A stretch of 64,000 nucleotides of DNA from Prauserella isguenensis (GTDB lineage Bacteria; Actinomycetota; Actinomycetes; Mycobacteriales; Pseudonocardiaceae): NCBI RefSeq assembly GCF_014191605.1, contig NZ_JACHWU010000002.1, positions 682,001 through 746,000 on the forward strand, given 5' to 3'. Position numbers and translations under genes: made by a program. Positions 1-64,000 of this stretch are shown piece by piece (the first letter of the stretch is position 1; each line of letters starts with the position of its first letter). Under the pieces are notes generated by a model. That model did not search any database. It saw only the letters and a list, made by a program, of their open reading frames with translations, and was not told where the DNA came from.

Positions 1-183
1 GCGGTGAGACCGTTTCGGCCACGTCCGACTCCCTCTGCCGACGACTCCGCAGGCAGCGTACTGCCCGGCCCCGGTGGCGCCCGAGGCCAGCCCGACACCA
101 CCGGGCCACGCCACCGCCCGCCGCCACCGGGCACGACCATGGGCGACACCCCCAGAACCGCATGACGCCATACCTGAATTGCG

Positions 184-214
184 TGACATCACTTGTGGTG
201 TCACAGTGATGTCA
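184..214 (+). promoter_or_regulatory. Three-box operator overlapping the start of the RHH gene
   Basis: Three TGNNGTCA-type boxes are seen: TGATGTCA on the minus strand at 184-191, TGGTGTCA at 196-203 and TGATGTCA at 207-214. The last ends on the A of the start codon at 214. The outer boxes form a perfect 9-bp inverted repeat (184-192 with 206-214), and box spacing is 11-12 bp, about one helical turn. Ribbon-helix-helix repressors typically bind helically phased short boxes. The gene that starts here encodes such a domain, so autoregulation is inferred. Confidence 0.6.
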
Positions 215-924
215 TGGATCTCACGCCCTACCTCGACCGTCTCCGCGAGGACCTCGCCACGAGCGCCTCGGCCGGCGATCAGGACATGAAACGCACCGCC
301 GCGGTGCTGTCGGCGGCACTCGAGCCGGCCGCGCGCCTGACCCTCATGAACGCGCTCGCCGACATGGCCGCGGAGGTGACCGCCCACCTGCATGACCAGG
401 TGGTGGACGTCCGCCTCGACGGACGGGACGTGCGCGTCGTCGTGACCGGACCGGAGCCACGGTCGGACGCCACGGCATCGGCGTCGGCATCGGCATCCGG
501 CGCGGACGACGCCACACACGGGAGCGACGACATCACCGGCGACACCATCCGCGGTTCAGGACAGGGCCGCGACGGGACCGACGACCGGGGAACCGGCGCG
601 GGCGGGCCGGGCGCGGGCGGCTTCGGCGACATGGCCGGCGCGGGCGGTGACATCAGCCGCATCACGTTGCGCATCGTCGAGCAGATCAAGGCCCAGGCCG
701 AACAGGCGGCGGCCGCCCAGGGTCAGTCGCTGAACGCGTTCGTCGCCCAGGCCGTGCAGCAGGCCGTCCGCGGCGGACTGCAGGGCCACGGGCACAAGGG
801 CGGTCAGCGTGACGCGTCCGAGACGTCCGGCCGCGGCCGCGCAGGCGAGCGGGGTGACTGCGGCCCGGGTGCCCGGTCCGAGGGCACGACCCGGTCGCAC
901 CTGCACGGCTGGGTGGAAGGGTGA
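214..924 (+). CDS. Ribbon-helix-helix (HicB/Arc-like) DNA-binding protein
   Basis: Product of 236 aa. The N-terminal ~90 residues (leucine/alanine rich, from MDLTPYLDRL) form an unassigned domain. Residues about 95-145 are a Gly/Asp/Ser-rich linker. Residues about 149-187 (RITLRIVEQIKAQAEQAA followed by GQSLNAFV) match the beta-strand/helix/helix of the HicB/Arc ribbon-helix-helix fold. A longer GTG/TTG-type extension from 193 is possible, but the ATG at 214 gives the natural MDLTPYL start and touches the operator boxes. The stop overlaps the start region of the DUF4097 gene, so the two are probably co-translated. In other actinobacteria HicB-like proteins are found next to DUF4097 proteins; a toxin partner is not seen here. 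Role: probable transcriptional regulator of this two-gene operon. Confidence 0.75.
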   Translation: MDLTPYLDRLREDLATSASAGDQDMKRTAAVLSAALEPAARLTLMNALADMAAEVTAHLHDQVVDVRLDGRDVRVVVTGPEPRSDATASASASASGADDATHGSDDITGDTIRGSGQGRDGTDDRGTGAGGPGAGGFGDMAGAGGDISRITLRIVEQIKAQAEQAAAAQGQSLNAFVAQAVQQAVRGGLQGHGHKGGQRDASETSGRGRAGERGDCGPGARSEGTTRSHLHGWVEG

Positions 925-926
925 CC

Positions 927-1826
927 ATGAGCGAGCAGCAGTCCGAACCGGCCCGCACCGAGGCGTTCGACGCGCCCGGCCCCGTGGACGTCGACGTCGA
1001 CATCCCGTTCGGGCGCGTGGCCGTGCATCTCGGCGGCGACACGTGCTCGGTGGAGATCCGCCACGACCCCGGTGCACACCTGCCGTGGACCGAGAGCGTC
1101 GCGGGCATCCTCAGCTGGGTCGGTGACCGGTTCGGCACCGGTGACCTGGCCGGCTCTCCCGAGGAGGCGATCGCGCAGTGCCGCATCGAACACGAGGTCC
1201 GGACGCTGGTCGTCCGCGGTCCGCAGGCACTGCCACTGCACGGCGTGCCACTCGCGGTGACGGTGCGAGCACCCGAAGGATCCGCGGTGCGGGTTCGCGC
1301 GGCGGCAGGCGCGGTGACGGTGACCGGCACGGCCCAGCGGTTGGAGGTGACCACCGGTTCCGGCGAGGTGCGGGTGGGTGACGCCGACGGCCCGGCGACG
1401 ATCCGCGCAGGTGGCGGCGACGTCACCACGGGAGCCCTGCGCGGTGGTGTGCAGCTGCGCGCGAGCCGCGGCGACGTGTCGATCGCCGCCCTTCCCGCGA
1501 CAGGCAGCGTCACGACGGCCGCGGGCGCCGTGCGGCTCGGCGAGATCGGCGGCGACGTGCTGATCCGCACGAGCAGCGGCGACGTGACGGTCGCCGACGC
1601 GGCGGCCGGCTCTCTCGAGGTGACCACCGGCTCCGGCACGATCCGCATCGGCGTCCGTTCCGGCGTGGCCGCGGAGATCGACCTCTCGTCCGGTTCCGGA
1701 CGAGTCGGCAGTGAGCTCGACGTGGCCGACATGGCGCCGGACCGGGACGTCCCCCTCGCGGTGCGGGCGCGCACGGGCGCAGGCGACGTCGTCGTCGGCA
1801 GAGCGCTCGTCGGCTCCACCGGCTGA
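927..1826 (+). CDS. DUF4097-family beta-strand repeat protein
   Basis: Product of 299 aa made largely of a repeated SG(S)GDV/GSGxVxV beta-strand pattern (for example TGSGEVRVGDA, ASRGDVSIA, TSSGDVTVADA, TGSGTIRIG), typical of the DUF4097 right-handed beta-solenoid or adhesin-like domain. No signal peptide or membrane segment is visible, so it is probably cytoplasmic. The ATG at 927 is preferred over the GTG at 921 because GGAAGG at 915-920 sits 6 nt upstream of it. The frame begins within a few bases of the upstream RHH stop (922-924), so translation is probably coupled. Its biochemical role is unknown; it may be a partner or sensor for the RHH protein. Confidence 0.8.
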   Translation: MSEQQSEPARTEAFDAPGPVDVDVDIPFGRVAVHLGGDTCSVEIRHDPGAHLPWTESVAGILSWVGDRFGTGDLAGSPEEAIAQCRIEHEVRTLVVRGPQALPLHGVPLAVTVRAPEGSAVRVRAAAGAVTVTGTAQRLEVTTGSGEVRVGDADGPATIRAGGGDVTTGALRGGVQLRASRGDVSIAALPATGSVTTAAGAVRLGEIGGDVLIRTSSGDVTVADAAAGSLEVTTGSGTIRIGVRSGVAAEIDLSSGSGRVGSELDVADMAPDRDVPLAVRARTGAGDVVVGRALVGSTG

Positions 1827-1862
1827 ACGCGGCCGGCCGAGTGCCGCGGCGCGCGTGCCGGG

Positions 1863-3074
1863 TCAGCCGTGCGCGGCGATCTCACGGCGCAGGGCGTCCG
1901 CGAGATCGCCGCGATCGCCGACGTCGACGCCGTCGAGTTCGAGCCAGTCGGCCGTCTCCCGCAACCGGTGGGCGAGTTCGGCAGCGACGCGGACTCGGTC
2001 GACGTCCGGTTCGGCGAACGCGCCGGGGACACGCAGCACCGACGTGCGGCGGTCGGCCTTCAGATCGACCCGGCCGACCAGCTCGCCGTCGCAGAGGAAC
2101 GGGAAGACGTAGTAGCCGTACTCCCGCCGCCGGGCCGGTACGTAGATCTCGATGCGGTAGCGGAACCCGAACAACCGCTCGGTGCGGTCGCGCTCCCAGA
2201 TGAGCGGGTCGAAGGGGCACAGCAGCGCACTGCCGGTCACCCGCCGCGGGGCCGTGGCCGCGGTGTGGCGGTACGCCTGCTGCCGCCACTCCTCGACCCG
2301 CACCGGCTCGAGCGTGCCCGCCTCCACCAGGTCGGCCACGGCCGCGCGCGTCTCCGGCGGGCCGAGGCGGTAGTAGTCGCGCAGGTCCGACTCGGTCGCC
2401 ACCCCGAGCGCCTCGGCCGAGGAGGCGACGAGTTCGCGCGCCGCCTCCTCGGGATCGACCCGCCGCTGCCGGACGTCGGCGGGCAGTACCCGTTCGGTCA
2501 GGTCATAACACCGCTCGAAACCGCGGCGCGTGCCCGTGGTCAGCTCCCCCGTCCCGAACAGCCACTCGCAGATCTTCTTCACGTCCGAGCGCTCCCACCA
2601 CGCACCAGGAGTGCGGCGCTCGCCGCCGGTCAGTTCCTTCTCGACGGTGCCCGCACCCACCGGTCCGAGCTCCTTGACCACCGCCAGCACGTCGTCGACC
2701 AGCCCGGGTGACTCTTCGGCGAGCCGCGCGTAGCCACGCCACCAGCCGGGTCGTTTCGCGCCGGACATCAACAGCGGCCAGTCCGCCACGGGGATGAGGC
2801 TCGCCTCGTGCGCCCACGCCTCGACGAGCAGCCTCGGCCGCCGCACCGTGTCACGCCACGCGGCGTCGTCGACGAGCGCGGGGTCGTACGGCCCGAGCCG
2901 GGCCAGCAGTGGCGCGTAGTGCGCGCGCATCGCGACGTTGACCGAGTCGAGCTGCAGCAACTTCGTCCGCGACAGCACGCGGCGCAGGTGGCGGCGCGTC
3001 GGCGCGGACGAGGGGCGCGGATCGGTGAACCCCTGTGCTGCGAGAGCGGTGCGGCGCGCGACGGGCAGGCTCAT
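1863..3074 (-). CDS. YcaQ-like winged-helix DNA glycosylase (HTH_42 family)
   Basis: Product of 403 aa in the HTH_42/DUF1006 family, which contains AlkZ and E. coli YcaQ, winged-helix DNA glycosylases that unhook interstrand crosslinks. Near the N-terminus the sequence LLQLDSVNV contains Q41-L42-D43, the Q-hydrophobic-D catalytic motif of YcaQ-like members (AlkZ proper has QxQ). Family signatures RAHYAPL, SALLCPFDPLIWERDRTERLFGF and RREYGYYVFPFL follow in the expected order. The ATG at 3074 is chosen because GGTGAGGACC precedes it; the frame is open further upstream but that region overlaps the divergent promoter. It is divergent from a GNAT gene. Full length, no lesions seen. Function is inferred from the motif. 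Confidence 0.85.
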   Translation of the reverse strand: MSLPVARRTALAAQGFTDPRPSSAPTRRHLRRVLSRTKLLQLDSVNVAMRAHYAPLLARLGPYDPALVDDAAWRDTVRRPRLLVEAWAHEASLIPVADWPLLMSGAKRPGWWRGYARLAEESPGLVDDVLAVVKELGPVGAGTVEKELTGGERRTPGAWWERSDVKKICEWLFGTGELTTGTRRGFERCYDLTERVLPADVRQRRVDPEEAARELVASSAEALGVATESDLRDYYRLGPPETRAAVADLVEAGTLEPVRVEEWRQQAYRHTAATAPRRVTGSALLCPFDPLIWERDRTERLFGFRYRIEIYVPARRREYGYYVFPFLCDGELVGRVDLKADRRTSVLRVPGAFAEPDVDRVRVAAELAHRLRETADWLELDGVDVGDRGDLADALRREIAAHG

Positions 3075-3144
3075 GGTCCTCACCCGTCGCATGCTGCCAG
3101 CCGCCCCCGACGTTTCCGCCACGACCGGCCAGTAGGGTGCCCGT

Positions 3145-3705
3145 ATGACGGACGCCACGGTTCGCGTCGCCGGACCCGACGACGCCGCCGACATCGCCGC
3201 CATCCAGGTACGCACGTGGCGTGTCGCGTACGCGGAGACCCTGGGCCAGGAGACGGTCGACGCGCTCGACGAGGCCGCGCTCGCCGATGAATGGACCCGC
3301 GCCGTCGACCACCCGGCGTCGACGGTCTACGTGGCCCGCGAAGGCGCGACGACCGTGGGGTTCTGCGCCGCCGGACCGGCGCCCGCCGACGACACGGCGG
3401 CCGCCGACGGTTCCCCTCCGGCCGACGCCGCCGAGGTCGCACTGATCGCCACGGTGCTCGTCGAACCGCGCTGGGGCAGGCGCGGGCACGGCGGCCGGCT
3501 GTTCGGCAGCGCCGCCACCGACCTGCGGTCGATGGGCCTCACCCGCGGCGTGACATGGGTCTCGCAATCCGATTCGGCGGCCCTGTCGTTCTTCCGCGGC
3601 ATAGGCTGGAATCCGGACGGCACCGTGCGCACGCTCGACACGGGGCAGCAAACGGTGCGAGAACTCCGCCTCACCGGCGGCCTCGACGTCCGGTTCGACC
3701 ACTGA
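3145..3705 (+). CDS. GNAT-family N-acetyltransferase
   Basis: Product of 186 aa with a single GNAT domain. The acetyl-CoA binding motif A is visible as the strand VALIATVLVEPRWG followed by R113-G114-H115-G116-G117, and motif B-like SQSDSAALSFFRGIGW lies near the C-terminus. The N-terminus (VRVAGPDDAADIAAIQVRTWR) is typical of RimI-like small acetyltransferases. Substrate cannot be predicted. The gene is divergent from the YcaQ-like glycosylase with about 70 bp between starts. A 293-bp stretch without a clear gene follows (3706-3998); nothing distinctive was found there. Confidence 0.85.
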   Translation: MTDATVRVAGPDDAADIAAIQVRTWRVAYAETLGQETVDALDEAALADEWTRAVDHPASTVYVAREGATTVGFCAAGPAPADDTAAADGSPPADAAEVALIATVLVEPRWGRRGHGGRLFGSAATDLRSMGLTRGVTWVSQSDSAALSFFRGIGWNPDGTVRTLDTGQQTVRELRLTGGLDVRFDH

Positions 3706-3998
3706 CGCCCGATCTCGGCGGCTCCGTGTCTCGAACCCCGCGGCCACGGAGCGCACCACACACGAAAACCGGCGGCCGATCGGTGCGACCCGTCACACGA
3801 CGAGCGCGATGTCTGTCATAGTCGGACCGTCCGCGCCGCCGATCCGGTGACTCGTTCACCCGCCCGACACACGAAGCCTGCGATGCTGCGACCACCGAGG
3901 CGACGATGGTGGTGACGCCCCGGCGTCGCCGTCGCCCGGCCCACGGCCATCGCCGCCCGCCGGCTCCCGTCCACCGCCCCGACCGTTTCGGAGACACT

Positions 3999-4538
3999 GT
4001 GCTGACCTGGTTGTGCGTCGCCTTCGGTGTCGCCGTCGGGTCGGCGCTGCTGCCGGTCGTCAGCATCGAACTCTTCCTCATCACGCTGATGACCAGTGAG
4101 AGCGAGACCATCCCGTGGTTGCTCGTGGGTGCGGTCGTCGCGGTCGGCCAAATCATCGGCAAGCTGCCGTACTACCTCGCCGCCCGCGGGTCCATCCACC
4201 TGCCGCGTTTCCTGCACGACCGGCTGCACCGGCACCGCCAGGAGCGGCCGCCGACACCCCGCCGGGAACGCTGGCGCCGGCGGACGAAACGCCTCCGCGG
4301 CTGGTTGGAGGCGCTGCGCGAGCGGTGTCATCGGCACCCGCACTGGATGGCCAGCACCTACGGCATCAGCTCCGTGCTCGGACTGCCGCCGTACATGGCC
4401 ACCGTCGTACTGGCCGGTTTCGTCAACATGCACCCGTCCTTGTTCGTGGGGGCGGGACTGGCGGGCCGGTTCGTCCGTTTCAGCCTGCTCGCCGCCTCCC
4501 CGGCCGTCGCGGCCGGGTGGTTCGGCATCCCGCTGTAG
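3999..4538 (+). CDS. Small integral membrane protein, VTT/SNARE-associated-like
   Basis: About 179 aa from the GTG at 3999, which has GGAG at 3990-3993. The frame extends upstream to 3906 but that part is Arg/Pro-rich and has no convincing RBS. Hydrophobic segments are visible near residues 2-30 (TWLCVAFGVAVGSALLPVV), 35-60 (IPWLLVGAVVAVGQIIGKLPYYL) and in the C-terminal third (VLGLPPYMATVVLAGFVNM, FSLLAASPAVAAGWFG). A basic, Arg-rich loop separates the halves. The layout resembles the VTT (DedA-fold) family, in which short re-entrant helices surround a conserved loop. Function unknown; assignment to VTT is tentative. Confidence 0.6.
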   Translation: MLTWLCVAFGVAVGSALLPVVSIELFLITLMTSESETIPWLLVGAVVAVGQIIGKLPYYLAARGSIHLPRFLHDRLHRHRQERPPTPRRERWRRRTKRLRGWLEALRERCHRHPHWMASTYGISSVLGLPPYMATVVLAGFVNMHPSLFVGAGLAGRFVRFSLLAASPAVAAGWFGIPL

Positions 4539-4580
4539 AGCATGTCGCGGGCCAGGGGGACGCCGGCGAAGTCCGACGCG

Positions 4581-4630
4581 CCCGCCTGCCTCAGCTCGCG
4601 CCCGCCTGCCTCAGCTCGCGCCCGCCTGCC

Positions 4631-4640
<10 letters not shown>
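4581..4640. repeat. Three perfect 20-bp tandem repeats
   Basis: CCCGCCTGCCTCAGCTCGCG occurs three times without gaps at 4581-4600, 4601-4620 and 4621-4640. The third copy contains the stop codon (TCA on the plus strand, 4631-4633) and the last two codons of the minus-strand TPR-type gene. The other copies lie in the space between two convergent genes. Confidence 0.95.
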
Positions 4641-7208
<2,568 letters not shown>

Positions 7209-7231
7209 CAACCTGCTTTTCGCCGATGTCA

Positions 7232-7276
7232 CACGGCGACCCGCCGCGGCAGAATTGCCGTCGGCGGGTCGCCGTG
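7232..7276 (-). terminator. Long hairpin after pnp
   Basis: A perfect 15-bp inverted repeat (7232-7246 with 7262-7276, CACGGCGACCCGCCG and its complement) encloses a 15-nt loop that itself pairs CGGCA with TGCCG. It lies about 32 nt after the pnp stop and about 24 nt before the M16 peptidase start. There is no U-run, as is common in actinobacterial terminators. It may terminate or attenuate pnp transcription, or stabilise the pnp 3' end. Confidence 0.7.
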
Positions 7277-7308
7277 GTGTCCGTTCGTCCGAGAAGAGCC
7301 GCAGCCGA

Positions 7309-9552
7309 TCAGGCGTCGGCCGACTCGGCCTCCTCCTCCGACGCGGCACCCTCGTTGTCGCTCTCGCCGTCCTCGTCCACGACGACCAGGCTGATCTTGC
7401 CTCGCTGGTCGATGTCGGCGATCTCGACGCGCAGCTTGTCACCGACGTTGACGACGTCCTCGACCTTGCCGATGCGCTTGCCGTTGCCCAGCTTCGAGAT
7501 GTGGACGAGGCCGTCCTTGCCGGGCAGCAGCGAGACGAACGCACCGAACGCGGCCGTCTTGACGACCGTGCCGAGGAAGCGCTCGCCGACCTTCGGCAGC
7601 TGCGGGTTGGCAATGGCGTTGATCTTGTCGATCGCGGCCTCGGCGGACGGGCCGTCGGCGGCACCGACGTAGATCGTGCCGTCGTCCTCGATCGAAATGT
7701 CGGCGCCGGTCTCCTCGGTGATCGTGTTGATCATCTTGCCCTTCGGGCCGATGACCTCGCCGATCTTGTCGACCGGGACCTTCACGGTCGTCACGCGCGG
7801 CGCGTACGGGCTCATCTCGTCCGGCTCGTCGATCGCCTCGGACATGACGTCCATGATCGTCAACCGCGCGTCCCGCGCCTGGTTCAACGCGGCGCCCAGC
7901 ACGTCCGACGGGATGCCGTCGAGCTTGGTGTCCAGCTGCAGCGCCGTGATGACGTCCTTGGTGCCCGCGACCTTGAAGTCCATGTCACCGAACGCGTCCT
8001 CGGCGCCCAGGATGTCGGTCAGGGCGACGTAGCGCGTCTCGCCGTCGACCTCGTCGGACACGAGGCCCATCGCGATGCCCGCCACCGGCGCCTTCAGCGG
8101 CACACCGGCGTTGTACAGGCTCATCGTGGATGCGCAGACCGAGCCCATCGACGTCGAGCCGTTCGAGCCCAGCGCCTCCGAGACCTGGCGGATCGCGTAC
8201 GGGAACTCGTCCCGCTTCGGCAGCACCGGCACCAGCGCACGCTCGGCGAGCATGCCGTGGCCGATCTCGCGCCGCTTCGGCGTGCCGACGCGGCCGGTCT
8301 CACCGGTGGAGAACGGCGGGAAGTTGTAGTGGTGCAGGTAGCGCTTGGACGTCTCCGGGGAGAGAGTGTCCAGCGTCTGCTCCATCCGCAGCATGTTCAG
8401 CGTGGTGACACCCAGGATCTGCGTCTCGCCGCGCTCGAACAGGGCCGAACCGTGGGCCCGCGGGATGACCGCGACCTCGGCGGCGAGCTGCCGGATGTCG
8501 GTGAGGCCACGACCGTCGATGCGCACCTTGTCACGCAGGATGCGCTGGCGCACCAGGTGCTTGGTCAGCGACTTGAACGCCGCGCCGACCTCCTTCTCAC
8601 GGCCCTCGAAGGCCTCGCCCTCGCCGATGCCGATCTTCTCGAGCACCGCGGCCTTGACCTCGTCGGTGGCGTCGTCGCGGTCCTGCTTGCCGCCGATCGC
8701 AAGCGCCTTGGTGAGTTCGTCGGTCGCGATCGCGGCGACGGCGTCGTAGGCGTCCTGCTGGTAGGCCGGGAACAGCGGGTACTCACCGGTCGGCTTCGCC
8801 GCCACCTCGGCGAGCCGCTGCTGCGCCTCGCACAGCGCGCGGATGAACGGCTTGGCGGCGTCGAGGCCCTGCGCGACCGTGGTCTCGGTCGGCGCGGTGG
8901 CGCCCTCGGACACCAGGTCGAGCGTGTTCTCGGTGCCCTCGGCCTCGACCATCATGATGGCGACGTCGTCACCGACGACCCGGCCCGCGACGACCATGTT
9001 GAACGTCGCCTTCTCCAGCTGCGACCAGGTCGGGAACGCGACCCACTGGTCCTCGATCAGCGCGACGCGCACGCCGCCGATCGGACCGGAGAACGGCAGG
9101 CCGCCGATCTGGGTGGACGCCGACGCGGCGTTGATCGCCAGCACGTCGTACGGGTCCTCGGGGCTGAGGCTCTGCACCGTGATGACGACCTGGATCTCGT
9201 TGCGCAGGCCGTCGGCGAACGACGGGCGCAGCGGCCGGTCGATCAACCGGCAGGTCAGCACCGCGTCGGTCGACGGACGACCCTCGCGGCGGAAGAACGC
9301 GCCGGGGATACGGCCCGCGGCGTACATGCGCTCCTCGACGTCCACCGTCAGCGGGAAGAAGTCGAAGTGCTCCTTGGGCTGCTTCGAGGCCGTGGTGGCC
9401 GAGAGCAGCATGGTCTCGTCGTCCAGGTACGCCACGACGGAACCGGCTGCCTGCTTGGCCAGCCTGCCCGTTTCGAAGCGCACCGTGCGCGTGCCGAACC
9501 GGCCGTTGTCCAGTACGGCTTCGGTTTCGTGCACGGTGTCTGCGTCTGTCAT
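7309..9552 (-). CDS. pnp: Polyribonucleotide nucleotidyltransferase (PNPase)
   Basis: Product of 747 aa, a 3'-5' phosphorolytic exoribonuclease/polymerase. Domain order is classical: first RNase PH domain (residues about 15-150), helical domain, second RNase PH domain containing [27 protein letters not shown] and [11 protein letters not shown]-like active-site segments, then KH ([18 protein letters not shown]) and S1 ([18 protein letters not shown]) RNA-binding domains. An acidic tail ends in EEEAESADA. The ATG at 9552 has an AGGAG ribosome site; an in-frame extension upstream is not needed. The rpsO-pnp order is conserved across bacteria. A 311-bp leader separates it from rpsO. Confidence 0.98.
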
Positions 9553-9863
9553 GAAAGTGATTACTCCTCGTACTGCCGCACGCGACACGCACTTCCCCGC
9601 CCTTCGGGGCACGTCCGGGGTACGAGGCCGGCCATCGATCGAAGCCCACGGGAGGAACTCCCGGGAGCCACTACCGAGGACCGGCTGCGGCGTCCCCGCA
9701 CGCGGCGCGCGTCGCCTGCGAAACTTCTGCCTGCGAAACTCTCTGGGGTTGTCTGCGGACGGCGGGCCGGGCGGTGCCCGTTCGCGCGTCCGTGGTGGAG
9801 CCTATTCCGGCTCCGATGGAGCGAAGGGGAGCGACCCGCGGGCCACTCCCCTTCGTCACGATG
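9553..9863. other. rpsO-pnp intergenic region (311 bp)
   Basis: No gene is supported here. It holds the rpsO hairpin (9822-9855) and presumably the pnp promoter and 5' leader. A 12-bp direct repeat, GCCTGCGAAACT at 9714-9725 and 9729-9740, lies in the leader. PNPase leaders are autoregulated through RNase-cleaved hairpins in E. coli; whether this leader acts similarly cannot be told from sequence. Confidence 0.6.
9822..9855 (-). terminator. rpsO: Hairpin terminator after rpsO
   Basis: A perfect 10-bp inverted repeat CGAAGGGGAG (9822-9831) / CTCCCCTTCG (9846-9855) with a 14-nt loop starts about 9 nt after the rpsO stop codon on the transcribed strand. The position and stem strength fit an intrinsic terminator or an mRNA-end stabiliser; no U-tract is present. 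Confidence 0.75.
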
Positions 9864-10133
9864 TCATCGGCGGAGGCCGAGTCGCTGGATCAGCGAACGG
9901 TACCGCGCGATGTCGACCCTCATCACGTAGTTGAGCAGCCGACGGCGACGGCCGACCAGCAGCAGCAGACCACGACGCGAGTGGTGGTCGTGCTTGTGGG
10001 TCTTGAGGTGCTCGGTGAGCCCGGTGATCCGCTTGGTCAGCAGGGCAACCTGAGCCTCGGGCGAACCGGTGTCCGACTCGTGCAAGCCGTACTCGGTGAG
10101 GATCGCCTTCTTCTCGTCGGTGGACAGCGCCAC
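9864..10133 (-). CDS. rpsO: 30S ribosomal protein S15
   Basis: Product of 89 aa, exactly the usual S15 length, from the GTG at 10133. AAGGAG lies 7 nt upstream, so the longer frame (to 10235) is rejected. S15 motifs are clear: [38 protein letters not shown] and [11 protein letters not shown] near the centre, [12 protein letters not shown] at the C-terminus. S15 binds 16S rRNA helices 20-22 early in 30S assembly. It is followed by a hairpin and then pnp, the conserved order. Confidence 0.98.
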
Positions 10134-10231
10134 GCGTTCACTCCTTGTGTTCAGTGCCGTGTTCGTCATGTCGGTACCGGCCGCCACGGACTGCAGCCGG
10201 ACTCGACTGTCCAGCCTATCAGCGGTCGCGG

Positions 10232-10756
10232 TCACCGCAGCGCACGGCCGAGTCCGAATCGCGACACCGGCGTGTACACGGGACCGGCCTGCCCGCGGTC
10301 GCTGCGCAGCAGGACGACGGCGGGTGGCCGCCAGGCGGGCCCGCGGTGGTCCGCCAGTTCCCGGGCCAGGGCGTCGAGCTCCGCAGCGGGGCCGCCGCGG
10401 GCCAATGTCACGTGCGCGCGGAACCTGCGGCGCTCACCCGGCGGCCGCACCGCCTCGGCGAGCGGGACGAGTTCGCCGGACTCGACCGTCACCCCCGCCC
10501 ACAGCACCCCCGGGAAGACCCCGGCACCTGCCAGGCGCAGCACGGGTGCGGACAGGCCGTCGAGACGCCGGGCCAGCCAGTCGGTGCGGGCGTTCGGCTC
10601 GTCGTCGCCGTAGAAACCGAGCGTGATGTGCCATCCCCCGGGATCGGTCCAGCGCAGCCTCTCGTCCCGCGCCGCCTCCGACGAGGTCAGCCGCGCACGC
10701 AGCGGTGCCGCCGCCTCCTGCGGCACCGGCAGTGCGCTGAACAGCCGCACGCCCAC
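10232..10756 (-). CDS. thpR: RNA 2',3'-cyclic phosphodiesterase (2H family)
   Basis: Product of 174 aa in the LigT/ThpR branch of the 2H phosphoesterases, which hydrolyse 2',3'-cyclic phosphate RNA ends. Both HxT motifs are visible: H43-I-T45 ([11 protein letters not shown]) and H115-V-T117 (RAHVTLAR). The N-terminus [10 protein letters not shown] matches the family's RLFVALxxP. It lies between an XRE-type regulator gene and rpsO on the same strand and slightly overlaps the unused upstream extension of rpsO. Complete. Confidence 0.92.
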
Positions 10757-10781
10757 GGCTACCGTCCTCGGCCGCCCGCCG

Positions 10782-11264
10782 TCATCGCGGATCCTTGCCC
10801 GCCCGCCGCAACAGGTCGGCGATCGCGGGGAAATCGGGGTCGAGGCGTTCCGCGGCGGCGATCAGGTTCTCGCCCTCGGCGACCTCGCGCAACGCCGTGA
10901 GCACGGGCTGGTCGTCCGTTCCCCCGGCGAGCGGCATGCTGTCGCGGCTCACCGTCGGCCGGGACTCCTTGACGTCCTCGAGCGCCGCCTGGATGGCCTC
11001 CTTGCTGCCGCCGGCCACCTCGGGCAGCAGTACCTTGCGCTCCAGCATGATCAGCCGCGCCAGCACGACCGGGTTGCCGATCTTGGCGCGCCTGCCACTC
11101 ATCACCTGGCTGAGCATCGGCGCACTGATCCCCAGAACCTCGGCCAGGTACGCCTGTGACACGTCGAAGGCCACGACGAGCCTGCGCACGCGGTCGCCGA
11201 GCGGTTCCCCGTACCACTCGCGCTGCAACGAGACGTTGCGCTGGACGATCTTGTGGTCCTCCAC
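10782..11264 (-). CDS. XRE-type helix-turn-helix DNA-binding protein
   Basis: Product of about 160 aa from the GTG at 11264. A Cro/C1-type helix-turn-helix lies near residues 32-62 (VSQAYLAEVLGISAPMLSQVMSGRRAKIGNPVVLARL). The C-terminal part is helical and ends with VAEGENLIAAAERLDPDFPAIADLLRRA. The frame is open to 11375 but the added residues are Pro/Gly-rich and poorly conserved in character. It lies 26 bp upstream of thpR and could be in one operon with it. Target genes are unknown. Confidence 0.82.
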   Translation of the reverse strand: MEDHKIVQRNVSLQREWYGEPLGDRVRRLVVAFDVSQAYLAEVLGISAPMLSQVMSGRRAKIGNPVVLARLIMLERKVLLPEVAGGSKEAIQAALEDVKESRPTVSRDSMPLAGGTDDQPVLTALREVAEGENLIAAAERLDPDFPAIADLLRRAGKDPR

Positions 11265-11453
11265 GTCAGCCCCTGCTCCCCTCGAATGTCCGGCCCCCGG
11301 ACGGCCCGGCGACCCCTGCCCGGCATCCTGCCAGGTCGCGCCCGGCATCCGGGCCGAAACGGACCGGGCGTTCACTATTGCACCCGCGCGAGCGCGCCCA
11401 CCACCGCACGGTGTCCCCGCGGGCGCGGCTCCGGGGAGTGGCCGGCTGCGGCG

Positions 11454-12413
11454 TCAGGCCGTCCCGAGCAATCGCCTGGTCCGCTCGACGTCGTCGGCGA
11501 TCTGTTCCACGAGGCCGTCCGGGCCGTCGAACGTGATCTGTCCGCGGATCCGCCCGACGAAGTCGAGCGAGACCTGCTGGCCGTAGAAGTCCTCGTCGAC
11601 GTCGAGCACGAAGGCCTCGACGGTGCGTTCCCTGCCGGAGAACGTCGGGTTCGTACCCACCGACACGGCGGCGGGAAGCCGGGCGCCACCCGTGCGGACG
11701 AACCAGCAGGCGTACACCCCGTCGGCCGGGATCGCCGCGAACCGGGGCGGCGACAGGTTCGCCGTCGGGTAGCCGAGGTCGTGGCCCCTCCCGTCGCCGC
11801 GCACGACGATGCCGTCGAGCCGGTGCGGCCTGCCGAGGGCGTCCGCCGCGGCCACCACGTCACCCGCGTCGATGCAGGAACGCACGTACGTCGACGAGTA
11901 GGTGATCTCCTCGGCCTCACGGGCGCCGCCCGGCAACGCGGTGCCTTGCAACGTGGCGCCCTGGGCGGTGAAGCCGAACCGTTTGCCGAGCCGTTCCAGA
12001 GTCTCGACGTCGCCCGCCGCCTTGCGGCCGAACGTGAAGTTCTCCCCCACGATCACCGCCGCGGCGTGCAGCTTGTCGACGAGGATCTCGTGCACGAACT
12101 CGTCCGGTTCGAGCCGGGACAGCTCCGAGGTGAAGGGCAACACGCAGAACACGTCGACACCGCGCTGCTCGACCAGGTCGGCCTTGCGCCGCAGCGTCGT
12201 GAGCTGTGCGGGGTGCGACCCCGGACGCAGCACCTCCGAGGGGTGCGGGTCGAACGTCAGGACCACCGACGGCACGCCGAGCTCGGCGGCCGTCGCCACC
12301 GTCCGGTCGATGAGCACCTGGTGTCCCCGGTGCACCCCGTCGAACACGCCGATCGTGACGACGCACCGTCCCCAACCACCGGGAAGATCTGTCAAACCGC
12401 GCCAACGCTGCAC
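11454..12413 (-). CDS. ribF: Bifunctional riboflavin kinase/FAD synthetase
   Basis: Product of 319 aa. The N-terminal adenylyltransferase domain (residues about 15-165) starts with VVTIGVFDGVHRGHQ, the nucleotidyltransferase GxFDGxHxGH motif. The linker GEAREAEEITYSSTYVRSCIDAGDV and the C-terminal flavokinase domain (DGRGHDLGYPTANL, VSVGTNPTF, ERTVEAFVLDVDEDFYGQ) follow. It converts riboflavin to FMN and FAD. The start is a GTG in VQRWRGLTDLPGGWG, typical of actinobacterial RibF. It lies downstream of truB on the same strand with a hairpin between. Confidence 0.97.
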   Translation of the reverse strand: MQRWRGLTDLPGGWGRCVVTIGVFDGVHRGHQVLIDRTVATAAELGVPSVVLTFDPHPSEVLRPGSHPAQLTTLRRKADLVEQRGVDVFCVLPFTSELSRLEPDEFVHEILVDKLHAAAVIVGENFTFGRKAAGDVETLERLGKRFGFTAQGATLQGTALPGGAREAEEITYSSTYVRSCIDAGDVVAAADALGRPHRLDGIVVRGDGRGHDLGYPTANLSPPRFAAIPADGVYACWFVRTGGARLPAAVSVGTNPTFSGRERTVEAFVLDVDEDFYGQQVSLDFVGRIRGQITFDGPDGLVEQIADDVERTRRLLGTA

Positions 12414-12454
12414 AGTGCAGCAGCGTAACGACCGTCCGCGAGGACCGGATCAGC

Positions 12455-12493
12455 CGGGCGGGAGGGAGCGTCCGATCCGGACGCGCCCGCCCG
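12455..12493 (-). terminator. Hairpin between truB and ribF
   Basis: The inner stem GCGTCCG (12468-12474) / CGGACGC (12478-12484) has a 3-nt loop and is flanked by GGGCGGG and CCCGCCC, which can extend the structure. It lies immediately downstream of the truB stop at 12501. No U-run follows. Probable partial terminator between truB and ribF. Confidence 0.5.
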
Positions 12494-12500
12494 CGTCCCG

Positions 12501-13391
12501 TCAGGCGGGCAGCAGGACGACCACGGGCTTGGCGACGCCGCCGCGGTCCTCCGCCAGCGCCAGCACCTCGCCGTCCGGCCCGAAGACGCCGTACGTACCG
12601 TCGATACCGGCCGCGGGCAGGCGCTGCCCGTGCCGGACGGCCCGCGCCTCGGCGGCGTCGGCGTCACGACGCGGGAACGCCGCGGCCACGGCCTCGCTCA
12701 GGTTCAGCGACAGTCCCGGCTCGGCATCCACGGCCTCGAGCGTGCGCGCGGCGGCCAGCGTGAACGGCCCGACCGTCGTGCGCCGCAGCTGCGTCAGGTG
12801 CCCGCCCACGCCGAGCGCGGCGCCGAGGTCGCGGGCGAGCGCGCGCACGTACGTGCCCGACGAGCAGTCGACCATCACGTCCAACGCGATCCGCCCGTCC
12901 GCGCGATGGGTTGCGAGCAGGTCGAACCGGTGGACGGTGACCGGCCGCGGCGGCAGGTCGACCTCCTCCCCGTCGCGCACCCGCGCGTAGGCCCGCTTGC
13001 CGTCGATCTTCACCGCGCTGACGGCACTCGGGACCTGTTGCAGCTCGCCGGTCAGACCCGCGATTCCCGCGGCGATCGCCCCGTCGGTGATCTCACTCGC
13101 ATCCGCCTCGGTGAGGACGTCGCCTTCGGCGTCGTCGGTCGTCGTGGCGGCGCCGAGCGTGATCGTGGCGAGGTAGGTCTTGCGGTCGAGCGCGAGGTGG
13201 CCGAGCAGTTTCGTGGCACGTTCGACACCGAGCACGAGCACGCCCGTGGCCATCGGGTCGAGCGTGCCCGCGTGGCCGATCTTGCGGGTGCCGAGGAAAC
13301 GGCGGGCCTTGGCGACGACGTCGTGGGACGTCATGCCTGCGGGCTTGTCGACGATCAGCAGGCCGGGAGGCGGCGCGGGCGGTCTGGACAC
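12501..13391 (-). CDS. truB: tRNA pseudouridine(55) synthase
   Basis: Product of 296 aa. TruB isomerises U55 in the T-loop of tRNA. The catalytic aspartate is D45 in RKIGHAGTLDPMATGVL; GLLIVDKPAGMTSHDVV precedes it, and YLATITLGAATTTDDAEGD, VSAVKIDGKRAYARVRDGE and CSSGTYVRALARDLG follow as in the family. A C-terminal PUA-like tail (VRHGQRLPAAG, YGVFGPDGEVLAL) is present, as in actinobacterial TruB. The GTG at 13391 gives the expected VSRPPAPPPGLLIVDKP start; upstream frame is rejected because it runs into the MFS gene. Confidence 0.97.
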   Translation of the reverse strand: MSRPPAPPPGLLIVDKPAGMTSHDVVAKARRFLGTRKIGHAGTLDPMATGVLVLGVERATKLLGHLALDRKTYLATITLGAATTTDDAEGDVLTEADASEITDGAIAAGIAGLTGELQQVPSAVSAVKIDGKRAYARVRDGEEVDLPPRPVTVHRFDLLATHRADGRIALDVMVDCSSGTYVRALARDLGAALGVGGHLTQLRRTTVGPFTLAAARTLEAVDAEPGLSLNLSEAVAAAFPRRDADAAEARAVRHGQRLPAAGIDGTYGVFGPDGEVLALAEDRGGVAKPVVVLLPA

Positions 13392-13416
13392 GGCCGCCGA
13401 CTGTAACGAGCGCCCG

Positions 13417-14730
13417 CTACGCGGTGGTGGCCAGGTCCCAGCGGGTGCGGGTGACCGGCACCGGCACGTACTCCCCGCGCTCCTGCGCGGCCAGCACCGC
13501 CGCCCGGGCGCGCCGGAACCACACCACCACACGCGACGTGCCGAACAGCAGCACCGCCACGATCGCCAGCAGCGCGATCCGGTAGTCGCCGCCGGTCACC
13601 TCCAGCAGCACGCCGACCAGCAACGAGGCCACGGTCGTGGCGCAGAACCCGCCCACGTTGACCGCACCCGTCGCAGTGCCGACGCGGGGCAGCGGGTTGT
13701 AGTCGCGCACGAGCGCGAACCCGACGGACGAGACCGGCGCACCCAGCGACATCAGGACGAAGGCCACCACCAGCGCCGCGATCGGCACCTGTCCCGGCCA
13801 GGCGAGCAGCGCCGCCCAGGTCACGGCCAGCAGCACGCCGTAGCCGAGCACGGTCGGCATGCGCAGGTCGGGCCTGCGGCTGAAGAAACCGCCCGCGAGC
13901 GGGTTGGACAGCATCGCGCCGACGACGAAGACCATCAGCAGCGAACTCGCGGTCGTGTCGGTGTAACCCAGCTCTTCGACCATGTAGGGCACGCCCCACA
14001 GCAGGGTCATCACGTTGAGGCTGAACGGCATCGAGAAGTGCGTCCAGAAGCCGAGCCGCGTGCCCGGCACACGCCACGCCTCGCGCAGGTCGCCGCCGAC
14101 CTCGGAGAGGGGTTTGGCCGCCGCGGAGGCCGTCCGCCGCTCGGGGGTGTCGCGCACCGCGACCACCACCACGACCACGTAGACGAGCGTGACCAGGCCC
14201 GCAACGAGGAACGTCGGCGTCCAGCCCGGGCCGGACAGCAACAGCGCCAACGGCAGGGTCGCCGCGAGGTTGCCGACGAAGCCGAGCGACCCGGTGAGGG
14301 TCGTGACCAGGACGTACTGCCGTCCCGGGAAGTGGTTGGCCGCGAGCCGCAGCACCGACACGAACGCCAGCGCGTCGCCGACGCCCAGGATGCCGCGGGC
14401 CAGCAGGCCGAGCGCGTAGGTGTCGACGAGCGCGAGCAGCACCTGCCCGGAGCCGAGCATGACCGAGGCGGCGATCAGCACGGCCCGCGGGCCGAACCGA
14501 TCGACGAGCAGGCCGGTCGGGATCTGCATCGCGGCGTAGACACCGACCTGCAGGACGGTGAACGTGCCCAGTGCAGCCGCACCGACGCCGAACCGCTCGG
14601 CCGCGTCCAGGCCGGCGACGCCGAACGAGGCCCGGTGGAACAGCGCGAGCAGGTAGACGAACGCCCCGGCGCCCCAGATCACCCACGCCCGGGCGGGCGC
14701 GGACGGATTCACCGGTCGGCTGGACTGCAC
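13417..14730 (-). CDS. MFS transporter
   Basis: Product of 437 aa with about 12 hydrophobic helices. Between helices 2 and 3 the segment GLLVDRFGPRAVLIAAS matches MFS signature A (GxxxDRxGxR). A basic central loop (VRDTPERRTASAAAKPLSEVGGDL) divides two six-helix halves. The GTG start at 14730 has AGGAGG four bases upstream. Substrate unknown. It sits between truB and a MATE gene, all on the minus strand. Confidence 0.9.
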   Translation of the reverse strand: MQSSRPVNPSAPARAWVIWGAGAFVYLLALFHRASFGVAGLDAAERFGVGAAALGTFTVLQVGVYAAMQIPTGLLVDRFGPRAVLIAASVMLGSGQVLLALVDTYALGLLARGILGVGDALAFVSVLRLAANHFPGRQYVLVTTLTGSLGFVGNLAATLPLALLLSGPGWTPTFLVAGLVTLVYVVVVVVAVRDTPERRTASAAAKPLSEVGGDLREAWRVPGTRLGFWTHFSMPFSLNVMTLLWGVPYMVEELGYTDTTASSLLMVFVVGAMLSNPLAGGFFSRRPDLRMPTVLGYGVLLAVTWAALLAWPGQVPIAALVVAFVLMSLGAPVSSVGFALVRDYNPLPRVGTATGAVNVGGFCATTVASLLVGVLLEVTGGDYRIALLAIVAVLLFGTSRVVVWFRRARAAVLAAQERGEYVPVPVTRTRWDLATTA

Positions 14731-14776
14731 CTGTCCTCCTGGTCACATCGCGTGGTGGACAGACGTCGGCGGCCGT

Positions 14777-14812
14777 CCGCTGTTCGTTCTCGTGCCGCTG
14801 TTCGTTCTAGTG
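14777..14812. repeat. 18-bp tandem duplication
   Basis: CCGCTGTTCGTTCTCGTG (14777-14794) is directly followed by a copy differing at one base (14795-14812). It lies in the 218-bp gap between the MFS and MATE genes, where no gene is seen. Confidence 0.85.
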
Positions 14813-14948
14813 CATCGCCCTCCCTGCCGGTACCCGCACCGGCCCCGGCGCAGCAGTGGAGTTGTTCACAGGCGGCTGGGTCGCCACCCGAGGTGCGGTT
14901 CGCGCGCCCGACGGTCGCGGCCGGTCGGGCGGGCCGCAGGAAGCATGG

Positions 14949-16265
14949 TCAGCCCCGCACCGCGCCGGTCACCGCCCACCGGGCACCGCGCCAGCGCACC
15001 ACGACGAACACCAGGCGCAGCACCATGAACACCGTGAGGCCGGTCCAGATGCCGGCCAGTCCCCAGCCGAAGCCGAGCGAGGCCCAGATCAGCGGCAGGA
15101 AGCCGAGTAGTGCGCTGCCGAGGGTGGCGTTGCGCAGGTAGGCGGCGTCGCCCGCGCCGAGCAGTACGCCGTCGAGTGCGAACACCACCCCGGCCACGGG
15201 CTGCAACGCCACGAAGAACCACCAGGCGTGCGGGATCTGGCCGAGCACACCCGCGTCGGCCGTGAACGCCAGCGGCAGCACCTGCGACACGGCCGCGAAC
15301 ACGACGCCGAGACCGCAGCCCAATGTGAGGCCGTAACCGACGATCTGGCCCGCGATCCCCTGGGCCCGCCGTTTCGACTCGGCGCCCAGCGCGGCACCGA
15401 TCAACGACTGCGCGGCGATCGCGACGGAATCGAGCACGAGCGACAGGAACGTCCACAGCTGCCACACCACCTGGTGAGCGCCGACCGCCTCGGTGGACGT
15501 CCGCGCGGCGACCGCCGTCGCCGACAGGAAGCACGCCTGGAAACCGAGGCTGCGCAGGACCAGGTCACGGCCGAGGATGAGCTGAGCCCACATCACACCC
15601 GGCCGCGGCCGCAGCCGCGCGTGTTCCGTGGCCAGCGCGCGCAGGAACAGGCCGCCCGCCACGGTCTGCGCGACGACGTTCGCGATCGCCGACCCCTCGA
15701 GTCCCCAGCCGAACGGGTAGACGAAGATCGGGCACAGCACGGCCGAGAGTCCGTTCCCGGCCAGCACGTAGCGCAGCGGGCGCACGGCGTCCTGCACCCC
15801 GCGCATCCACCCGTTGCCGGCCATCGTCACGAGGATCATGGGCGTGCCGCACAGCGCGATCCGCAACCAGGACACCGTCGCGTCGGTGATCCCGTCGTCG
15901 CCCGACATCAGACCCGCCACGGGCCGGGCCAGCAGCTGTCCGAGGCCCACGATGACGAGTCCGACAGCGAGTGCCAGCCAGGTCGCCTGCACGCCCTCCT
16001 CGACGGCCTCCCGTCGCCGACCCGCGCCGTGCAGGCGTGCCGTGCGCGCGGTCGTGCCGTAGGACAGGAACGTCAGCTGCGTCGACACGAGCGACAACAA
16101 CGTGCCGCCCAGCGCCAGCCCCGCGAGTGGCAGTGCCCCCAGATGCCCGACCACCGCGGTGTCGACGAGCACGTACAGCGGCTCCGCCGCGAGCACGCCG
16201 AGCGCGGGGACCGCGAGCCCGAAGACCTTGCGCGCCGGGACGCGTTCCTCCATCACCTCGACCAC
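14949..16265 (-). CDS. MATE-family (DinF-like) efflux protein
   Basis: Product of 438 aa with about 12 hydrophobic segments and the MATE layout: FGLAVPALGVLAAEPLYVLVDTAVVGHLG at the N-terminus, then QLTFLSYGTTARTARLHGAGRR, and the second repeat with AVGAHQVVWQLWTFLSLVLDSVAIAAQSLIGAALGAE. It is most like the DinF branch often found near truB/rbfA in actinobacteria. The GTG at 16265 is used; an ATG four codons later (16253) is an alternative without a good ribosome site. Probable drug/metabolite:cation antiporter. Confidence 0.92.
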   Translation of the reverse strand: MVEVMEERVPARKVFGLAVPALGVLAAEPLYVLVDTAVVGHLGALPLAGLALGGTLLSLVSTQLTFLSYGTTARTARLHGAGRRREAVEEGVQATWLALAVGLVIVGLGQLLARPVAGLMSGDDGITDATVSWLRIALCGTPMILVTMAGNGWMRGVQDAVRPLRYVLAGNGLSAVLCPIFVYPFGWGLEGSAIANVVAQTVAGGLFLRALATEHARLRPRPGVMWAQLILGRDLVLRSLGFQACFLSATAVAARTSTEAVGAHQVVWQLWTFLSLVLDSVAIAAQSLIGAALGAESKRRAQGIAGQIVGYGLTLGCGLGVVFAAVSQVLPLAFTADAGVLGQIPHAWWFFVALQPVAGVVFALDGVLLGAGDAAYLRNATLGSALLGFLPLIWASLGFGWGLAGIWTGLTVFMVLRLVFVVVRWRGARWAVTGAVRG

Positions 16266-16347
16266 GCACCGAGCCTAAAGGGACCCGCCGACAACCCGGT
16301 CACCTGACGGATGCCGTGATCGTCACAGGCGCCCTAGCGTCGCCTGC

Positions 16348-17886
16348 ATGGCTGAGACGAACGAAACGGTGCTGGTGACAGGGGCGACAGGACATGTCGG
16401 CAGGCATGTGGTGGCCGGACTGCGGGACGTGGGGGTCCGGGTGCGGGCCCTGACGCGCGACCCGGCGGCGGCCGGCCTGCCGCCGGACGTCGAAGCGGTG
16501 CCGGGCAGCCAGCTCGAAGCGCCGGGCCTGCGGCGGCACCTCGATGATGTGTCGGCGGTCTTCTTCATGCTCCCCGGTTTCGACACCGACGCCCTCGCCG
16601 AGAGCGTGCGGGTCGTCGGCGACCACGTCGAGCGCGTGGTGCTGCTGTCCTCCGGCGCCGTGCACGACGGCGTGCCCGCTTCCGAACAGCCCGGGACCAT
16701 CGCGCACGCACACGCGGTGGTCGAGGAGGCGATCCGCGCGACCGGGGTGTCGTGGACGTTCCTGCGGCCCTACGGATTCGCGGTCAACGCGCTGGAGTGG
16801 GCGGAGTCGATCCGGTCCCGGCGGCCGGTCGAGCTGGTGCGACCCGAGGTGGCTGCGGCTCCGGTCGACGAACGGGACATCGCCGCCGTCGCCGTCCGCG
16901 CGCTCACCGAGGACGGTCACGACCGGGCGCGTTACGAGCTCACCGGTCCCGAGCTCCTCAGCCCGGCGCGGCAGTTGGCGATCGTCGGGGAGGTCACCGG
17001 CCGGGACATCGCGTGGCGGGAGCGGTCCGCCGAGGCGTGGGCCCGCACACTCCTCGGACCGGACACTCCGGACGAGGTGGTGGCCGGCATGGTGGCCGGG
17101 CTGAACGACCGACCCGGAGCCCGCACCGACACGGTCGCTCGGGTGACCGGCCAGCGCGCACACACGTACCGGGAGTGGGTCGAGGCGCACACCGAAGACC
17201 TCACCGGCCCGCTGCCACCGGTCTCGCGGAAGGACACCGGCCACGTCCTCGTCGCGACCTGGCGGGTCGCCGACGCCGGCTCCCAACGCGCGGCCGCGGC
17301 GGCCGCGATCGACGATTGGCGCGACCGCCCGTGGCCCTCGGGCCTGCTCGCCCATTCCGTGCTGCTCGGCACCGACGGCCACACACTGGTGCACTATTCA
17401 CAGTGGACCGACGAGGCGGCACTCGAGGACTTCCGCCGCAGCGGCTGCGGGGCCCGCAACGACGCGCTCGACGAGACGGTGCCCGGCATCGAACGGCTCG
17501 ACGCCGTCGGCTACCGGTTGTATCGCGAGGCGCTGCCCGAGCGGCCGTTCGAACCGGGCGCCGTCGTGCTCGTGTCGTTCCGCACCGACTCCGCCGCCAC
17601 GGGCGAACGGTTCGTCGACGAACTGCTGCTCCGGCACCCCGTGACCACCGGCGAGCAGTCGCCCGAGGGGATGGCGGGCAACCACTTCCACATCGCGGTC
17701 GACGGGAGCCGGATGCTCAACTGGGCGGAGTTCGCGACCGTCGAGGCGCACGAGCGTGTCGTCGCCGACCGGCTCCAGGCCGACGACGACGTCCCGCAAT
17801 TGGTGGAACGGACCGAGGGGCTCGAACCGATCGGTTTCCAGCGATTCGTGCCCTATCGCACCGTCTACGGTCCGCCCGCCGACTGA
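16348..17886 (+). CDS. NmrA-like NAD(P)-binding protein fused to tandem ABM-type domains
   Basis: Product of 512 aa. Residues about 6-280 are an NmrA/SDR Rossmann domain with G12-x-x-G15-x-x-G18 (VTGATGHVGRHV), LLSSGAVHDG, the FLRPYGFAVNAL segment and YELTGPELLSPARQLAIV; the canonical YxxxK pair is absent, as in atypical NmrA-like proteins. Residues about 295-390 (VLVATWRVADAGSQ, LLGTDGHTLVHYSQWTDEAAL) and 400-505 (VVLVSFRTDSAATG, DGSRMLNWAEFATVEAHERVV) each look like an antibiotic biosynthesis monooxygenase-type ferredoxin-like domain. It is divergent from the MATE gene. Possible redox or sensor function; the substrate is unknown. Confidence 0.8.
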   Translation: MAETNETVLVTGATGHVGRHVVAGLRDVGVRVRALTRDPAAAGLPPDVEAVPGSQLEAPGLRRHLDDVSAVFFMLPGFDTDALAESVRVVGDHVERVVLLSSGAVHDGVPASEQPGTIAHAHAVVEEAIRATGVSWTFLRPYGFAVNALEWAESIRSRRPVELVRPEVAAAPVDERDIAAVAVRALTEDGHDRARYELTGPELLSPARQLAIVGEVTGRDIAWRERSAEAWARTLLGPDTPDEVVAGMVAGLNDRPGARTDTVARVTGQRAHTYREWVEAHTEDLTGPLPPVSRKDTGHVLVATWRVADAGSQRAAAAAAIDDWRDRPWPSGLLAHSVLLGTDGHTLVHYSQWTDEAALEDFRRSGCGARNDALDETVPGIERLDAVGYRLYREALPERPFEPGAVVLVSFRTDSAATGERFVDELLLRHPVTTGEQSPEGMAGNHFHIAVDGSRMLNWAEFATVEAHERVVADRLQADDDVPQLVERTEGLEPIGFQRFVPYRTVYGPPAD

Positions 17887-18004
17887 GCCGCCGCCCGCCG
17901 GGCTCCGGCGCGCCGCTCGACCGTGTCACTACCGCGGCCGGGCCGGCCCCGCTCGCCCTGCCCGCAGCGTCCGGCGCGGGCAGGGCTCGCCTAGTCTTAC
18001 GCCG

Positions 18005-19045
18005 ATGTCCGAGTACGCGATTCTGATCCTGCCGTCGGCAAACCGGGTCTACACCGACACCTCGCCCCGCCTGCTGCAGGCCGAACTGACCGCGTTCGGC
18101 GACGCGGTGCTGTCCACGGAGGTGCGCGAGCCGGGTACGCGGTCGATCGGCGGCGCGTCCTACGTCACGTTCACCACCCCGGAACCGCTGACCGACGACG
18201 ACATCGCGCTGTTGTCGAACCTGTCGTCGGCCTACGTGCTGTTCGAACTCACCGGCGAGCTGCTCCGGCCGCTGCCGCTGTCGCCCGCCGACGTGTTCGA
18301 CTCGGACCTGCTGACGATCCAGAAGTACAGCGGCAAGACCAACGAGCTGTTCACCAAGCTGCTGCTGAACCTCACCGTGCTGGCCTCCGACCGGCCGCGC
18401 GGCGTGGTCGAGGGCGGGCTGCACGTGGTCGATCCGTTGTGCGGCAGGGGAACGACGCTCAACCAGGCGATGATGTACGGCTTCGACGCCACCGGACTCG
18501 AAACCGACGGCAAGGATTTCGAGGCCTACCAGCAGTTCATCAAGACGTGGCTGCGCACCAAACGTGTCAAACACAAGGCCGAGGCGGGGATGCTGCGCCA
18601 CCGGAAGGCCCGACTCGGACGCAGGCTGGACATCGAGTACGCCGCGTCGAAGGAGCGATACAAAGCGGGTGAGACGCGGACCCTCTCGTACCTCAACTGC
18701 GACACGCTGCACACCGACGAGTTGCTGCGCCCCGGGTCGGCCGACCTCGTGGTCACCGACGCGCCCTACGGGGTGCAGCACGGGAGCCGCACGCCGGACC
18801 GCGTGCCCGCGCGGAGCCCGCGAGACCTGCTCGCCGCGGCGGTGCCGGGGTGGACGCGGGCGTTGCGGCGAGGGGGCGCACTCGGGCTGTCGTGGAACAC
18901 GCACGTCGTGCCGCGGGACGAACTCGTCGACATTCTCGCGGGCGCCGGACTGACCGTCCGCGACGACGGCCCCTACGCGTCGCTGGCGCACCGCGTCGAC
19001 CAGGCCATCGTGCGGGACGTCCTCGTCGCGACGAAGGACCGCTGA
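18005..19045 (+). CDS. Trm11-like RNA/DNA methyltransferase (UPF0020 type)
   Basis: Product of 346 aa. The N-terminal half (residues 1-105) resembles a degenerate THUMP/ferredoxin-like region. The class I methyltransferase core begins with the SAM-binding motif D143-P-L-C-G147-R-G149-T (VVDPLCGRGTT) and the acidic LETD. The catalytic motif IV is D252-A-P-Y255-G, the (N/D)PPY-type motif of exocyclic amino methyltransferases such as Trm11/TrmN, which make N2-methylguanosine in tRNA. An insert of basic helices (KTWLRTKRVKHKAEAGMLRHRKARLGRR) follows motif I. ATG at 18005 is preferred; the open frame upstream overlaps the previous gene. Target RNA unproven. Confidence 0.8.
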   Translation: MSEYAILILPSANRVYTDTSPRLLQAELTAFGDAVLSTEVREPGTRSIGGASYVTFTTPEPLTDDDIALLSNLSSAYVLFELTGELLRPLPLSPADVFDSDLLTIQKYSGKTNELFTKLLLNLTVLASDRPRGVVEGGLHVVDPLCGRGTTLNQAMMYGFDATGLETDGKDFEAYQQFIKTWLRTKRVKHKAEAGMLRHRKARLGRRLDIEYAASKERYKAGETRTLSYLNCDTLHTDELLRPGSADLVVTDAPYGVQHGSRTPDRVPARSPRDLLAAAVPGWTRALRRGGALGLSWNTHVVPRDELVDILAGAGLTVRDDGPYASLAHRVDQAIVRDVLVATKDR

Positions 19046-19098
19046 CCGCTCCCGCCGAATCGCCTTCGCCGCGAACTCGCCTCTGACACGATGCGGGC

Positions 19099-21369
19099 GT
19101 GCCAGCATCGCGTTCCCGCCTGCGCCGGATCCGGATCCCGGCGGTGCTCACCGTCGTCGCCGTCCTCGTCGCGGCGGCGATCGTCACGTGGGCGCGCGTA
19201 CCGCGCGACGACCTGGAGGTCCTCGAGCCCGGCGGGTTGCGGGTCTCCCCCGGAACCCCGGCCGCCACCACCGCGGGCGGGGTGACGGTGACGGTCCACT
19301 CCGGCGGCCCCTCCGGTGCGGGAGCACGGGTCGTCGTCGAGACCGAGCACGCCGCGGTCTGGAGCAGCGATCCCGGCCACGCGTTCCTCGGCGCGGGCCG
19401 CGGCACCCTCGAGTCCGAAGAGGACCGCGGCCATCTCTGGGTCCGCACCGGCCACGACCACCGGTGGACCGGCCAGCGGCTCGACCGCGTGACCACGAAC
19501 GACCGCGGCGTCGTACTCACCGGGCGACTGGAGGATCTGGCGGGCACGCCGGGCCCGACCTGGCGCGCCGAGTTCACGGCCACCGAGCACGGGGTGAGGC
19601 TGGACGCACTGCTCGGCGGTGAGGGCGGCCCCACCTCGCTCGGGTTCTGGAGCGCCCGCGAGGGCCGGAGCGCGGTGCACGGGTTCGGCGAGCAGTTCAC
19701 CGATTTCGACCTCGACGGGCGCGTCCTGCCGGTCGTCATCCGGGAACAGGGCGTGGGCCGCGGGGAGCAGCCGATCACGGCGCTGGCCGACGTCACCAAC
19801 CACGGAGCGGGCGGCACGGAGGAGATGACCTATGCGGCCTGGGCGTCCTGGGTGACCGAGGACCTGCGCGGCGTCCGGCTGGACCCGACGCTGCGCACAT
19901 CGCACGCGCCGGCCGTGGCCGACACGACCGCCGAGGGGCGGGTCGGGCTGGAGATCAGGGCCACGCGGCTGCGCGCCGAGCTGGTCACCGCAGACACGCC
20001 ACTCGACCTCGTCGCCCGGCAGCACGCAGGGACCGACCGCCCCGCGCTCGCGGACTGGACCTCCGACGGTGCCGTCGTCGGCATCCAGGGCGGCACGGCG
20101 TCGGTCCGTCGGACGGTCGATTCGCTCCGGAGTGCCGGGACACGTGTCAGCGGCGTCTGGCTGCAGGACTGGACGGGACAGCGCACCACGTCCTTCGGCG
20201 ACCGGCTGTGGTGGACCTGGCAGCTCGACCGGAAGCGCTACCCCCGCTGGGAGGAGCTCGTCTCCGACCTCGCCGCCGACGGCATCACCGTGACCACGTA
20301 CGTCAACCCGTTCCTCGTCGATCCCGCGCGACAGCGCCCGGCGCCCGACCGGAACCTGTACGCCGAGGCAGCGGCCCGGGGATACCTGGTCACGACGGCC
20401 GGCGGCCGTCCGTACCCGCTCGACCAGGGCGACTTCGACGCCTACCTGGTCGACCTCACCGACGAGGCGGCCCGCGACTGGTACGCCGAGGTCATCGCCA
20501 CCGAGGTCCTGACCGACGGCGTCCGCGGTGCCATGGCCGACTTCGGCGAGGGCCTGCCCCTGGACGCGGTGCTCGCCGACGGCGATGCCGTCACGGCCCA
20601 CAACCGGTGGCCCGCGCTGTGGGCGGAGACCGTCCGGGACGCCTGTGAGCGCGCAGGCAAACCGGACTGCGTCACCTGGTTCCGCGCCGGATCGCTCGGG
20701 ATGGCCGCGGACGCCCCGATGTTCTGGAACGGCGACCAACTCACCTCGTTCAGCGCTCACGATGGGTTGGCGTCAGTGCTGCGCGGCACGTTCTCCGCGG
20801 GCGTGTCCGGCTGGCCACTGGTGCACTCCGACGTCGGCGGGTACACGTCGATCGACGCGGTCGTGAAGGACTACGTGCGCTCACCGGAACTACTCGCCCG
20901 CTGGGCGGAGTTGGCCGCGTTCGGGGTCATGATGCGCACCCACGAGGGCAACCGGCCCGCGGCGAATGTGCAGGTCAACGACGCGCGGGTGCGCAAGCAC
21001 TTCGCCCGGGCGACCCGGATCTACGCGGCGCTGGCCGACTACCGGCGCGAGGTCGTCGCCCATGCCACGGAGACCGGCGTTCCGGCGATCCGGCACGGGT
21101 GGCTGAACGTCCCGGGCACGGCGGCCGGCCGGGACGACGACCAGTTCTTCCTCGGATCGTCCGTCCTGGTCGCGCCGGTGATCACCGAGGGCGCCCGCGA
21201 GGTCGAGGTGACGTTGCCTCCCGGACGGTGGCGGCACCTGCTGACCGGGAAGGTCTACGACGGCGCCGCGACACGGACCGTCCCGGCGCCGATCGGCACC
21301 CCCGCGGCGTTCGTGGAGACCTCGGATCCGTGGGCGGATCGCCTCACCGACGCCGTGGCCTCCCGGTAG
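19099..21369 (+). CDS. GH31 glycosidase with sulfoquinovosidase signature, membrane-anchored
   Basis: Product of 756 aa from a GTG. Residues about 13-31 (IPAVLTVVAVLVAAAIVTW) form a signal anchor after an Arg-rich start, so the enzyme probably faces outward. The GH31 barrel has nucleophile D481 and E484 in MADFGEGLP and acid/base D546 in WNGDQ. The residues that bind the sulfonate in E. coli YihQ (Q288, R301, W304, Y508) have matching positions here: Q356 and R369 with the same 13-residue gap, W372, and Y582 in SDVGGY, 36 residues after the acid/base as in YihQ. This supports release of sulfoquinovose from its glycosides rather than a plain alpha-glucosidase. No sulfosugar catabolic genes are visible nearby. 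Confidence 0.85.
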   Translation: MPASRSRLRRIRIPAVLTVVAVLVAAAIVTWARVPRDDLEVLEPGGLRVSPGTPAATTAGGVTVTVHSGGPSGAGARVVVETEHAAVWSSDPGHAFLGAGRGTLESEEDRGHLWVRTGHDHRWTGQRLDRVTTNDRGVVLTGRLEDLAGTPGPTWRAEFTATEHGVRLDALLGGEGGPTSLGFWSAREGRSAVHGFGEQFTDFDLDGRVLPVVIREQGVGRGEQPITALADVTNHGAGGTEEMTYAAWASWVTEDLRGVRLDPTLRTSHAPAVADTTAEGRVGLEIRATRLRAELVTADTPLDLVARQHAGTDRPALADWTSDGAVVGIQGGTASVRRTVDSLRSAGTRVSGVWLQDWTGQRTTSFGDRLWWTWQLDRKRYPRWEELVSDLAADGITVTTYVNPFLVDPARQRPAPDRNLYAEAAARGYLVTTAGGRPYPLDQGDFDAYLVDLTDEAARDWYAEVIATEVLTDGVRGAMADFGEGLPLDAVLADGDAVTAHNRWPALWAETVRDACERAGKPDCVTWFRAGSLGMAADAPMFWNGDQLTSFSAHDGLASVLRGTFSAGVSGWPLVHSDVGGYTSIDAVVKDYVRSPELLARWAELAAFGVMMRTHEGNRPAANVQVNDARVRKHFARATRIYAALADYRREVVAHATETGVPAIRHGWLNVPGTAAGRDDDQFFLGSSVLVAPVITEGAREVEVTLPPGRWRHLLTGKVYDGAATRTVPAPIGTPAAFVETSDPWADRLTDAVASR

Positions 21370-21405
21370 CGACCGTCCGGAGTGGACGCCGGCCGCCCGG
21401 AAGAG

Positions 21406-21852
21406 TCACTCCTCGTCGGCGTCCTTGGCAGGCTTGTACGGATCGGGCTCGCCCGCCGGCTCGGCGGTCGTGGCCTGCCGAGCGACCTCGGCGTCGGCCT
21501 CACGCGCCTTGGCGAGTAGCTCGTCGATGTTGCGCGCCTCGGACGGGATGTTGTCCGCGACGAACGCGAGCGTGGGCGTGTACCGCACTCCCGTGCCCTG
21601 TCCCACCTTGGTCCGCAACACCCCGCGGGCGGATTCGAGTGCTGCGGCGGCACCGGCGAAGTCCGGCGCCGCGTCGAGAGTTTCGCCGAGCACGGTGTAG
21701 TACACGGTGGCGTCGCGCAGGTCACCGGTGACGCGGGCGTCCGTGATCGTCACGTTGCCCAGTCGCGGGTCCTTGATCTCGTGTTCGATCGCGGACGCGA
21801 CGACCTGTGCGATCCGCTTGGCCAGCCTGCGTGCCCGAGCCTTGTCAGCCAC
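21406..21852 (-). CDS. rbfA: Ribosome-binding factor A
   Basis: About 148 aa. RbfA is a KH-fold factor for late 30S maturation and 16S processing. Family segments: [50 protein letters not shown], then [28 protein letters not shown]. The charged tail ([14 protein letters not shown]) is typical of actinobacteria. The GTG at 21852 has GAGGGG six bases upstream; the ATG at 21858 is the alternative start. It follows the DUF503 gene and is convergent with the GH31 gene. Confidence 0.95.
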
Positions 21853-21947
21853 GGCCATCCCCTCACTCGTCCGAACGCCGGCACCTCACGACCCGGCGTA
21901 CCACCCTGTTGTTCCGGCCCGGCCACCCGACGTCGGCGACCCGGCCG

Positions 21948-22244
21948 CTATTCATCGTCCGTGCCGTGCAGCCGCCGTCCGGCCGACAGCAACTCGACCT
22001 CCGGAAGCTCGGCGACGAACCGTTCACAGCCCTCCAGCACGTCACGTACGTGCGCGGCGTCGGCGGCGACCGCCGCGACACCGATGGTGACGCGGCGGTA
22101 GAGCTCACGCTGCCCGGCCTCGGCGACCGCGACGTCGAAACGCCTGCGCAGCTCGGCGAGGATCGGCCGCACCACGGAGCGCTTCTGTTTCAGTGAACGG
22201 ACGTCCCCGAGGAGCACGTCCAGCTCCAGCGAACCCACGAACAC
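21948..22244 (-). CDS. DUF503 family protein
   Basis: Product of 98 aa, the usual length of the DUF503/YlxP family found between infB and rbfA in many Gram-positives and actinobacteria. The conserved core is FVGSLELDVLLGDVRSLKQKRSVVRPILAELRRRFDVAVAEAG, then VAAVAADAAHVRDVLEGCERFV. The GTG at 22244 matches the V(F/Y)VG start of homologues. Function is not established; linkage suggests a role in translation or 30S assembly. Confidence 0.9.
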   Translation of the reverse strand: MFVGSLELDVLLGDVRSLKQKRSVVRPILAELRRRFDVAVAEAGQRELYRRVTIGVAAVAADAAHVRDVLEGCERFVAELPEVELLSAGRRLHGTDDE

Positions 22245-22273
22245 CGCCACACCGCCCCACCGGAACGGACCAC

Positions 22274-22308
22274 GCCGGTGGGGCGGAGCCGTGCCCCGCC
22301 CCACCGGC
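22274..22308 (-). terminator. infB: Strong hairpin after infB
   Basis: GCCGGTGGGGCGG (22274-22286) pairs perfectly with CCGCCCCACCGGC (22296-22308), a 13-bp stem with a 9-nt loop, starting about 10 nt downstream of the infB stop. It has no U-tract. It separates the rimP-infB operon from DUF503-rbfA. Confidence 0.8.
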
Positions 22309-22318
22309 CGTGTCCGTC

Positions 22319-25252
22319 TTACACGCGCGGCTTCTCGCGCTGCTCGTACGTCTCGACGACGTCGCCGACCTTGATGTCGGAGAACTTGCCGAGCGTCAGA
22401 CCGCATTCGTAGCCGTCGCGGACCTCGGTCGCGTCGTCCTTGAACCGCCGCAGCGACGCCACCGGCAGTTCCTCGCTGACCACGACCCCGTCGCGCAGCA
22501 ACCGCGCCTTCGAGTTGCGCCGGATGATGCCCGAGGTGACGAGGCAACCGGCGATGGTGCCGAACTTCGAGGACTTGAAGACCTCGCGCACGTCCGCCTT
22601 GCCGAGCTCGACCTCTTCGTACACCGGCTTGAGCATGCCCTTCAGAGCCTGCTCGATCTCCTCGATGGCCTGGTAGATCACCGTGTAGTACCGGACGTCC
22701 ACGCCCTCGCGGCTGGCCCGCTCGGTCGCCTTGCCCTGTGCCCGCACGTTGAACCCGATCACCACGGCGTCGGACGCCGTCGCCAGGTCGATGTCGCTCT
22801 CGGTCACACCACCGACACCGCGGTGCACGATGCTGAGCTCGACCTCGTCGCCCACGTCGATCTGGTTGAGCGAGCTCTCGAGCGCCTCGACGGTACCCGA
22901 GTTGTCACCCTTGATGATCAGGTTGAGGCTGTTGGTCTCCTTCAGCGCGGAGTCCAGGTCCTCCAGGCTGACGCGCTTGCGCTTGGCCGCGTTCTCGGCG
23001 TTGCGGATGCGGGCCTGGCGGCGCTCGGCGATCTGCCGTGCCACCCGGTCCTCCTCCACGACCAGGAACGTGTCACCGGCACGCGGCACCGACGTGAAGC
23101 CGATGACCTGCACCGGACGCGACGGGTCGGCCTCGGTGACGTCACGGTTGTGCTCGTCGACCATGCGGCGCACGCGCCCGTAGGCATCGCCCGCCACGAC
23201 GGAGTCGCCGACCCGGAGCGTGCCGCGCTGCACCAGCACGGTCGCCACGGGACCACGGCCACGGTCGAGGTGCGCCTCGATCGCGACACCCTGCGCCTCC
23301 ATCCGCGGGTTGGCCCGCAGATCCAGCGCCGCGTCCGCGGTCAGCAGGATCGCCTCGAGCAGCCCGTCGATGTTGACGTTCTCCCGCGCGGAGATGTCGA
23401 CGAACATCGTGTCGCCGCCGTACTCCTCGGCCACCAGCCCGTACTCGGTGAGCTGCTGGCGGATCTTCTGCGGGTTGGCGCCTTCCTTGTCGATCTTGTT
23501 GACCGCGACCACGATCGGCGACTTGGCCGCCTGCGCGTGGTTGATCGCCTCGATCGTCTGCGGCATCACGCCGTCGTCGGCCGCGACCACGATCACCGCG
23601 ATGTCCGTGGCCTGCGCACCGCGGGCACGCATGGCGGTGAACGCCTCGTGACCCGGGGTGTCGATGAACGTGATGGTCCGCTCGTCGCCTTCGAGTTCGG
23701 TCTCGACCTGGTAGGCACCGATGTGCTGCGTGATGCCGCCGGCCTCGCCCTCGGCGACCTTCGACTTCCGGACGGTGTCCAGCAGCCGGGTCTTACCGTG
23801 GTCGACGTGACCCATCACGGTCACGACCGGGGGCCGCACCTGCAGGTCCTCGTCGGTGCCCGCGTCCTCGCCGTAGGTGATGTCGAAGGCTTCGAGGAGC
23901 TCGCGGTCCTCTTCCTCCGGGCTCACGACCTGGACGTTGTAGTTCATCTCCGTGCCGAGCAGCTCGAGCACGTCCTCGGAGACCGACTGCGTCGCGGTGA
24001 CCATCTCGCCGAGGTGGAACAGCACCTGCACCAGCGACGCCGGGTTGGCGTCGATCTTCTCGGCGAAGTCGGTCAACGACGAACCGCGGGGCAGACGGAT
24101 CGTCTCGCCGCCGCCCTTCGGCAGACGCACGCCACCCACGGACGGCGCCTGCATGTTCTCCATGTACTCCTGGCGCTTCTGCCGCTTCGACTTGCGGCCC
24201 TTGCGCGAGGGGCCACCGGGACGCCCGAAGGCACCGGCCGTGCCACCGCGGCCACCACCACCGCGGCCGCGGAAACCGCCGCCACCGGGAGGGCCACCGG
24301 GACCGCCGCGGCCGCCACCGGGGCCGCCGCCTGCGGGGGGACCGCCGGGTCCACCGCGGCCGCCACCGGGAGGGCCACCGGGTCCACCACGACCGCCGCC
24401 GGGGCCACCACGACCGCCGCCGGGTCCACCACGACCACCGCCGGGACCACCACGACCGCCACCGGGACCGCTCGGGCGGGCCGGACGCGACGGCATCATG
24501 CCCGGGTTGGGACGGGGCGGCATGTTGCCGGGGCTCGGCCGATTACCGCCACCCTGCTGCTGACCGCCCTGCTGGCCGCCTTGCTGCTGGCCGCCCTGCT
24601 GACCGCCCTGCTTCTGGCCGCCCTGCTTCTGACCGCCCTGGCCACCGCCCTGCTGGCCGCCACCGGGACGGGGCTGGGCCGGGCGCGGCGTGGGCGAACC
24701 CGCACCGACGCCGAACGGATTGTTGCCGACCCGCGGCTGCTTCGGGCCGGGCTTGGGACCGGGCTTGGGACCCTGCGGCTTCGGCGGAACCACGGAACCG
24801 CCGGAGTCGTCCTGCTTGGGCGCCTCCTGCTCGGGGCTCGCCTTCGCGGCCGGCACCTGCTCGGCCGGTTCGGCGGGCTGTGCCGGTTTCGGACCGGGCT
24901 TGGGGCCCGGCTTCGGCCCCGGCTTGGGACCGGGCTTCGGCGCGGCCGACTGCGCCGCGTCCTGCTTGTCCGCCTGCTGCGGCGCGGACTGCGCCGGCGC
25001 GGCGGGCTGTGCCGGCGATGGCTGCGATTCGGTCGCACCACTGCCGGCGGCGGACTTGCCGCCACCCTTGCCGCCGCTCTTGTCTCCGGCCGCGCCGCCG
25101 TAGGCGTCGCGAAGACGCCGGGCGACCGGTGCCTCCACGGTGGACGACGCGGACTTCACGAACTCACCCTGCTCCTTGAGCTTGGCGAGTACTTCCTTGC
25201 TCGTGACACCGAGCTCTTTCGCGAGCTCGTGCACGCGGGCCTTGCCTGCCAC
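22319..25252 (-). CDS. infB: Translation initiation factor IF-2
   Basis: Product of 977 aa. The IF2_N domain is at the start ([27 protein letters not shown]) and a second IF2_N motif precedes the GTPase ([32 protein letters not shown]). The G domain has G1 GHVDHGKT, G3 DTPGHEAF and G4 NKID, followed by domain II, III and the C-terminal fMet-tRNA-binding domain ([30 protein letters not shown]). Residues about 55-390 are a long Pro/Gly/Gln-rich, low-complexity region. The GTG at 25252 has AGGAG four bases upstream, so the ATG at 25264 is rejected. Located after ylxR with a terminator downstream. Confidence 0.97.
24225..24945. repeat. infB: Low-complexity repeats within infB
   Basis: Within the IF2 N-terminal region the DNA encodes tandem GGRGGPGG units (about 24225-24480), GGQ/KQGGQQ units (about 24545-24665) and five GPKP units (about 24885-24945). 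The blocks are made of 6- to 30-bp degenerate repeats and are prone to length variation. Confidence 0.85.
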
Positions 25253-25399
25253 TGCTCTCCTCAACTGAGGCCAGGCAGGCAGAGTACCCGCTGACCTCGT
25301 CTTATCGTCGCGCGTTCATGGCTTCAGCTTCACGGCTGACTCATGACGGGTCGACCTGCTTCCTTGTTTCCGACCAGGGCCCGGGGAGATCCCGGACCC

Positions 25400-25663
25400 T
25401 CATTCCTCGGTGGCGAACCGCTTCACGACACTCCGCACACCGGACGTGTCCAGCGGACCGGACACGCGCAGCGCACGAGGAAACGCTCGTTTCCGTTCGG
25501 CCTTGGCCAGGCAGGCCGGGTCGAAGTGCACCCAGGCCCCTCGACCGGAGAGGCGCCGCCGTTCGTCGGCGACGAGTTCTCCACCTGCCACGACCAGCCG
25601 AAGCAGCTCGTCGCTGCACGCCCGTCGACGACAACCGACGCACGTACGAACCGGGCCGGTCAT
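25400..25663 (-). CDS. ylxR: YlxR family RNA-binding protein
   Basis: Product of 87 aa from the ATG at 25663. The family hallmark VRTCVGCRRR is at the N-terminus; GRGAWVHFDPACLAKAERKRAFPRALR follows, as in the YlxR fold with its GRGA(Y/W) loop. YlxR proteins sit between nusA and infB in most Gram-positives and actinobacteria, as here; some act as transcriptional or RNase P-linked factors. An in-frame ATG at 25681 adds six residues and is less likely. Confidence 0.9.
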   Translation of the reverse strand: MTGPVRTCVGCRRRACSDELLRLVVAGGELVADERRRLSGRGAWVHFDPACLAKAERKRAFPRALRVSGPLDTSGVRSVVKRFATEE

Positions 25664-25706
25664 CGACGTCGGGCGTTGCACCGATCCCAGTTTAGCCCCT
25701 GGTCTG

Positions 25707-26768
25707 TCACTCGGCGGAACCGGTTACCGCAGTGTGTGGTGAGTCCTCCGGCTGGGGGTCCGGAGAGGCCTCCTGCTGGGGGCCGGCATCGGGGGCGGCG
25801 TCGCTGCGGATGTCGATCCGCCACCCGGTCAGCCGGGCCGCGAGCCGGGCGTTCTGCCCCTCCTTGCCGATCGCCAGCGACAGCTGGAAATCCGGCACGA
25901 CCACGCGCGCCGTCTTCGTCCGCTCGTCGACGACCGTGACCGACACGGCCTTCGCCGGGGACAGTGCGTTGCCCACGAAGTGGGCCGGGTCGTCCGAGTA
26001 GTCGATGATGTCGATCTTCTCACCACCGAGCTCGCTCATGACGTTGCGCACCCGTGCGCCCACCGGTCCGATGCAGGCACCCTTGGCGTTCACGCCAGGC
26101 ACGGTCGAGCGGACGGAGATCTTGGACCGGTGACCGGGTTCCCGGGCGACGGCCGTGATCTCCACCGTGCCGTCGGCGATCTCGGGCACCTCGAGCGAGA
26201 ACAGCTTGCGCACCAGGTTCGGGTGCGTGCGGGACAGCGTGATCTGCGGTCCACGGGCGCTGCGGGCGACCTGCCACACGTACGCCTTGATCCGCCCGCC
26301 GTGCGGGTAGTCCTCCCCCGGCACCTGCTCGGCGGCGGGCAGTACTCCCTCGGTGTCCCCACCGATGTCGACGACGACCATGCCTCGCGCGTTGGCGCGG
26401 GCGTCGCGCTGGACCACGCCGGCGACGATCTCGCCCTCCTTCGCGGAGAACTCGCCGTAGGTCTTCTCCTGCTCGGCGTCCCGCAGGCGCTGCAGGATGA
26501 CCTGGCGCGCGGTCGTCGCGGCGATCCGCCCGAAGCCCTCGGGCGTGTCGTCCCACTCCTCGGCGATCTCGCCGTTCTCGTCGAGCGTGTGCGCCAGTAC
26601 CCGCACGTAGCCGGTCTTGCGGTCGATGTCGATCTTGGCCCGGGGCTGGTGGCCCTCGGTGTGCTTGTAAGCCGTGAGCAGTGCGGACTCGATCGCCTCG
26701 AGCACCGCTTCGAACGGAATGTCCTTGTCCGCCTCGATGGCCCGCAGCGCGGCGATGTCGACGTTCAC
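25707..26768 (-). CDS. nusA: Transcription termination/antitermination protein NusA
   Basis: Product of 353 aa. The N-terminal RNAP-binding domain (residues 1-110), the S1 domain ([26 protein letters not shown]), KH1 ([26 protein letters not shown]) and KH2 ([25 protein letters not shown]) are all visible. As in other actinobacteria the C-terminal acidic repeats of E. coli NusA are missing. GTG start at 26768 overlaps the rimP stop (GTGA), with GGAGGAG upstream, so it is coupled to rimP. Confidence 0.97.
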
Positions 26769-27331
26769 CTCGGCTCCTCCTCCGGTGCTGCCGCCGCGGC
26801 ACCCTCGCTGTTGTCGTTGTCGCCCGCGGTGGCCTCACCTGCGTCGTCTTCCAGCAGCTTCAGCTCGCCTGCGGGCGGTTGCTTGAATTCGACCTCGAGC
26901 ACGGCCTTCGCGACGTCGGCGTAGCGCACGTCGCGGATGGTGCCGGCGACGAGCAGCCGCACCGCGGTCTCGTCGGCCCGGCCCACCCGGCCGGTGAACT
27001 CGGCTCCCTCGGTCGGGGTCACCCTCACCTGGCGGAACTTCGCGCGGCGCCAGTGCCGCTGCGTGGTCAGGGGCCGGTCGACGCCCGGCGAGGTGACTTC
27101 CAGGGTGTAGGCGCCCGCGATCAGATGCTCGTGCTGGTCGAGTTCCTCGGACAGGACGCGGCTGACCTCGGCGACCTCGTCCAGGCCGACCCCGTCGTCG
27201 CTGTCGACGACGACCTTGACGAGCTTGCGCCGTCCGGCCTGCTGCACGTCGAGCGCGTCGAGATCGAAACCCGCGGCCGTGACGGCCTCGGCCACGATGG
27301 GCTCCAGCCGACTGGCGAGTTCGTTGGGCAC
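26765..27331 (-). CDS. rimP: Ribosome maturation factor RimP
   Basis: Product of 188 aa. RimP assists 30S assembly. Its two domains are seen: an N-terminal alpha/beta domain with [57 protein letters not shown] and [28 protein letters not shown], and a C-terminal Sm-like domain. The C-terminal extension ([27 protein letters not shown]) is acidic. The start is a GTG and the stop overlaps nusA. First gene of the rimP-nusA-ylxR-infB operon. Confidence 0.95.
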
Positions 27332-27620
27332 CGTGATGCTCCCGTGAGTTGCTGTTGTCTATGGGTCTTGTCGGTATGAGGTTGTCGGTAGGGGTGTCGT
27401 GGATCGGGTACGGGTTGTCGTCGGGGACGGGGTTGTGGTCGGTGTCCTGCGGTGTCCGAGGTGGTGGTCCGTTCTCGAGGTCGTCCGAATGTACGGGTGC
27501 CGGCGCCCGTACGCTCGTCCGGACAGGGGTGGTCCAGCTTATCGTGTCGGGGCCGCCGTCCGCCGACCAGCGGGGTACGCGCGAGCCGCCGGGGCGAAGC
27601 GCCTGGCAGGATGACGTTCC
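27332..27620 (-). promoter_or_regulatory. rimP-operon leader and divergent promoter region
   Basis: This 289-bp gap lies between rimP (minus) and the DUF4439 gene (plus). The first ~150 nt upstream of rimP are strikingly C/A-rich on the transcribed strand, with repeated ACAACCC and CCGATCC-type runs and little pairing potential. No small gene is supported. It must hold the promoters of both divergent genes; none is clear by eye. Confidence 0.5.
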
Positions 27621-28562
27621 GTGACCTCCCGTCGACCCGTGACTCCGCCGAACCGTCGTGCCGTGCTCCGTGCGGCCGCACTGGCCGTCCCGGCGGCAGT
27701 GGGCCTCGGGACGGTCGCGGGCTGTACGGACTACGACGACAGCCCGGACCCGCTGCTGCCGCTGCTCGACGCCGCGGAGGCCGACGCCCGGGCCGCACGT
27801 GACCTGGGCGGTTCCGAGGCCGAGCAGGTCGCCACCGTCCGCTCGGCGCACGCCAGGGCGTTGCGCCGCGAGGTGGACCGGCTCAACCGGCCTCGGCCGA
27901 CGGCCACGTCGGCGCCACCCGCCACGGTCGCCGGCGCGGAGGCACTCGGGCAGCGACTCGGCGACGCGCGTGCTCAGGCCGCCCGCCTCGTACCCGAGCT
28001 GCCCACGCACCGCGCGGGCCTGGTCGGCGCGGTCGCCGCTGGCTGCGCCGCCGCGCAGCAGCTGGACGACGCGTTCGGCAAGGGCCAGCCGGAGCCACTT
28101 CGGCGGGTGTCGGCGGGGCCGCTCGACGACCCGGCCGTCGAGGCACTCCAGCAGGCCCTCGCGGCGGAACACGCCGCGGAGTGGGTGTACACGACGGTGA
28201 CGGCCTTCCTGCCCGGGAGCTACGACAACGGACTGACCGAGGGCGGCGAGGCGCACCGGGACCGCAGGCTGGCGTGCGAGACGCTGCTGCGCAGGGCGGG
28301 CGCCACCCCGCGCGACGCCGAGGTCGCCTACCGCAGCCGCGCCGCGGACACGGTCTCCGACCAGGATTCGGCGACGCGGCTCGTGATCACCGCCGAGACG
28401 GACGCGGCCCGCGCCTGGCACGGCGTGCTCGAACGGACCGACGTGACCGGACTGCGGGATGTCGCCACGCAGGCTCTCGTCGGCTCGGCGACCCGCTGCA
28501 CGAGCTGGCGGCTCGACGCGGGTGAGAACCCCGCGGTCGTCCCGCTACCGGGTCGCGGCTGA
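27621..28562 (+). CDS. DUF4439 ferritin-like lipoprotein
   Basis: Product of 313 aa. The N-terminus has a twin-arginine-like pair (R12-R13, RRAVLRAAALAV) and a lipobox V32-A-G-C35, so it is probably exported and lipid-anchored. The C-terminal half (from about residue 175, ALQQALAAEHAAEWVYTTVTAFLPG through EAHRDRRLACETLLR and TRLVITAETDAARAWHGVLE) is a four-helix ferritin-like DUF4439 domain; the E/H residues of a di-iron site are partly present. GTG start. Its 3' end overlaps the convergent gene by about 18 bp. Such genes often neighbour rimP in actinobacteria. Function unknown. Confidence 0.85.
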   Translation: MTSRRPVTPPNRRAVLRAAALAVPAAVGLGTVAGCTDYDDSPDPLLPLLDAAEADARAARDLGGSEAEQVATVRSAHARALRREVDRLNRPRPTATSAPPATVAGAEALGQRLGDARAQAARLVPELPTHRAGLVGAVAAGCAAAQQLDDAFGKGQPEPLRRVSAGPLDDPAVEALQQALAAEHAAEWVYTTVTAFLPGSYDNGLTEGGEAHRDRRLACETLLRRAGATPRDAEVAYRSRAADTVSDQDSATRLVITAETDAARAWHGVLERTDVTGLRDVATQALVGSATRCTSWRLDAGENPAVVPLPGRG

Positions 28563-29498
28563 CAGTCGCAGCGCATCATGGGCGATCTCGCCCAGGAGGT
28601 CCGGGGACCCGGGCGTGTCCGAGAAGAACTGCGTCTCGACGACCGTCAGGCGATTGCCGACGACCCGGGATGCGTATTCGCCCGTGGCCACGTTCGGCGC
28701 ACCCGGCAGGTTCGCGGTGCCGTCACGGACGAGGTCGTTGACGTTGCCGGTGCCGTCGGTGTCGGTGGTGACCTTCAACTGCTGAGCGCCGGTTTGCCCC
28801 GGCATCGTCACGACGACGACCGACACGAGCGCACGGGCGTCCTGCGAGCGCGTCTCGTACAGCGACCGGTGCACCTGTTCGCAGGGATGCTCCCGGAACC
28901 AGCCGACGAGGTCGCCGTAGGAGTTGGCCGCGCAGCCCGCTGAGATCTCCGGTCCCGCCACCCGGGTGTAGTCGAACTCGCCACTCGTCAGCGGGTCCTC
29001 CTGCTGCGCCGTGGGCTGCGGGTCGTCGCCCACCGGTTCGTACCGGATCAGCCACCACACGAGCCCCGACACGAGCGCGATCGCGACGAGACCACCGCCG
29101 CGCAAAGCGGTCCGCAGCCGCGGCGACATCCCGGAGCCGGCGGAGCCGCCAGGCACCCCTGGCGGCTGTGACCGCGGGGATGGCGCCGGCGGTGCCGCCC
29201 CCGGCTGCGGCGCTGTGAATCCCGCCTGCGGCCCTGTGAATCCCGGCTGCGGCCCTGCGCCCCCGGCTGCTGCGGGGCCTCCGCGCACCGCGGGCCGTCC
29301 GGGCGCGACCGGCGGTCCGGCTGCTGTGGGCGTTCCGCGCGGAACACCGCCGGAGGGAGCGGCCGGGCCGGACGACCCCGACGGGCCCGCGGGAGCGGCC
29401 TGCGGTCCGGACCGCTGTGGATGCGGTCCGTGATGCCCGTAGACCGGTCCAGGCTGTTGTCCACTCGATCCGGGTAACTGCGGCTGCTGTCCTGGCAC
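28545..29498 (-). CDS. Pro/Gly-rich single-pass membrane protein
   Basis: Product of about 317 aa from the GTG at 29498. Residues 1-130 are Pro/Gly/Gln-rich and disordered. A transmembrane helix (LVAIALVSGLVWWLIRY) sits near residues 145-162. The extracytoplasmic C-terminal domain contains two conserved cysteines in GCAANSYGDLVGWFREHPCEQVHR and a strand-rich region (ALVSVVVVTMPGQTGAQQLKVTTDTDGTGNVNDLV). It lies 26 bp after the aminotransferase gene on the same strand. Seen in actinobacteria as a hypothetical membrane protein; function unknown. Confidence 0.75.
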   Translation of the reverse strand: MPGQQPQLPGSSGQQPGPVYGHHGPHPQRSGPQAAPAGPSGSSGPAAPSGGVPRGTPTAAGPPVAPGRPAVRGGPAAAGGAGPQPGFTGPQAGFTAPQPGAAPPAPSPRSQPPGVPGGSAGSGMSPRLRTALRGGGLVAIALVSGLVWWLIRYEPVGDDPQPTAQQEDPLTSGEFDYTRVAGPEISAGCAANSYGDLVGWFREHPCEQVHRSLYETRSQDARALVSVVVVTMPGQTGAQQLKVTTDTDGTGNVNDLVRDGTANLPGAPNVATGEYASRVVGNRLTVVETQFFSDTPGSPDLLGEIAHDALRLSAATR

Positions 29499-29524
29499 GG
29501 CCCGTGACGGTAGCCGATCCGGCG

Positions 29525-30565
29525 TCAGCGGAGGGCCGCAACCGCCAGATCGACGTCCTCCCACGTGTTGTACAGGTGGAATCCCAGACGGAACCTGCCC
29601 GCACGCATACTCCCGCGCAGGCCCGCGCGGGAGAGCCGCTCCGGCGTGGCACGGACGTCCACGGACACGATCGCACTGCCCGCGGGCGGCAGGCCGAGCT
29701 CACCGCGCAACGCGTCGGCGAGCCCGATGCAGTGCGCGTACACGGCGTCCCGGTCGAGCGAGGCGAGGTGGTCGAGCGCCGCTGCGGCGCCGATGAACGC
29801 CAGCCACGCCGGTGAGGCGTCGAACCGCCGAGAACCGGCGGCCAGGCGCAGCGGCAGACCGTACACCGTGTCCCACGGGTTCTCCCCCGCGTACCAGTTG
29901 GCGCCCACGGGCCTGCCGCGGTCGAGCGCCCGCGGATGCACGGCGAGCCACGCCGCACCGCGCGGGCTCAACAGCCACTTGTAGCCCGCACAGACGACCC
30001 AGTCGGCCCAGTCCAGTTCGAGCGGCAACCATCCGGCCGCCTGCGTGACGTCGAGCGCCACGGCGATCCCGGCCTCGGCGGTGGCGGCGCGCAACGCGGC
30101 GAGGTCGGCGACAGTACCGTCGGCGGACTGGACCACGGCGACCACCACGAGCTCGTGCCCGTCGACGGCCTCGGCGAGCTCGGCGACCGGCACCGTCTCG
30201 ACGGTCACGCCGCGATGCTCCTGTGCGGCGAAGGGGAACGTCACGCTGGTGAACTCGCCGGTCGCGGCGAGCACCCGCGCCCCGTCGGGCAGACCCGCCG
30301 CCACCGGGGCGAGCAGCCCCGCGACGGTGGCGCCGACGGCGACCCGATCGGCCGGAACGCCCACCAGGTCGGCGAACGACGCGCGCGAGGCGTCGACGGC
30401 GGCGGTGAAGTCCGGCGGGTCGTCCGCGCCCGTGCGCCAGCGGTCGACGGCGGCCGCGACGGTGTCGGCCACGGTGGCGGGCGGAATGCCGATGCTCGGC
30501 GTGTTGACGTACCCGACGGGGACGTCGAACGCGGCGCCGAACGCGTGACGACGGGTAGCGCTCAT
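29525..30565 (-). CDS. PLP-dependent class V aminotransferase-like enzyme
   Basis: Product of about 346 aa from ATG 30565; a GTG at 30574 is the alternative. It has the aspartate-aminotransferase fold of class V (NifS/kynureninase-like) enzymes. The N-terminal segment VPVGYVNTPSIGIPP is typical. VALDVTQAAGWLPLELDWADWVVCAGYKWLLSPRG carries the PLP-ring aspartate (D in LDVTQ) and the Schiff-base lysine (GYKWLL). The C-terminal FRLGFHLYNTWEDVDL is also typical. The substrate is uncertain; annotated relatives include kynureninase-like and cysteine desulfurase-like proteins. Confidence 0.88.
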   Translation of the reverse strand: MSATRRHAFGAAFDVPVGYVNTPSIGIPPATVADTVAAAVDRWRTGADDPPDFTAAVDASRASFADLVGVPADRVAVGATVAGLLAPVAAGLPDGARVLAATGEFTSVTFPFAAQEHRGVTVETVPVAELAEAVDGHELVVVAVVQSADGTVADLAALRAATAEAGIAVALDVTQAAGWLPLELDWADWVVCAGYKWLLSPRGAAWLAVHPRALDRGRPVGANWYAGENPWDTVYGLPLRLAAGSRRFDASPAWLAFIGAAAALDHLASLDRDAVYAHCIGLADALRGELGLPPAGSAIVSVDVRATPERLSRAGLRGSMRAGRFRLGFHLYNTWEDVDLAVAALR

Positions 30566-30615
30566 GATCGTCACGCTACTCCCGCCGGGCGTCCGGTCCC
30601 ACCGATGCGAACCGG

Positions 30616-32142
30616 TCAGGCGTGTTCGAGCAGCGGACCGAGCAGCCCCGGAACGGCCTCGTCCGCGAAAGCGAGGCCCTCGGCGGCGCCCACGTCGTGG
30701 ACGGAGTATGCGCCGGAACCCGCTGCGGTCGTGGTGGTGATCGTCATCAGCCCGCGGCGACGCTGGAAGAGCGACTGGCGAGCGTTCAGTCCGATCACGC
30801 CACGGCGTTGCAGGGCGACGGTGCTGCGGCGCACGCTGCCGTGCCGTGCCACGAGGTAGTCACCGTTCAGGCCGTGGCCGAGGTTGCGATACGCGTCTAC
30901 GGCGAGCGCGAGGGCTACCGGCACGCCGAGTACCGCACTGATCCACGCCAGGTGCAGCAGGACCGCCGACGACAGCAGTCCGCCGAGCACCGTCAGCGTG
31001 AGCACCGGGACCGCCGCACCGGCCAGCGCCCAACGGATGCGCCTGCCGCGTGCGGCCCGCGGATGCGGTGTCAGCGCAGCCGACGTCGGGCCGGTGCGCT
31101 CACGCAGCACGGCCGCGGCCACCCGGTCGGCCTCGCCACGGGGCGCGGCGGGGAGCAGGGTCTTACGGTCGGCCTTGTCGTCGTCGCCCCCTGACCGCAG
31201 ACCGGTCGCGACCGCGTCGACCCGCGCCGCGCCCGCCGTGCGCACCCCGAGCGGTTCGACGAGCTCGACCCCACGGAGGCGTTGCTCCTCGAGGGAGATC
31301 GACCGCACCGTCAGCAGGCCGCGGCGGACCCGCAGCGTGCCGCCGGGTTCGCGGTCGAGGCGGAAGTTCCACCACATCTCGACGAACAGCGCGAGCGAGC
31401 CGACCACGCCGATCACCACACCGGCGGCGACGACCACGGCCAGGGCGCCGACGAGACCGAGTCCGCCCAGCAGACCCGCCGTCCAGGTGATCACACCCGC
31501 CTGCAGATCGAACCATTGCGCGACCTGCAACACGGCCCCGTAGGCGCCGGCACCGAGCGCGGGCGTGAGGACCGACAGCGGCGCGTACCGCACCCAACGG
31601 GGAGCGAACGTGGCGAGCCGTCCGTCGGCGGCGGGTTCGCCGTCGCCGCGTCCGCGGTCGAGGAGCTCGGCGCGCAGCCGCTCCCCCTCCTCGCGTCCCA
31701 CGGCGTAGAGCGACACGGAACCGCCCGCGGATCCGCCCTCGCCGGTGTCGATCTTCACGGTGACGATGCCGAAGATCCGTACCTGTGGTCCCGCGGTGAG
31801 GTCCACGGTGCGGATGCGCTCACGGGACACCGACCTGCGGCTGCGCACGACGATGCCCTTGACGAGTTCGACCCGGTCGGCGGACACGCGATAGCGGGTC
31901 CTGCGCAGGCGCACGCGCTCGACGACCACCGTGGCGACCAGGGCGGCGGCCGAGGCGGGCAGCACCGTGACGAGTGCCCAGAACACCGACGCCGAGGCGA
32001 TCCCGAGGCCGGTCGGCACCCCCGCGGCCACGCAGATCCCGGCGACGGTGACCACGCTCGCCCGGACGGTGCGGGCGTCGAGCCGTCGCCACCCGTACCG
32101 GGACGCGGGGTCGTCGCGTGCGGGGTCGTCGCGCCCGGTCAT
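30616..32142 (-). CDS. Membrane protein with bacterial PH (bPH2) domains, YdbT-like
   Basis: Product of 508 aa with about six hydrophobic helices in pairs, separated by PH-like cytoplasmic segments of the PF03703 type. Typical PF03703 motifs are YRVSADRVELVKGIVVRSRRSVSRERIRTVDL, SISLEEQRLRGVELVEPLGVRTAGAARVDAVATG and VALQRRGVIGLNARQSLFQRRRGLMTI. The ATG at 32142 overlaps the stop of the upstream small bPH gene (ATGA). The pair resembles Bacillus ydbS-ydbT. Physiological role unknown; ydbST are linked to bacteriocin resistance in Bacillus. Confidence 0.88.
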   Translation of the reverse strand: MTGRDDPARDDPASRYGWRRLDARTVRASVVTVAGICVAAGVPTGLGIASASVFWALVTVLPASAAALVATVVVERVRLRRTRYRVSADRVELVKGIVVRSRRSVSRERIRTVDLTAGPQVRIFGIVTVKIDTGEGGSAGGSVSLYAVGREEGERLRAELLDRGRGDGEPAADGRLATFAPRWVRYAPLSVLTPALGAGAYGAVLQVAQWFDLQAGVITWTAGLLGGLGLVGALAVVVAAGVVIGVVGSLALFVEMWWNFRLDREPGGTLRVRRGLLTVRSISLEEQRLRGVELVEPLGVRTAGAARVDAVATGLRSGGDDDKADRKTLLPAAPRGEADRVAAAVLRERTGPTSAALTPHPRAARGRRIRWALAGAAVPVLTLTVLGGLLSSAVLLHLAWISAVLGVPVALALAVDAYRNLGHGLNGDYLVARHGSVRRSTVALQRRGVIGLNARQSLFQRRRGLMTITTTTAAGSGAYSVHDVGAAEGLAFADEAVPGLLGPLLEHA

Positions 32143-32654
32143 GTCGCGTCGCCCGGTGTCGCCTGGGTCGTCTCGGTGAGTTCCTGCACGAGGTCGGCGG
32201 CGACGCCGTGGTCCAGACCGGGGATCCGCAGCGCACCTCTCGCCGACGCGGTCGTGACGGTGAGGGTGGCCAGGCCGAAAAGCTGCTCGAGGGGTCCGCG
32301 ATCGCTGTCGACCGTCTGGATGCGCGACATCGGTGCGACGCGCCACTCCTGCCACAGCGCGCCCGTCCGGGTGTAGACCGCGTCGCCGGTGACCTCCCAG
32401 CGGTGCACGCGGTACCACCACGCCGGCATCCCCACGGCCGTCACCACGGTCACGACGGCGAACCCGGCCGCGGGCACCAGCAGCCACGGCCGCACCACTC
32501 CGGGAAGCAGCACCGCCGCCACGACAAGCGCCGCGACGACCACCGCACCGGCGAGCAGGATTCGCGCACGCCACCACGTCACGGCGGTTCGATGCACGCG
32601 GTGTACCGGCGGCCGCAACCGCAGCTCCCCCGACCTGCTGCCCGATTCCCCCAC
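32139..32654 (-). CDS. Small membrane protein with bPH2 domain, YdbS-like
   Basis: About 171 aa from the GTG at 32654, which is preceded by GGAGG at suitable spacing; the GTG at 32672 is the alternative. Two hydrophobic helices (ARILLAGAVVVAALVVAAVLLPGVV and WLLVPAAGFAVVTVVTAVGM) are followed by the PF03703-type domain (WWYRVHRWEVTGDAVYTRTGALWQEWRVAPMSRIQTVDSDRGPLEQLFGLATLTVTTASA). It is translationally coupled to the larger bPH gene. The partner arrangement argues for a membrane complex. Confidence 0.85.
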   Translation of the reverse strand: MGESGSRSGELRLRPPVHRVHRTAVTWWRARILLAGAVVVAALVVAAVLLPGVVRPWLLVPAAGFAVVTVVTAVGMPAWWYRVHRWEVTGDAVYTRTGALWQEWRVAPMSRIQTVDSDRGPLEQLFGLATLTVTTASARGALRIPGLDHGVAADLVQELTETTQATPGDAT

Positions 32655-32780
32655 GATCGCCCGCCTCCACACCCTGGACAGCCTGCCGCGCCGGACGCTA
32701 GCAGTATCTCCCCACCCGCGTGTCCTGCACTCGGGCACGCGCCCGCCGCCACGCTCCGGAGGACGGCCTAGCCTCTGCGC

Positions 32781-33182
32781 ATGAGGTTGGGACTCGTGTC
32801 GCTCATCGTCGACGACTACGACGAGGCGATCGACTTCTTCGTGCGCGCCGTGGGATTCGACCTCGTCGAGGATTCGCCCGCGACCACGAACGACGGCAGG
32901 CCGAAACGCTGGGTGGTCGTGCGCCCGCCGCACGCGGAGACCGGCATCCTGCTCGCGCGCGCCGACGGCACGGAACAACGGGCCGCGGTCGGCGAGCAGT
33001 TCGCCGGCCGGGTCGGCCTGTTCCTCGACGTCGACGACGCCGAGGCCTTCGACGCGGCCTACGAGCGCATGCGTGCGGCCGGCGTCGAGTTCGTGCGTCC
33101 TCCTCGGACGGAGCCGTACGGCCGGGTGGCGGTGTGGCGTGATGTGTCCGGGAACCTCTGGGACCTCCGCAGCCCCGGGTGA
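32781..33182 (+). CDS. VOC-family (glyoxalase/dioxygenase superfamily) protein
   Basis: Product of 133 aa with the two paired beta-alpha-beta-beta-beta modules of the VOC fold: LGLVSLIVDDYDEAIDFFVRAVGFDLVED and VGLFLDVDDAEAFDAAYERMRAAGVEFVRPPRTEPYGRVAVWRDVSGNLWDL. The metal ligand typical of the C-terminal strand (E/D in GNLWDL) is partly retained. The actual substrate cannot be assigned; annotation ranges from glyoxalase to bleomycin-resistance type. It is divergent from the bPH pair. Confidence 0.85.
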   Translation: MRLGLVSLIVDDYDEAIDFFVRAVGFDLVEDSPATTNDGRPKRWVVVRPPHAETGILLARADGTEQRAAVGEQFAGRVGLFLDVDDAEAFDAAYERMRAAGVEFVRPPRTEPYGRVAVWRDVSGNLWDLRSPG

Positions 33183-33230
33183 CCACGGGACCGGCTCCGG
33201 ACGCGACGCCGCGGCACGCCGGCCCCGGAA

Positions 33231-33304
33231 ACCACAACACGGTCCCTCGGAACTGCACCACGATCTCCCAGAACTGCAACACGGCTGTCCGGGTGCAGAA
33301 CACG
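33231..33304. repeat. Imperfect 21-bp tandem repeats
   Basis: Three and a half units of 21 bp with a shared core (ACxxCAACACG-type) at 33231-33251, 33252-33272, 33273-33293 and 33294-33304. The units diverge by about one third of their bases. They lie in the 131-bp gap between convergent VOC and MBL genes. Confidence 0.75.
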
Positions 33305-33313
33305 CGCGGCGGA

Positions 33314-34393
33314 TCAGGCGAGGGGTTCCCACCACGGGTCGAGCTCGGGCGGGGACGCGACGTCGACGCGCTCGCCGGGTTTCGGCACGACGAGTGCGAC
33401 GCCGCGCGCCACGGCCTCCTTGCGGGCGCGGTCGACGGGTTCGGCCCAGCCGTGCGGAGCGAGCTCGAACGTGCCCCAATGCACGGGCACGAGGAGCCTG
33501 CCGCCGACGTCCACGTGCGCGGCCACCGCCTGCTCGGGCGTCATGTGGATGTCCGGCCAGCTCGGCGCGTAGGCGCCCACCTGCACGAGGGTCAGGTCGA
33601 ACGGGCCGTGGTCCTCGCCGATACGGCCGAAGCCGTCGAAGTAGCCGGTGTCCCCGCTGTAGAACACCCGATGCCGCTCCCCCGCGAGCACCCACGACGC
33701 CCACAGTGTGTTGTTGCGGGAGAAGGACCGCCCCGAGAAGTGCACGCCGGGCGTAGCCGTGATCCGCAGGCCCGCGAGGCGCGTCTCGTCGTGCCAATCG
33801 AGTTCGGTGACCCGCTGGGCAGGCACGCCCCACCGGCGCAGGTGCGCTCCGACGCCGAGCGGCACGACGAACACCGCGGTGGTCAGTCGCGCGAGATCGC
33901 GGACGGTGCGCATGTCGAGGTGGTCGTAGTGGTCGTGGGAGATGAGGACCACGTCGGGCTCGGGCAGCTCGGTCAGTGGCTGGGGCGGTGCGAACAACCT
34001 GCGCGGGCCGAGCCACCGCGACGGCGAGGCGCGGTCGCTCCACATAGGATCGACGAGCACGCGCGCGCCGTCGAGTTCGACGAAGGTGGAGGCATGGCCG
34101 AACCACGTCACGTACAGCCGGTCCTCCGGAGCGGGCCCGGAGAGGCCCCTGCGCGGCACGGATCCCGCCGGGCGCCGACTCCTGCGGCCGCGGATCATGT
34201 CGCCGACCGCCTCACGCACACTGCCCGGCGGCACCCAGTGCACCGGTTCGGGGTTGCGGAACGCACCGTCACGGAACTGCGGTGACCCGGGATAGCGACC
34301 GGGCTTGCCACCGAACGCGACGACGAGGTCGGCGGCGACGGCGGTCAGTCCGGCCGCGAATGCGGACACCGTCTGACGAGCGATTCTCGGCAC
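33314..34393 (-). CDS. MBL-fold hydrolase, NAPE-PLD/UlaG-like
   Basis: Product of 359 aa. The metal-binding motif SHDHYDHLD (HxHxDH variant) lies near residue 155, with GHAST, ATPGVHFSGRS, FYSGDTGYFDGF and VPVHWGTFELAPH completing the metallo-beta-lactamase core in the arrangement of N-acylphosphatidylethanolamine phospholipase D-like proteins. The N-terminal ~35 residues (ARQTVSAFAAGLTAVAADLVVAFGG) are hydrophobic, which may allow membrane association. Substrate not provable from sequence. Confidence 0.88.
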   Translation of the reverse strand: MPRIARQTVSAFAAGLTAVAADLVVAFGGKPGRYPGSPQFRDGAFRNPEPVHWVPPGSVREAVGDMIRGRRSRRPAGSVPRRGLSGPAPEDRLYVTWFGHASTFVELDGARVLVDPMWSDRASPSRWLGPRRLFAPPQPLTELPEPDVVLISHDHYDHLDMRTVRDLARLTTAVFVVPLGVGAHLRRWGVPAQRVTELDWHDETRLAGLRITATPGVHFSGRSFSRNNTLWASWVLAGERHRVFYSGDTGYFDGFGRIGEDHGPFDLTLVQVGAYAPSWPDIHMTPEQAVAAHVDVGGRLLVPVHWGTFELAPHGWAEPVDRARKEAVARGVALVVPKPGERVDVASPPELDPWWEPLA

Positions 34394-34592
34394 CGGGCGG
34401 CTCCTCGAAGGCGGCGGGCGGATGTCGGGCGGCGGGCGCGTTCCCGCACCGGCCGGGACCAGGGTGCCCGGCGGGCCCTCCCGTGCAACGTCGCCGACCG
34501 CCCCACAGTTCCCTACGGCCTCGTGCGCGGCGCGAAACGGCCCGGCAACATCGCGGCGTTCGAACGGCGACGTCGACGACGGCGCCCGGGGC

Positions 34593-36089
34593 TCACACGA
34601 TGGTGCGGGCGCGGGGCTCCTCCTCGCCGGGGCCGTGGCGCATCAGGTCGCCCCACGCGTCGGCGAGGCGGCGCACGAGCTCGTCGAGCACCTCGGGCTC
34701 CTGCATGAACGGCAGCCGCAGATAGTTGTCGTGCGCACCGGTGGGGTCCATCGTCGACCCCGGGATGACCTCGACCCCATGGCGGAGCGCGATCTGGGCG
34801 AACACGTCCGCGTCGCGCTCCGGCAGAGCGAGCCACAGCGACGACCCGCCGTCGGGCGTGCGCCACGTCCACCCGGGCAGGTGCTCGGCGAGCAACCGCT
34901 CGGCGTGGTCGCACCGCTCGGCGCGTTCGATCGAGCCGGTCTTGACGATCTCGGGCAGCCGCGGAAAGAGGCGTGCCGCGACGGCCTGTTCGATCAGCGG
35001 GCCCCCGAGGTCGGCGAGCGCCTTACGGCGGGCGCACCGCTGCAGCAGGCCGCGCGGTCCGCGGATCCAGCCGATCCGCAGGCCGCCCCACACCGCCTTC
35101 AGCGACTCCACGACGACCGATTCGGCACCCGCGGGCAGGTACGCCGACAGCGGCGCCGGGATCTCGGGTGGGTTCTCGCGGGCGAGGATGCAGCCTGCGT
35201 AGGCGTTGTCCTCGATGACGGCGACGTCGTACCGCGCGGCGAGCTCGGCGACGCGGCGGCGCCTGCGATCCGACATCAGCACACCGGCGGGGTTGTGGAA
35301 GGTCGGCATCACGTACAGCACCGACGGCCTGTGCTCGGCCAGCACCGCGGCGAGGCGGCGTTCGTCGATCCCTTCGTCGTCGAGCGGCACCGGCACGACG
35401 CCGGCGCCCGCGTCGCGGAACACGTCGAGGCACGGCTGCCAGCTGGGCGCCTCCACCGCGACGGTCGCCGCGCCGCGCAGGTACACCTCCGACAGCAACA
35501 CGAGCGCCTGGTGAGCGCCGGTCGTGATCATCACTTCGTCCGGCGCGGTGGGCAGGCCCTGGCCGGTGTAGTACTCGGAGACGGCTTCGCGCAGCGCGGG
35601 CAGGCCGCGCACCTGGTAGCCCGGGTCGCCGAGCAGCGAGGGCAGGTCGTAACGGGCGACCTCCTCGAGCGCCTCGGCGACCTCGGGCACGCCGGCGTCG
35701 GCGGCGCAGGCGAGGGAGATGACCGAGCCGGGACCGTCGATGAGCCGCTGGAACGTCGCCGCCGCCCGGCCGCCGCTCACCCGACCGTCGGCCGGGACCG
35801 CACGGGCCGCCGCGCTGATCCGCGTGCCGCTCCCCTGCTTGCGTTCCAGCAGCTCGCGAACTTCGAGCTCCTCGTATGCGGCGACGACCGTGGCCCGGCT
35901 GACGGCCAGTAGTTTGGCCAGTTCGCGCTCCGACGGCAGCCGCCGTCCGGCTGCCAGCGCACCCTCGTCAACGGCGTGGGCCACCGCGTCCGCGAGTTTG
36001 CGGTACAGCGGCCCGTCGCCGGCAGTCCAGTCACCGAGCACGGCGACCAGCTCGCCCCCGCGAGAAAAACGGTCCAATTCTCGTGCCAT
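34593..36089 (-). CDS. MocR-family (GntR-aminotransferase) transcriptional regulator
   Basis: Product of 498 aa. The N-terminal winged-helix GntR domain (residues about 25-90: LYRKLADAVAHAVDEGALAAGRRLPSERELAKLLAVSRATVVAAYEEL) precedes a fold-type I aminotransferase domain (PSLLGDPGYQVRGLPALREAVSEYYTG, VITTGAHQALVLLSEVYL, VVESLKAVWGGLRIGWIRG) with the PLP lysine at SLKAVWGG. MocR proteins sense PLP-linked metabolites. It is divergent from a mini membrane protein gene with an 83-bp gap that contains an operator-like decamer, shared with the NQO-like gene, so these genes are probably its targets. Confidence 0.93.
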   Translation of the reverse strand: MARELDRFSRGGELVAVLGDWTAGDGPLYRKLADAVAHAVDEGALAAGRRLPSERELAKLLAVSRATVVAAYEELEVRELLERKQGSGTRISAAARAVPADGRVSGGRAAATFQRLIDGPGSVISLACAADAGVPEVAEALEEVARYDLPSLLGDPGYQVRGLPALREAVSEYYTGQGLPTAPDEVMITTGAHQALVLLSEVYLRGAATVAVEAPSWQPCLDVFRDAGAGVVPVPLDDEGIDERRLAAVLAEHRPSVLYVMPTFHNPAGVLMSDRRRRRVAELAARYDVAVIEDNAYAGCILARENPPEIPAPLSAYLPAGAESVVVESLKAVWGGLRIGWIRGPRGLLQRCARRKALADLGGPLIEQAVAARLFPRLPEIVKTGSIERAERCDHAERLLAEHLPGWTWRTPDGGSSLWLALPERDADVFAQIALRHGVEVIPGSTMDPTGAHDNYLRLPFMQEPEVLDELVRRLADAWGDLMRHGPGEEEPRARTIV

Positions 36090-36092
36090 TGG

Positions 36093-36132
36093 TACTTACT
36101 CCAGTCCAGTATTCGGAGCATTCTAGTCCATG
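36093..36132. promoter_or_regulatory. Putative MocR operator (divergent promoter)
   Basis: CCAGTCCAGT (36101-36110) is part of a longer block read on the minus strand as TGGACTGGAGTAAGTACC; a further TGGACTAGAAT box is at 36117-36127. The same decamer recurs upstream of the NQO-like gene (37266-37275). Direct repeats of TGGACT fit known MocR/PdxR sites. Confidence 0.55.
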
Positions 36133-36172
36133 ACACCCCTATCGAGTACGACCCGCGAGGAGACGAGACGCA

Positions 36173-36388
36173 ATGGTGACCACACTCCTGTTCATGCTGG
36201 GACTGGTCCTGGTGCTGGCAGGGATCGGGCGGACGGTGCGCTACCCGGGACTGCCGTTCGACGTGGAGCCGGCGTTCGCCCGCCACGTCGTGACCGGCAT
36301 GGTGATCCTGTGGCACATCGGCCAGGCCAACGCGGACCGAATGGACCGGACGGCCGGAACCGTCGACCGCACCCCGATCGCACACTGA
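36173..36388 (+). CDS. Mini membrane protein (paralogue A)
   Basis: Product of 71 aa. The N-terminal helix (LLFMLGLVLVLAGIGRTVRYPG) and a shorter second segment (HVVTGMVILWHIG) are hydrophobic. Residues 1-48 match paralogue B (37302-37526) closely, for example VEPAFARHVVTG in both. The ATG at 36173 is preceded by GAGGAGACGAG. It is divergent from the MocR gene. No known domain is recognised; the strong paralogy supports it being real. Confidence 0.75.
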   Translation: MVTTLLFMLGLVLVLAGIGRTVRYPGLPFDVEPAFARHVVTGMVILWHIGQANADRMDRTAGTVDRTPIAH

Positions 36389-36470
36389 CGTCCGGAACGC
36401 CTGCAGTGGCAGGCCGGCCCACTGGGATCCGGCCTGCCATCGACGCGGCCACCGTCTCTCCCGGAGGCGT

Positions 36471-37238
36471 TCACCGGTAGTGGACCGCGAGGCCGGATCG
36501 ACCCGGGCTGAGTTCGGGCCGGAGCACCAGATCCTCGTCGTAACCACCGCCGTGTTCGCTCCGGTACGGCAGCGGCTCGTCGCAGGCCAGCCCGGCCAGG
36601 CGGCGCCGGAGCCGGGTCGCGGCGCGAGCCGCGGCGCCCTCGTCGGCGCGGTCGGCGCCGTGAATCGCCAGCGGCGGCAGAGCCGCCATGCCCGTGTACC
36701 AGAACACGCCGTGGTGCAGGGGGAACAGCACGTCCTCGAGATCGCCGTGAATGCCACGGGGACCGAACGAGCTCTCCCTGGCACCGATCGTCGTCACGAC
36801 GAGACCACGTTTGCCCGCCAGCTCGCCGTCGCCGTAGCGACGGACACGGCCCGTCGCCGGGTCGGCGACCCCGAATCCGAAGCCGTGCACCAGCACGCGG
36901 TCCAGCCAGCCCTTGAGGATCGCGGGCGGCCCGAGCCACCACAGCGGGAACTGCAGCACGACCGCGTCCGCCCAGCGGAGCTTCTCCTGTTCGGCCGCGA
37001 TGTCGGCACTGAGTTCGCCCGCGTCGTAGGCACGCCGGGAAGCCGAGCCCACCCGTAGCCGGCGGGCCGGGTCGTGCCCGAAGTCGGCCGCACCGACCAC
37101 GGGGTTCCACTGCATCGCGTACAGGTCGGACACGGTCACGGCGTGGCCGGACTCGACGAGCGCATGCCTGCCCTCGGTGGCGAGCATGCCGCCGAGCGAC
37201 CGCGGTTCGGGATGAGCGTGAATCCACAGTACGTTCAT
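36471..37238 (-). CDS. NAD(P)H-quinone oxidoreductase-like flavoprotein (Flavodoxin_2)
   Basis: Product of 255 aa from ATG 37238; the open frame continues to 37289 but lacks a ribosome site. The flavodoxin_2 fold typical of NQO1/MdaB/KefF enzymes is seen: VLWIHAHPEPRSLGGMLA (FMN/FAD phosphate loop), WADAVVLQFPLWWLGPPAILKGWLDRVLVHGFGFG, then KRGLVVTTIGARESSFGPRGIHGDLEDVLFPLHHGVFWYTG. These enzymes perform two-electron quinone or electrophile reduction. An operator-like decamer 28 bp upstream of the start is shared with the MocR gene. It lies downstream of paralogue B on the same strand. Confidence 0.88.
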   Translation of the reverse strand: MNVLWIHAHPEPRSLGGMLATEGRHALVESGHAVTVSDLYAMQWNPVVGAADFGHDPARRLRVGSASRRAYDAGELSADIAAEQEKLRWADAVVLQFPLWWLGPPAILKGWLDRVLVHGFGFGVADPATGRVRRYGDGELAGKRGLVVTTIGARESSFGPRGIHGDLEDVLFPLHHGVFWYTGMAALPPLAIHGADRADEGAAARAATRLRRRLAGLACDEPLPYRSEHGGGYDEDLVLRPELSPGRSGLAVHYR

Positions 37239-37255
37239 GCCCCCAGCCTCGACCG

Positions 37256-37275
37256 GTCCACTTTTCCAGTCCAGT
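37256..37275. promoter_or_regulatory. Putative MocR operator upstream of the NQO-like gene
   Basis: CCAGTCCAGT at 37266-37275 is identical to the decamer at 36101-36110. Read on the minus strand the block is TGGACTGGAAAAGTGGACC, that is, with a second TGGAC box 9 bp after the first. It lies 28-47 nt upstream of the NQO-like start codon. Confidence 0.55.
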
Positions 37276-37301
37276 GGCTGATCGGTCATCCCTCGAAAGA
37301 A

Positions 37302-37526
37302 TCAAGCCATGTCGTCGGGGGCGACACGCCGTCGCGTCGCCTCGCCGTCGACCCGGTCGTGGACCTCGCTGCCGGCCAGCCCGATGCGCCAGAGGACCGC
37401 CACACCCGTCACGACGTGGCGGGCGAACGCCGGCTCCACAGCCACCGGAAGCCCAGGATGACGTACTGCCCGCCCGATCCCCGCCAGTACCAGGACCAGG
37501 CCCGCCACGAATAGAAGTGTGATCAC
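37302..37526 (-). CDS. Mini membrane protein (paralogue B)
   Basis: Product of 74 aa. Residues LLFVAGLVLVLAGIGRAVRHPG form one hydrophobic helix; VEPAFARHVVTGVAVLWRIG matches paralogue A almost exactly. It starts with a GTG at 37526 (GTGATCACA) preceded by AGGAGACA, read on the minus strand. The C-terminal tail is charged and differs from paralogue A. It lies upstream of the NQO-like gene on the same strand. Paralogy is the main evidence that it is a gene. Confidence 0.7.
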   Translation of the reverse strand: MITLLFVAGLVLVLAGIGRAVRHPGLPVAVEPAFARHVVTGVAVLWRIGLAGSEVHDRVDGEATRRRVAPDDMA

Positions 37527-37633
37527 CGTGTGTCTCCTCAGGAATCGTCGCCAGTAGGTGCGCCGGGCCAGAATGCGCCGGATTCGACGACGGAGTAAGT
37601 GACCCGAAGGCCACTATGTGGAAGAATCAGGCC

Positions 37634-38650
37634 ATGTCAGCTGATGCGGAGCTCCGCCGCGATCGGCCGCACCGCGTCGCCGTACTCGTGCGGCCCGGAG
37701 TCATGCCGCTCGAACTCGGCCTCGTCCACCAGTTGTTCGGCTCGGCCCGCCGCCAGTCCGGCCCGGGCGCGGGCTCGCTGCTGTACGACGTCGTGACGTG
37801 CGCGACCGAGCCCGGCCCGGTTCCGACCAACGCCGATTTCCCCATCCACGTCTCGCACGGGCCCGAGGTGATCGACGCCGCGGGCACGGTGGTGGTGCCC
37901 GCGGCGGAACAGCCGGGGCAGCCGGAGACGGGTGGCCCGCTGGGCCCGGCCCTGGCGGCCGCGCTCGCCCGCGTCCGGCCCGGCGCCCGGATCGCCTCGA
38001 TCTGCACCGGCGCGTTCGTGCTCGCCGCCGCGGGGCTGCTCGATGGCCGCCGCGCCACGACCCATTGGCAGTCCGCCGACGCCTTTCGCAGGCGGTTCCC
38101 GCACCTCGAACTGGATCCCCACGTGCTGTTCACCGACGGCGGCGACGTCCTCACGTCCGCGGGCGAGGCCGCCGGCATCGACCTGTGCCTCCACCTGATC
38201 CGGCGCGACCACGGCGCGGCGGTGGCGGCCGACGTGGCCCGGCGGACGGTCGTACCGCCGCACCGCGAGGGCGGGCAGGCCCAGTACGTGGCGCAGCCGG
38301 TGCCCGAGGCGGCCGGCGCCTCCACCGCCGCGGCGCGGGAGTGGGCGCTGGAACATCTCGACCGGCCCGTGTCGTTACGCGAGCTGGCGGACCGCTCGTC
38401 GATGAGCGTGCGCACGTTCACCCGCCGCTTCCGTGCCGAGGCCGGTTGCTCGCCCGGTCGGTGGCTCACCCGGCAACGTGTCGAACGCGCCAGGGTGCTG
38501 CTCGAGGAGACGGACCGGCCGGTCGACGTGATCGCCGGGGACGTGGGCTTCGGCACGGGCGCCTCGCTGCGGGCGCACTTCCGTGATGTGGTCGGCGTCT
38601 CCCCCGGCGTGTACCGCGCCACGTTCCGGGGCGGAATGCCACACGACTGA
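37634..38650 (+). CDS. GlxA-family regulator (DJ-1/PfpI plus AraC helix-turn-helix)
   Basis: Product of 338 aa from ATG 37634 (GGAAG upstream). An N-terminal DJ-1/PfpI-like domain (residues about 12-195, containing ICTGAFVLAAAGLLDGRRATTHW, the nucleophile-elbow region ICTGA) precedes an AraC-type DNA-binding domain (residues about 235-330; WALEHLDRPVSLRELADRSSMSVRTFTRRFRAEAGCSPGRWLTRQRVERARVLLEETDRPVDVIAGDVGFGTGASLRAHFRDVVGVSPGVYR). Members often control catabolic genes and sense small molecules. It is adjacent to the mini membrane/NQO locus and upstream of a sigma factor. The effector is unknown. Confidence 0.93.
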   Translation: MSADAELRRDRPHRVAVLVRPGVMPLELGLVHQLFGSARRQSGPGAGSLLYDVVTCATEPGPVPTNADFPIHVSHGPEVIDAAGTVVVPAAEQPGQPETGGPLGPALAAALARVRPGARIASICTGAFVLAAAGLLDGRRATTHWQSADAFRRRFPHLELDPHVLFTDGGDVLTSAGEAAGIDLCLHLIRRDHGAAVAADVARRTVVPPHREGGQAQYVAQPVPEAAGASTAAAREWALEHLDRPVSLRELADRSSMSVRTFTRRFRAEAGCSPGRWLTRQRVERARVLLEETDRPVDVIAGDVGFGTGASLRAHFRDVVGVSPGVYRATFRGGMPHD

Positions 38651-38683
38651 CAAGCGTTGTCATAACGGAAAGAGGTGACAACG
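38648..38683. promoter_or_regulatory. Palindromes upstream of the sigma factor gene
   Basis: TGACAAGCGTTGTCA (38648-38662) is an interrupted palindrome with 6-bp arms. A second pair, CGTTGTCA (38655-38662) and TGACAACG (38676-38683), forms a perfect 8-bp inverted repeat with a 13-bp spacer, so TTGTCA/TGACAA occurs three times just before the TTG start at 38685. The first copy overlaps the GlxA-type gene's stop codon. A regulator site is likely; its protein is unknown. Confidence 0.5.
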
Positions 38684-38684
38684 A

Positions 38685-39728
38685 TTGGCAGAAGCCACCA
38701 AGACCCCGACCCGCCGCACGCGCGCAACGGGCAGCGGCGAGGCAGACGCCGACCTGGTCCGTGTCTACCTCGACGAGATCGGTAGGACGCCGCTGCTGAC
38801 CGCCGAGCAGGAGATCGACCTGGCCAAGCGCATCGAGGCAGGCGTCTACGCCGCGGAACTGCTCCGCCGGGCCGACCGTGGTCACGACGACCGCGGCACC
38901 GCCGACACCTCGACGAGCCCGGACGGCGCCGCCACCCCGACGGCGCCGTCCGGGTCCACGGAGCTGCCCGCCGACCGTCGTGATCTGGAGCAGATCGTGC
39001 GGGACGGCGAGGCGGCGAAGGACCACATGGTGCAGGCGAACCTACGGCTCGTGGTCACGGCTGCGCGTAAGAACCGCAACTCCAACCTCTCCCTCCTCGA
39101 CGCCGTGCAGGAGGGCAATCTCGGCCTGATCCACGCAGTCGAGAAGTTCGACTACGCCAAGGGCTTCAAGTTCTCCACGTACGCCATGTGGTGGATCCGG
39201 CAGGCGATTCAGCGTGGCAACGCGTTCTTCAGCGGCACGATCCGGCTGCCCATGCACACGGCCGAGCAGATCGCCAAGCTCGACCGGTTGCAGCGCACCC
39301 TCGAGGCGCAGGGGCGGCACAACCTGTCGGTGGAGGAACTCGCCCAGGCGGCGGACATGTCGGTCGAGCGTGTCCTTGCGCTGCGGCAGGCGGGACAGAG
39401 CACGGCCAGCCTCGACGTCCCGGTGGACGACGAGGGTGAGCTGACCCTCGGCGACCTGGTCACGGCGGGCTCGGTGCCCGGCGTCAGCGAGTCACTCGAG
39501 CATTCGTCGATGGTCGGCGAGCTCAACGCCGCCCTCGAGGCGCTGCCCGCCCAGGAGGCCACGGTGCTGGCGTTGCGGTACGGCCTCACCGACGGCGATC
39601 CGCACACCGTGCCGGACATCGCCCGGAGGCTGGGGCTGACGCGCAAACGGGTCCGCTCGCTCGAGGAGCGCGGCCTGGCGCAGCTCCGCTCGGAACACCA
39701 CGGGTCGTTACTGGCCTGGGCCGGCTGA
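38685..39728 (+). CDS. Sigma-70 family RNA polymerase sigma factor (group 2-like)
   Basis: Product of 347 aa from a TTG (GAGG lies about 9 nt upstream). Region 1.2 DADLVRVYLDEIGRTPLLTAEQEIDLAKRIEAG, region 2 NLRLVVTAARKNRNSNLSLLDAVQEGNLGLIHAVEKFDYAKGFKFSTYAMWWIRQAIQRG and regions 3-4 (EALPAQEATVLALRYGLTDGDPHTVPDIARRLGLTRKRVRSLEERGLAQLRS) are all present. Region 1.1 is short. Such SigB/HrdB-like factors serve as non-essential housekeeping-type sigma factors. It ends in a strong hairpin at 39746-39781. Its regulon cannot be inferred. Confidence 0.93.
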   Translation: MAEATKTPTRRTRATGSGEADADLVRVYLDEIGRTPLLTAEQEIDLAKRIEAGVYAAELLRRADRGHDDRGTADTSTSPDGAATPTAPSGSTELPADRRDLEQIVRDGEAAKDHMVQANLRLVVTAARKNRNSNLSLLDAVQEGNLGLIHAVEKFDYAKGFKFSTYAMWWIRQAIQRGNAFFSGTIRLPMHTAEQIAKLDRLQRTLEAQGRHNLSVEELAQAADMSVERVLALRQAGQSTASLDVPVDDEGELTLGDLVTAGSVPGVSESLEHSSMVGELNAALEALPAQEATVLALRYGLTDGDPHTVPDIARRLGLTRKRVRSLEERGLAQLRSEHHGSLLAWAG

Positions 39729-39745
39729 CGCCCGGTTCGCCACCG

Positions 39746-39781
39746 GCCGCCTCCGGCGCACACCCACGCGCCGGAGGCGGC
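39746..39781 (+). terminator. Strong hairpin after the sigma factor gene
   Basis: GCCGCCTCCGGCGC (39746-39759) pairs perfectly with GCGCCGGAGGCGGC (39768-39781), a 14-bp stem with an 8-nt loop, starting 18 nt after the sigma-factor stop codon. No U-run follows. Confidence 0.8.
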
Positions 39782-39866
39782 GGACCTGCCCCGCACACCG
39801 CCCGCCGCTCACCGCGTGCCGGCGGAACACCGTGCCGGACGGGCCCGGCGGTTCTACGATCGGTGC

Positions 39867-40952
39867 GTGCAGCTGCCCGTGATGCCGCCGGTCCGGCCGA
39901 TGCTCGCCACGTTGGTGCGTGAGCTCCCCCGCGAACCCGGCCTGTACTACGAACCCAAGTGGGACGGGTTCCGGTGCGTCGTGTTCCGCGACGGCGACGA
40001 GATCGAACTCGGCTCCCGCAACGACCGGCCGTTGACGCGGTACTTTCCGGAGCTGGTCACGCTGCTCGGCGAGGCGTTGCCGCCGCGCTGCGTCGTGGAC
40101 GGCGAGATCGTGATCGTCGGCGAGGGCGGGCTGGACTTCGATGCCCTCCAGCAACGCCTCCACCCTGCGGCCTCCCGGGTGCGCAAACTCGCGGCGGAGA
40201 CGCCCGCCGGGTTCGTGGCGTTCGACCTGCTGGCGCTCGGTGACGAGGATCTGACCGAGGAGCCGTTCTCCCGACGTCGCGCGCGGCTGGAGGACATCCT
40301 CGACACCGCGCAGGCGCGCGTGCATCTGACTCCGCTGACCGGCGATGCCGACGTCGCGGAGGACTGGTTCACCCGCTTCGAGGGAGCCGGCTTCGACGGG
40401 GTCATGGTCAAGGCGGGAGACGGTCCGTACCGGCAGGACAAGCGGACCATGCGCAAGGTCAAGCACGAACGCACGGCCGACTGCGTCGTGGCCGGATTCC
40501 GCTGGCACAAGGACGGCGAGGGCGTCGGCTCGTTGTTGTTGGGCCTCTACGACGAGGCGGGCACGCTGCACCACGTCGGCGTGGCGAGCAGTTTCACCGC
40601 GGCGCGCAGGCGCGAGCTGGCCGACGAGCTGGAGCCGCTGCGGCCTGGCGCGCTGGACGGACATCCGTGGCGTGACTGGGCCGACCCCGCTGCGCAGGCC
40701 GCTCACGGTGGTCGGATGCCGGGCGGCCAAAGCCGGTGGAGCGCGGGCAAAGACCTGTCGTGGGAGCCGCTGCGGATCGAACGGGTCGCCGAAGTGCGCT
40801 ACGAGCACCTGCAGGCAGGGCGGTTCCGCCACGGCGGCAGGCTGGTGCGGTTCCGGCCCGACCGCGACCCCGCCTCGTGCACGTACGCCCAGCTGGAGGA
40901 AGTGCCGCCCACCGAGCTGACGGCGCTGTTCGACGAGGCGGCTCCGGCATGA
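39867..40952 (+). CDS. ligC: ATP-dependent DNA ligase, LigC type
   Basis: About 361 aa from the GTG at 39867. The adenylation motif EPKWDGFR has the nucleophilic lysine K31; GSRNDRPLTRYFPEL, VVDGEIVIV, FVAFDLLALG, EGAGFDGVMVKAGDGPY and KHERTADCVV are the remaining nucleotidyltransferase motifs. An OB-fold domain follows (about residues 215-361). Mycobacterial LigC proteins are stand-alone NHEJ or repair ligases. The next gene (LigD-type polymerase domain) overlaps its stop (ATGA), supporting a joint role. No Ku gene is in the window. Confidence 0.9.
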   Translation: MQLPVMPPVRPMLATLVRELPREPGLYYEPKWDGFRCVVFRDGDEIELGSRNDRPLTRYFPELVTLLGEALPPRCVVDGEIVIVGEGGLDFDALQQRLHPAASRVRKLAAETPAGFVAFDLLALGDEDLTEEPFSRRRARLEDILDTAQARVHLTPLTGDADVAEDWFTRFEGAGFDGVMVKAGDGPYRQDKRTMRKVKHERTADCVVAGFRWHKDGEGVGSLLLGLYDEAGTLHHVGVASSFTAARRRELADELEPLRPGALDGHPWRDWADPAAQAAHGGRMPGGQSRWSAGKDLSWEPLRIERVAEVRYEHLQAGRFRHGGRLVRFRPDRDPASCTYAQLEEVPPTELTALFDEAAPA

Positions 40953-41980
40953 GCCCCGCCGCGAAGGACTCCGTGACCGTCGAGGTCCCGGGCCCGGACG
41001 GGCGGACCACGCCGGTCACGATCTCCAGCCCGGGCAAGGAGTTCTTCGCCGAACGCGGCGAGACGAAACTCGACCTGGTGCGCTACTACCAGTCGATCGC
41101 GGAGCCGCTGCTGGCGACGCTCGGTGGCAGGCCGCTGCTCATGGAGCGTTACCCGAACGGCGCAGGCGGCAAATCGTGGTTCCAGAAGCGCGTTCCCGCC
41201 TCGGTGCCGGACTGGCTCACCACGACGGTCGTGGCCACGCCGAACGGCACGACCAGTGACGCGCTGGTGGCCGCCGACCTCGCCCACGTGCTGTGGGCGG
41301 TGAACCTGGGCTGTCTGGGTTTCCACGTCTGGCCGTACCTCGCCGCGGCCCCGGAGGTGGCCGACGAACTGCGGATCGACCTCGACCCCTCCCCCGGTGT
41401 CACGTTCGCCCAGGTGCGTGAGGCGGCCGTGCGGGCACGTGCCCTGCTCGGCGAGCTCGGCATCGAACCGGTCATCAAGACGACGGGCTCGCGCGGACTG
41501 CACCTGTACGTGCGCCTGGAGCCGCGGTGGGACAGCTACGCCGTGCGCGCCGCCGCCGTGGCCCTCGCGCGTGAACTGGAACGGCGCCATCCCGAGCTGA
41601 TCACGGCGCAGTGGTGGAAGGAGGAGCGAGGGCAGCGCGTGTTCGTCGACTTCAACCAGAACGCACCGCACAAGACGGTGTTCGGTGCCTGGTGCGTGCG
41701 TCCGGCTGCCCACGCCCCGGTGTCGGCGCCGATCACCTGGGACGAGCTGGCGAACGTCGACCCGCGTGAACTCACGATCGCGACGGTGCCCGGCATGGTG
41801 GCCGACCGCGGTGATCCGTGGGCCGGTGTCGGCGAGCGGCCGCAGTCTCTCGAACCGCTGATGGAGCTGTCGCGGCGGGACCTGGCCTCGGGTCTGATGG
41901 ACGCACCGTGGCCCCCGGTGTATCCGAAACAGCCCGGCGAACCGCCCCGAGTGGCGCCGAGCCGAGCGAAGAAGACCTGA
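40949..41980 (+). CDS. Stand-alone LigD-type polymerase domain (NHEJ PrimPol)
   Basis: Product of 343 aa. It is a LigD PolDom-like enzyme that adds ribonucleotides at DNA ends. The catalytic pair D144-x-D146 lies in LRIDLDPSPG; VIKTTGSRGLHLYVRL, WKEERGQRVFVDFNQNAPHKTVFGAWCVRP and the C-terminal TWDELANVDPRELTI are family motifs. Translation is coupled to ligC by a 4-bp overlap. In mycobacteria LigC and separate PolDoms act in alternative end joining or base excision repair. The C-terminus is complete. Confidence 0.9.
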   Translation: MSPAAKDSVTVEVPGPDGRTTPVTISSPGKEFFAERGETKLDLVRYYQSIAEPLLATLGGRPLLMERYPNGAGGKSWFQKRVPASVPDWLTTTVVATPNGTTSDALVAADLAHVLWAVNLGCLGFHVWPYLAAAPEVADELRIDLDPSPGVTFAQVREAAVRARALLGELGIEPVIKTTGSRGLHLYVRLEPRWDSYAVRAAAVALARELERRHPELITAQWWKEERGQRVFVDFNQNAPHKTVFGAWCVRPAAHAPVSAPITWDELANVDPRELTIATVPGMVADRGDPWAGVGERPQSLEPLMELSRRDLASGLMDAPWPPVYPKQPGEPPRVAPSRAKKT

Positions 41981-41996
41981 CCCACCGCATCGCCGG

Positions 41997-42395
41997 TCAC
42001 CGGGAGCGGGTGCGGCGTCCACTCTCCTTCTGGAGCGCGTCGACCAGCTCGCTCTTGCTCATGGTCGAACGGCCTTCGACGCCCAGTTCCTTGGCGCGTT
42101 CGTAGAGATGCTGCTTACTGGCGTTCGCATCGACGCCGCCCGCGGTCTTGTACTGCCGCTTCCGGCCCGCGCCACCCTTGTCGGCCTGCTTGTCGGACGG
42201 ACCCTTGCCGCTCTTGGGCTTCCACCGGTCGCCGACCTTCTCGTAGCTGTGCTTGAGCGCGGCGAACGCCGTCTGATGAGCCCGCCTGCCCTCGCCGTAC
42301 TCCTCGACGGCCGAATCGTGCGCCTTGATCCACGTGCGCTGCGCCTTCTCCGGCGACCGCCGCACCGTGTCGGGAAGTTCCTGACGTCCGGGCAT
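41997..42395 (-). CDS. ChaB/Rho_N domain protein
   Basis: Product of 132 aa from ATG 42395, which has AGGAGG seven bases upstream. Residues 1-60 resemble ChaB (ELPDTVRRSPEKAQRTWIKAHDSAVEEYGEGRRAHQTAFAALKHSYEKVGDRWKPK). The C-terminal ~35 residues (SKQHLYERAKELGVEGRSTMSKSELVDALQKE) look like a Rho_N/SAP-like nucleic-acid binding motif. The middle is lysine-rich. ChaB names come from a cation-transport regulator; the function here is unclear. Convergent with the PolDom gene. Confidence 0.8.
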   Translation of the reverse strand: MPGRQELPDTVRRSPEKAQRTWIKAHDSAVEEYGEGRRAHQTAFAALKHSYEKVGDRWKPKSGKGPSDKQADKGGAGRKRQYKTAGGVDANASKQHLYERAKELGVEGRSTMSKSELVDALQKESGRRTRSR

Positions 42396-42467
42396 CACCG
42401 CACCTCCTTGCCGTGTCCGTCCCGAGTTCTACCCGTGCCACGCCGGAGCAAACGTCCCGATCACACG

Positions 42468-43850
42468 TCACGGCCGGTCTCGGTATCGGGGGTTGGCCAC
42501 GGCGAGCCGGTCGGCGACGTCACGGCGGACGACGTCGACCACGGCGTCGTCGAACGGGTCCAGGTCCCCGCGTCGCAGCGCCGCGGCGAACCCGCGGGAG
42601 TCGGTCACTCCGAGCGTGGCCAGCCTGCGGTCGTGGCGCTCCTGCTGCGCAGCGCCCAGGGCGAGCTCGCGCTGCACCATGCCGAGGACGTTCGCGGCCA
42701 CCCGGGCGTGGTAGCCGCCGTCGGCGCCGAGGTACTCGCGCACCGCTTCCAGGAGTTCGGACGCGGTCGGCCTGCCGTGCAGGTCAGGCGCCGCGGACGA
42801 GGCCGCCGAACCGGGTTCGGCAGGGTCGGATTCGGCACGGTCGGATTCGGCGGCGCCGACGCCGAGGAGGAGCAGCAAGTCGTGCTCCTGTTCGCACACC
42901 CGGCGTCCCACCGCGGCGAGTTCGACCGATCGGGTGCTGCCCGACAGATGCCGCCGGGCCTGCACCCCGCACAGGACCGCCCACTTGGCCGTGCCGTAGA
43001 CCTCCCACCAGTGGAGGGTCTGCTCGTCCGGCCTGAACCCGGCGACCTCGGCGTAGCCGTCGAGCAGCTCCGCGCGGGAGCCGAAACCGCCGACGGGGTG
43101 CGGCGCGCCGAAGCGCCACGCCTTGACGCACAGCCAGCCGAGGTCCTCCATCGGGTCGCCGCGGTGCACCAGTTCCCAGTCCAGTACGGCGCGGAGTCCG
43201 TCGGGGCCGACGATGAGATTGCCGTTGCGGAAGTCGCCGTGCACGAGCGTGTCCCCGGTGGGCGCGGGCCGGTGACGGTGCAGCCACCGCAGGGCGATCT
43301 CCACGGTCGGCAACGGTTCGTCGAGCGCGTCGCACTGCTCGGTGAGCCAGTCGAGCGGATCCGGCGCGGGCAGCCCGGGAACCTCGCCTGCCGGGACGCG
43401 GTGGATCCGCGCCAGCACGCGGCCCAGTTCGGCGGCCAGCCCCGCCCGCGCCCGCGCGTAGTCGTCGCCGCGCAGCAGCCGCCGCGGAATCGTCTCGCCG
43501 TCGACGTGGTCGGTGACCAGGTACGGCGTGCCCAGTCCGGTCCCGTCACCGCCGTCGATCCCAACGCCGCCGCTGCCGTGGTCGACCACTGCGGGCACCG
43601 GAACGCCCTGCCGCCGGGCCGCGGGCAGTACTGCGGCCTCCCGCGCCATCGTCTCGGGGTCCGGCCGCCCCGGCGGGTCGCGGCGCAGCACCAGCCGCAC
43701 CGGTCCGGCGCCGGACGTGGTGGCGTCGAACGTCCACGTCTCGCGGCTCGCGCCGGTCGACAGCCGCCGTGGTTCACCGACCTCCACGTCCTCGGCCCAG
43801 ACGGCCTGGAGCCGGAGCGCGAGCCGAGCGGCGAGGTCCTCCGGAGTCAT
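42468..43850 (-). CDS. Aminoglycoside phosphotransferase-like kinase with C-terminal DUF6285-type domain
   Basis: Product of 460 aa. Kinase motifs are LSTGASRETWTFD (nucleotide loop), the catalytic HGDFRNGNLIVGPDGLRAVLDWELVHRGDPMEDLGWL (Brenner-type HGDxxxxN, DWE) and LVTDHVDGETIPRR. The C-terminal ~100 residues (DLHGRPTASELLEAVREYLGADGGYHARVAANVLGMVQREL) fit a DUF6285-like helical domain, joined by an AESD-rich linker. Such proteins accompany acyl-CoA dehydrogenases, as in the fused human ACAD10/11 architecture, and here the gene overlaps one (ATGA). Likely phosphorylates a hydroxyacyl substrate before dehydration or oxidation, by analogy to ACAD10/11. Confidence 0.87.
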   Translation of the reverse strand: MTPEDLAARLALRLQAVWAEDVEVGEPRRLSTGASRETWTFDATTSGAGPVRLVLRRDPPGRPDPETMAREAAVLPAARRQGVPVPAVVDHGSGGVGIDGGDGTGLGTPYLVTDHVDGETIPRRLLRGDDYARARAGLAAELGRVLARIHRVPAGEVPGLPAPDPLDWLTEQCDALDEPLPTVEIALRWLHRHRPAPTGDTLVHGDFRNGNLIVGPDGLRAVLDWELVHRGDPMEDLGWLCVKAWRFGAPHPVGGFGSRAELLDGYAEVAGFRPDEQTLHWWEVYGTAKWAVLCGVQARRHLSGSTRSVELAAVGRRVCEQEHDLLLLLGVGAAESDRAESDPAEPGSAASSAAPDLHGRPTASELLEAVREYLGADGGYHARVAANVLGMVQRELALGAAQQERHDRRLATLGVTDSRGFAAALRRGDLDPFDDAVVDVVRRDVADRLAVANPRYRDRP

Positions 43851-45103
43851 GCCCGCCTACGCGGGCCCGCGTAGCCGAACAGGTACCCGGCGACCTTGCG
43901 CATCTGCACCTCCTCCGAACCCTCGGTGATGCGGTACCGCCGGTGGTGGCGGTAGATGTGCTCGAACGGCGTGTGCCGCGTGTATCCGAGCCCGCCGTGC
44001 ACCTGCATCGCCCGATCGGCGGCCTCGCACACCAGGCGGTTCGCCCGGTAGTTGCACATCGACACCTTGTCACTGATCTCGGCCGCGGGCATCCGGTCGA
44101 GCTCCCACGCGGTCTTGTAGACCAGCGTGCGCACCAGTTCGGCGTCGGTCTGCAGCTCGACGAGCGGCCACTGGATGGCCTGCCGGGAGGCGAGCGGCCT
44201 GCCGAACGCCACACGTTCCCGGGCGTAGCCGACGCTGGCGTCGATGCAGTACTGGGCCGCGCCGACCCCGGAGGCCGCCTGCCGGATGCGGTTCTCGTGC
44301 ACGAAGTGCTGCGCCAGCGCCAGACCCTCGCCGACCTCTCCGAACACCGCGTCGCCGGGCACCCACACGTCCCGGAGCGTCACCTCGGCGTGGTCGGTGG
44401 GCATGTTGAACGTCCACCAGTGGAAGTCGACCGAGAAGCCCGGGGTGCCGGTGGGGACGATGAACGCCGTGATGCCGTGGGCCGAACCGTCCTCACCGGA
44501 CGTGCGGGCGAAGATCACATCGTGGGTGGCGGTGTGCAGTCCGGTGTTGAACCGCTTCTGCCCGTTGAGGATCCACCCACCGTCGCTCGGGACGGCCGTC
44601 GTCTCGAGCCACGTGGCGTCGCTGCCGTGTCCCGGTTCGGTCAGGCCGAACGCGATCCGCGCCTCACCGGTGATGCCGGCCTCGAGGAACGCCTCCCGCT
44701 GGGCGTCGGTGCCGAACTCGAGCAGCATGTGCACCAGCGGGAAGTTACCCACGACCGACGACTCGTTCTGGAGGTCGTTGTGCAGCCCCAGACCGGTGGC
44801 CGCGAGGTGCTCCCTGATCACGGCCATGTCCAGATTGGACCCGCCGCTGCCGCCCGCCTCCTGCGGCAGGCCGTACCGCAGCCACCCCGCCCGGTCGGCG
44901 CGGCGGGCCATCTCGGCGAGCAGTTCCTCCCACTCGGGGTTGGGTGTCCCGCCCGCCTCCAGGTCGGTGCGAGCGAACTCGCGGCGGTGGTCGAAAAAGC
45001 GTTCGTTGTCGTCGCTGTGCTGCAGGGGTGCGATCTCGTCGGCGACGAACTCGTCGAGTTCGGCCAGGAGCCGGTGCAGCCGCTCCGGCAACGCGAAATC
45101 CAT
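43847..45103 (-). CDS. Acyl-CoA dehydrogenase, ACAD11-like
   Basis: Product of 418 aa from ATG 45103 (AGGAG upstream). FAD-dependent acyl-CoA dehydrogenase fold: FGLTEPGHGSDATWLET (FAD/adenine loop), WILNGQKRFNTGLHTATHDVIFART, HGGLGYTRHTPFEHIYRHHRRYRITEGSEEVQM. The catalytic glutamate (E in ITEGSEEVQM, MCAD position) is present. It is translationally coupled to the phosphotransferase gene downstream, a pairing expected for 4-hydroxyacyl-type or ACAD11-type substrates. Its exact acyl substrate is not predictable. Confidence 0.9.
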   Translation of the reverse strand: MDFALPERLHRLLAELDEFVADEIAPLQHSDDNERFFDHRREFARTDLEAGGTPNPEWEELLAEMARRADRAGWLRYGLPQEAGGSGGSNLDMAVIREHLAATGLGLHNDLQNESSVVGNFPLVHMLLEFGTDAQREAFLEAGITGEARIAFGLTEPGHGSDATWLETTAVPSDGGWILNGQKRFNTGLHTATHDVIFARTSGEDGSAHGITAFIVPTGTPGFSVDFHWWTFNMPTDHAEVTLRDVWVPGDAVFGEVGEGLALAQHFVHENRIRQAASGVGAAQYCIDASVGYARERVAFGRPLASRQAIQWPLVELQTDAELVRTLVYKTAWELDRMPAAEISDKVSMCNYRANRLVCEAADRAMQVHGGLGYTRHTPFEHIYRHHRRYRITEGSEEVQMRKVAGYLFGYAGPRRRA

Positions 45104-45203
45104 GACGCTCCTTCGTGTCTCGGTGGGGTGTCCACAGGGGTGCCGTTGGCGATCGCGCAGGCGGAACGGGGTTGGCACGCACCGCTCGGATCCCACCGCC
45201 TGT

Positions 45204-46049
45204 TCAGGCCGGGTCGGTGAAGGCGGGCGCGCGCTCGGAGAGTTTGGCGCGCACGGCCTCAACCTGGTTGGGACTGCCGATGAGACGCCGGATCGCGGTC
45301 TGCTCGGCGGCGAATCCCTCGGCGAGTCTGGTCCGGCCCGCCAGGTTCACCAACCGCTTGGCGTGCCGGACGGCGTCGGGGTTCTTCCCGGCGACGTCCT
45401 CGGCCAGTGCCAGTGCCGCGGTGAGTGGATCGTCCTCGGTGCTGGTGACCAGGCCGAGCCTGTCGGCCTCCGCGGCGTCGACGACACGGCCGGTCAGTGT
45501 CAGCTCCATCGCGACGTCGCGGCCGACGAGTTCCGGCAGCACCTGGGTGCCGGTCATGTCGGGCACGAGTCCCCAGGCGATCTCCATGACCGACAGCAGC
45601 GTGCCCGGGGCGGCCAGCCGGATATCGGCGCCGAGCGCGATCTGCAGTCCGCCGCCGTAGGCGTGGCCGTGCAGCGCGGCGATCACCGGCACGGGCAGCT
45701 CCGTCCACACGTGGGCCGCGCGCTGTCCGAGCGCCTGGGCCGGCCCGCCCGCGGGACCCGCGGCCTCGGGCAGGGTGTGCTCACCGGTCGTCATCTCGTC
45801 GAACGCCGCGACGTCGAGTCCTGCGCAGAACGAGCGACCGGTGCCGGACAGCACGACCGCGCGCACCGACGAGTCGGCCCGCAGCGTCTCACCCACCCGC
45901 ACGAGGCCGGTGAACATCGCGGGATCGAGCGCGTTGCGCTTGCCCGGCCGGTCGAGGCGGACGTCGGCGACGCCGCCGCGGACGGTGCACGACACCGGTT
46001 CGCCCGGCTCGTGCCCCGCCCCACCGTGGGCCGTCGGGTCGTCACCCAT
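45204..46049 (-). CDS. Enoyl-CoA hydratase/isomerase family protein
   Basis: Product of 281 aa from ATG 46049 (GGGAGG upstream). Crotonase fold with CAGLDVAAFDEM and the oxyanion-hole loop HGHAYGGGLQIALGADIRLAAP; downstream MEIAWGLVPDMTGTQVLPELVGRDVAMELTLTGRVVDAAEADRLGLVTSTED is typical. It lies 2 nt after the stop of the next crotonase gene in the operon. Likely hydrates or isomerises an enoyl-CoA; the catalytic acid residues cannot be assigned with certainty. Confidence 0.88.
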   Translation of the reverse strand: MGDDPTAHGGAGHEPGEPVSCTVRGGVADVRLDRPGKRNALDPAMFTGLVRVGETLRADSSVRAVVLSGTGRSFCAGLDVAAFDEMTTGEHTLPEAAGPAGGPAQALGQRAAHVWTELPVPVIAALHGHAYGGGLQIALGADIRLAAPGTLLSVMEIAWGLVPDMTGTQVLPELVGRDVAMELTLTGRVVDAAEADRLGLVTSTEDDPLTAALALAEDVAGKNPDAVRHAKRLVNLAGRTRLAEGFAAEQTAIRRLIGSPNQVEAVRAKLSERAPAFTDPA

Positions 46050-46051
46050 CG

Positions 46052-46834
46052 TCACGGACCTCCCCACTCGCCGGTGAACTCGGGGTCGGTCTTGTTCCGG
46101 AACGCCTCGAACGCCGCGCGCGCGTCGGTCGTCCCGAAGTTGACCGCCTGCGCCCGCGCCTCGCTCTCCAGCGCCTCGCGGAGCGTCGCATCGGCGCCCT
46201 CGTTCAACAGCGCCTTCGTCTGTGCGAGCGCGACCGGCGGTCCCGCGGCCAGCGCGGCCGCCGTGTCGTCCACGAACGCGTCGAGTTCGCCCGCCGGCTT
46301 GACCCACGTGACCAGCCCGAGCCGCTCGGCCTCCTCCGCTCCGACGAAATCGGCCAGCAGCGCGATGCGTTTCGCCTGCTGCAGCCCGACGAGTTTGGGC
46401 AGCAACCAGGAGCCGCCGAAGTCGAGGGAGAGACCGCGCTTGGCGAAGATCTGGCTGAACCGTGCCCGGTCGGAGGCCGCGACCAGGTCGCAGCCGAGGG
46501 CGAGGTTCCAGCCCGCGCCGACGGCGACGCCGTCGACCTTCGCGATCGTCGGCGTCTCCAGCTCGTGCAGCGTGACGGCCGTGCGGTTGACCAGGTGCAT
46601 GCGCCGCAGCGGATGCAGTCCCGACTCCACCGACAGGTCGGCGCCCGCGCAGAAGTCACCGTCGGCACCCGTGAGCACGATGGCCCGGGTGCGCTCGTCG
46701 GCGTCGGCCTCCCGGAGCCGTTCGGCCAGCAGCGGCCACGTGCCCGCGTCGATCGCGTTCTTGCGGTGCGGGCGGTTGAGCGTGATCGTCGTGACGGCGT
46801 CACTGTGGGACACCAGTACGGTCGGTTCGTCCAC
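46052..46834 (-). CDS. Enoyl-CoA hydratase/isomerase family protein
   Basis: Product of 260 aa from a GTG at 46834. Crotonase motifs are NRPHRKNAIDAGTW, FCAGADLSVES, and the oxyanion-hole sequence KVDGVAVGAGWNLALGCDLVAASDRARFSQIFAKRGLSLDFGGSWLLPKLVG. It is distinct from its neighbour (about 30-35% similar by eye) and lies upstream of it. Part of the same minus-strand operon as the acyl-CoA dehydrogenase pair. Confidence 0.88.
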   Translation of the reverse strand: MDEPTVLVSHSDAVTTITLNRPHRKNAIDAGTWPLLAERLREADADERTRAIVLTGADGDFCAGADLSVESGLHPLRRMHLVNRTAVTLHELETPTIAKVDGVAVGAGWNLALGCDLVAASDRARFSQIFAKRGLSLDFGGSWLLPKLVGLQQAKRIALLADFVGAEEAERLGLVTWVKPAGELDAFVDDTAAALAAGPPVALAQTKALLNEGADATLREALESEARAQAVNFGTTDARAAFEAFRNKTDPEFTGEWGGP

Positions 46835-46921
46835 GGATTTCCTTCCGGTACTCGGGTCGGGCGATGCGGCCCGGCTGCCGCTCCGCCTGCCCGGCCGCGG
46901 CCACGCCGCCGCCGGTCCGTC

Positions 46922-48028
46922 TCAGAGGGACAATGCGTCCGCCAGGCGCGCGCGGTGGTCGGCAGGGGTGCCCAGCAGCAGTTCGGAGGTCTTGGCGCGC
47001 TTGTAGTACAGGTGCGCGTCGTGTTCCCAGGTGTAGCCGATGCCGCCGTGCAGTTGCAGCCCGGAGGCAGCGGTATCGAACGCGGCCGGGCCGAGCACGA
47101 CCTGCGCCAGGGCTGCAGCCTCCGGCAGCGCGGCCGGGTCGTGGTCCGCCGTCCACGCCGCGTGCCACAGCACCGCCTCGGCCTGCTCACACGACGCGTA
47201 CAGATCGGCGCAGGCGTGCTTGACGGCCTGCTGGGACCCGATGGGCCTGCCGAACTGCACGCGCACCGTCGCGTACTCGACCGTGTCGTCGAGCACCCGC
47301 CGCATGCCGCCGAGCTGTTCCGCGGCGAGCGCCACGGCGGCGCGTTGCCACACCACCTCCAGGACCGCGGCGGGGTCGTTGCACGGCACCTGCCGCGCCG
47401 ACGTCCCGGCGAACTCGGCCCGCGCCATCCGCCGGGTCGGGTCGAGTGTCCGCGACGGCCGCCACGACACCGCACCTCCGTCGACGACGAACCAGCCGTG
47501 GTCGGTGTAGACGAGAACATGGTCGGCGGTGCCGCCGTCGACCACGAACGCCGCCTCACCGGCGAGCCGCCAGTGGCCACCGTCCCGCGCCGCGCGCACG
47601 CTCTCGGCCGCCGAGCCCCACCGGCCGCCTGCGTCCGCCGCTGCCACCGCGGCGGTCTGCCGCCCCGCCGCGATCCCCGGGAGCAGCTCCTCGGCCAGGG
47701 CATCCTCCCCCAGTGCCAGCACGACGTCCGTCGCCAGTACGGCCGACGACAGGTACGGCACGGGTGCCAGCACGCCGCCCAGTTCGGCCAGCACGACACA
47801 GCGTTCGACGTGCCCGGCCTCCGACCCGCCGAACCGGTCGGGTGTGAGCAGCCCGGTCACGCCGAGCTTCGCCAACTGTGTCCATAAGGGACGATCGATG
47901 CCCGGACCGTCGTCGGCCATGACCTCACGGACCCGCTGCGGTGGGCAATGATCGGCGAGCAGGGCCCGGACGCTGTCAGCCAGCCTGGTCTGTTCCTCGT
48001 CGAGCAGCAGTCGCATCGCCGGATTCAC
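46922..48028 (-). CDS. Acyl-CoA dehydrogenase-like subunit lacking the catalytic glutamates
   Basis: Product of 368 aa. Acyl-CoA dehydrogenase N-terminal and central domains are seen (LLLDEEQTRLADSVRALLADH, GVTGLLTPDRFGGSE, LAEQLGGMRRVLDDTVEYATVRVQFGRPIGSQQAVKHACADLY). Neither the MCAD-type EGT motif near the C-terminus nor the ER motif of IVD-type enzymes is conserved: the ER position reads Q228-R in VWQRAAVALA. It overlaps the next dehydrogenase gene by 4 bp (GTGA). In mycobacterial FadE pairs such as FadE26-FadE27 one subunit is catalytic and the other is not; this is a likely non-catalytic partner. Confidence 0.83.
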   Translation of the reverse strand: MNPAMRLLLDEEQTRLADSVRALLADHCPPQRVREVMADDGPGIDRPLWTQLAKLGVTGLLTPDRFGGSEAGHVERCVVLAELGGVLAPVPYLSSAVLATDVVLALGEDALAEELLPGIAAGRQTAAVAAADAGGRWGSAAESVRAARDGGHWRLAGEAAFVVDGGTADHVLVYTDHGWFVVDGGAVSWRPSRTLDPTRRMARAEFAGTSARQVPCNDPAAVLEVVWQRAAVALAAEQLGGMRRVLDDTVEYATVRVQFGRPIGSQQAVKHACADLYASCEQAEAVLWHAAWTADHDPAALPEAAALAQVVLGPAAFDTAASGLQLHGGIGYTWEHDAHLYYKRAKTSELLLGTPADHRARLADALSL

Positions 48029-49284
48029 CTCGCCTGCGTGCCGACGCGCAGCTCCCGGAACGGCACGTCGCGGTCGACCTGGGGTTCCTTCGGCATTCCG
48101 AGCACGCGGTCGCCGATGATGCCGCGTTGGATCTGATTCGTGCCGCCCGCGATACTGGACGCAGGCGTCGCGTTGATCGCCAGGGCCAGTTCGTCACCCG
48201 ACGCGTCACCGGGTTCCCAGGCGATCGCGCGAGGGCCGACCACGAGGCCCGCCACCCGCACCGCCTGCCACAGCAGCTGCGCGCCCGCGAGCTTCGCCAC
48301 CGACCCGCGCGCACCCGGCGCGATGCCGGCGTCGCTCTGCTGCCGCAGGCGGGAGTTGAACAGCGCCAACTTCCGTTCGGCCGCGTACAACTCGGCCAGC
48401 TCCGCGCGGACGACCGGATCGTCGGCCACACCCCGTGCACGGGCGGCCCGGCGGAGGTTGTCGAACGTCATGGGGTCGTACCGGCGGCGGACGGCACCGC
48501 CGATGGACACGCGCTCGTGCCCCAGCATCGTCACCGCGGCCGACCAGCCCGCGTCGACGTCGCCGATCACCGCGTCGGCCGGGATCCGCACGTCGTCGAA
48601 GTACACCTCGTTGAACGGCGCCGAGCCGGTCATGTCCTGCAACGGCCGGACGGTCACGCCGGGGGCACGCATGTCGACGACGAACATCGTCAGCCCCCGG
48701 TGCTTGACGGCGTCCGGGTTCGTGCGGGCCAGCAGTGCACCGAAGTCCGCGTACTGCGCACCCGAGGTCCATACCTTCTGGCCGTTGACGACCCAGGAGT
48801 CACCGTCGCGAACGGCGCGCGTTTGCAGGCTCGCCACGTCCGAACCGGCGCCGGGCTCGGAGAACAGCTGGCACCAGATCTCGTCGCCACGGAGCAACGG
48901 CGGCAGGTACCGCGTCTTCTGCTCGTGGGTTGCCAGATCCACCAGGGTCGGTCCGCACATGCCCATACTGATCAGGAACACGCCGGTCGGCAGGTCGTAC
49001 CCGGCCGCCTCCTCCTGGAAGATCTGCTGCTCGGCTGCGGTCAGCCCCTGTCCGCCGTACTCGGCGGGCCAGGTGATCCCCGCCAGACCCGCGTCGTACA
49101 ACGCTGCCTGGAACCGTCTGGCGGCGGCGAGTTGCTCCTCGGTCGGCGCGCTCTCACTCGCCTCCGGGACACGGTCGTCCCCGGAGGGCGCGTGTCCGGC
49201 CAGCCAGTCGCGGACACGGTGGCGAAACTCCGTCGTCCGGGAAGTCGTCGCCCGGGAAGCTGTCGTCCGGAACTCCCTCGTCAT
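48025..49284 (-). CDS. Acyl-CoA dehydrogenase, probable catalytic subunit of a heteromer
   Basis: Product of 419 aa. Segments FSEPGAGSDVASLQTRAVRDGDSWVVNGQKVWTSGAQYADFGALLART and MTGSAPFNEVYFDDVRIPADAVIGD are typical of the FadE family. The MCAD-position glutamate is replaced (IAGGTNQIQRGIIGDRVLG), but HE257RVSIGG places a glutamate at the isovaleryl-CoA dehydrogenase-type position. It is translationally coupled to the following subunit lacking both. Together they would give a half-of-sites heterotetramer as described for steroid side-chain dehydrogenases. Confidence 0.87.
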   Translation of the reverse strand: MTREFRTTASRATTSRTTEFRHRVRDWLAGHAPSGDDRVPEASESAPTEEQLAAARRFQAALYDAGLAGITWPAEYGGQGLTAAEQQIFQEEAAGYDLPTGVFLISMGMCGPTLVDLATHEQKTRYLPPLLRGDEIWCQLFSEPGAGSDVASLQTRAVRDGDSWVVNGQKVWTSGAQYADFGALLARTNPDAVKHRGLTMFVVDMRAPGVTVRPLQDMTGSAPFNEVYFDDVRIPADAVIGDVDAGWSAAVTMLGHERVSIGGAVRRRYDPMTFDNLRRAARARGVADDPVVRAELAELYAAERKLALFNSRLRQQSDAGIAPGARGSVAKLAGAQLLWQAVRVAGLVVGPRAIAWEPGDASGDELALAINATPASSIAGGTNQIQRGIIGDRVLGMPKEPQVDRDVPFRELRVGTQAR

Positions 49285-49293
49285 CGCCCTCCC

Positions 49294-50832
49294 TCATCCC
49301 GCGGCGACGGCGTAGCGTGCCGTGAGCTTGTGCTTGACCAGTTTTCCGGTGGGCGTGCGCGGCAGCTCGTCGATGAAGTCGACCGACTGCGGCGCCTTGT
49401 AGTGCGCGATCCGTTCCCGGACGTAGGCGAGCAGCTCGTCGGCGAGCTCCGGGCCCGCGTCCACTGTGGACGCCGGTTGGACGACGGCCTTCACCTGCTG
49501 GCCCATCTCGTCGTCCGGGACGCCGATGACCGCGACGTCGTAGACGGCCGGATGCAGCGTGAGCACGTCCTCCACCTCCTGCGGGTAGATGTTGACGCCG
49601 CCCGAGATGATCATGAATGCCTTGCGGTCGGTGAGGTACAGGTAACCCTCGGAGTCGACGTACCCGACGTCACCGCTGGTCGCCCAGTTGGGATGTTCGG
49701 GGTGTTGGGACTCGCGGGTCTTGTCCGGTTCGTTGTGATAGGTGAACGACACCTCGTCGCGTTCGAAGTAGACGGTGCCGATCTCCCCGGCGGGCAGTTC
49801 GGCGCCCTCGTCGTCACAGATGCGGACGACGCCGAGTCCCGCGCGGCCCACCGATCCCGGACGCTCGAGCCACTCCTGCGGCGAGATGAAGGTGATGCCG
49901 GCACCCTCGGTGGAAGCGTAGTACTCGTAGAGAATCGGCCCCCACCATTCGATCATCGCCTGCTTCACCTCGACCGGGCACGGCGCCGCCGCGTGGATCG
50001 CGACCCGGTGACTGGAGAGGTCGTAACGGCCGCGGGACTCGTCGGGGAGCTTGAGCATCCGCACGAACATCGTCGGCACCCACTGGCTGTGGGTGACGCC
50101 GTAGGTCTCGATGGCGCGCAGTGCGGCCTCGGGCTCGAATTTCTCCATCATCACGAGCGTCCCGCCCACCGCGTGCACGCACGCGCCGTACCGCAGCGGC
50201 GCCGCGTGGTACACCGGCGCGGGCGAGAGGTACGTGATCGTGTCGTCGAAGCCGTACATCAGCTGCAGCAACGGCAGCAGCGGGTTGCCGGGCTCGTCGA
50301 TCTGCCGCTCCGGCAGTGTGACCTTGATGCCCTTCGGCCTGCCCGTCGTGCCGGACGAGTACAGCATGTCCGCACCGGCAGGCTGGTCCGCGGGCCGTTC
50401 GGGCGACGCGGCCGCCAGCGTGGCGTCGTAGTCGTCGTATCCCGCCGCGGCTCCTCCGTAGGCCAGCCGCAGCGGGACGTCCACCCGCTCGACGACCCGC
50501 GTGACGAGCTCCCCCAGCGGGGCGGACACGATCAGCGCCTTCGCGCCGGAGTCGGTGACGATGTAGGCGATCTCGTCGGCGGTGAGATGGCTGTTGACGG
50601 CGGTGATGTACAGACCGGAGCGCACGGCGGCCCAGTACACCTCGTAGGCGCGCAGCGAGTTGTCACTGAGCAAGGCGATGGTGTCGCCGCTGCGGAATCC
50701 GGCCCCGCGCAAGGCATTCGCCAGCCGGACCGAGCGCTCCTCGAGTTCGGCGTAGGTCAGCCGTTCACCGGAGCCCGCCATGATCACGGCGGGCTTGTCC
50801 GGTTGGGTGGCGGCGAAGGTACCCGGATACAT
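49294..50832 (-). CDS. Acyl-CoA ligase (AMP-forming)
   Basis: Product of 512 aa from ATG 50832 (AAGGAGG upstream). ANL-superfamily enzyme: P-loop-like [16 protein letters not shown], the A5 region [12 protein letters not shown]7 [26 protein letters not shown] and the A10 lysine region [13 protein letters not shown]. It activates a carboxylic acid as acyl-CoA with ATP. It lies at the head of the minus-strand dehydrogenase operon and divergently from a TetR gene, with a palindromic operator between. The acid is unknown. Confidence 0.92.
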
Positions 50833-50885
50833 GACGGCTCCTCCTTGAACCGAGACGTTGCCGTGAGCCTGCCCTGCCTCACCGC

Positions 50886-50907
50886 GAACAGTCAATGCCG
50901 ACTGTTC
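50886..50907. promoter_or_regulatory. Perfect TetR-type palindromic operator
   Basis: GAACAGTC (50886-50893) and GACTGTTC (50900-50907) form a perfect 8-bp inverted repeat with the 6-nt spacer AATGCC. It lies in the intergenic region between the acyl-CoA ligase gene and the divergent TetR gene, 31 bp before the TetR ATG. Location and symmetry fit an operator for the adjacent TetR protein. Confidence 0.75.
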
Positions 50908-50937
50908 CCGAACGCCGGCCGGCCTTACGCTGCGGAC

Positions 50938-51708
50938 ATGACCGATCGCGCCCGCCCTCCGGATGGAGGAACGCCTCGCGACCCGGCGCCCACCGCGACC
51001 CCCGGCCCGGGCACCGGCTCGCTGACAGCCCCGCGCACCTCCAAAACCCCGCGCGCTTCCAAGACACCGCGCACTTCCAAGACGGAGCGCGACCCCGACG
51101 GACCGCGCAGCCGTGAGGAACGCAGTGCGGGCAGCCGCGAACTGATCCTCGACGCCGCCGTCGACTGTCTCGTCGACAGCGGCTACGCGGGCGCGTCGAC
51201 GCTCGCGATCCAGGCCAGGGCGGGCGTGTCCCGGGGCAGACTGCTGCACCACTTCCCCTCACGGGACGGGTTGCTCGTCGCCGCGGTACAGCACCTCGCC
51301 GGCCGGCGCCTCAGGGAGACCGAGATCCGCGTGTCCGATGCGCTGTCCGGCCATCCCGACGGTCCCGAACGTGTGGACCGGTGCATCGAACTGCTCTGGG
51401 CGACGTTCCACGAGCAGCATTTCTGGGCCGCGGTGGAACTGTGGACGGCCGCGCGCACCAACGAGGCGCTCGCGAACGCGTTGCGCCCGGCCGAACGGCA
51501 GCTGCGCGAGTCGATCCGCGCCGTCACCGATCGCATCTGGAGCTCGTCGGTCCGCGACCATCCGCGCTACGACGAGTTGCGCGAACTGCTGTTCACCAGC
51601 ATGCGCGGCGCGGCGCTGCCGTACTCCTTCGAAACCCGGAACCCGGCCCACGACCGCCACGTCGCCGTCTGGAAATCCACCGCCCGGGCGCTGCTGTACG
51701 GCGAATAG
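50938..51708 (+). CDS. TetR-family transcriptional regulator
   Basis: Product of 256 aa. The DNA-binding domain (residues about 67-115: [56 protein letters not shown]) is preceded by a ~60-residue repetitive, Pro/Ser/Lys-rich N-terminus in which SKTPR- and SKTER-type units repeat ([18 protein letters not shown]). The C-terminal ligand domain is Trp-rich. The ATG at 50938 is the only sensible start; a much longer open frame upstream is antisense to the dehydrogenase operon. Likely autorepressor and repressor of the catabolic operon via the palindrome at 50886. Confidence 0.9.
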
Positions 51709-51833
51709 CGATTAACCGTCACCTTGACCGTGACCGCCACGCCGGGCGACTATGGCGCCGGTCACAACGTGTCACCGTCACGCACTTCCGCGTCGCCGAC
51801 GACGGCGACCCACCCAGGATGGCGAGGTCAACG

Positions 51834-53474
51834 ATGTCCGCACCGTCTGCAGTCACCCCGGATTCCCGCCCCGCCCCGGCGATTCCCCGGATGCTGGGGC
51901 GGGGCATGACGATGGGCGACCAGCTCGCCCGGCACGCACGCACGATCGGTGACGAACCCGCGTTCGTCTTCGAAGGGACGGTGCGCACCTACCGTGAGCT
52001 CGACGCGCGCGTGAGCCGACTGGCCAACGCCCTGCGCGACAGCGGCGTCGGACAGGGCGACCGGATCGCCGTGCTGGGCCTGAACACGCTCGAGGTGATC
52101 GAGGCGTTCTTCGCCGCCACACGTCTCGGGGGCATCTGCGTACCCGTCAACTTCCGCCTCGCCGCCGGGGAGATCGCCTACGTACTCGGCGACAGCGGTG
52201 CCGCAGCCGCTGTGGTGCACGCGCCCCTGGCCGAGACGTACGCGCAGGCGGCGAGCGACCTCGCCGATCCGCCGGCGGCCCTCGTCTACGGCGACGACGC
52301 TGCCGCGGTCGGATCCGTGCCGGACGCGGTGGACTACGAACAGGCACTGGACACCGCATCGCCCGAGTTCGACGAGCTGCGCGTCGACGAGCACGACCCG
52401 GCGTTCATCATGTACACCTCCGGCACGACGGGGAAACCGAAAGGCGCGGTGCTGACGCACTTCAACCTCGTCATGCACGCGTTCAGCAATATGGCTACGG
52501 TCGGCATCACCGGCGAGGACCGCGTGTGGATGGCCGCCGCTCCCCTGTTCCACATCGCCGGGATGTCCGGCCTGCTGCCGACCCTGCTCATGGGCGGGCG
52601 CACCGTGCTGTCCCCGTCGGGACGGTTCGACCCGGTGGCCATGCTGGACACGTTCGAGCGCGAACGCGTGTCGTCGGTGTTCTTGGTGCCCGCGCAGTGG
52701 CAGGCGATTGTCTCGGTGCCGGACATCGACCGACGTGACCTGTCGTGCCTGAAGAAGATCTCCTGGGGCGCGGCTCCCGCCTCGACGACCCTGCTGCACA
52801 CGATCATGGAGAAGTTCCCGCAGGCGGAGCTGTCGACGGCGTTCGGGCAGACCGAGTGCAGCCCGATCACGACGCTGCTGCGCGGCGAGGACTCGCTGCG
52901 CAAGATCGGCTCGGTGGGCACGCCGATGCTGGGCGTCGAGGTGCGCGTGGTGGACGACGACATGAACGACGTCCCGCGCGGCGAGGTCGGCGAGATCGTC
53001 TACCGCAGCCCTATGGTGATGAAGGAGTACTGGAACAAGCCCGCGGAGACCGCGGAGGTGTTCCGCGGCGGCTGGTTCCACTCCGGTGACCTGGTCCGGC
53101 AGGACGAGGACGGCTACTTCTACGTCGTCGACCGTAAGAAGGACATGATCATCTCCGGTGGGGAGAACATCTACTGCGCCGAGGTCGAGGACGTGCTCGC
53201 CGGCCACCCGAAGATCGCCGAGGTCGCGTTGATCGGCATGGCCGACGAGAAGTGGGGCGAGACGCCGCTGGCCGTGCTCGCGCCGCGTGAGGAGGGCGAC
53301 CCGCCGACGGCGGCCGAGCTCGAGGAGTGGTGCACGCAACGGCTGGCCCGGTACAAACGGCCGCGGAAGCTGGCGGTCCTGCCCGCGTTGCCGCGCAATC
53401 CCAGCGGCAAGGTGCTCAAGACGACGCTGCGTGCCGACCGCGACTCCGGGGCGCTGCCGATCGAGTCGGTGTGA
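51834..53474 (+). CDS. Acyl-CoA ligase (AMP-forming)
   Basis: Product of 546 aa from ATG 51834 (GAGG 6 bases upstream); an ATG at 51819 is an alternative. ANL motifs: MYTSGTTGKPKGAVLTH, WMAAAPLFHIAGMS, AFGQTECSPITTLL, WFHSGDLVRQDEDGYFYVVDRKKDMIISGGENIYCAEVEDVL and PRNPSGKVLKTTL. It is about 30-35% similar to the other ligase in the window. The neighbouring genes suggest fatty acid or ring-acid activation. Substrate not predictable. Confidence 0.92.
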   Translation: MSAPSAVTPDSRPAPAIPRMLGRGMTMGDQLARHARTIGDEPAFVFEGTVRTYRELDARVSRLANALRDSGVGQGDRIAVLGLNTLEVIEAFFAATRLGGICVPVNFRLAAGEIAYVLGDSGAAAAVVHAPLAETYAQAASDLADPPAALVYGDDAAAVGSVPDAVDYEQALDTASPEFDELRVDEHDPAFIMYTSGTTGKPKGAVLTHFNLVMHAFSNMATVGITGEDRVWMAAAPLFHIAGMSGLLPTLLMGGRTVLSPSGRFDPVAMLDTFERERVSSVFLVPAQWQAIVSVPDIDRRDLSCLKKISWGAAPASTTLLHTIMEKFPQAELSTAFGQTECSPITTLLRGEDSLRKIGSVGTPMLGVEVRVVDDDMNDVPRGEVGEIVYRSPMVMKEYWNKPAETAEVFRGGWFHSGDLVRQDEDGYFYVVDRKKDMIISGGENIYCAEVEDVLAGHPKIAEVALIGMADEKWGETPLAVLAPREEGDPPTAAELEEWCTQRLARYKRPRKLAVLPALPRNPSGKVLKTTLRADRDSGALPIESV

Positions 53475-53505
53475 ACGCCGCTCACGTTCTGGAAGACTGG
53501 ACGAT

Positions 53506-54300
53506 GTGACGCATCTGGCGAACCCCGAAGGCATCCTCTGGCTCGAACTCGACGGCGCGGTCAACATCCGCGACGTCGGCGGCATCCCGACCACCGACGG
53601 CACCACGACCGCCCGGAACCGGCTGCTGCGGGCCGACAACCTGCAGGACCTGTCGGCGGCCGACCTCGGCCTGCTCGTGGACACCATCGGCCTCGACACG
53701 GTCGTCGACCTGCGCACCGCGCACGAGATCGACTCCGAAGGGCCGGGGCCGCTGCGCGCCTACTCACGCGTGCGACACGTCCACCACTCGCTGCTGCCCG
53801 ACGGCGGTGACGACGCCCTGCTCGCCCGCGCCGACGGGGACTCCGACTCCGATTCCGGCGACGTGGCCGGGTTCGACCGGGTGGTCGCGCACTACCTCGG
53901 GTACGTCGCCCACCGGCCGGACAGCATCGTGGGTGCGCTGCGGACGATCACCGACGCGCCGGGAGCCGCGCTGGTGCACTGCGCGGCCGGCAAGGACCGG
54001 ACGGGCGTCGTCACGGCGTTCACGCTCGAGATCGCAGGCGTCGACCGGGAGGCGATCGCGGCCGACTACGCCGCCACCGCACACCGGATCGAGGCGATCA
54101 TCGGCAGGCTGCGCCGTTCCGAGACCTACCGCGAGGACGTCGACCGCAAGACGATCGACGAACACCGGCCGCGCGCCGAGTCGATGGAGCGATTCCTCCG
54201 CGAGGTCGACGCCCGGCACGGCGGGGTGCGGCCGTATCTGCACACCCACGGTTTCGGCCGGGACGAGGCCGAGCGCCTGCGCGCCAAGCTGCGCGACTGA
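53506..54300 (+). CDS. Tyrosine-protein phosphatase (Tyr_phosphatase3)
   Basis: Product of 264 aa from a GTG at 53506 (GGAAG upstream). The phosphocysteine signature C159-x5-R165 is in ALVHCAAGKDRTGVVTAF; GAVNIRDVGGIPTTDG and VVDLRTAHEIDSEGPGPL are the conserved N-terminal segments, and HGGVRPYL ends the fold. The family includes secreted PTPs of pathogens such as MPtpB, but no signal peptide is seen, so the enzyme is probably cytoplasmic. Substrates (phosphotyrosine or phosphoinositides) unknown. Confidence 0.92.
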   Translation: MTHLANPEGILWLELDGAVNIRDVGGIPTTDGTTTARNRLLRADNLQDLSAADLGLLVDTIGLDTVVDLRTAHEIDSEGPGPLRAYSRVRHVHHSLLPDGGDDALLARADGDSDSDSGDVAGFDRVVAHYLGYVAHRPDSIVGALRTITDAPGAALVHCAAGKDRTGVVTAFTLEIAGVDREAIAADYAATAHRIEAIIGRLRRSETYREDVDRKTIDEHRPRAESMERFLREVDARHGGVRPYLHTHGFGRDEAERLRAKLRD

Positions 54301-54356
54301 CCTACCTGAGGCCGACCTACCTGCGGCTGACGGGCCCGCGGCTGACGGAGGCCGCG
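54297..54356. repeat. Imperfect 15-bp direct repeats between convergent genes
   Basis: Units of 15 bp sharing GCcGACctacCTG/GCTGACGGgCCcGCG cores recur about four times between 54297 and 54356. Two exact GACCTACCTG copies and two GCGGCTGACGG copies are seen. It overlaps the phosphatase stop codon. Confidence 0.6.
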
Positions 54357-54397
54357 CCGCACAGTGACACCGGCCGCCCGGCGCACCCGCCGGTGAG

Positions 54398-55015
54398 TCA
54401 GAGGGGTGCGCGGGCGAGCAGCCGTGTCGTCGTGTCGGTCGCCTGTTCGGCCAGCACCGTGAATCCGGCGGGCAGGCGAGCCGACAGGCCCCCGTGCCGG
54501 ACGCGGTACGGATGTGGCGATCCCGCACCGCCTTGGCCCGGCGGCTGAGCCTGCCGCGCCTGGTCGTGCAGCGGTTCGTCCTGCCGCAGCGCCTCCCAGC
54601 CGAGCAGTCCGCCCGGCGCGACAGCGGCCGCAGCCGCGGTGAACGCCGCCTCGTCCCAGAACCGGGTGGCGAGCACGAGCGCCCATCGTCCGGTGTGCGC
54701 CTCGCCGGTGAGCGTGGCCGTCGCGTCGGCGCACACGCGGTCGATGCGCGAGCCCAGTCCGCGCCGGGCCGCCTCGTCGCGCAGCTGGGCCAACGCCAGG
54801 TCGGAGACGTCGACGACGGTCACCGCGCGGCCCTGCCCGGCCAGCGCGAGCGCGCTTCCGGACCGGCCGCCGGCGAGTTCCAGCACCGGCCCACCGGGCA
54901 GCTCCGCGGCGAGTGCGTCCGCGACGAGCGGGTGCGGGGTGAAGGAAGGCCGCCGCGCCGCGTACCGCTCGTTCCACCGGCTCCGGTCCGCCGCGACGGC
55001 GTCGGCGTCACTCAT
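54398..55015 (-). CDS. Class I SAM-dependent methyltransferase
   Basis: Product of 205 aa from ATG 55015 (GAGGAG six bases upstream); ATG 55033 is the alternative. The SAM motif I is VLELAGGRSGSALALAG, followed by VTVVDVSD (acidic motif II) and a catalytic-domain core ALVLATRFWDEAAF...GLLGWEALRQDE. The tail is helical. No specific target motif is visible. It lies between the phosphatase (convergent) and VKOR genes. Confidence 0.85.
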   Translation of the reverse strand: MSDADAVAADRSRWNERYAARRPSFTPHPLVADALAAELPGGPVLELAGGRSGSALALAGQGRAVTVVDVSDLALAQLRDEAARRGLGSRIDRVCADATATLTGEAHTGRWALVLATRFWDEAAFTAAAAAVAPGGLLGWEALRQDEPLHDQARQAQPPGQGGAGSPHPYRVRHGGLSARLPAGFTVLAEQATDTTTRLLARAPL

Positions 55016-55070
55016 GGCCCGCTCCTCGCTCATACCGGCCCCTCACGCCCCCTGACTCCGCGCTCAGCGT

Positions 55071-55119
55071 GTTCCGAGGACACCGCGGTTGAGGACACCG
55101 CGGTTCCGAGGACACCGCG
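55071..55119. repeat. 17-bp tandem repeats
   Basis: GTTCCGAGGACACCGCG occurs at 55071-55087 and 55103-55119, with a 15-bp copy lacking CC (GTTGAGGACACCGCG) at 55088-55102, followed by a partial ATTCCGAGA. It lies between the methyltransferase and VKOR genes, just downstream of the VKOR stop. Confidence 0.85.
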
Positions 55120-55130
55120 ATTCCGAGAGC

Positions 55131-55853
55131 TCACAGCAGGTCCGAGAAGTAGTCCCAGAAGCGCTGTACGACCAGGAACACGACGAGCGCCAGCCACAGC
55201 GCCAGCCCCCACAGGTGATGACGCACCGGCCTCGGAGCGATCCCCGGCAAGTGCCCGGCCGCGACGTTGTGGGCCGTCGTGTACCAGAAGACCGGGATGG
55301 TCACCGCCCACACGACGAGGCAGTACGGGCACAGCGCTCCGATCTCGTACAGGCTCTGGGTGATCAGCCAGTGCACGAACCCGACGCCGAACAGGGTGCC
55401 GGCCTGCATACCGAGCCAGAACCACCGCGGCAACCGAACCCGCGCGAGCACGGCCACGCCGACGGTGACCACGACAGGGAACGCCACCAGGCCGATCAGC
55501 GGATTCGGGAAACCGAACGCCGCAGCCTGGTCGCTCTGCATCACCGATGTACAGGAGACGGTCGCATCCAAGGTGCAGCTCGGCCGGTAGTCGGGATTCT
55601 CCAGCAGCGCGAGCTTGTCGAGCGTGAGCGCGAACGCGGCGGCCAGGCCGAGCAGTCCGCCGATCGTCAGCACCCAACCGGTGATGCTCCGCAGCCTGCC
55701 GCCCACCGGGCCGTCGGTGTCGCCCGACCCGCCTGCGATGTCGCCGTCCGGTCCGTCGGCCGCCCCGGCGTCACCGGCCGGACCCCCCGGGGTGTCGTCG
55801 ACACCGACCGCTCCGGCCCGATCTCCGCTGTCGTCGCTGTTACTGCCGGACAT
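55131..55853 (-). CDS. Vitamin K epoxide reductase (VKOR) family protein
   Basis: Product of 240 aa from ATG 55853. About 50 acidic/Gly-rich residues precede four to five hydrophobic helices. The CXXC pair is C175-P-Y-C178 in IGALCPYCLVVWAV, and two more conserved cysteines, C93 and C101, lie in PSCTLDATVSCTS, the arrangement of bacterial VKORs that reoxidise a DsbA-like thiol oxidase in disulfide formation. A thioredoxin-like partner is not fused and not found adjacent. Likely inner membrane, with the cysteine loops on the outside. Confidence 0.92.
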   Translation of the reverse strand: MSGSNSDDSGDRAGAVGVDDTPGGPAGDAGAADGPDGDIAGGSGDTDGPVGGRLRSITGWVLTIGGLLGLAAAFALTLDKLALLENPDYRPSCTLDATVSCTSVMQSDQAAAFGFPNPLIGLVAFPVVVTVGVAVLARVRLPRWFWLGMQAGTLFGVGFVHWLITQSLYEIGALCPYCLVVWAVTIPVFWYTTAHNVAAGHLPGIAPRPVRHHLWGLALWLALVVFLVVQRFWDYFSDLL

Positions 55854-55938
55854 GCCCCCGGTTTCCCCTTTCTCGACCCTTCCTGCCCGCACGGTACTCA
55901 CCGCCGGGTGCGCCGCGCGTGAACGGGACGTGATCAAG

Positions 55939-55951
55939 CACTCGTTGAGTG
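55939..55951. promoter_or_regulatory. Short palindrome in the VKOR/MBL intergenic region
   Basis: CACTC GTT GAGTG (55939-55951) is a perfect 5-bp inverted repeat with a 3-nt loop in the 171-bp gap between divergent VKOR and MBL genes. It could be a regulator site or chance; weak evidence. Confidence 0.3.
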
Positions 55952-56024
55952 GTGCCGACACAGCGGGATACGTTCGACGCGGCACTTGTGGACGACGACC
56001 GTCTAGGAAGCCGGTGAGTCAGCG

Positions 56025-57155
56025 TTGACGGACCCGACCAGCCGAACGAGCCCGCCCGAGGGCGTCACGGTCCTCGGCACCGCCCAGTGGACGGCGTGGC
56101 AGCGGCGCACGCTGCCACCGGTCGAGCGGGTGTCCGGCGGAATCTGGTCCGTGCCGGTGCCCATCCCCCACAACCCGCTGCGCTACACGCTCAGTTACGT
56201 CATGGAGGGCGACGGCGGGCTGCTCGTCGTCGACCCGGGCTGGGATTCGCAGGAGGGCTGGGACGCGCTGCAGGCCGGGCTCGCCGCGGCGGGCGCGGTG
56301 CCCGGCGACGTGGCCGGCATCGTGGCCACGCACATCCACCCCGACCACCACGGCCTGTCGGAACGGCTCCGCGAGCTGTCCGGCGCCTGGATCGCGATGC
56401 ACCCGGCGGAGCGCGACACACTCCCCCAGCGCATGTCCGGTGTCCTCGGCGCGCACGGCACGCTCACCGCGTGGCTGCGGAACCGGGGTGCGTCCGACGA
56501 GGACGCCCACGCGCTCGGCGGGCCGTTCGACGCCCGCGACCCGGAGGCCGCCGCGATGGCCGAGCCGGACGTACTGCTCGAGGACGGGGACCTCGTCCCA
56601 CTGGCCGGGCGGACGCTGCGGACCGTGTGGACGCCGGGGCACACCCCCGGCCACCTGTGCCTGCAGGCGGTCGACGAGCGATTGCTGCTCACCGGTGACC
56701 ACGTGCTGCCACGCATCACCCCGAACATCGGGCTGTACCCGGGCGGAACCGGCTCTCCGCTGGCGGACTTCTTCACCTCGCTCGCGCGCACCAAGGACTT
56801 CGACGACCACGACGCGCTGCCGGCGCACGAGTACCGCTTCCGCGGACTCGGCGAGCGCACCCGCTTGCTGGCCGAGCACCACGAGCGGCGGTGCCAGGAG
56901 ATCGTCGACGTGGTGGCCGGGCTGGGCACGCCGACGCCGTGGGAGGTCGCCACGCACCTGACGTGGTCCCGGCCGTGGGCCGAGGTGGGGCACATGCGGA
57001 TCAGCGCGCTCGCCGAGACCGAATCGCACCTCGACCACCTCGTCACCGAGGGCAGGCTCGCGTGGCACGGCAGTCCCGGAAACGGTCCCGCACCGCCGGC
57101 CCGCGTCCGTCTCGCCGCATCCCCCACGCCGACCACCGCAAGGAGTACGACATGA
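56025..57155 (+). CDS. MBL-fold metallo-hydrolase
   Basis: Product of 376 aa starting at a TTG (TTGACGGAC). MBL motifs: THIHPDHHGL (HxHxDH), GHTPGHLCL and LTGDHVLPRITPNIG. The C-terminal ~90 residues (GERTRLLAEHHERRCQEIVDVVAGLGTPTPWEVATHL) form a winged-helix-like element seen in PF17778-type MBL proteins. The stop overlaps the next start (ATGA). Relatives include glyoxalase II-like and lactamase-like hydrolases; the partner is a thiolase-like/crotonase fusion, so it may cleave an acyl-CoA or thioester. Not proven. Confidence 0.87.
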   Translation: MTDPTSRTSPPEGVTVLGTAQWTAWQRRTLPPVERVSGGIWSVPVPIPHNPLRYTLSYVMEGDGGLLVVDPGWDSQEGWDALQAGLAAAGAVPGDVAGIVATHIHPDHHGLSERLRELSGAWIAMHPAERDTLPQRMSGVLGAHGTLTAWLRNRGASDEDAHALGGPFDARDPEAAAMAEPDVLLEDGDLVPLAGRTLRTVWTPGHTPGHLCLQAVDERLLLTGDHVLPRITPNIGLYPGGTGSPLADFFTSLARTKDFDDHDALPAHEYRFRGLGERTRLLAEHHERRCQEIVDVVAGLGTPTPWEVATHLTWSRPWAEVGHMRISALAETESHLDHLVTEGRLAWHGSPGNGPAPPARVRLAASPTPTTARSTT

Positions 57156-59536
57156 CCGCCGCGCCCACCGTCGACGATCTGGACCCCGCCACGCCGGTGC
57201 TGGTGGGCGTCGGCCAGGCCGCCGAACGCATCGACGACGCCGACTACCGGCGGCTCTCCGCCGTCGACCTGGCCGCCGAGGCCGCCCGTGCCGCACTGGC
57301 CGACACGGGCGCCGACGCCGACGCGGTCGCTGCGGCCGTCGACACCGCGGCGGGGATGCGCCAGTTCGAGCACTCGACACCCGGCGCGTTCCCTCCGCTG
57401 GGCAGTTCGGACAACTATCCGCGATCAGTCGCCGGGCGCGTGGGCGCCGACCCGGGCCGCGCGATCCTCGACGTCGTCGGCGGGCAGGGGCCGCAGCACC
57501 TGGTGAACGAGACGGCCGCCGCGATCGCCGCGGGCGAGGCCGAGGTGGCGCTGCTGTTCGGCTCCGAGGCGATCTCGACGGCGCAGCATCTCGCGTCGGC
57601 TCGGGACAAGCCCGACTTCACCGAGCACGTCGGCGGACAGCTCGAGGACCGCGGCCGCGGCCTGCAGGGCCTGATGACCCAGGAGCTCCTCGCCGCGGGG
57701 CTGGCCGATCCGGCGAGTCAGTACGCGCTGTTCGAGAACGCCCGCCGCGGCAGGCTGAAGTCGTCCCGCGAGGAGTACGCCCGCGCGATGGGCGAGCTGT
57801 TCGCTCCGTTCACGTCCGTCGCGGCGCGCAATCCGTACGCCGCGGCGCCGGTCGAACGTTCGGCCGCCGACCTGACGACGGTCACCGAGTCGAACCGGAT
57901 GATCGCCGATCCGTATCCGCGCTACGTCGTCTCGCGCGACAAGGTCAACCAGGGCGCGGCCGTGCTGGTGACGTCGGTCGCGGCGGCCCGGCGGCTCGGG
58001 GTGCCGCGGGAGAAGTGGGTGTTCCTGCACGGCCAGGCCGATCTGCGCGAACGCGACCTCGTCGACCGGGCCGATCTGTCCGCCTATCCGGCGGCGGTCG
58101 CGGCGGTGCGGCACACGCTCGACGTCGCCGGGATCGGACTCGACGACGTCGCCGCGTTCGACCTCTACAGCTGCTTCCCCGTCGCCGTGTTCGCACTCTG
58201 CGACGGCCTCGGGATCGCGCCGGACGACCCGCGCGGGCTGACGCTCACCGGCGGGCTGCCGTTCTTCGGCGGCGCGGGCAACAACTACTCGATGCACGCG
58301 ATCGCCGAGGCCGTGACGCTGCTGCGCGACCGGCCGGGCGAGTTCGGCCTCGTGGGCGCCAACGGCGGCATGCTCAGCAAGTACTCGGTCGGGGTGTACT
58401 CGACGACACCTGCGCCGTGGCGGCCCGACGACAGCGCCCGACTGCAGGCCGAGCTCGACGCCGCCGAGAAGCCGGGCCACGCCCGCTACGCCGACGGCTG
58501 GGCGACGATCGAGACGTTCACCGCCGTGTACGGCAGGTCGGGTTCGCCCAAGGGCGTCGTGGTGGGACGGCTGGAGTCCGACGGCACCCGGTTCGTCGCC
58601 AACACCCAGCGGGGCGACGACGAGCTACTGGACCTGCTCACGACCGGCGACCCGGTGGGCACCCGCGTGTACGCACGCTCGTTCGGCTACGGCAACCGCG
58701 TCACGGTGACCGAGGAGCGGATGAACGAGTTCCATCCGCCCCGCAGGCCTGCACTGCGCGAGTCCTACGAGCACGTGCTCGTCCGGCGCGACGGGCACGT
58801 GCTCGAAGTCACGATCAACCGGCCCGAGGCACGCAACAGCCTGCACCCGGACGCGAACGCCGAGCTGGACGAGATCTTCGACGCCTACTTCGCCGACCCC
58901 GACCTGTGGGTCGCGATCCTGACGGGCGCGGGCGACAAGGCGTTCTCGGCGGGCAACGACCTGAGCTACACCGCGTCCGGGAATCTGCCGTGGACGCCGA
59001 AGAACGGGTTCGCGGGCCTGACGCATCGTGAGCACCTGCCGAAGCCGGTGATCGCGGCCGTCAACGGATACGCCATGGGCGGCGGTCTGGAGATCGCGAT
59101 GGCGTGCCACGTCATCGTCGCCGACGAGACGGCGCGGTTCGCGCTCAGCGAGGTCCGGGTCGGGCTCATCGCGGCGGCAGGTGGTCTGGTGCGGTTGCCG
59201 CGGACGATCCCGCCGAAGCTGGCGAACGAGATGATCCTGACCGGCAAACGCCTCGACGCCGACGAAGCCGCTCGACACGGGCTCGTGAACCGGGTGGTCG
59301 AAGCGGGCGGCGCCGTCGACGGTGCCCGTGAGGTGGCGGCCGAGATCCTCGCCGGATCGCCCACCTCGGTGCGCGCGTCGCTGCAGTTCATGGCCGAGAC
59401 CGCGGGCGTGGCGGACACGGTGGAGGCCGTCAACCGGCCGTCGTCGGTCATGGACCATCTGCTGGTCGCCGAGGACACGATGGAGGGCATCATGGCGTTC
59501 ACCCAGAAGCGGGAACCGCAGTGGAAGAACCGCTGA
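57152..59536 (+). CDS. In-frame fusion of thiolase-like acetyl-CoA acetyltransferase and enoyl-CoA hydratase
   Basis: Product of 794 aa from ATG 57152 (AGGAG upstream). Residues 1 to about 520 resemble the thiolase-like acetyl-CoA acetyltransferases that lack the N-terminal nucleophilic cysteine: VGQAAERIDD, DVVGGQGPQHLVNETAAAIAAGEAEVALLFGSEA, then PFFGGAGNNYSMHAIAEAV and the C-terminal OB-like part. Around M524 the frame continues without a stop into a ~270-residue crotonase domain (TINRPEARNSLHPDANAELD, FSAGNDLSYTASGNL, VNGYAMGGGLEIAMACHVIVA). An internal ATG with GAGGAG nearby at 58721 could give a separate crotonase. The MBL hydrolase gene upstream overlaps it by 4 bp. Confidence 0.88.
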   Translation: MTAAPTVDDLDPATPVLVGVGQAAERIDDADYRRLSAVDLAAEAARAALADTGADADAVAAAVDTAAGMRQFEHSTPGAFPPLGSSDNYPRSVAGRVGADPGRAILDVVGGQGPQHLVNETAAAIAAGEAEVALLFGSEAISTAQHLASARDKPDFTEHVGGQLEDRGRGLQGLMTQELLAAGLADPASQYALFENARRGRLKSSREEYARAMGELFAPFTSVAARNPYAAAPVERSAADLTTVTESNRMIADPYPRYVVSRDKVNQGAAVLVTSVAAARRLGVPREKWVFLHGQADLRERDLVDRADLSAYPAAVAAVRHTLDVAGIGLDDVAAFDLYSCFPVAVFALCDGLGIAPDDPRGLTLTGGLPFFGGAGNNYSMHAIAEAVTLLRDRPGEFGLVGANGGMLSKYSVGVYSTTPAPWRPDDSARLQAELDAAEKPGHARYADGWATIETFTAVYGRSGSPKGVVVGRLESDGTRFVANTQRGDDELLDLLTTGDPVGTRVYARSFGYGNRVTVTEERMNEFHPPRRPALRESYEHVLVRRDGHVLEVTINRPEARNSLHPDANAELDEIFDAYFADPDLWVAILTGAGDKAFSAGNDLSYTASGNLPWTPKNGFAGLTHREHLPKPVIAAVNGYAMGGGLEIAMACHVIVADETARFALSEVRVGLIAAAGGLVRLPRTIPPKLANEMILTGKRLDADEAARHGLVNRVVEAGGAVDGAREVAAEILAGSPTSVRASLQFMAETAGVADTVEAVNRPSSVMDHLLVAEDTMEGIMAFTQKREPQWKNR

Positions 59537-59569
59537 CACCACGCCGACGACGCTGATCGGAGCCCGACG

Positions 59570-60187
59570 ATGTCGGCACCCTCGCACCACGACCGAGCAC
59601 ACGCGAGCACCGGCAGGCCACGCGACCCGGAGGTCGACCGCCGGATCGCGCTGGCCGCCGTCGCCGTGTTCGGCGAGGCCGGCTGGGCGGGGTTCAGCGT
59701 CGAATCGGTGGCCCGGCAAGCGGGTGTCGGCAAGGCGTCGATCTACCTGCGCTGGGAGACGAAGGAACGGCTGCTGCTGGACGGGCTTGCCGCGCACGTG
59801 GCGCCCGTGGTCGACGCCGACACCGGCTCACTGCGTGGAGACCTGACGGCGCTGGCGCGACAGCTGGTCGAGCTGTACGCCGGTCCGAGCAGGCAGGCCG
59901 CGTTGCGGATGATGCTCGAGGCACCGATGATCCCCGGCCTCGCCGAGCGGTGCGACGAGCTGCGGCAGGCGCAGGTGAAGGCGGCGCGCGCCATGGTGCG
60001 CCGCGGCATCCGGCGCGGCGATCTACCCGACGACAGCTCGGTCACCCTGCTGCTCGACACGCTGTGCGGCGGCGTCATCGCGCACATCCTGTCGACTCCG
60101 CAGCACCTGGAGGACGCCGTCCAGGCCGGGCTGGACGAGTTCACCGAGAACCTGGTCGGCTTCCTGCTCGGCTCGACCCGCCCGTAG
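59570..60187 (+). CDS. TetR/AcrR-family transcriptional regulator
   Basis: Product of 205 aa. The helix-turn-helix region is residues about 25-70 (DRRIALAAVAVFGEAGWAGFSVESVARQAGVGKASIYLRWETKERLLLDGLAAH), with a C-terminal ligand domain of TetR type (MMLEAPMIPGLAERCDELRQAQVKAARAMVRRGIRRGDLPDDSSVTLLLDTLCGG). It lies 34 bp after the fusion gene and probably co-transcribed with it. No operator was evident next to it. Confidence 0.88.
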   Translation: MSAPSHHDRAHASTGRPRDPEVDRRIALAAVAVFGEAGWAGFSVESVARQAGVGKASIYLRWETKERLLLDGLAAHVAPVVDADTGSLRGDLTALARQLVELYAGPSRQAALRMMLEAPMIPGLAERCDELRQAQVKAARAMVRRGIRRGDLPDDSSVTLLLDTLCGGVIAHILSTPQHLEDAVQAGLDEFTENLVGFLLGSTRP

Positions 60188-60281
60188 GGACACGGCCGGA
60201 TCGGCGGCGGGCCGGGCAAACCCGGAGCGGACCTCTTCCTACCAGTGGTGCGCCTATCGGCGCCAGCAGTGACCGTCAGTG

Positions 60282-60518
60282 TCATCCCTCGGCCCAGTCG
60301 TCGGACTTTGCGGTTCCTCCTTGGCGCTGCTTCGCGTTCTTTCGTCCCAGCAGACTTCCACCGATCAGCGCCGCACCTACAGCGGCTGCTCCTATGTGGA
60401 GTGTCGTGAGGGCCGCACCGTCTGCGAAGCGGGACAGCAGCCCGAAGTCATCGTTCCACAAACCACCGATTCCGTTGATAACCAGAATTACTCCGACGAT
60501 TTCTATTGCTGCCCGCAT
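60282..60518 (-). CDS. Small membrane protein
   Basis: Product of 78 aa. Two hydrophobic segments (AAIEIVGVILVINGIGGLW and TLHIGAAAVGAALIGGSLLG) flank a short loop, then a charged tail KNAKQRQGGTAKSDDWAEG. The ATG at 60518 has GGTGAG upstream. It is in the lower-G+C right-hand part of the window and convergent with the TetR gene. No domain recognised. Confidence 0.65.
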   Translation of the reverse strand: MRAAIEIVGVILVINGIGGLWNDDFGLLSRFADGAALTTLHIGAAAVGAALIGGSLLGRKNAKQRQGGTAKSDDWAEG

Positions 60519-60838
60519 CAGATCTCACCTTTCGTTGATTGATTTTCGTTCCGACCCGGACTGCCGGTTACCTTCGGCCGCGCATTGGGAACACGGGTGA
60601 TGTGCGCCTGATGTGGCCGCGGGGCCTGACTTCCCGGACATCGGGGTTCGAGGCCTCGTCGTTGGTTGCAATGACATGAGTGGCAACTTCGTTGGCCCTG
60701 AGGCTCAGGTTTCGCCGGTGCAGGCGAAGGACGTGGGTCTCTGTCATGGAACTCTCCAGAACTTCGGTGGGATTCAAGAGAAAAGGGAACGGTTCCGGCC
60801 GAGGAGCGCGGCGACAGCTGACGGCTGCGTGTTGCCCA
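60519..60838. other. Gap with one possible small ORF
   Basis: This 320-bp stretch between the small membrane protein and the GAP-family gene has no clear gene. One candidate on the minus strand, 60568-60747 (59 aa, ATG with GGAG upstream), begins MTETHVLRLHRRNLSLRA; it has no recognisable domain and is listed separately with low confidence. Confidence 0.5.
60568..60747 (-). CDS. Possible small basic protein
   Basis: Open frame of 59 aa from ATG 60747 with GGAG six bases upstream. The sequence is His/Arg-rich (RLHRRNLSLRANEVATHVIATNDEASNPDV). No homologue or domain is recognised. It may be spurious, since it lies within low-conservation sequence and its codons are not strongly biased. Confidence 0.25.
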   Translation of the reverse strand: MTETHVLRLHRRNLSLRANEVATHVIATNDEASNPDVREVRPRGHIRRTSPVFPMRGRR

Positions 60839-61576
60839 TCAGCCGATCCACTCCAGCGCGGATATGGCTCGCAGGGCGAGGATCGCGCCCACGATGCCGA
60901 TGATCCATGCGGTCGTGGAGTGCGCATGCTTGGTGAGCCAGTGATCCAGCCTGCTCAGCGGCCTCGCAAGCACGGAGTGGGCGACGATACGTCCGAACGT
61001 CAGCACGAGGGCTGGGATGATCATGACGAGGCAGTACCCCGCCAACAGGACAGCGTCGCCGGGCCAGCCCGGCCCCCGGGTGGTGATGATTCCGATTGCC
61101 GCGAGGTAGGGGATCATCGTCGCGACTTCCACCAGAACCGCAGTGACCGCGAGCGCCATCAGGGCCGCTGCCGACCCGATCGAGACTGCGCCGTCACCCA
61201 TCGCCGTCGCCCGCCACCGAGAGATGCGTCCTTCACCGTTCGCTGCACGCTCAGCAGCCCGCGCCCTCGCGCCCGTGTTGTCCATCCGGATGCTGACGAC
61301 GAACAGGCCCAGTCCGATCGCGAGTTGGCCGATCAGGAATGCATCCGTCTCCCGGAGACCGTTGAACGTGTCGATCAGGGCGATGGCACCCACGAGCAGA
61401 GCCAGCCCGATGAGAAAGTAGGTCGCCGTTACGACGAGCAGGAACAGCAGGACGCGTCCCACTCGCACCCGACCCGGTGCCATCAGCAGCCAGACCGGGA
61501 TGAGCAACGTGCCAAAACTCATCGAGTCGACCAATGCGAGCACGATCAACGTGCCCAGGCTCATGGTGTCGGGCAT
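60839..61576 (-). CDS. GAP/Sap-family membrane transporter
   Basis: Product of 245 aa with about six hydrophobic segments. The start MPDTMSLGTLIVLALVDSMSFGTLLIPVWLLMAPGRVRVGRVLLFLLVVTATYF matches the GAP family (PF11139; includes mycobacterial peptidoglycolipid and sulfolipid addressing proteins). A cytoplasmic loop (RMDNTGARARAAERAANGEGRISRWRATAMG) precedes the second half (GSAAALMALAVTAVLVEVATMIPYLAAIGI; PGDAVLLAGYCLVMIIPALVLTFG). The gene is divergent from a TetR gene. Probable export of a lipid or glycolipid; substrate unknown. Confidence 0.85.
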   Translation of the reverse strand: MPDTMSLGTLIVLALVDSMSFGTLLIPVWLLMAPGRVRVGRVLLFLLVVTATYFLIGLALLVGAIALIDTFNGLRETDAFLIGQLAIGLGLFVVSIRMDNTGARARAAERAANGEGRISRWRATAMGDGAVSIGSAAALMALAVTAVLVEVATMIPYLAAIGIITTRGPGWPGDAVLLAGYCLVMIIPALVLTFGRIVAHSVLARPLSRLDHWLTKHAHSTTAWIIGIVGAILALRAISALEWIG

Positions 61577-61602
61577 GAGCGCATGCCCTCACTTTCTGGT
61601 TT

Positions 61603-61618
61603 TAGTACGAGTGTGCTT
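61603..61618. promoter_or_regulatory. Second copy of the TetR operator (GAP-gene side)
   Basis: TAGTACGAGTGTGCTT (61603-61618) matches 12 of 16 positions of the perfect palindrome at 61637-61652 and lies closer to the GAP gene. It fits an operator repeated for the divergent promoter. Confidence 0.6.
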
Positions 61619-61624
61619 CTATCT

Positions 61625-61656
61625 TTGACAGCAGCGTAGCACGACCGTGCTAGTAT
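61625..61656 (+). promoter_or_regulatory. Probable promoter and operator of the TetR gene
   Basis: TTGACA (61625-61630, -35-like) and TAGTAT (61651-61656, -10-like) are separated by 20 bp. A perfect 16-bp palindrome TAGCACGACCGTGCTA (61637-61652, 7-bp arms) sits between and over them. The -10 box ends 7 nt before ATG 61663, so the transcript is probably leaderless. Binding of the adjacent TetR protein would block the promoter. Confidence 0.6.
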
Positions 61657-61662
61657 GTGTCC

Positions 61663-62271
61663 ATGCCGCGAACGATGGACAGGGACGCACGTAAGGCTCA
61701 GCTCGCGGAGGCGGTGTGGCAGGTGATCCTCGACCAGGGCATCTCGGCGGTTTCGGTTCGTACGGTCGCCGAACATGCGGGTGTCGTCGTCGGTTCGCTC
61801 AGGCACGTCTTCCCGACGCGCTCGGAACTCGTGCAGTTCTCCGCCGAGCTCATGATGGAGCGCGTTACTGAGCGGCTTCTCACCGCTACGCCCCACGATG
61901 ACTCACGCGAGTATGTGGTCGCGAAAATCAAGAACGTCCTTCCCCTCGACCCGGACAGCCGAGCCGAATACGAGGTGAATCTCGCACTCCTCGCCGAGCG
62001 TGCCGCAGTGCCGGGACTGCTGCAGGTACGCCTCGACGCACATCACCAGCTCGCCAAACTCTGCGTCCGCCTCGTCGAGATCCTGACAGGACAGTCCGGA
62101 ACGCCGGCTGTGGCCTCACGGGCGCACCGACTTCACGCACTGATCGACGGGCTCGCATTCCACCTGTTTCATCAGCCCGTCGAGGCCGATACCACCTGGG
62201 CACTCGACATCGTCTGGAGCGAGGTGTCGGCTATCGCTGCCGACACGAACAGCGGCGAGATCACGCGCTGA
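61663..62271 (+). CDS. TetR-family transcriptional regulator
   Basis: Product of about 202 aa from ATG 61663; a GTG at 61657 is possible but the leaderless promoter favours the ATG. The helix-turn-helix region is residues about 20-50 (WQVILDQGISAVSVRTVAEHAGVVVGSLRHVFPTRSELVQFSAELM), with GVVVGSLRHVF as the recognition part. The C-terminal domain is of TetR_C type. Divergent from a GAP-family transporter gene with two related operators between, so it probably represses both. Confidence 0.88.
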   Translation: MPRTMDRDARKAQLAEAVWQVILDQGISAVSVRTVAEHAGVVVGSLRHVFPTRSELVQFSAELMMERVTERLLTATPHDDSREYVVAKIKNVLPLDPDSRAEYEVNLALLAERAAVPGLLQVRLDAHHQLAKLCVRLVEILTGQSGTPAVASRAHRLHALIDGLAFHLFHQPVEADTTWALDIVWSEVSAIAADTNSGEITR

Positions 62272-62476
62272 GTCGACTATCCACGATTCATACTCCTGCC
62301 ACGAGTCGCGAGCGGCTGTTACGTCGCGTCGATCTTCGTGACCTACTTGGACCTGTGGTCCGGGTGGCCTTTTTCGCCGGATCTTCTCAGACCTTTTCCC
62401 AGTCCATAATCTTCACATGAATATTAGAAGTCCGTAACCCAATGAGTGCGTCATATTCTCGAACACAGGAGAAAAC
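62272..62476. other. AT-rich leader of the glycosidase gene
   Basis: This 205-bp gap contains the inverted repeat GGACC TGT GGTCC (62349-62361) and an AT-rich block at about 62405-62435 (ATAATCTTCACATGAATATT), unusual for this window. It presumably holds the promoter of the glycosidase gene; an AGGAG ribosome site precedes ATG 62477. Confidence 0.5.
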
Positions 62477-63964
62477 ATGTCCGAGACCACAAAGCTCACC
62501 CCCCACGCTTCGCTGCCCACGATCCCCGTTTCGCCCGACTGGTCCGCCGAAGGCCGCGCGGTGCGCACAGTCCTCACGACGCACGCCTGGACCGCGCCGC
62601 CCCTCGAGCGCGGCGCACCCGCGCACGACCGCGCTTTCGCCGCACTCAGCGACCTCCGGGTCGACTACGCGCGCTTTCTCCCGTGGTTCTCGCACCCACA
62701 CGTCTCCGTGCCGGCGCTCGAGGAGCCGACGGACACGGCCACCTCGTGGGACTTCAGCCGGCTCGACCCCTACGTCGAGGATTTCGTCGACGCCGCGCAG
62801 GGCCGGCCCGTGGTGGCGAACTTCGCCACGATCCCGCATTGGATGTTCGTCGGCAGCGACGAAGTCTCGATCGGTGACGACCCCTATGAGATCCACTGGA
62901 ATTACGAACAGGGCACGGTCTTCCGCGACGAAACCCTCGCCGAGGTCGCCGACTACTTCTACCGCCTCGCCAGTTGGTTCATCGCCGGCGGCTTCCACGA
63001 CGAGCACGGCGCTTGGCACGAATCCGGCCACCACTACCGGTTCGCCTACTGGGAGGTGCTCTGCGAGCCTGACCTGAGACCCATGAGCCCCGAGCTGTAC
63101 ACACGCCTGTACGACGCCATCGTCGCGCGGCTCCGTCCCCTCGATCCCGAAATGCGCTTCATCGGGCTCTCCCTCAGCCACGTGCACCACAACCCGGAGT
63201 ACTTTTGGCACTTCCTTGATCCCGCCAACCACGCGCCGGGCACCCCGCTCGACGCGGTCTCGATCCACTTCTATGGTGCGCCCGACATCGTGAACCCCTT
63301 CAGCTCGGAGGGTAACCCGCCGCCACAGACGTGGGCATCGACGTTCTTCGCTCAGGCCGACGGGTTTCTCGACCAGCTGCGGCTGATCTCCTCCATCGCG
63401 CGCCGGCTGTCCCCTGAGACGAGACTGCTCGTCAACGAGGTCGGCACCTATCCTCCGGATCTGATGAACCCGGCTCCGGAGATCCCCGAGGATTACTGGG
63501 CGCTCAGCGCCACCGTCCAGACCTACCTATGGGCTCGATGCCTGACGGAGGCGGTCGATCTTGTCGGGATCGCGGAGTTCGCCGGGTATCCCGAGATGAT
63601 TCCAGGAGTCTCCCTTGTCGATTGGGACAGCGGCGAACCAAACGCTCGCTACCACGCGCTCAAGCTCATGGTCGATCACGTCAAGCCCGGCGACCGGCTC
63701 GTACCGACCACAGCAGGCTTTCCCGGCTACCCCGACGCACGCGTGCACGCGCAGGCAGTCGAGACCGCAACCGACCGGCGACTACTCGTACTGGTCAACA
63801 AGCGCGACCATCCGATCGATCTTCAGATCGCGGGCTGGGACGGAACCTCCACGCTCCATTCCGTCGAAGCATCGAACCCTGAAGGCACGCCGGTCAGTTA
63901 CGCCGTACACGACGGCTACCTCACATTGCCCGCCCATTCGTCGGCCGTGCTGATCGACTCGTGA
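62477..63964 (+). CDS. GH39-like glycoside hydrolase
   Basis: Product of 495 aa with no signal peptide, so probably intracellular. The layout fits clan GH-A enzymes such as GH39 beta-xylosidases: a (beta/alpha)8 barrel with probable acid/base E197 in WEVLCEPD (C replacing the usual N of NEP) and probable nucleophile E321 in LLVNEVGTY, and a C-terminal beta-domain (RLVPTTAGFPGYPDARVHAQAVETATDRRLLVLVNKRDHPIDLQI). The AGGAG ribosome site supports the ATG at 62477. Xylosidase/iduronidase-type activity is possible; the substrate is not assigned. The N-to-C change should be checked. Confidence 0.75.
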   Translation: MSETTKLTPHASLPTIPVSPDWSAEGRAVRTVLTTHAWTAPPLERGAPAHDRAFAALSDLRVDYARFLPWFSHPHVSVPALEEPTDTATSWDFSRLDPYVEDFVDAAQGRPVVANFATIPHWMFVGSDEVSIGDDPYEIHWNYEQGTVFRDETLAEVADYFYRLASWFIAGGFHDEHGAWHESGHHYRFAYWEVLCEPDLRPMSPELYTRLYDAIVARLRPLDPEMRFIGLSLSHVHHNPEYFWHFLDPANHAPGTPLDAVSIHFYGAPDIVNPFSSEGNPPPQTWASTFFAQADGFLDQLRLISSIARRLSPETRLLVNEVGTYPPDLMNPAPEIPEDYWALSATVQTYLWARCLTEAVDLVGIAEFAGYPEMIPGVSLVDWDSGEPNARYHALKLMVDHVKPGDRLVPTTAGFPGYPDARVHAQAVETATDRRLLVLVNKRDHPIDLQIAGWDGTSTLHSVEASNPEGTPVSYAVHDGYLTLPAHSSAVLIDS

Positions 63965-64000
63965 GACTTTCCGACGATTCGTGGAACTCCAACGCGGACA

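Follow-up and report, generated by a model that had tools for sequence, protein, structure and literature searches.

The open reading frame at positions 19099-21369 (plus strand) of the window, i.e., the whole 64-kb stretch of DNA from the soil actinobacterium Prauserella isguenensis that was analyzed, encodes a YihQ-like GH31 glycoside hydrolase of 756 amino acids. Judged from its sequence, the protein is probably an exported, and probably also membrane-anchored, retaining alpha-sulfoquinovosidase (SQase), which would act on sulfoquinovose (SQ)-glycerol or SQDG outside the cell and could thus remove the sulfonated sugar head group from the sulfolipids of plants and algae. An earlier note on this DNA had treated it as a single odd protein; instead, it groups as one member of a broad clade of enzymes, most of them predicted to be exported, which lies apart from the presumed cytosolic SQases and has no common gene neighborhood.

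The gene starts with a GTG codon, and its GC content by codon position is coding-like. The protein belongs to GH31, as both catalytic domains scored above their Pfam cut-offs, namely the TIM-barrel domain PF01055 (residues 334-648, positions 20098-21042; 118.6 bits, cut-off 23.5) and the C-terminal domain PF21365 (residues 660-733, positions 21076-21297; 49.8 bits, cut-off 24.4). The NCBIfam model PRK10426 (YihQ), which NCBI names alpha-glucosidase, gave 692 bits at a cut-off of 553. A PDB search yielded 43 matching sequences, the top six of which (5ohy, 5ohs, 5aed, 5aee, 8r56, and 6pnr) scored 340-371 bits, and the seventh was the alpha-xylosidase YicI with 106 bits. Among proteins of solved structure, SQases are thus by far the nearest to it. 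According to the available part of PMC11968277, the first match, 5ohy, is the SQase of A. tumefaciens and the sixth, 6pnr, is SftG of E. rectale; both are of the same fold family as the protein described here.

An alignment to YihQ of E. coli (locus L003, PDB 5aed; 35-37% identity, same GH31 fold) brought the catalytic residues and those of the pocket, seven in all, into register. The Asp pair is formed by D481 (positions 20539-20541), which corresponds to the nucleophile D405, and by D546 (20734-20736), which corresponds to the acid/base D472. The five pocket positions, which in YihQ we take to hold the sulfonate and the SQ ring, are represented by Q330 (20086-20088; YihQ Q262), Q356 (20164-20166; Q288), R369 (20203-20205; R301, the putative sulfonate-binding Arg that is a Gln in one type of relatives), W372 (20212-20214; W304), and Y582 (20842-20844; Y508), all on the plus strand, and together they form an SQase-type pocket. 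The earlier note had already named YihQ-like catalytic residues together with Q356, R369, W372, and Y582, and the alignment bore this out, the Arg, Trp, and Tyr being in and not out of register; Q330 was added to its set. The sulfonate-recognition residues are described as highly conserved in SftG in the available part of PMC11968277. In 5ohy the two Gln positions are occupied by Lys and Glu, as in relatives from Shinella and Novosphingobium. The SQase residue set was absent, as aligned, from YicI, which shares the GH31 fold but reached at most 106 bits in the PDB search, and from a second GH31 protein encoded in the same genome (C9:63802-64824; locus L098:8071-10689). The gene of the latter adjoins genes for the TRAP transporter proteins DctM and DctP and, as recognized by eye, for a LacI-type regulator.

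Residues 13-29 (positions 19135-19185, plus strand) form a hydrophobic helix that is preceded by an Arg-rich stretch (residues 5-12). The mean hydropathy of this 17-mer is 2.85, while the maximum in YihQ is 0.61, and the first 60 residues do not contain a Cys. The helix predicts that the protein is exported or membrane-anchored. The signal-anchor helix proposed in the earlier note is thus present as an N-terminal hydrophobic helix, and its features fit an anchor and a cleaved signal peptide alike. The sequences also agree with the proposed difference from the cytosolic YihQ, as YihQ has no such helix and belongs to a different clade. Furthermore, YihQ is encoded in the yih cluster, whereas the gene described here lies between a methyltransferase-like gene and rbfA.

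From genome contigs, an alignment of four rows retrieved 75 loci, of which 71 were kept after the removal of L049, L078, and L079 (fragments or wrong frame) and of L082 (a distant GH31) before anything was counted. Together with the window, 67 of these loci form a clade of 68 rows, and the other four, all from Levilactobacillus, group with YihQ. In a quick tree of 76 rows, the clade was separated from YihQ and from the Levilactobacillus, Shinella, and Novosphingobium proteins with a support of 93, and in a tree built with more care from 44 of these rows the split between the exported and the presumed cytosolic SQases was supported at 100/100. The clade is called exported because an N-terminal hydrophobic 17-mer with a mean hydropathy of at least 1.3 was found in 38 of the 42 rows with Arg at position 369 and in 18 of the 26 rows with Gln, in contrast to none of the seven presumed cytosolic rows. 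Some of the 12 clade rows below 1.3 may fall short owing to the choice of the start, a break in the frame, or a fragmentary sequence, and others may truly lack the helix. When the called neighbors of the 71 loci and the window were clustered, no gene family was found to be common to the whole clade. Except for a family of short-chain dehydrogenases, seen at 10 loci, and a very broad cluster covering 24 loci, shared families were mostly confined to single genera, and two batches of neighbors analyzed with Pfam had mixed functions. Conserved neighbors were therefore rejected as a clue to the function.

Position 369 divides the clade into 42 Arg types and 26 Gln types. The other positions of the set hardly vary among the 68 rows (Q356, W372, and D481 in 68 each; Q330, D546, and Y582 in 67 each), and all 42 Arg types retain the two Gln, W372, and the two Asp, with Y582 present in 41. 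Part of the set (Q356 or R369 and W372) is built into the scan patterns, which bears on these counts; if only rows matching the pattern that lacks R369 are counted, the window included, 38 have Arg and 26 have Gln. Positions 215, 443, 444, and 609 also separate Arg types from Gln types. Three Arg/Gln changes are needed on the tree, and the Arg types do not form one clade, as three of them fall outside the actinobacterial group, which in turn includes one Gln type. Gln types were found in Pseudomonas, Myxococcales, Microvirga, Alcanivoracaceae, and others (e.g., L039:9824-12040, L044:9764-12025, L056:9911-12169, L080:2719-4926, and 22 more). Their existence argues against the SQase reading, since their pocket is almost the same and, as judged from the aligned sequences, the fold and the other residues do not fix the substrate. 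The Arg at position 369 may be what discriminates an SQase from a non-SQase. The score of the YihQ model does not discriminate between them: all four Gln types tested passed PRK10426 with 673-819 bits, and one of the four Arg types of the clade that were tested failed (L060, 512 bits). As the Arg is replaced by Gln in 26 of the 68 rows, a hit to the YihQ family alone does not imply an SQase; the protein described here has the Arg.

A set of 24 sulfo-pathway references was used to search for SQ catabolic genes, comprising sulfo-EMP from E. coli and putative sulfo-ED from Shinella, sulfo-SMO from Novosphingobium, and sulfo-TAL from Levilactobacillus. In the 64-kb window only the two GH31 (SQase) references matched at an E-value of 1e-3, both at the GH31 gene, and none of the 22 non-GH31 references did. 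An SQ catabolic cluster, which is usual for SQases without defining them, was thus not found at or near the gene, in agreement with the statement of the earlier note that sulfo-EMP, sulfo-ED, and sulfo-TK genes are missing nearby, as far as these references (sulfo-EMP, -ED, -SMO, and -TAL) cover them. The same was true for the clade: neither at the 67 exported loci nor in the window was any called neighbor at least 38% identical (E 1e-15) to a non-GH31 reference, only 41 of the 67 loci having at least 9 kb on both sides. All four Levilactobacillus loci were full of sulfo-pathway matches; three of these loci are a test of references that had been taken from the fourth. Weaker matches of 30-35% were present at 11 loci, including six in Pseudomonas with a YihU-like dehydrogenase and one in Nocardioides with a YihR-like protein. 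Hence, the available flanks of the exported clade do not contain a close sulfo-pathway gene, which, like the clade itself, is a new observation; it counts against the SQase reading. Outside this clade, a GH31 gene on a Novosphingobium plasmid that groups with YihQ (L085:12038-15680) was seen to overlap a gene annotated as long-chain-fatty-acid-CoA ligase; a putative gene for an SQ monooxygenase lies nearby.

Sulfo-EMP-like clusters were detected in two of the 17 genomes with an Arg-type exported enzyme that were probed, i.e., in Ruania albidiflava (L131:6974-17622) and in Actinomadura K4S16 (L130:319-13352), in both cases away from the exported gene. Both clusters encode a YihT-like aldolase (46-47%), an SLADH-like dehydrogenase (42-43%), a CsqR-like regulator (26-31%), a transporter with a binding protein, and a TauE exporter. 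The isomerase of the Ruania cluster is YihS (62%), and the Actinomadura cluster has an SQ-isomerase-like protein (27%) and a YihV-like protein (33%). The GH31 proteins within the two clusters have a YicI-like active site and lack the YihQ set as aligned; that of Actinomadura scored 455 bits with an alpha-xylosidase model (cut-off 606) and 218 bits with the YihQ model. In a third Arg-type genome, of Actinophytocola, a YihT-like protein (42%) was found, and its surroundings contained no other reference match. The available part of PMC8873060 describes actinobacterial sulfo-EMP clusters without an SQase gene, and therefore the exported enzyme could, by its sequence, fill the SQase step in Ruania and Actinomadura. 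Arthrobacter strains with sulfo-EMP were later found to use a GH188 SQase, according to the available part of PMC10755693, and thus Ruania and Actinomadura may do without the exported enzyme for this step. This NAD-dependent GH188 enzyme, SqgA, shares the proposed substrate class with the GH31 protein and differs from it in family and mechanism.

Two loci of the clade have neighbors with a possible relation to lipids. In Agrococcus baldri (L029:7292-12241), genes for an FAD-linked oxidase and a diacylglycerol kinase stand in line with the exported GH31 gene, which the kinase gene abuts directly upstream on the same strand, and in Microbacterium ihumii (L073:10204-14540) homologs of both are convergent with the exported GH31 gene. 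The kinase neighbors fit a glycerolipid substrate, albeit thinly. The one in Agrococcus would also be explained if the substrate was an alpha-glucuronoside, which is the main rival. Glucuronosyl diacylglycerols occur in some Actinobacteria, and the protein could be an exported alpha-glycosidase for a C6-anionic glucoside other than SQ, most likely alpha-glucuronosyl diacylglycerol or a glycerol derivative of it, with R369 binding the C6 carboxylate and with turnover of the cell's own or its neighbors' lipid as its role. The export, the kept Arg, and the lack of close sulfo-pathway genes in the available flanks would all follow from this. However, it is not the Arg alone but the whole pocket, with two Gln, Arg, Trp, and Tyr, that matches YihQ, and sulfo-EMP-like clusters do exist in the two Arg-type genomes named above, so that a glucuronoside is considered an unlikely substrate.

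Under the SQase reading, it has to be asked what happens to the SQ in this Prauserella. The earlier note had proposed a search of the genome for SQ importer and catabolic genes; the catabolic part was carried out with YihS, the SQ isomerase family, SQ monooxygenase, YihT, and the sulfo-ED dehydratase as genome-wide probes, and the first four gave no close match. YihS was not found at an E-value of 1e-3, in a search without a positive control. No member of the SQ isomerase family was found, while both Levilactobacillus controls were detected, though under the curated cut-off of the family. No protein resembling SQ monooxygenase was found at 1e-10, where the control was detected, and two matches of 28-29% appeared at 1e-6. 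For YihT only a 26% match was seen (the E. coli control lay outside the search). The fifth probe revealed two dehydratases of the IlvD family with 52 and 47% identity to the putative sulfo-ED dehydratase, one near an aldehyde dehydrogenase gene and a gene of the mandelate racemase family, the other beside a GntP gluconate permease gene. As no pair of SQ dehydrogenase and lactonase was recognized in their surroundings, a sulfo-ED pathway via these dehydratases was set aside. That the protein is an SQase and that this Prauserella nevertheless imports and breaks down SQ, through a pathway (or a variant of one) that escaped the probes, is quite improbable in view of these results, even though sulfo-TK, SQ-dioxygenase, GH188, and SQ transporters lie outside the probes and the similarity of the IlvD-family dehydratases speaks in its favor. 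It would also agree with an observation in other genomes: seven of the 17 Arg-type genomes (G004, G201, G202, G203, G205, G210, and G212), P. rugosa included, encode alkanesulfonate-monooxygenase-like proteins with 32-40% identity to the putative SQ monooxygenase of Novosphingobium.

For an exported SQase the following mode of action is suggested. The N-terminal helix would send the catalytic part across the membrane, where Q330, Q356, R369, W372, and Y582, the register of which was shown above, would hold the SQ ring and the sulfonate. D481 would then attack C1, with D546 as acid/base, and, as expected from the family, alpha-SQ would be freed from SQ-glycerol or SQDG, so that SQ would be detached from the glycerol or diacylglycerol part outside the cell. 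In the genomes with sulfo-EMP-like clusters (Ruania and one Actinomadura) the SQ could be imported and degraded. For Prauserella isguenensis the likeliest gain would be the glycerol or lipid part, with SQ left for neighbors, since no such route was found in it with the probes described above; this lipid-feeding step is based on the two loci with diacylglycerol kinase genes.

It is tempting to speculate further that bacteria with orphan SQases exposed on their surface make up a widespread guild, which strips SQ from sulfolipids outside the cell, uses the glycerol or lipid part, and releases the SQ as a public good to sulfoglycolytic neighbors, and that the exported Gln-type relatives exchanged the sulfonate-binding Arg for Gln and took to a non-sulfonated glycoside, so that counts of yihQ in genomes and metagenomes would mix two substrates; this is a tentative proposal that has somewhat less than an even chance of being right. 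An exported SQase in cells without a recognized pathway would mean that free SQ can arise extracellularly, with consequences for the question of who feeds whom. One published scheme (PMC11968277) has import of SQ-glycerol first and cleavage inside the cell. The difference between Arg and Gln matters in practice, because yihQ serves as a marker gene to recognize SQ-degrading organisms (available part of PMC13219744) and its annotation mixes the two types, as NCBI's YihQ model accepted the four Gln types tested. In the literature searched nothing was found that plainly deals with an exported GH31 SQase, although a paper on marine sulfoquinovosidases (PMC12780224) could already describe exported forms. 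Genomes related to Elstera that combine a GH31 SQase with an incomplete pathway are mentioned in the available part of PMC13372026.

The nearest named relatives are from Prauserella aidingensis (91%) and P. rugosa (72%, best segment), and the gene is present in three of seven Prauserella genomes. Its site is bordered on the left by a methyltransferase-like gene (17756-19045, plus strand; start uncertain, match to UPF0020/RlmKL weak), which is present in all seven genomes, and on the right by the convergent rbfA (21406-21858, minus strand). In the four genomes without the GH31 gene these two are adjacent, their aligned ends being about 230, 100, 80, and 1800 bp apart, which makes the GH31 gene accessory, with a single conserved site in Prauserella. 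The gap of about 1800 bp contains a gene for a DUF222 protein at the same site (L110:4374-5399). The P. aidingensis ortholog has a frame break near residue 54, after the export helix (L111, about 2264-2425), for which an assembly error is possible, and the reading frame is open in the window and in P. rugosa. At higher ranks, the gene was found in at least four of 200 genomes of the family, and the exported enzyme in at least five of 394 genomes of the class, both being lower bounds due to strict E-values and a limited scoring of candidates. That the protein is an ordinary exported alpha-glucosidase, in which the SQase residues are present by ancestry only and are perhaps being lost, would agree with this patchy presence, with the frame break in P. 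aidingensis, and with NCBI's name for the PRK10426 model, but it is very improbable, given that 42 rows retain the Arg across long branches, though it can be lost (26 Gln types, three changes), and that the frame is open in the window and in P. rugosa.

Among 394 class genomes, apparently one and the same sample in both searches, five had the exported enzyme and 44 a YihS-like protein (E 1e-100, a threshold that may admit other isomerases), without any overlap, which says little because only about 0.6 would be expected by chance; such counts are too low to speak for or against an association between the two. The nearest relatives outside of Prauserella in the trees are from Ruania and Aeromicrobium, and as both are placed in other families, a horizontal transfer of the GH31 gene is suggested.
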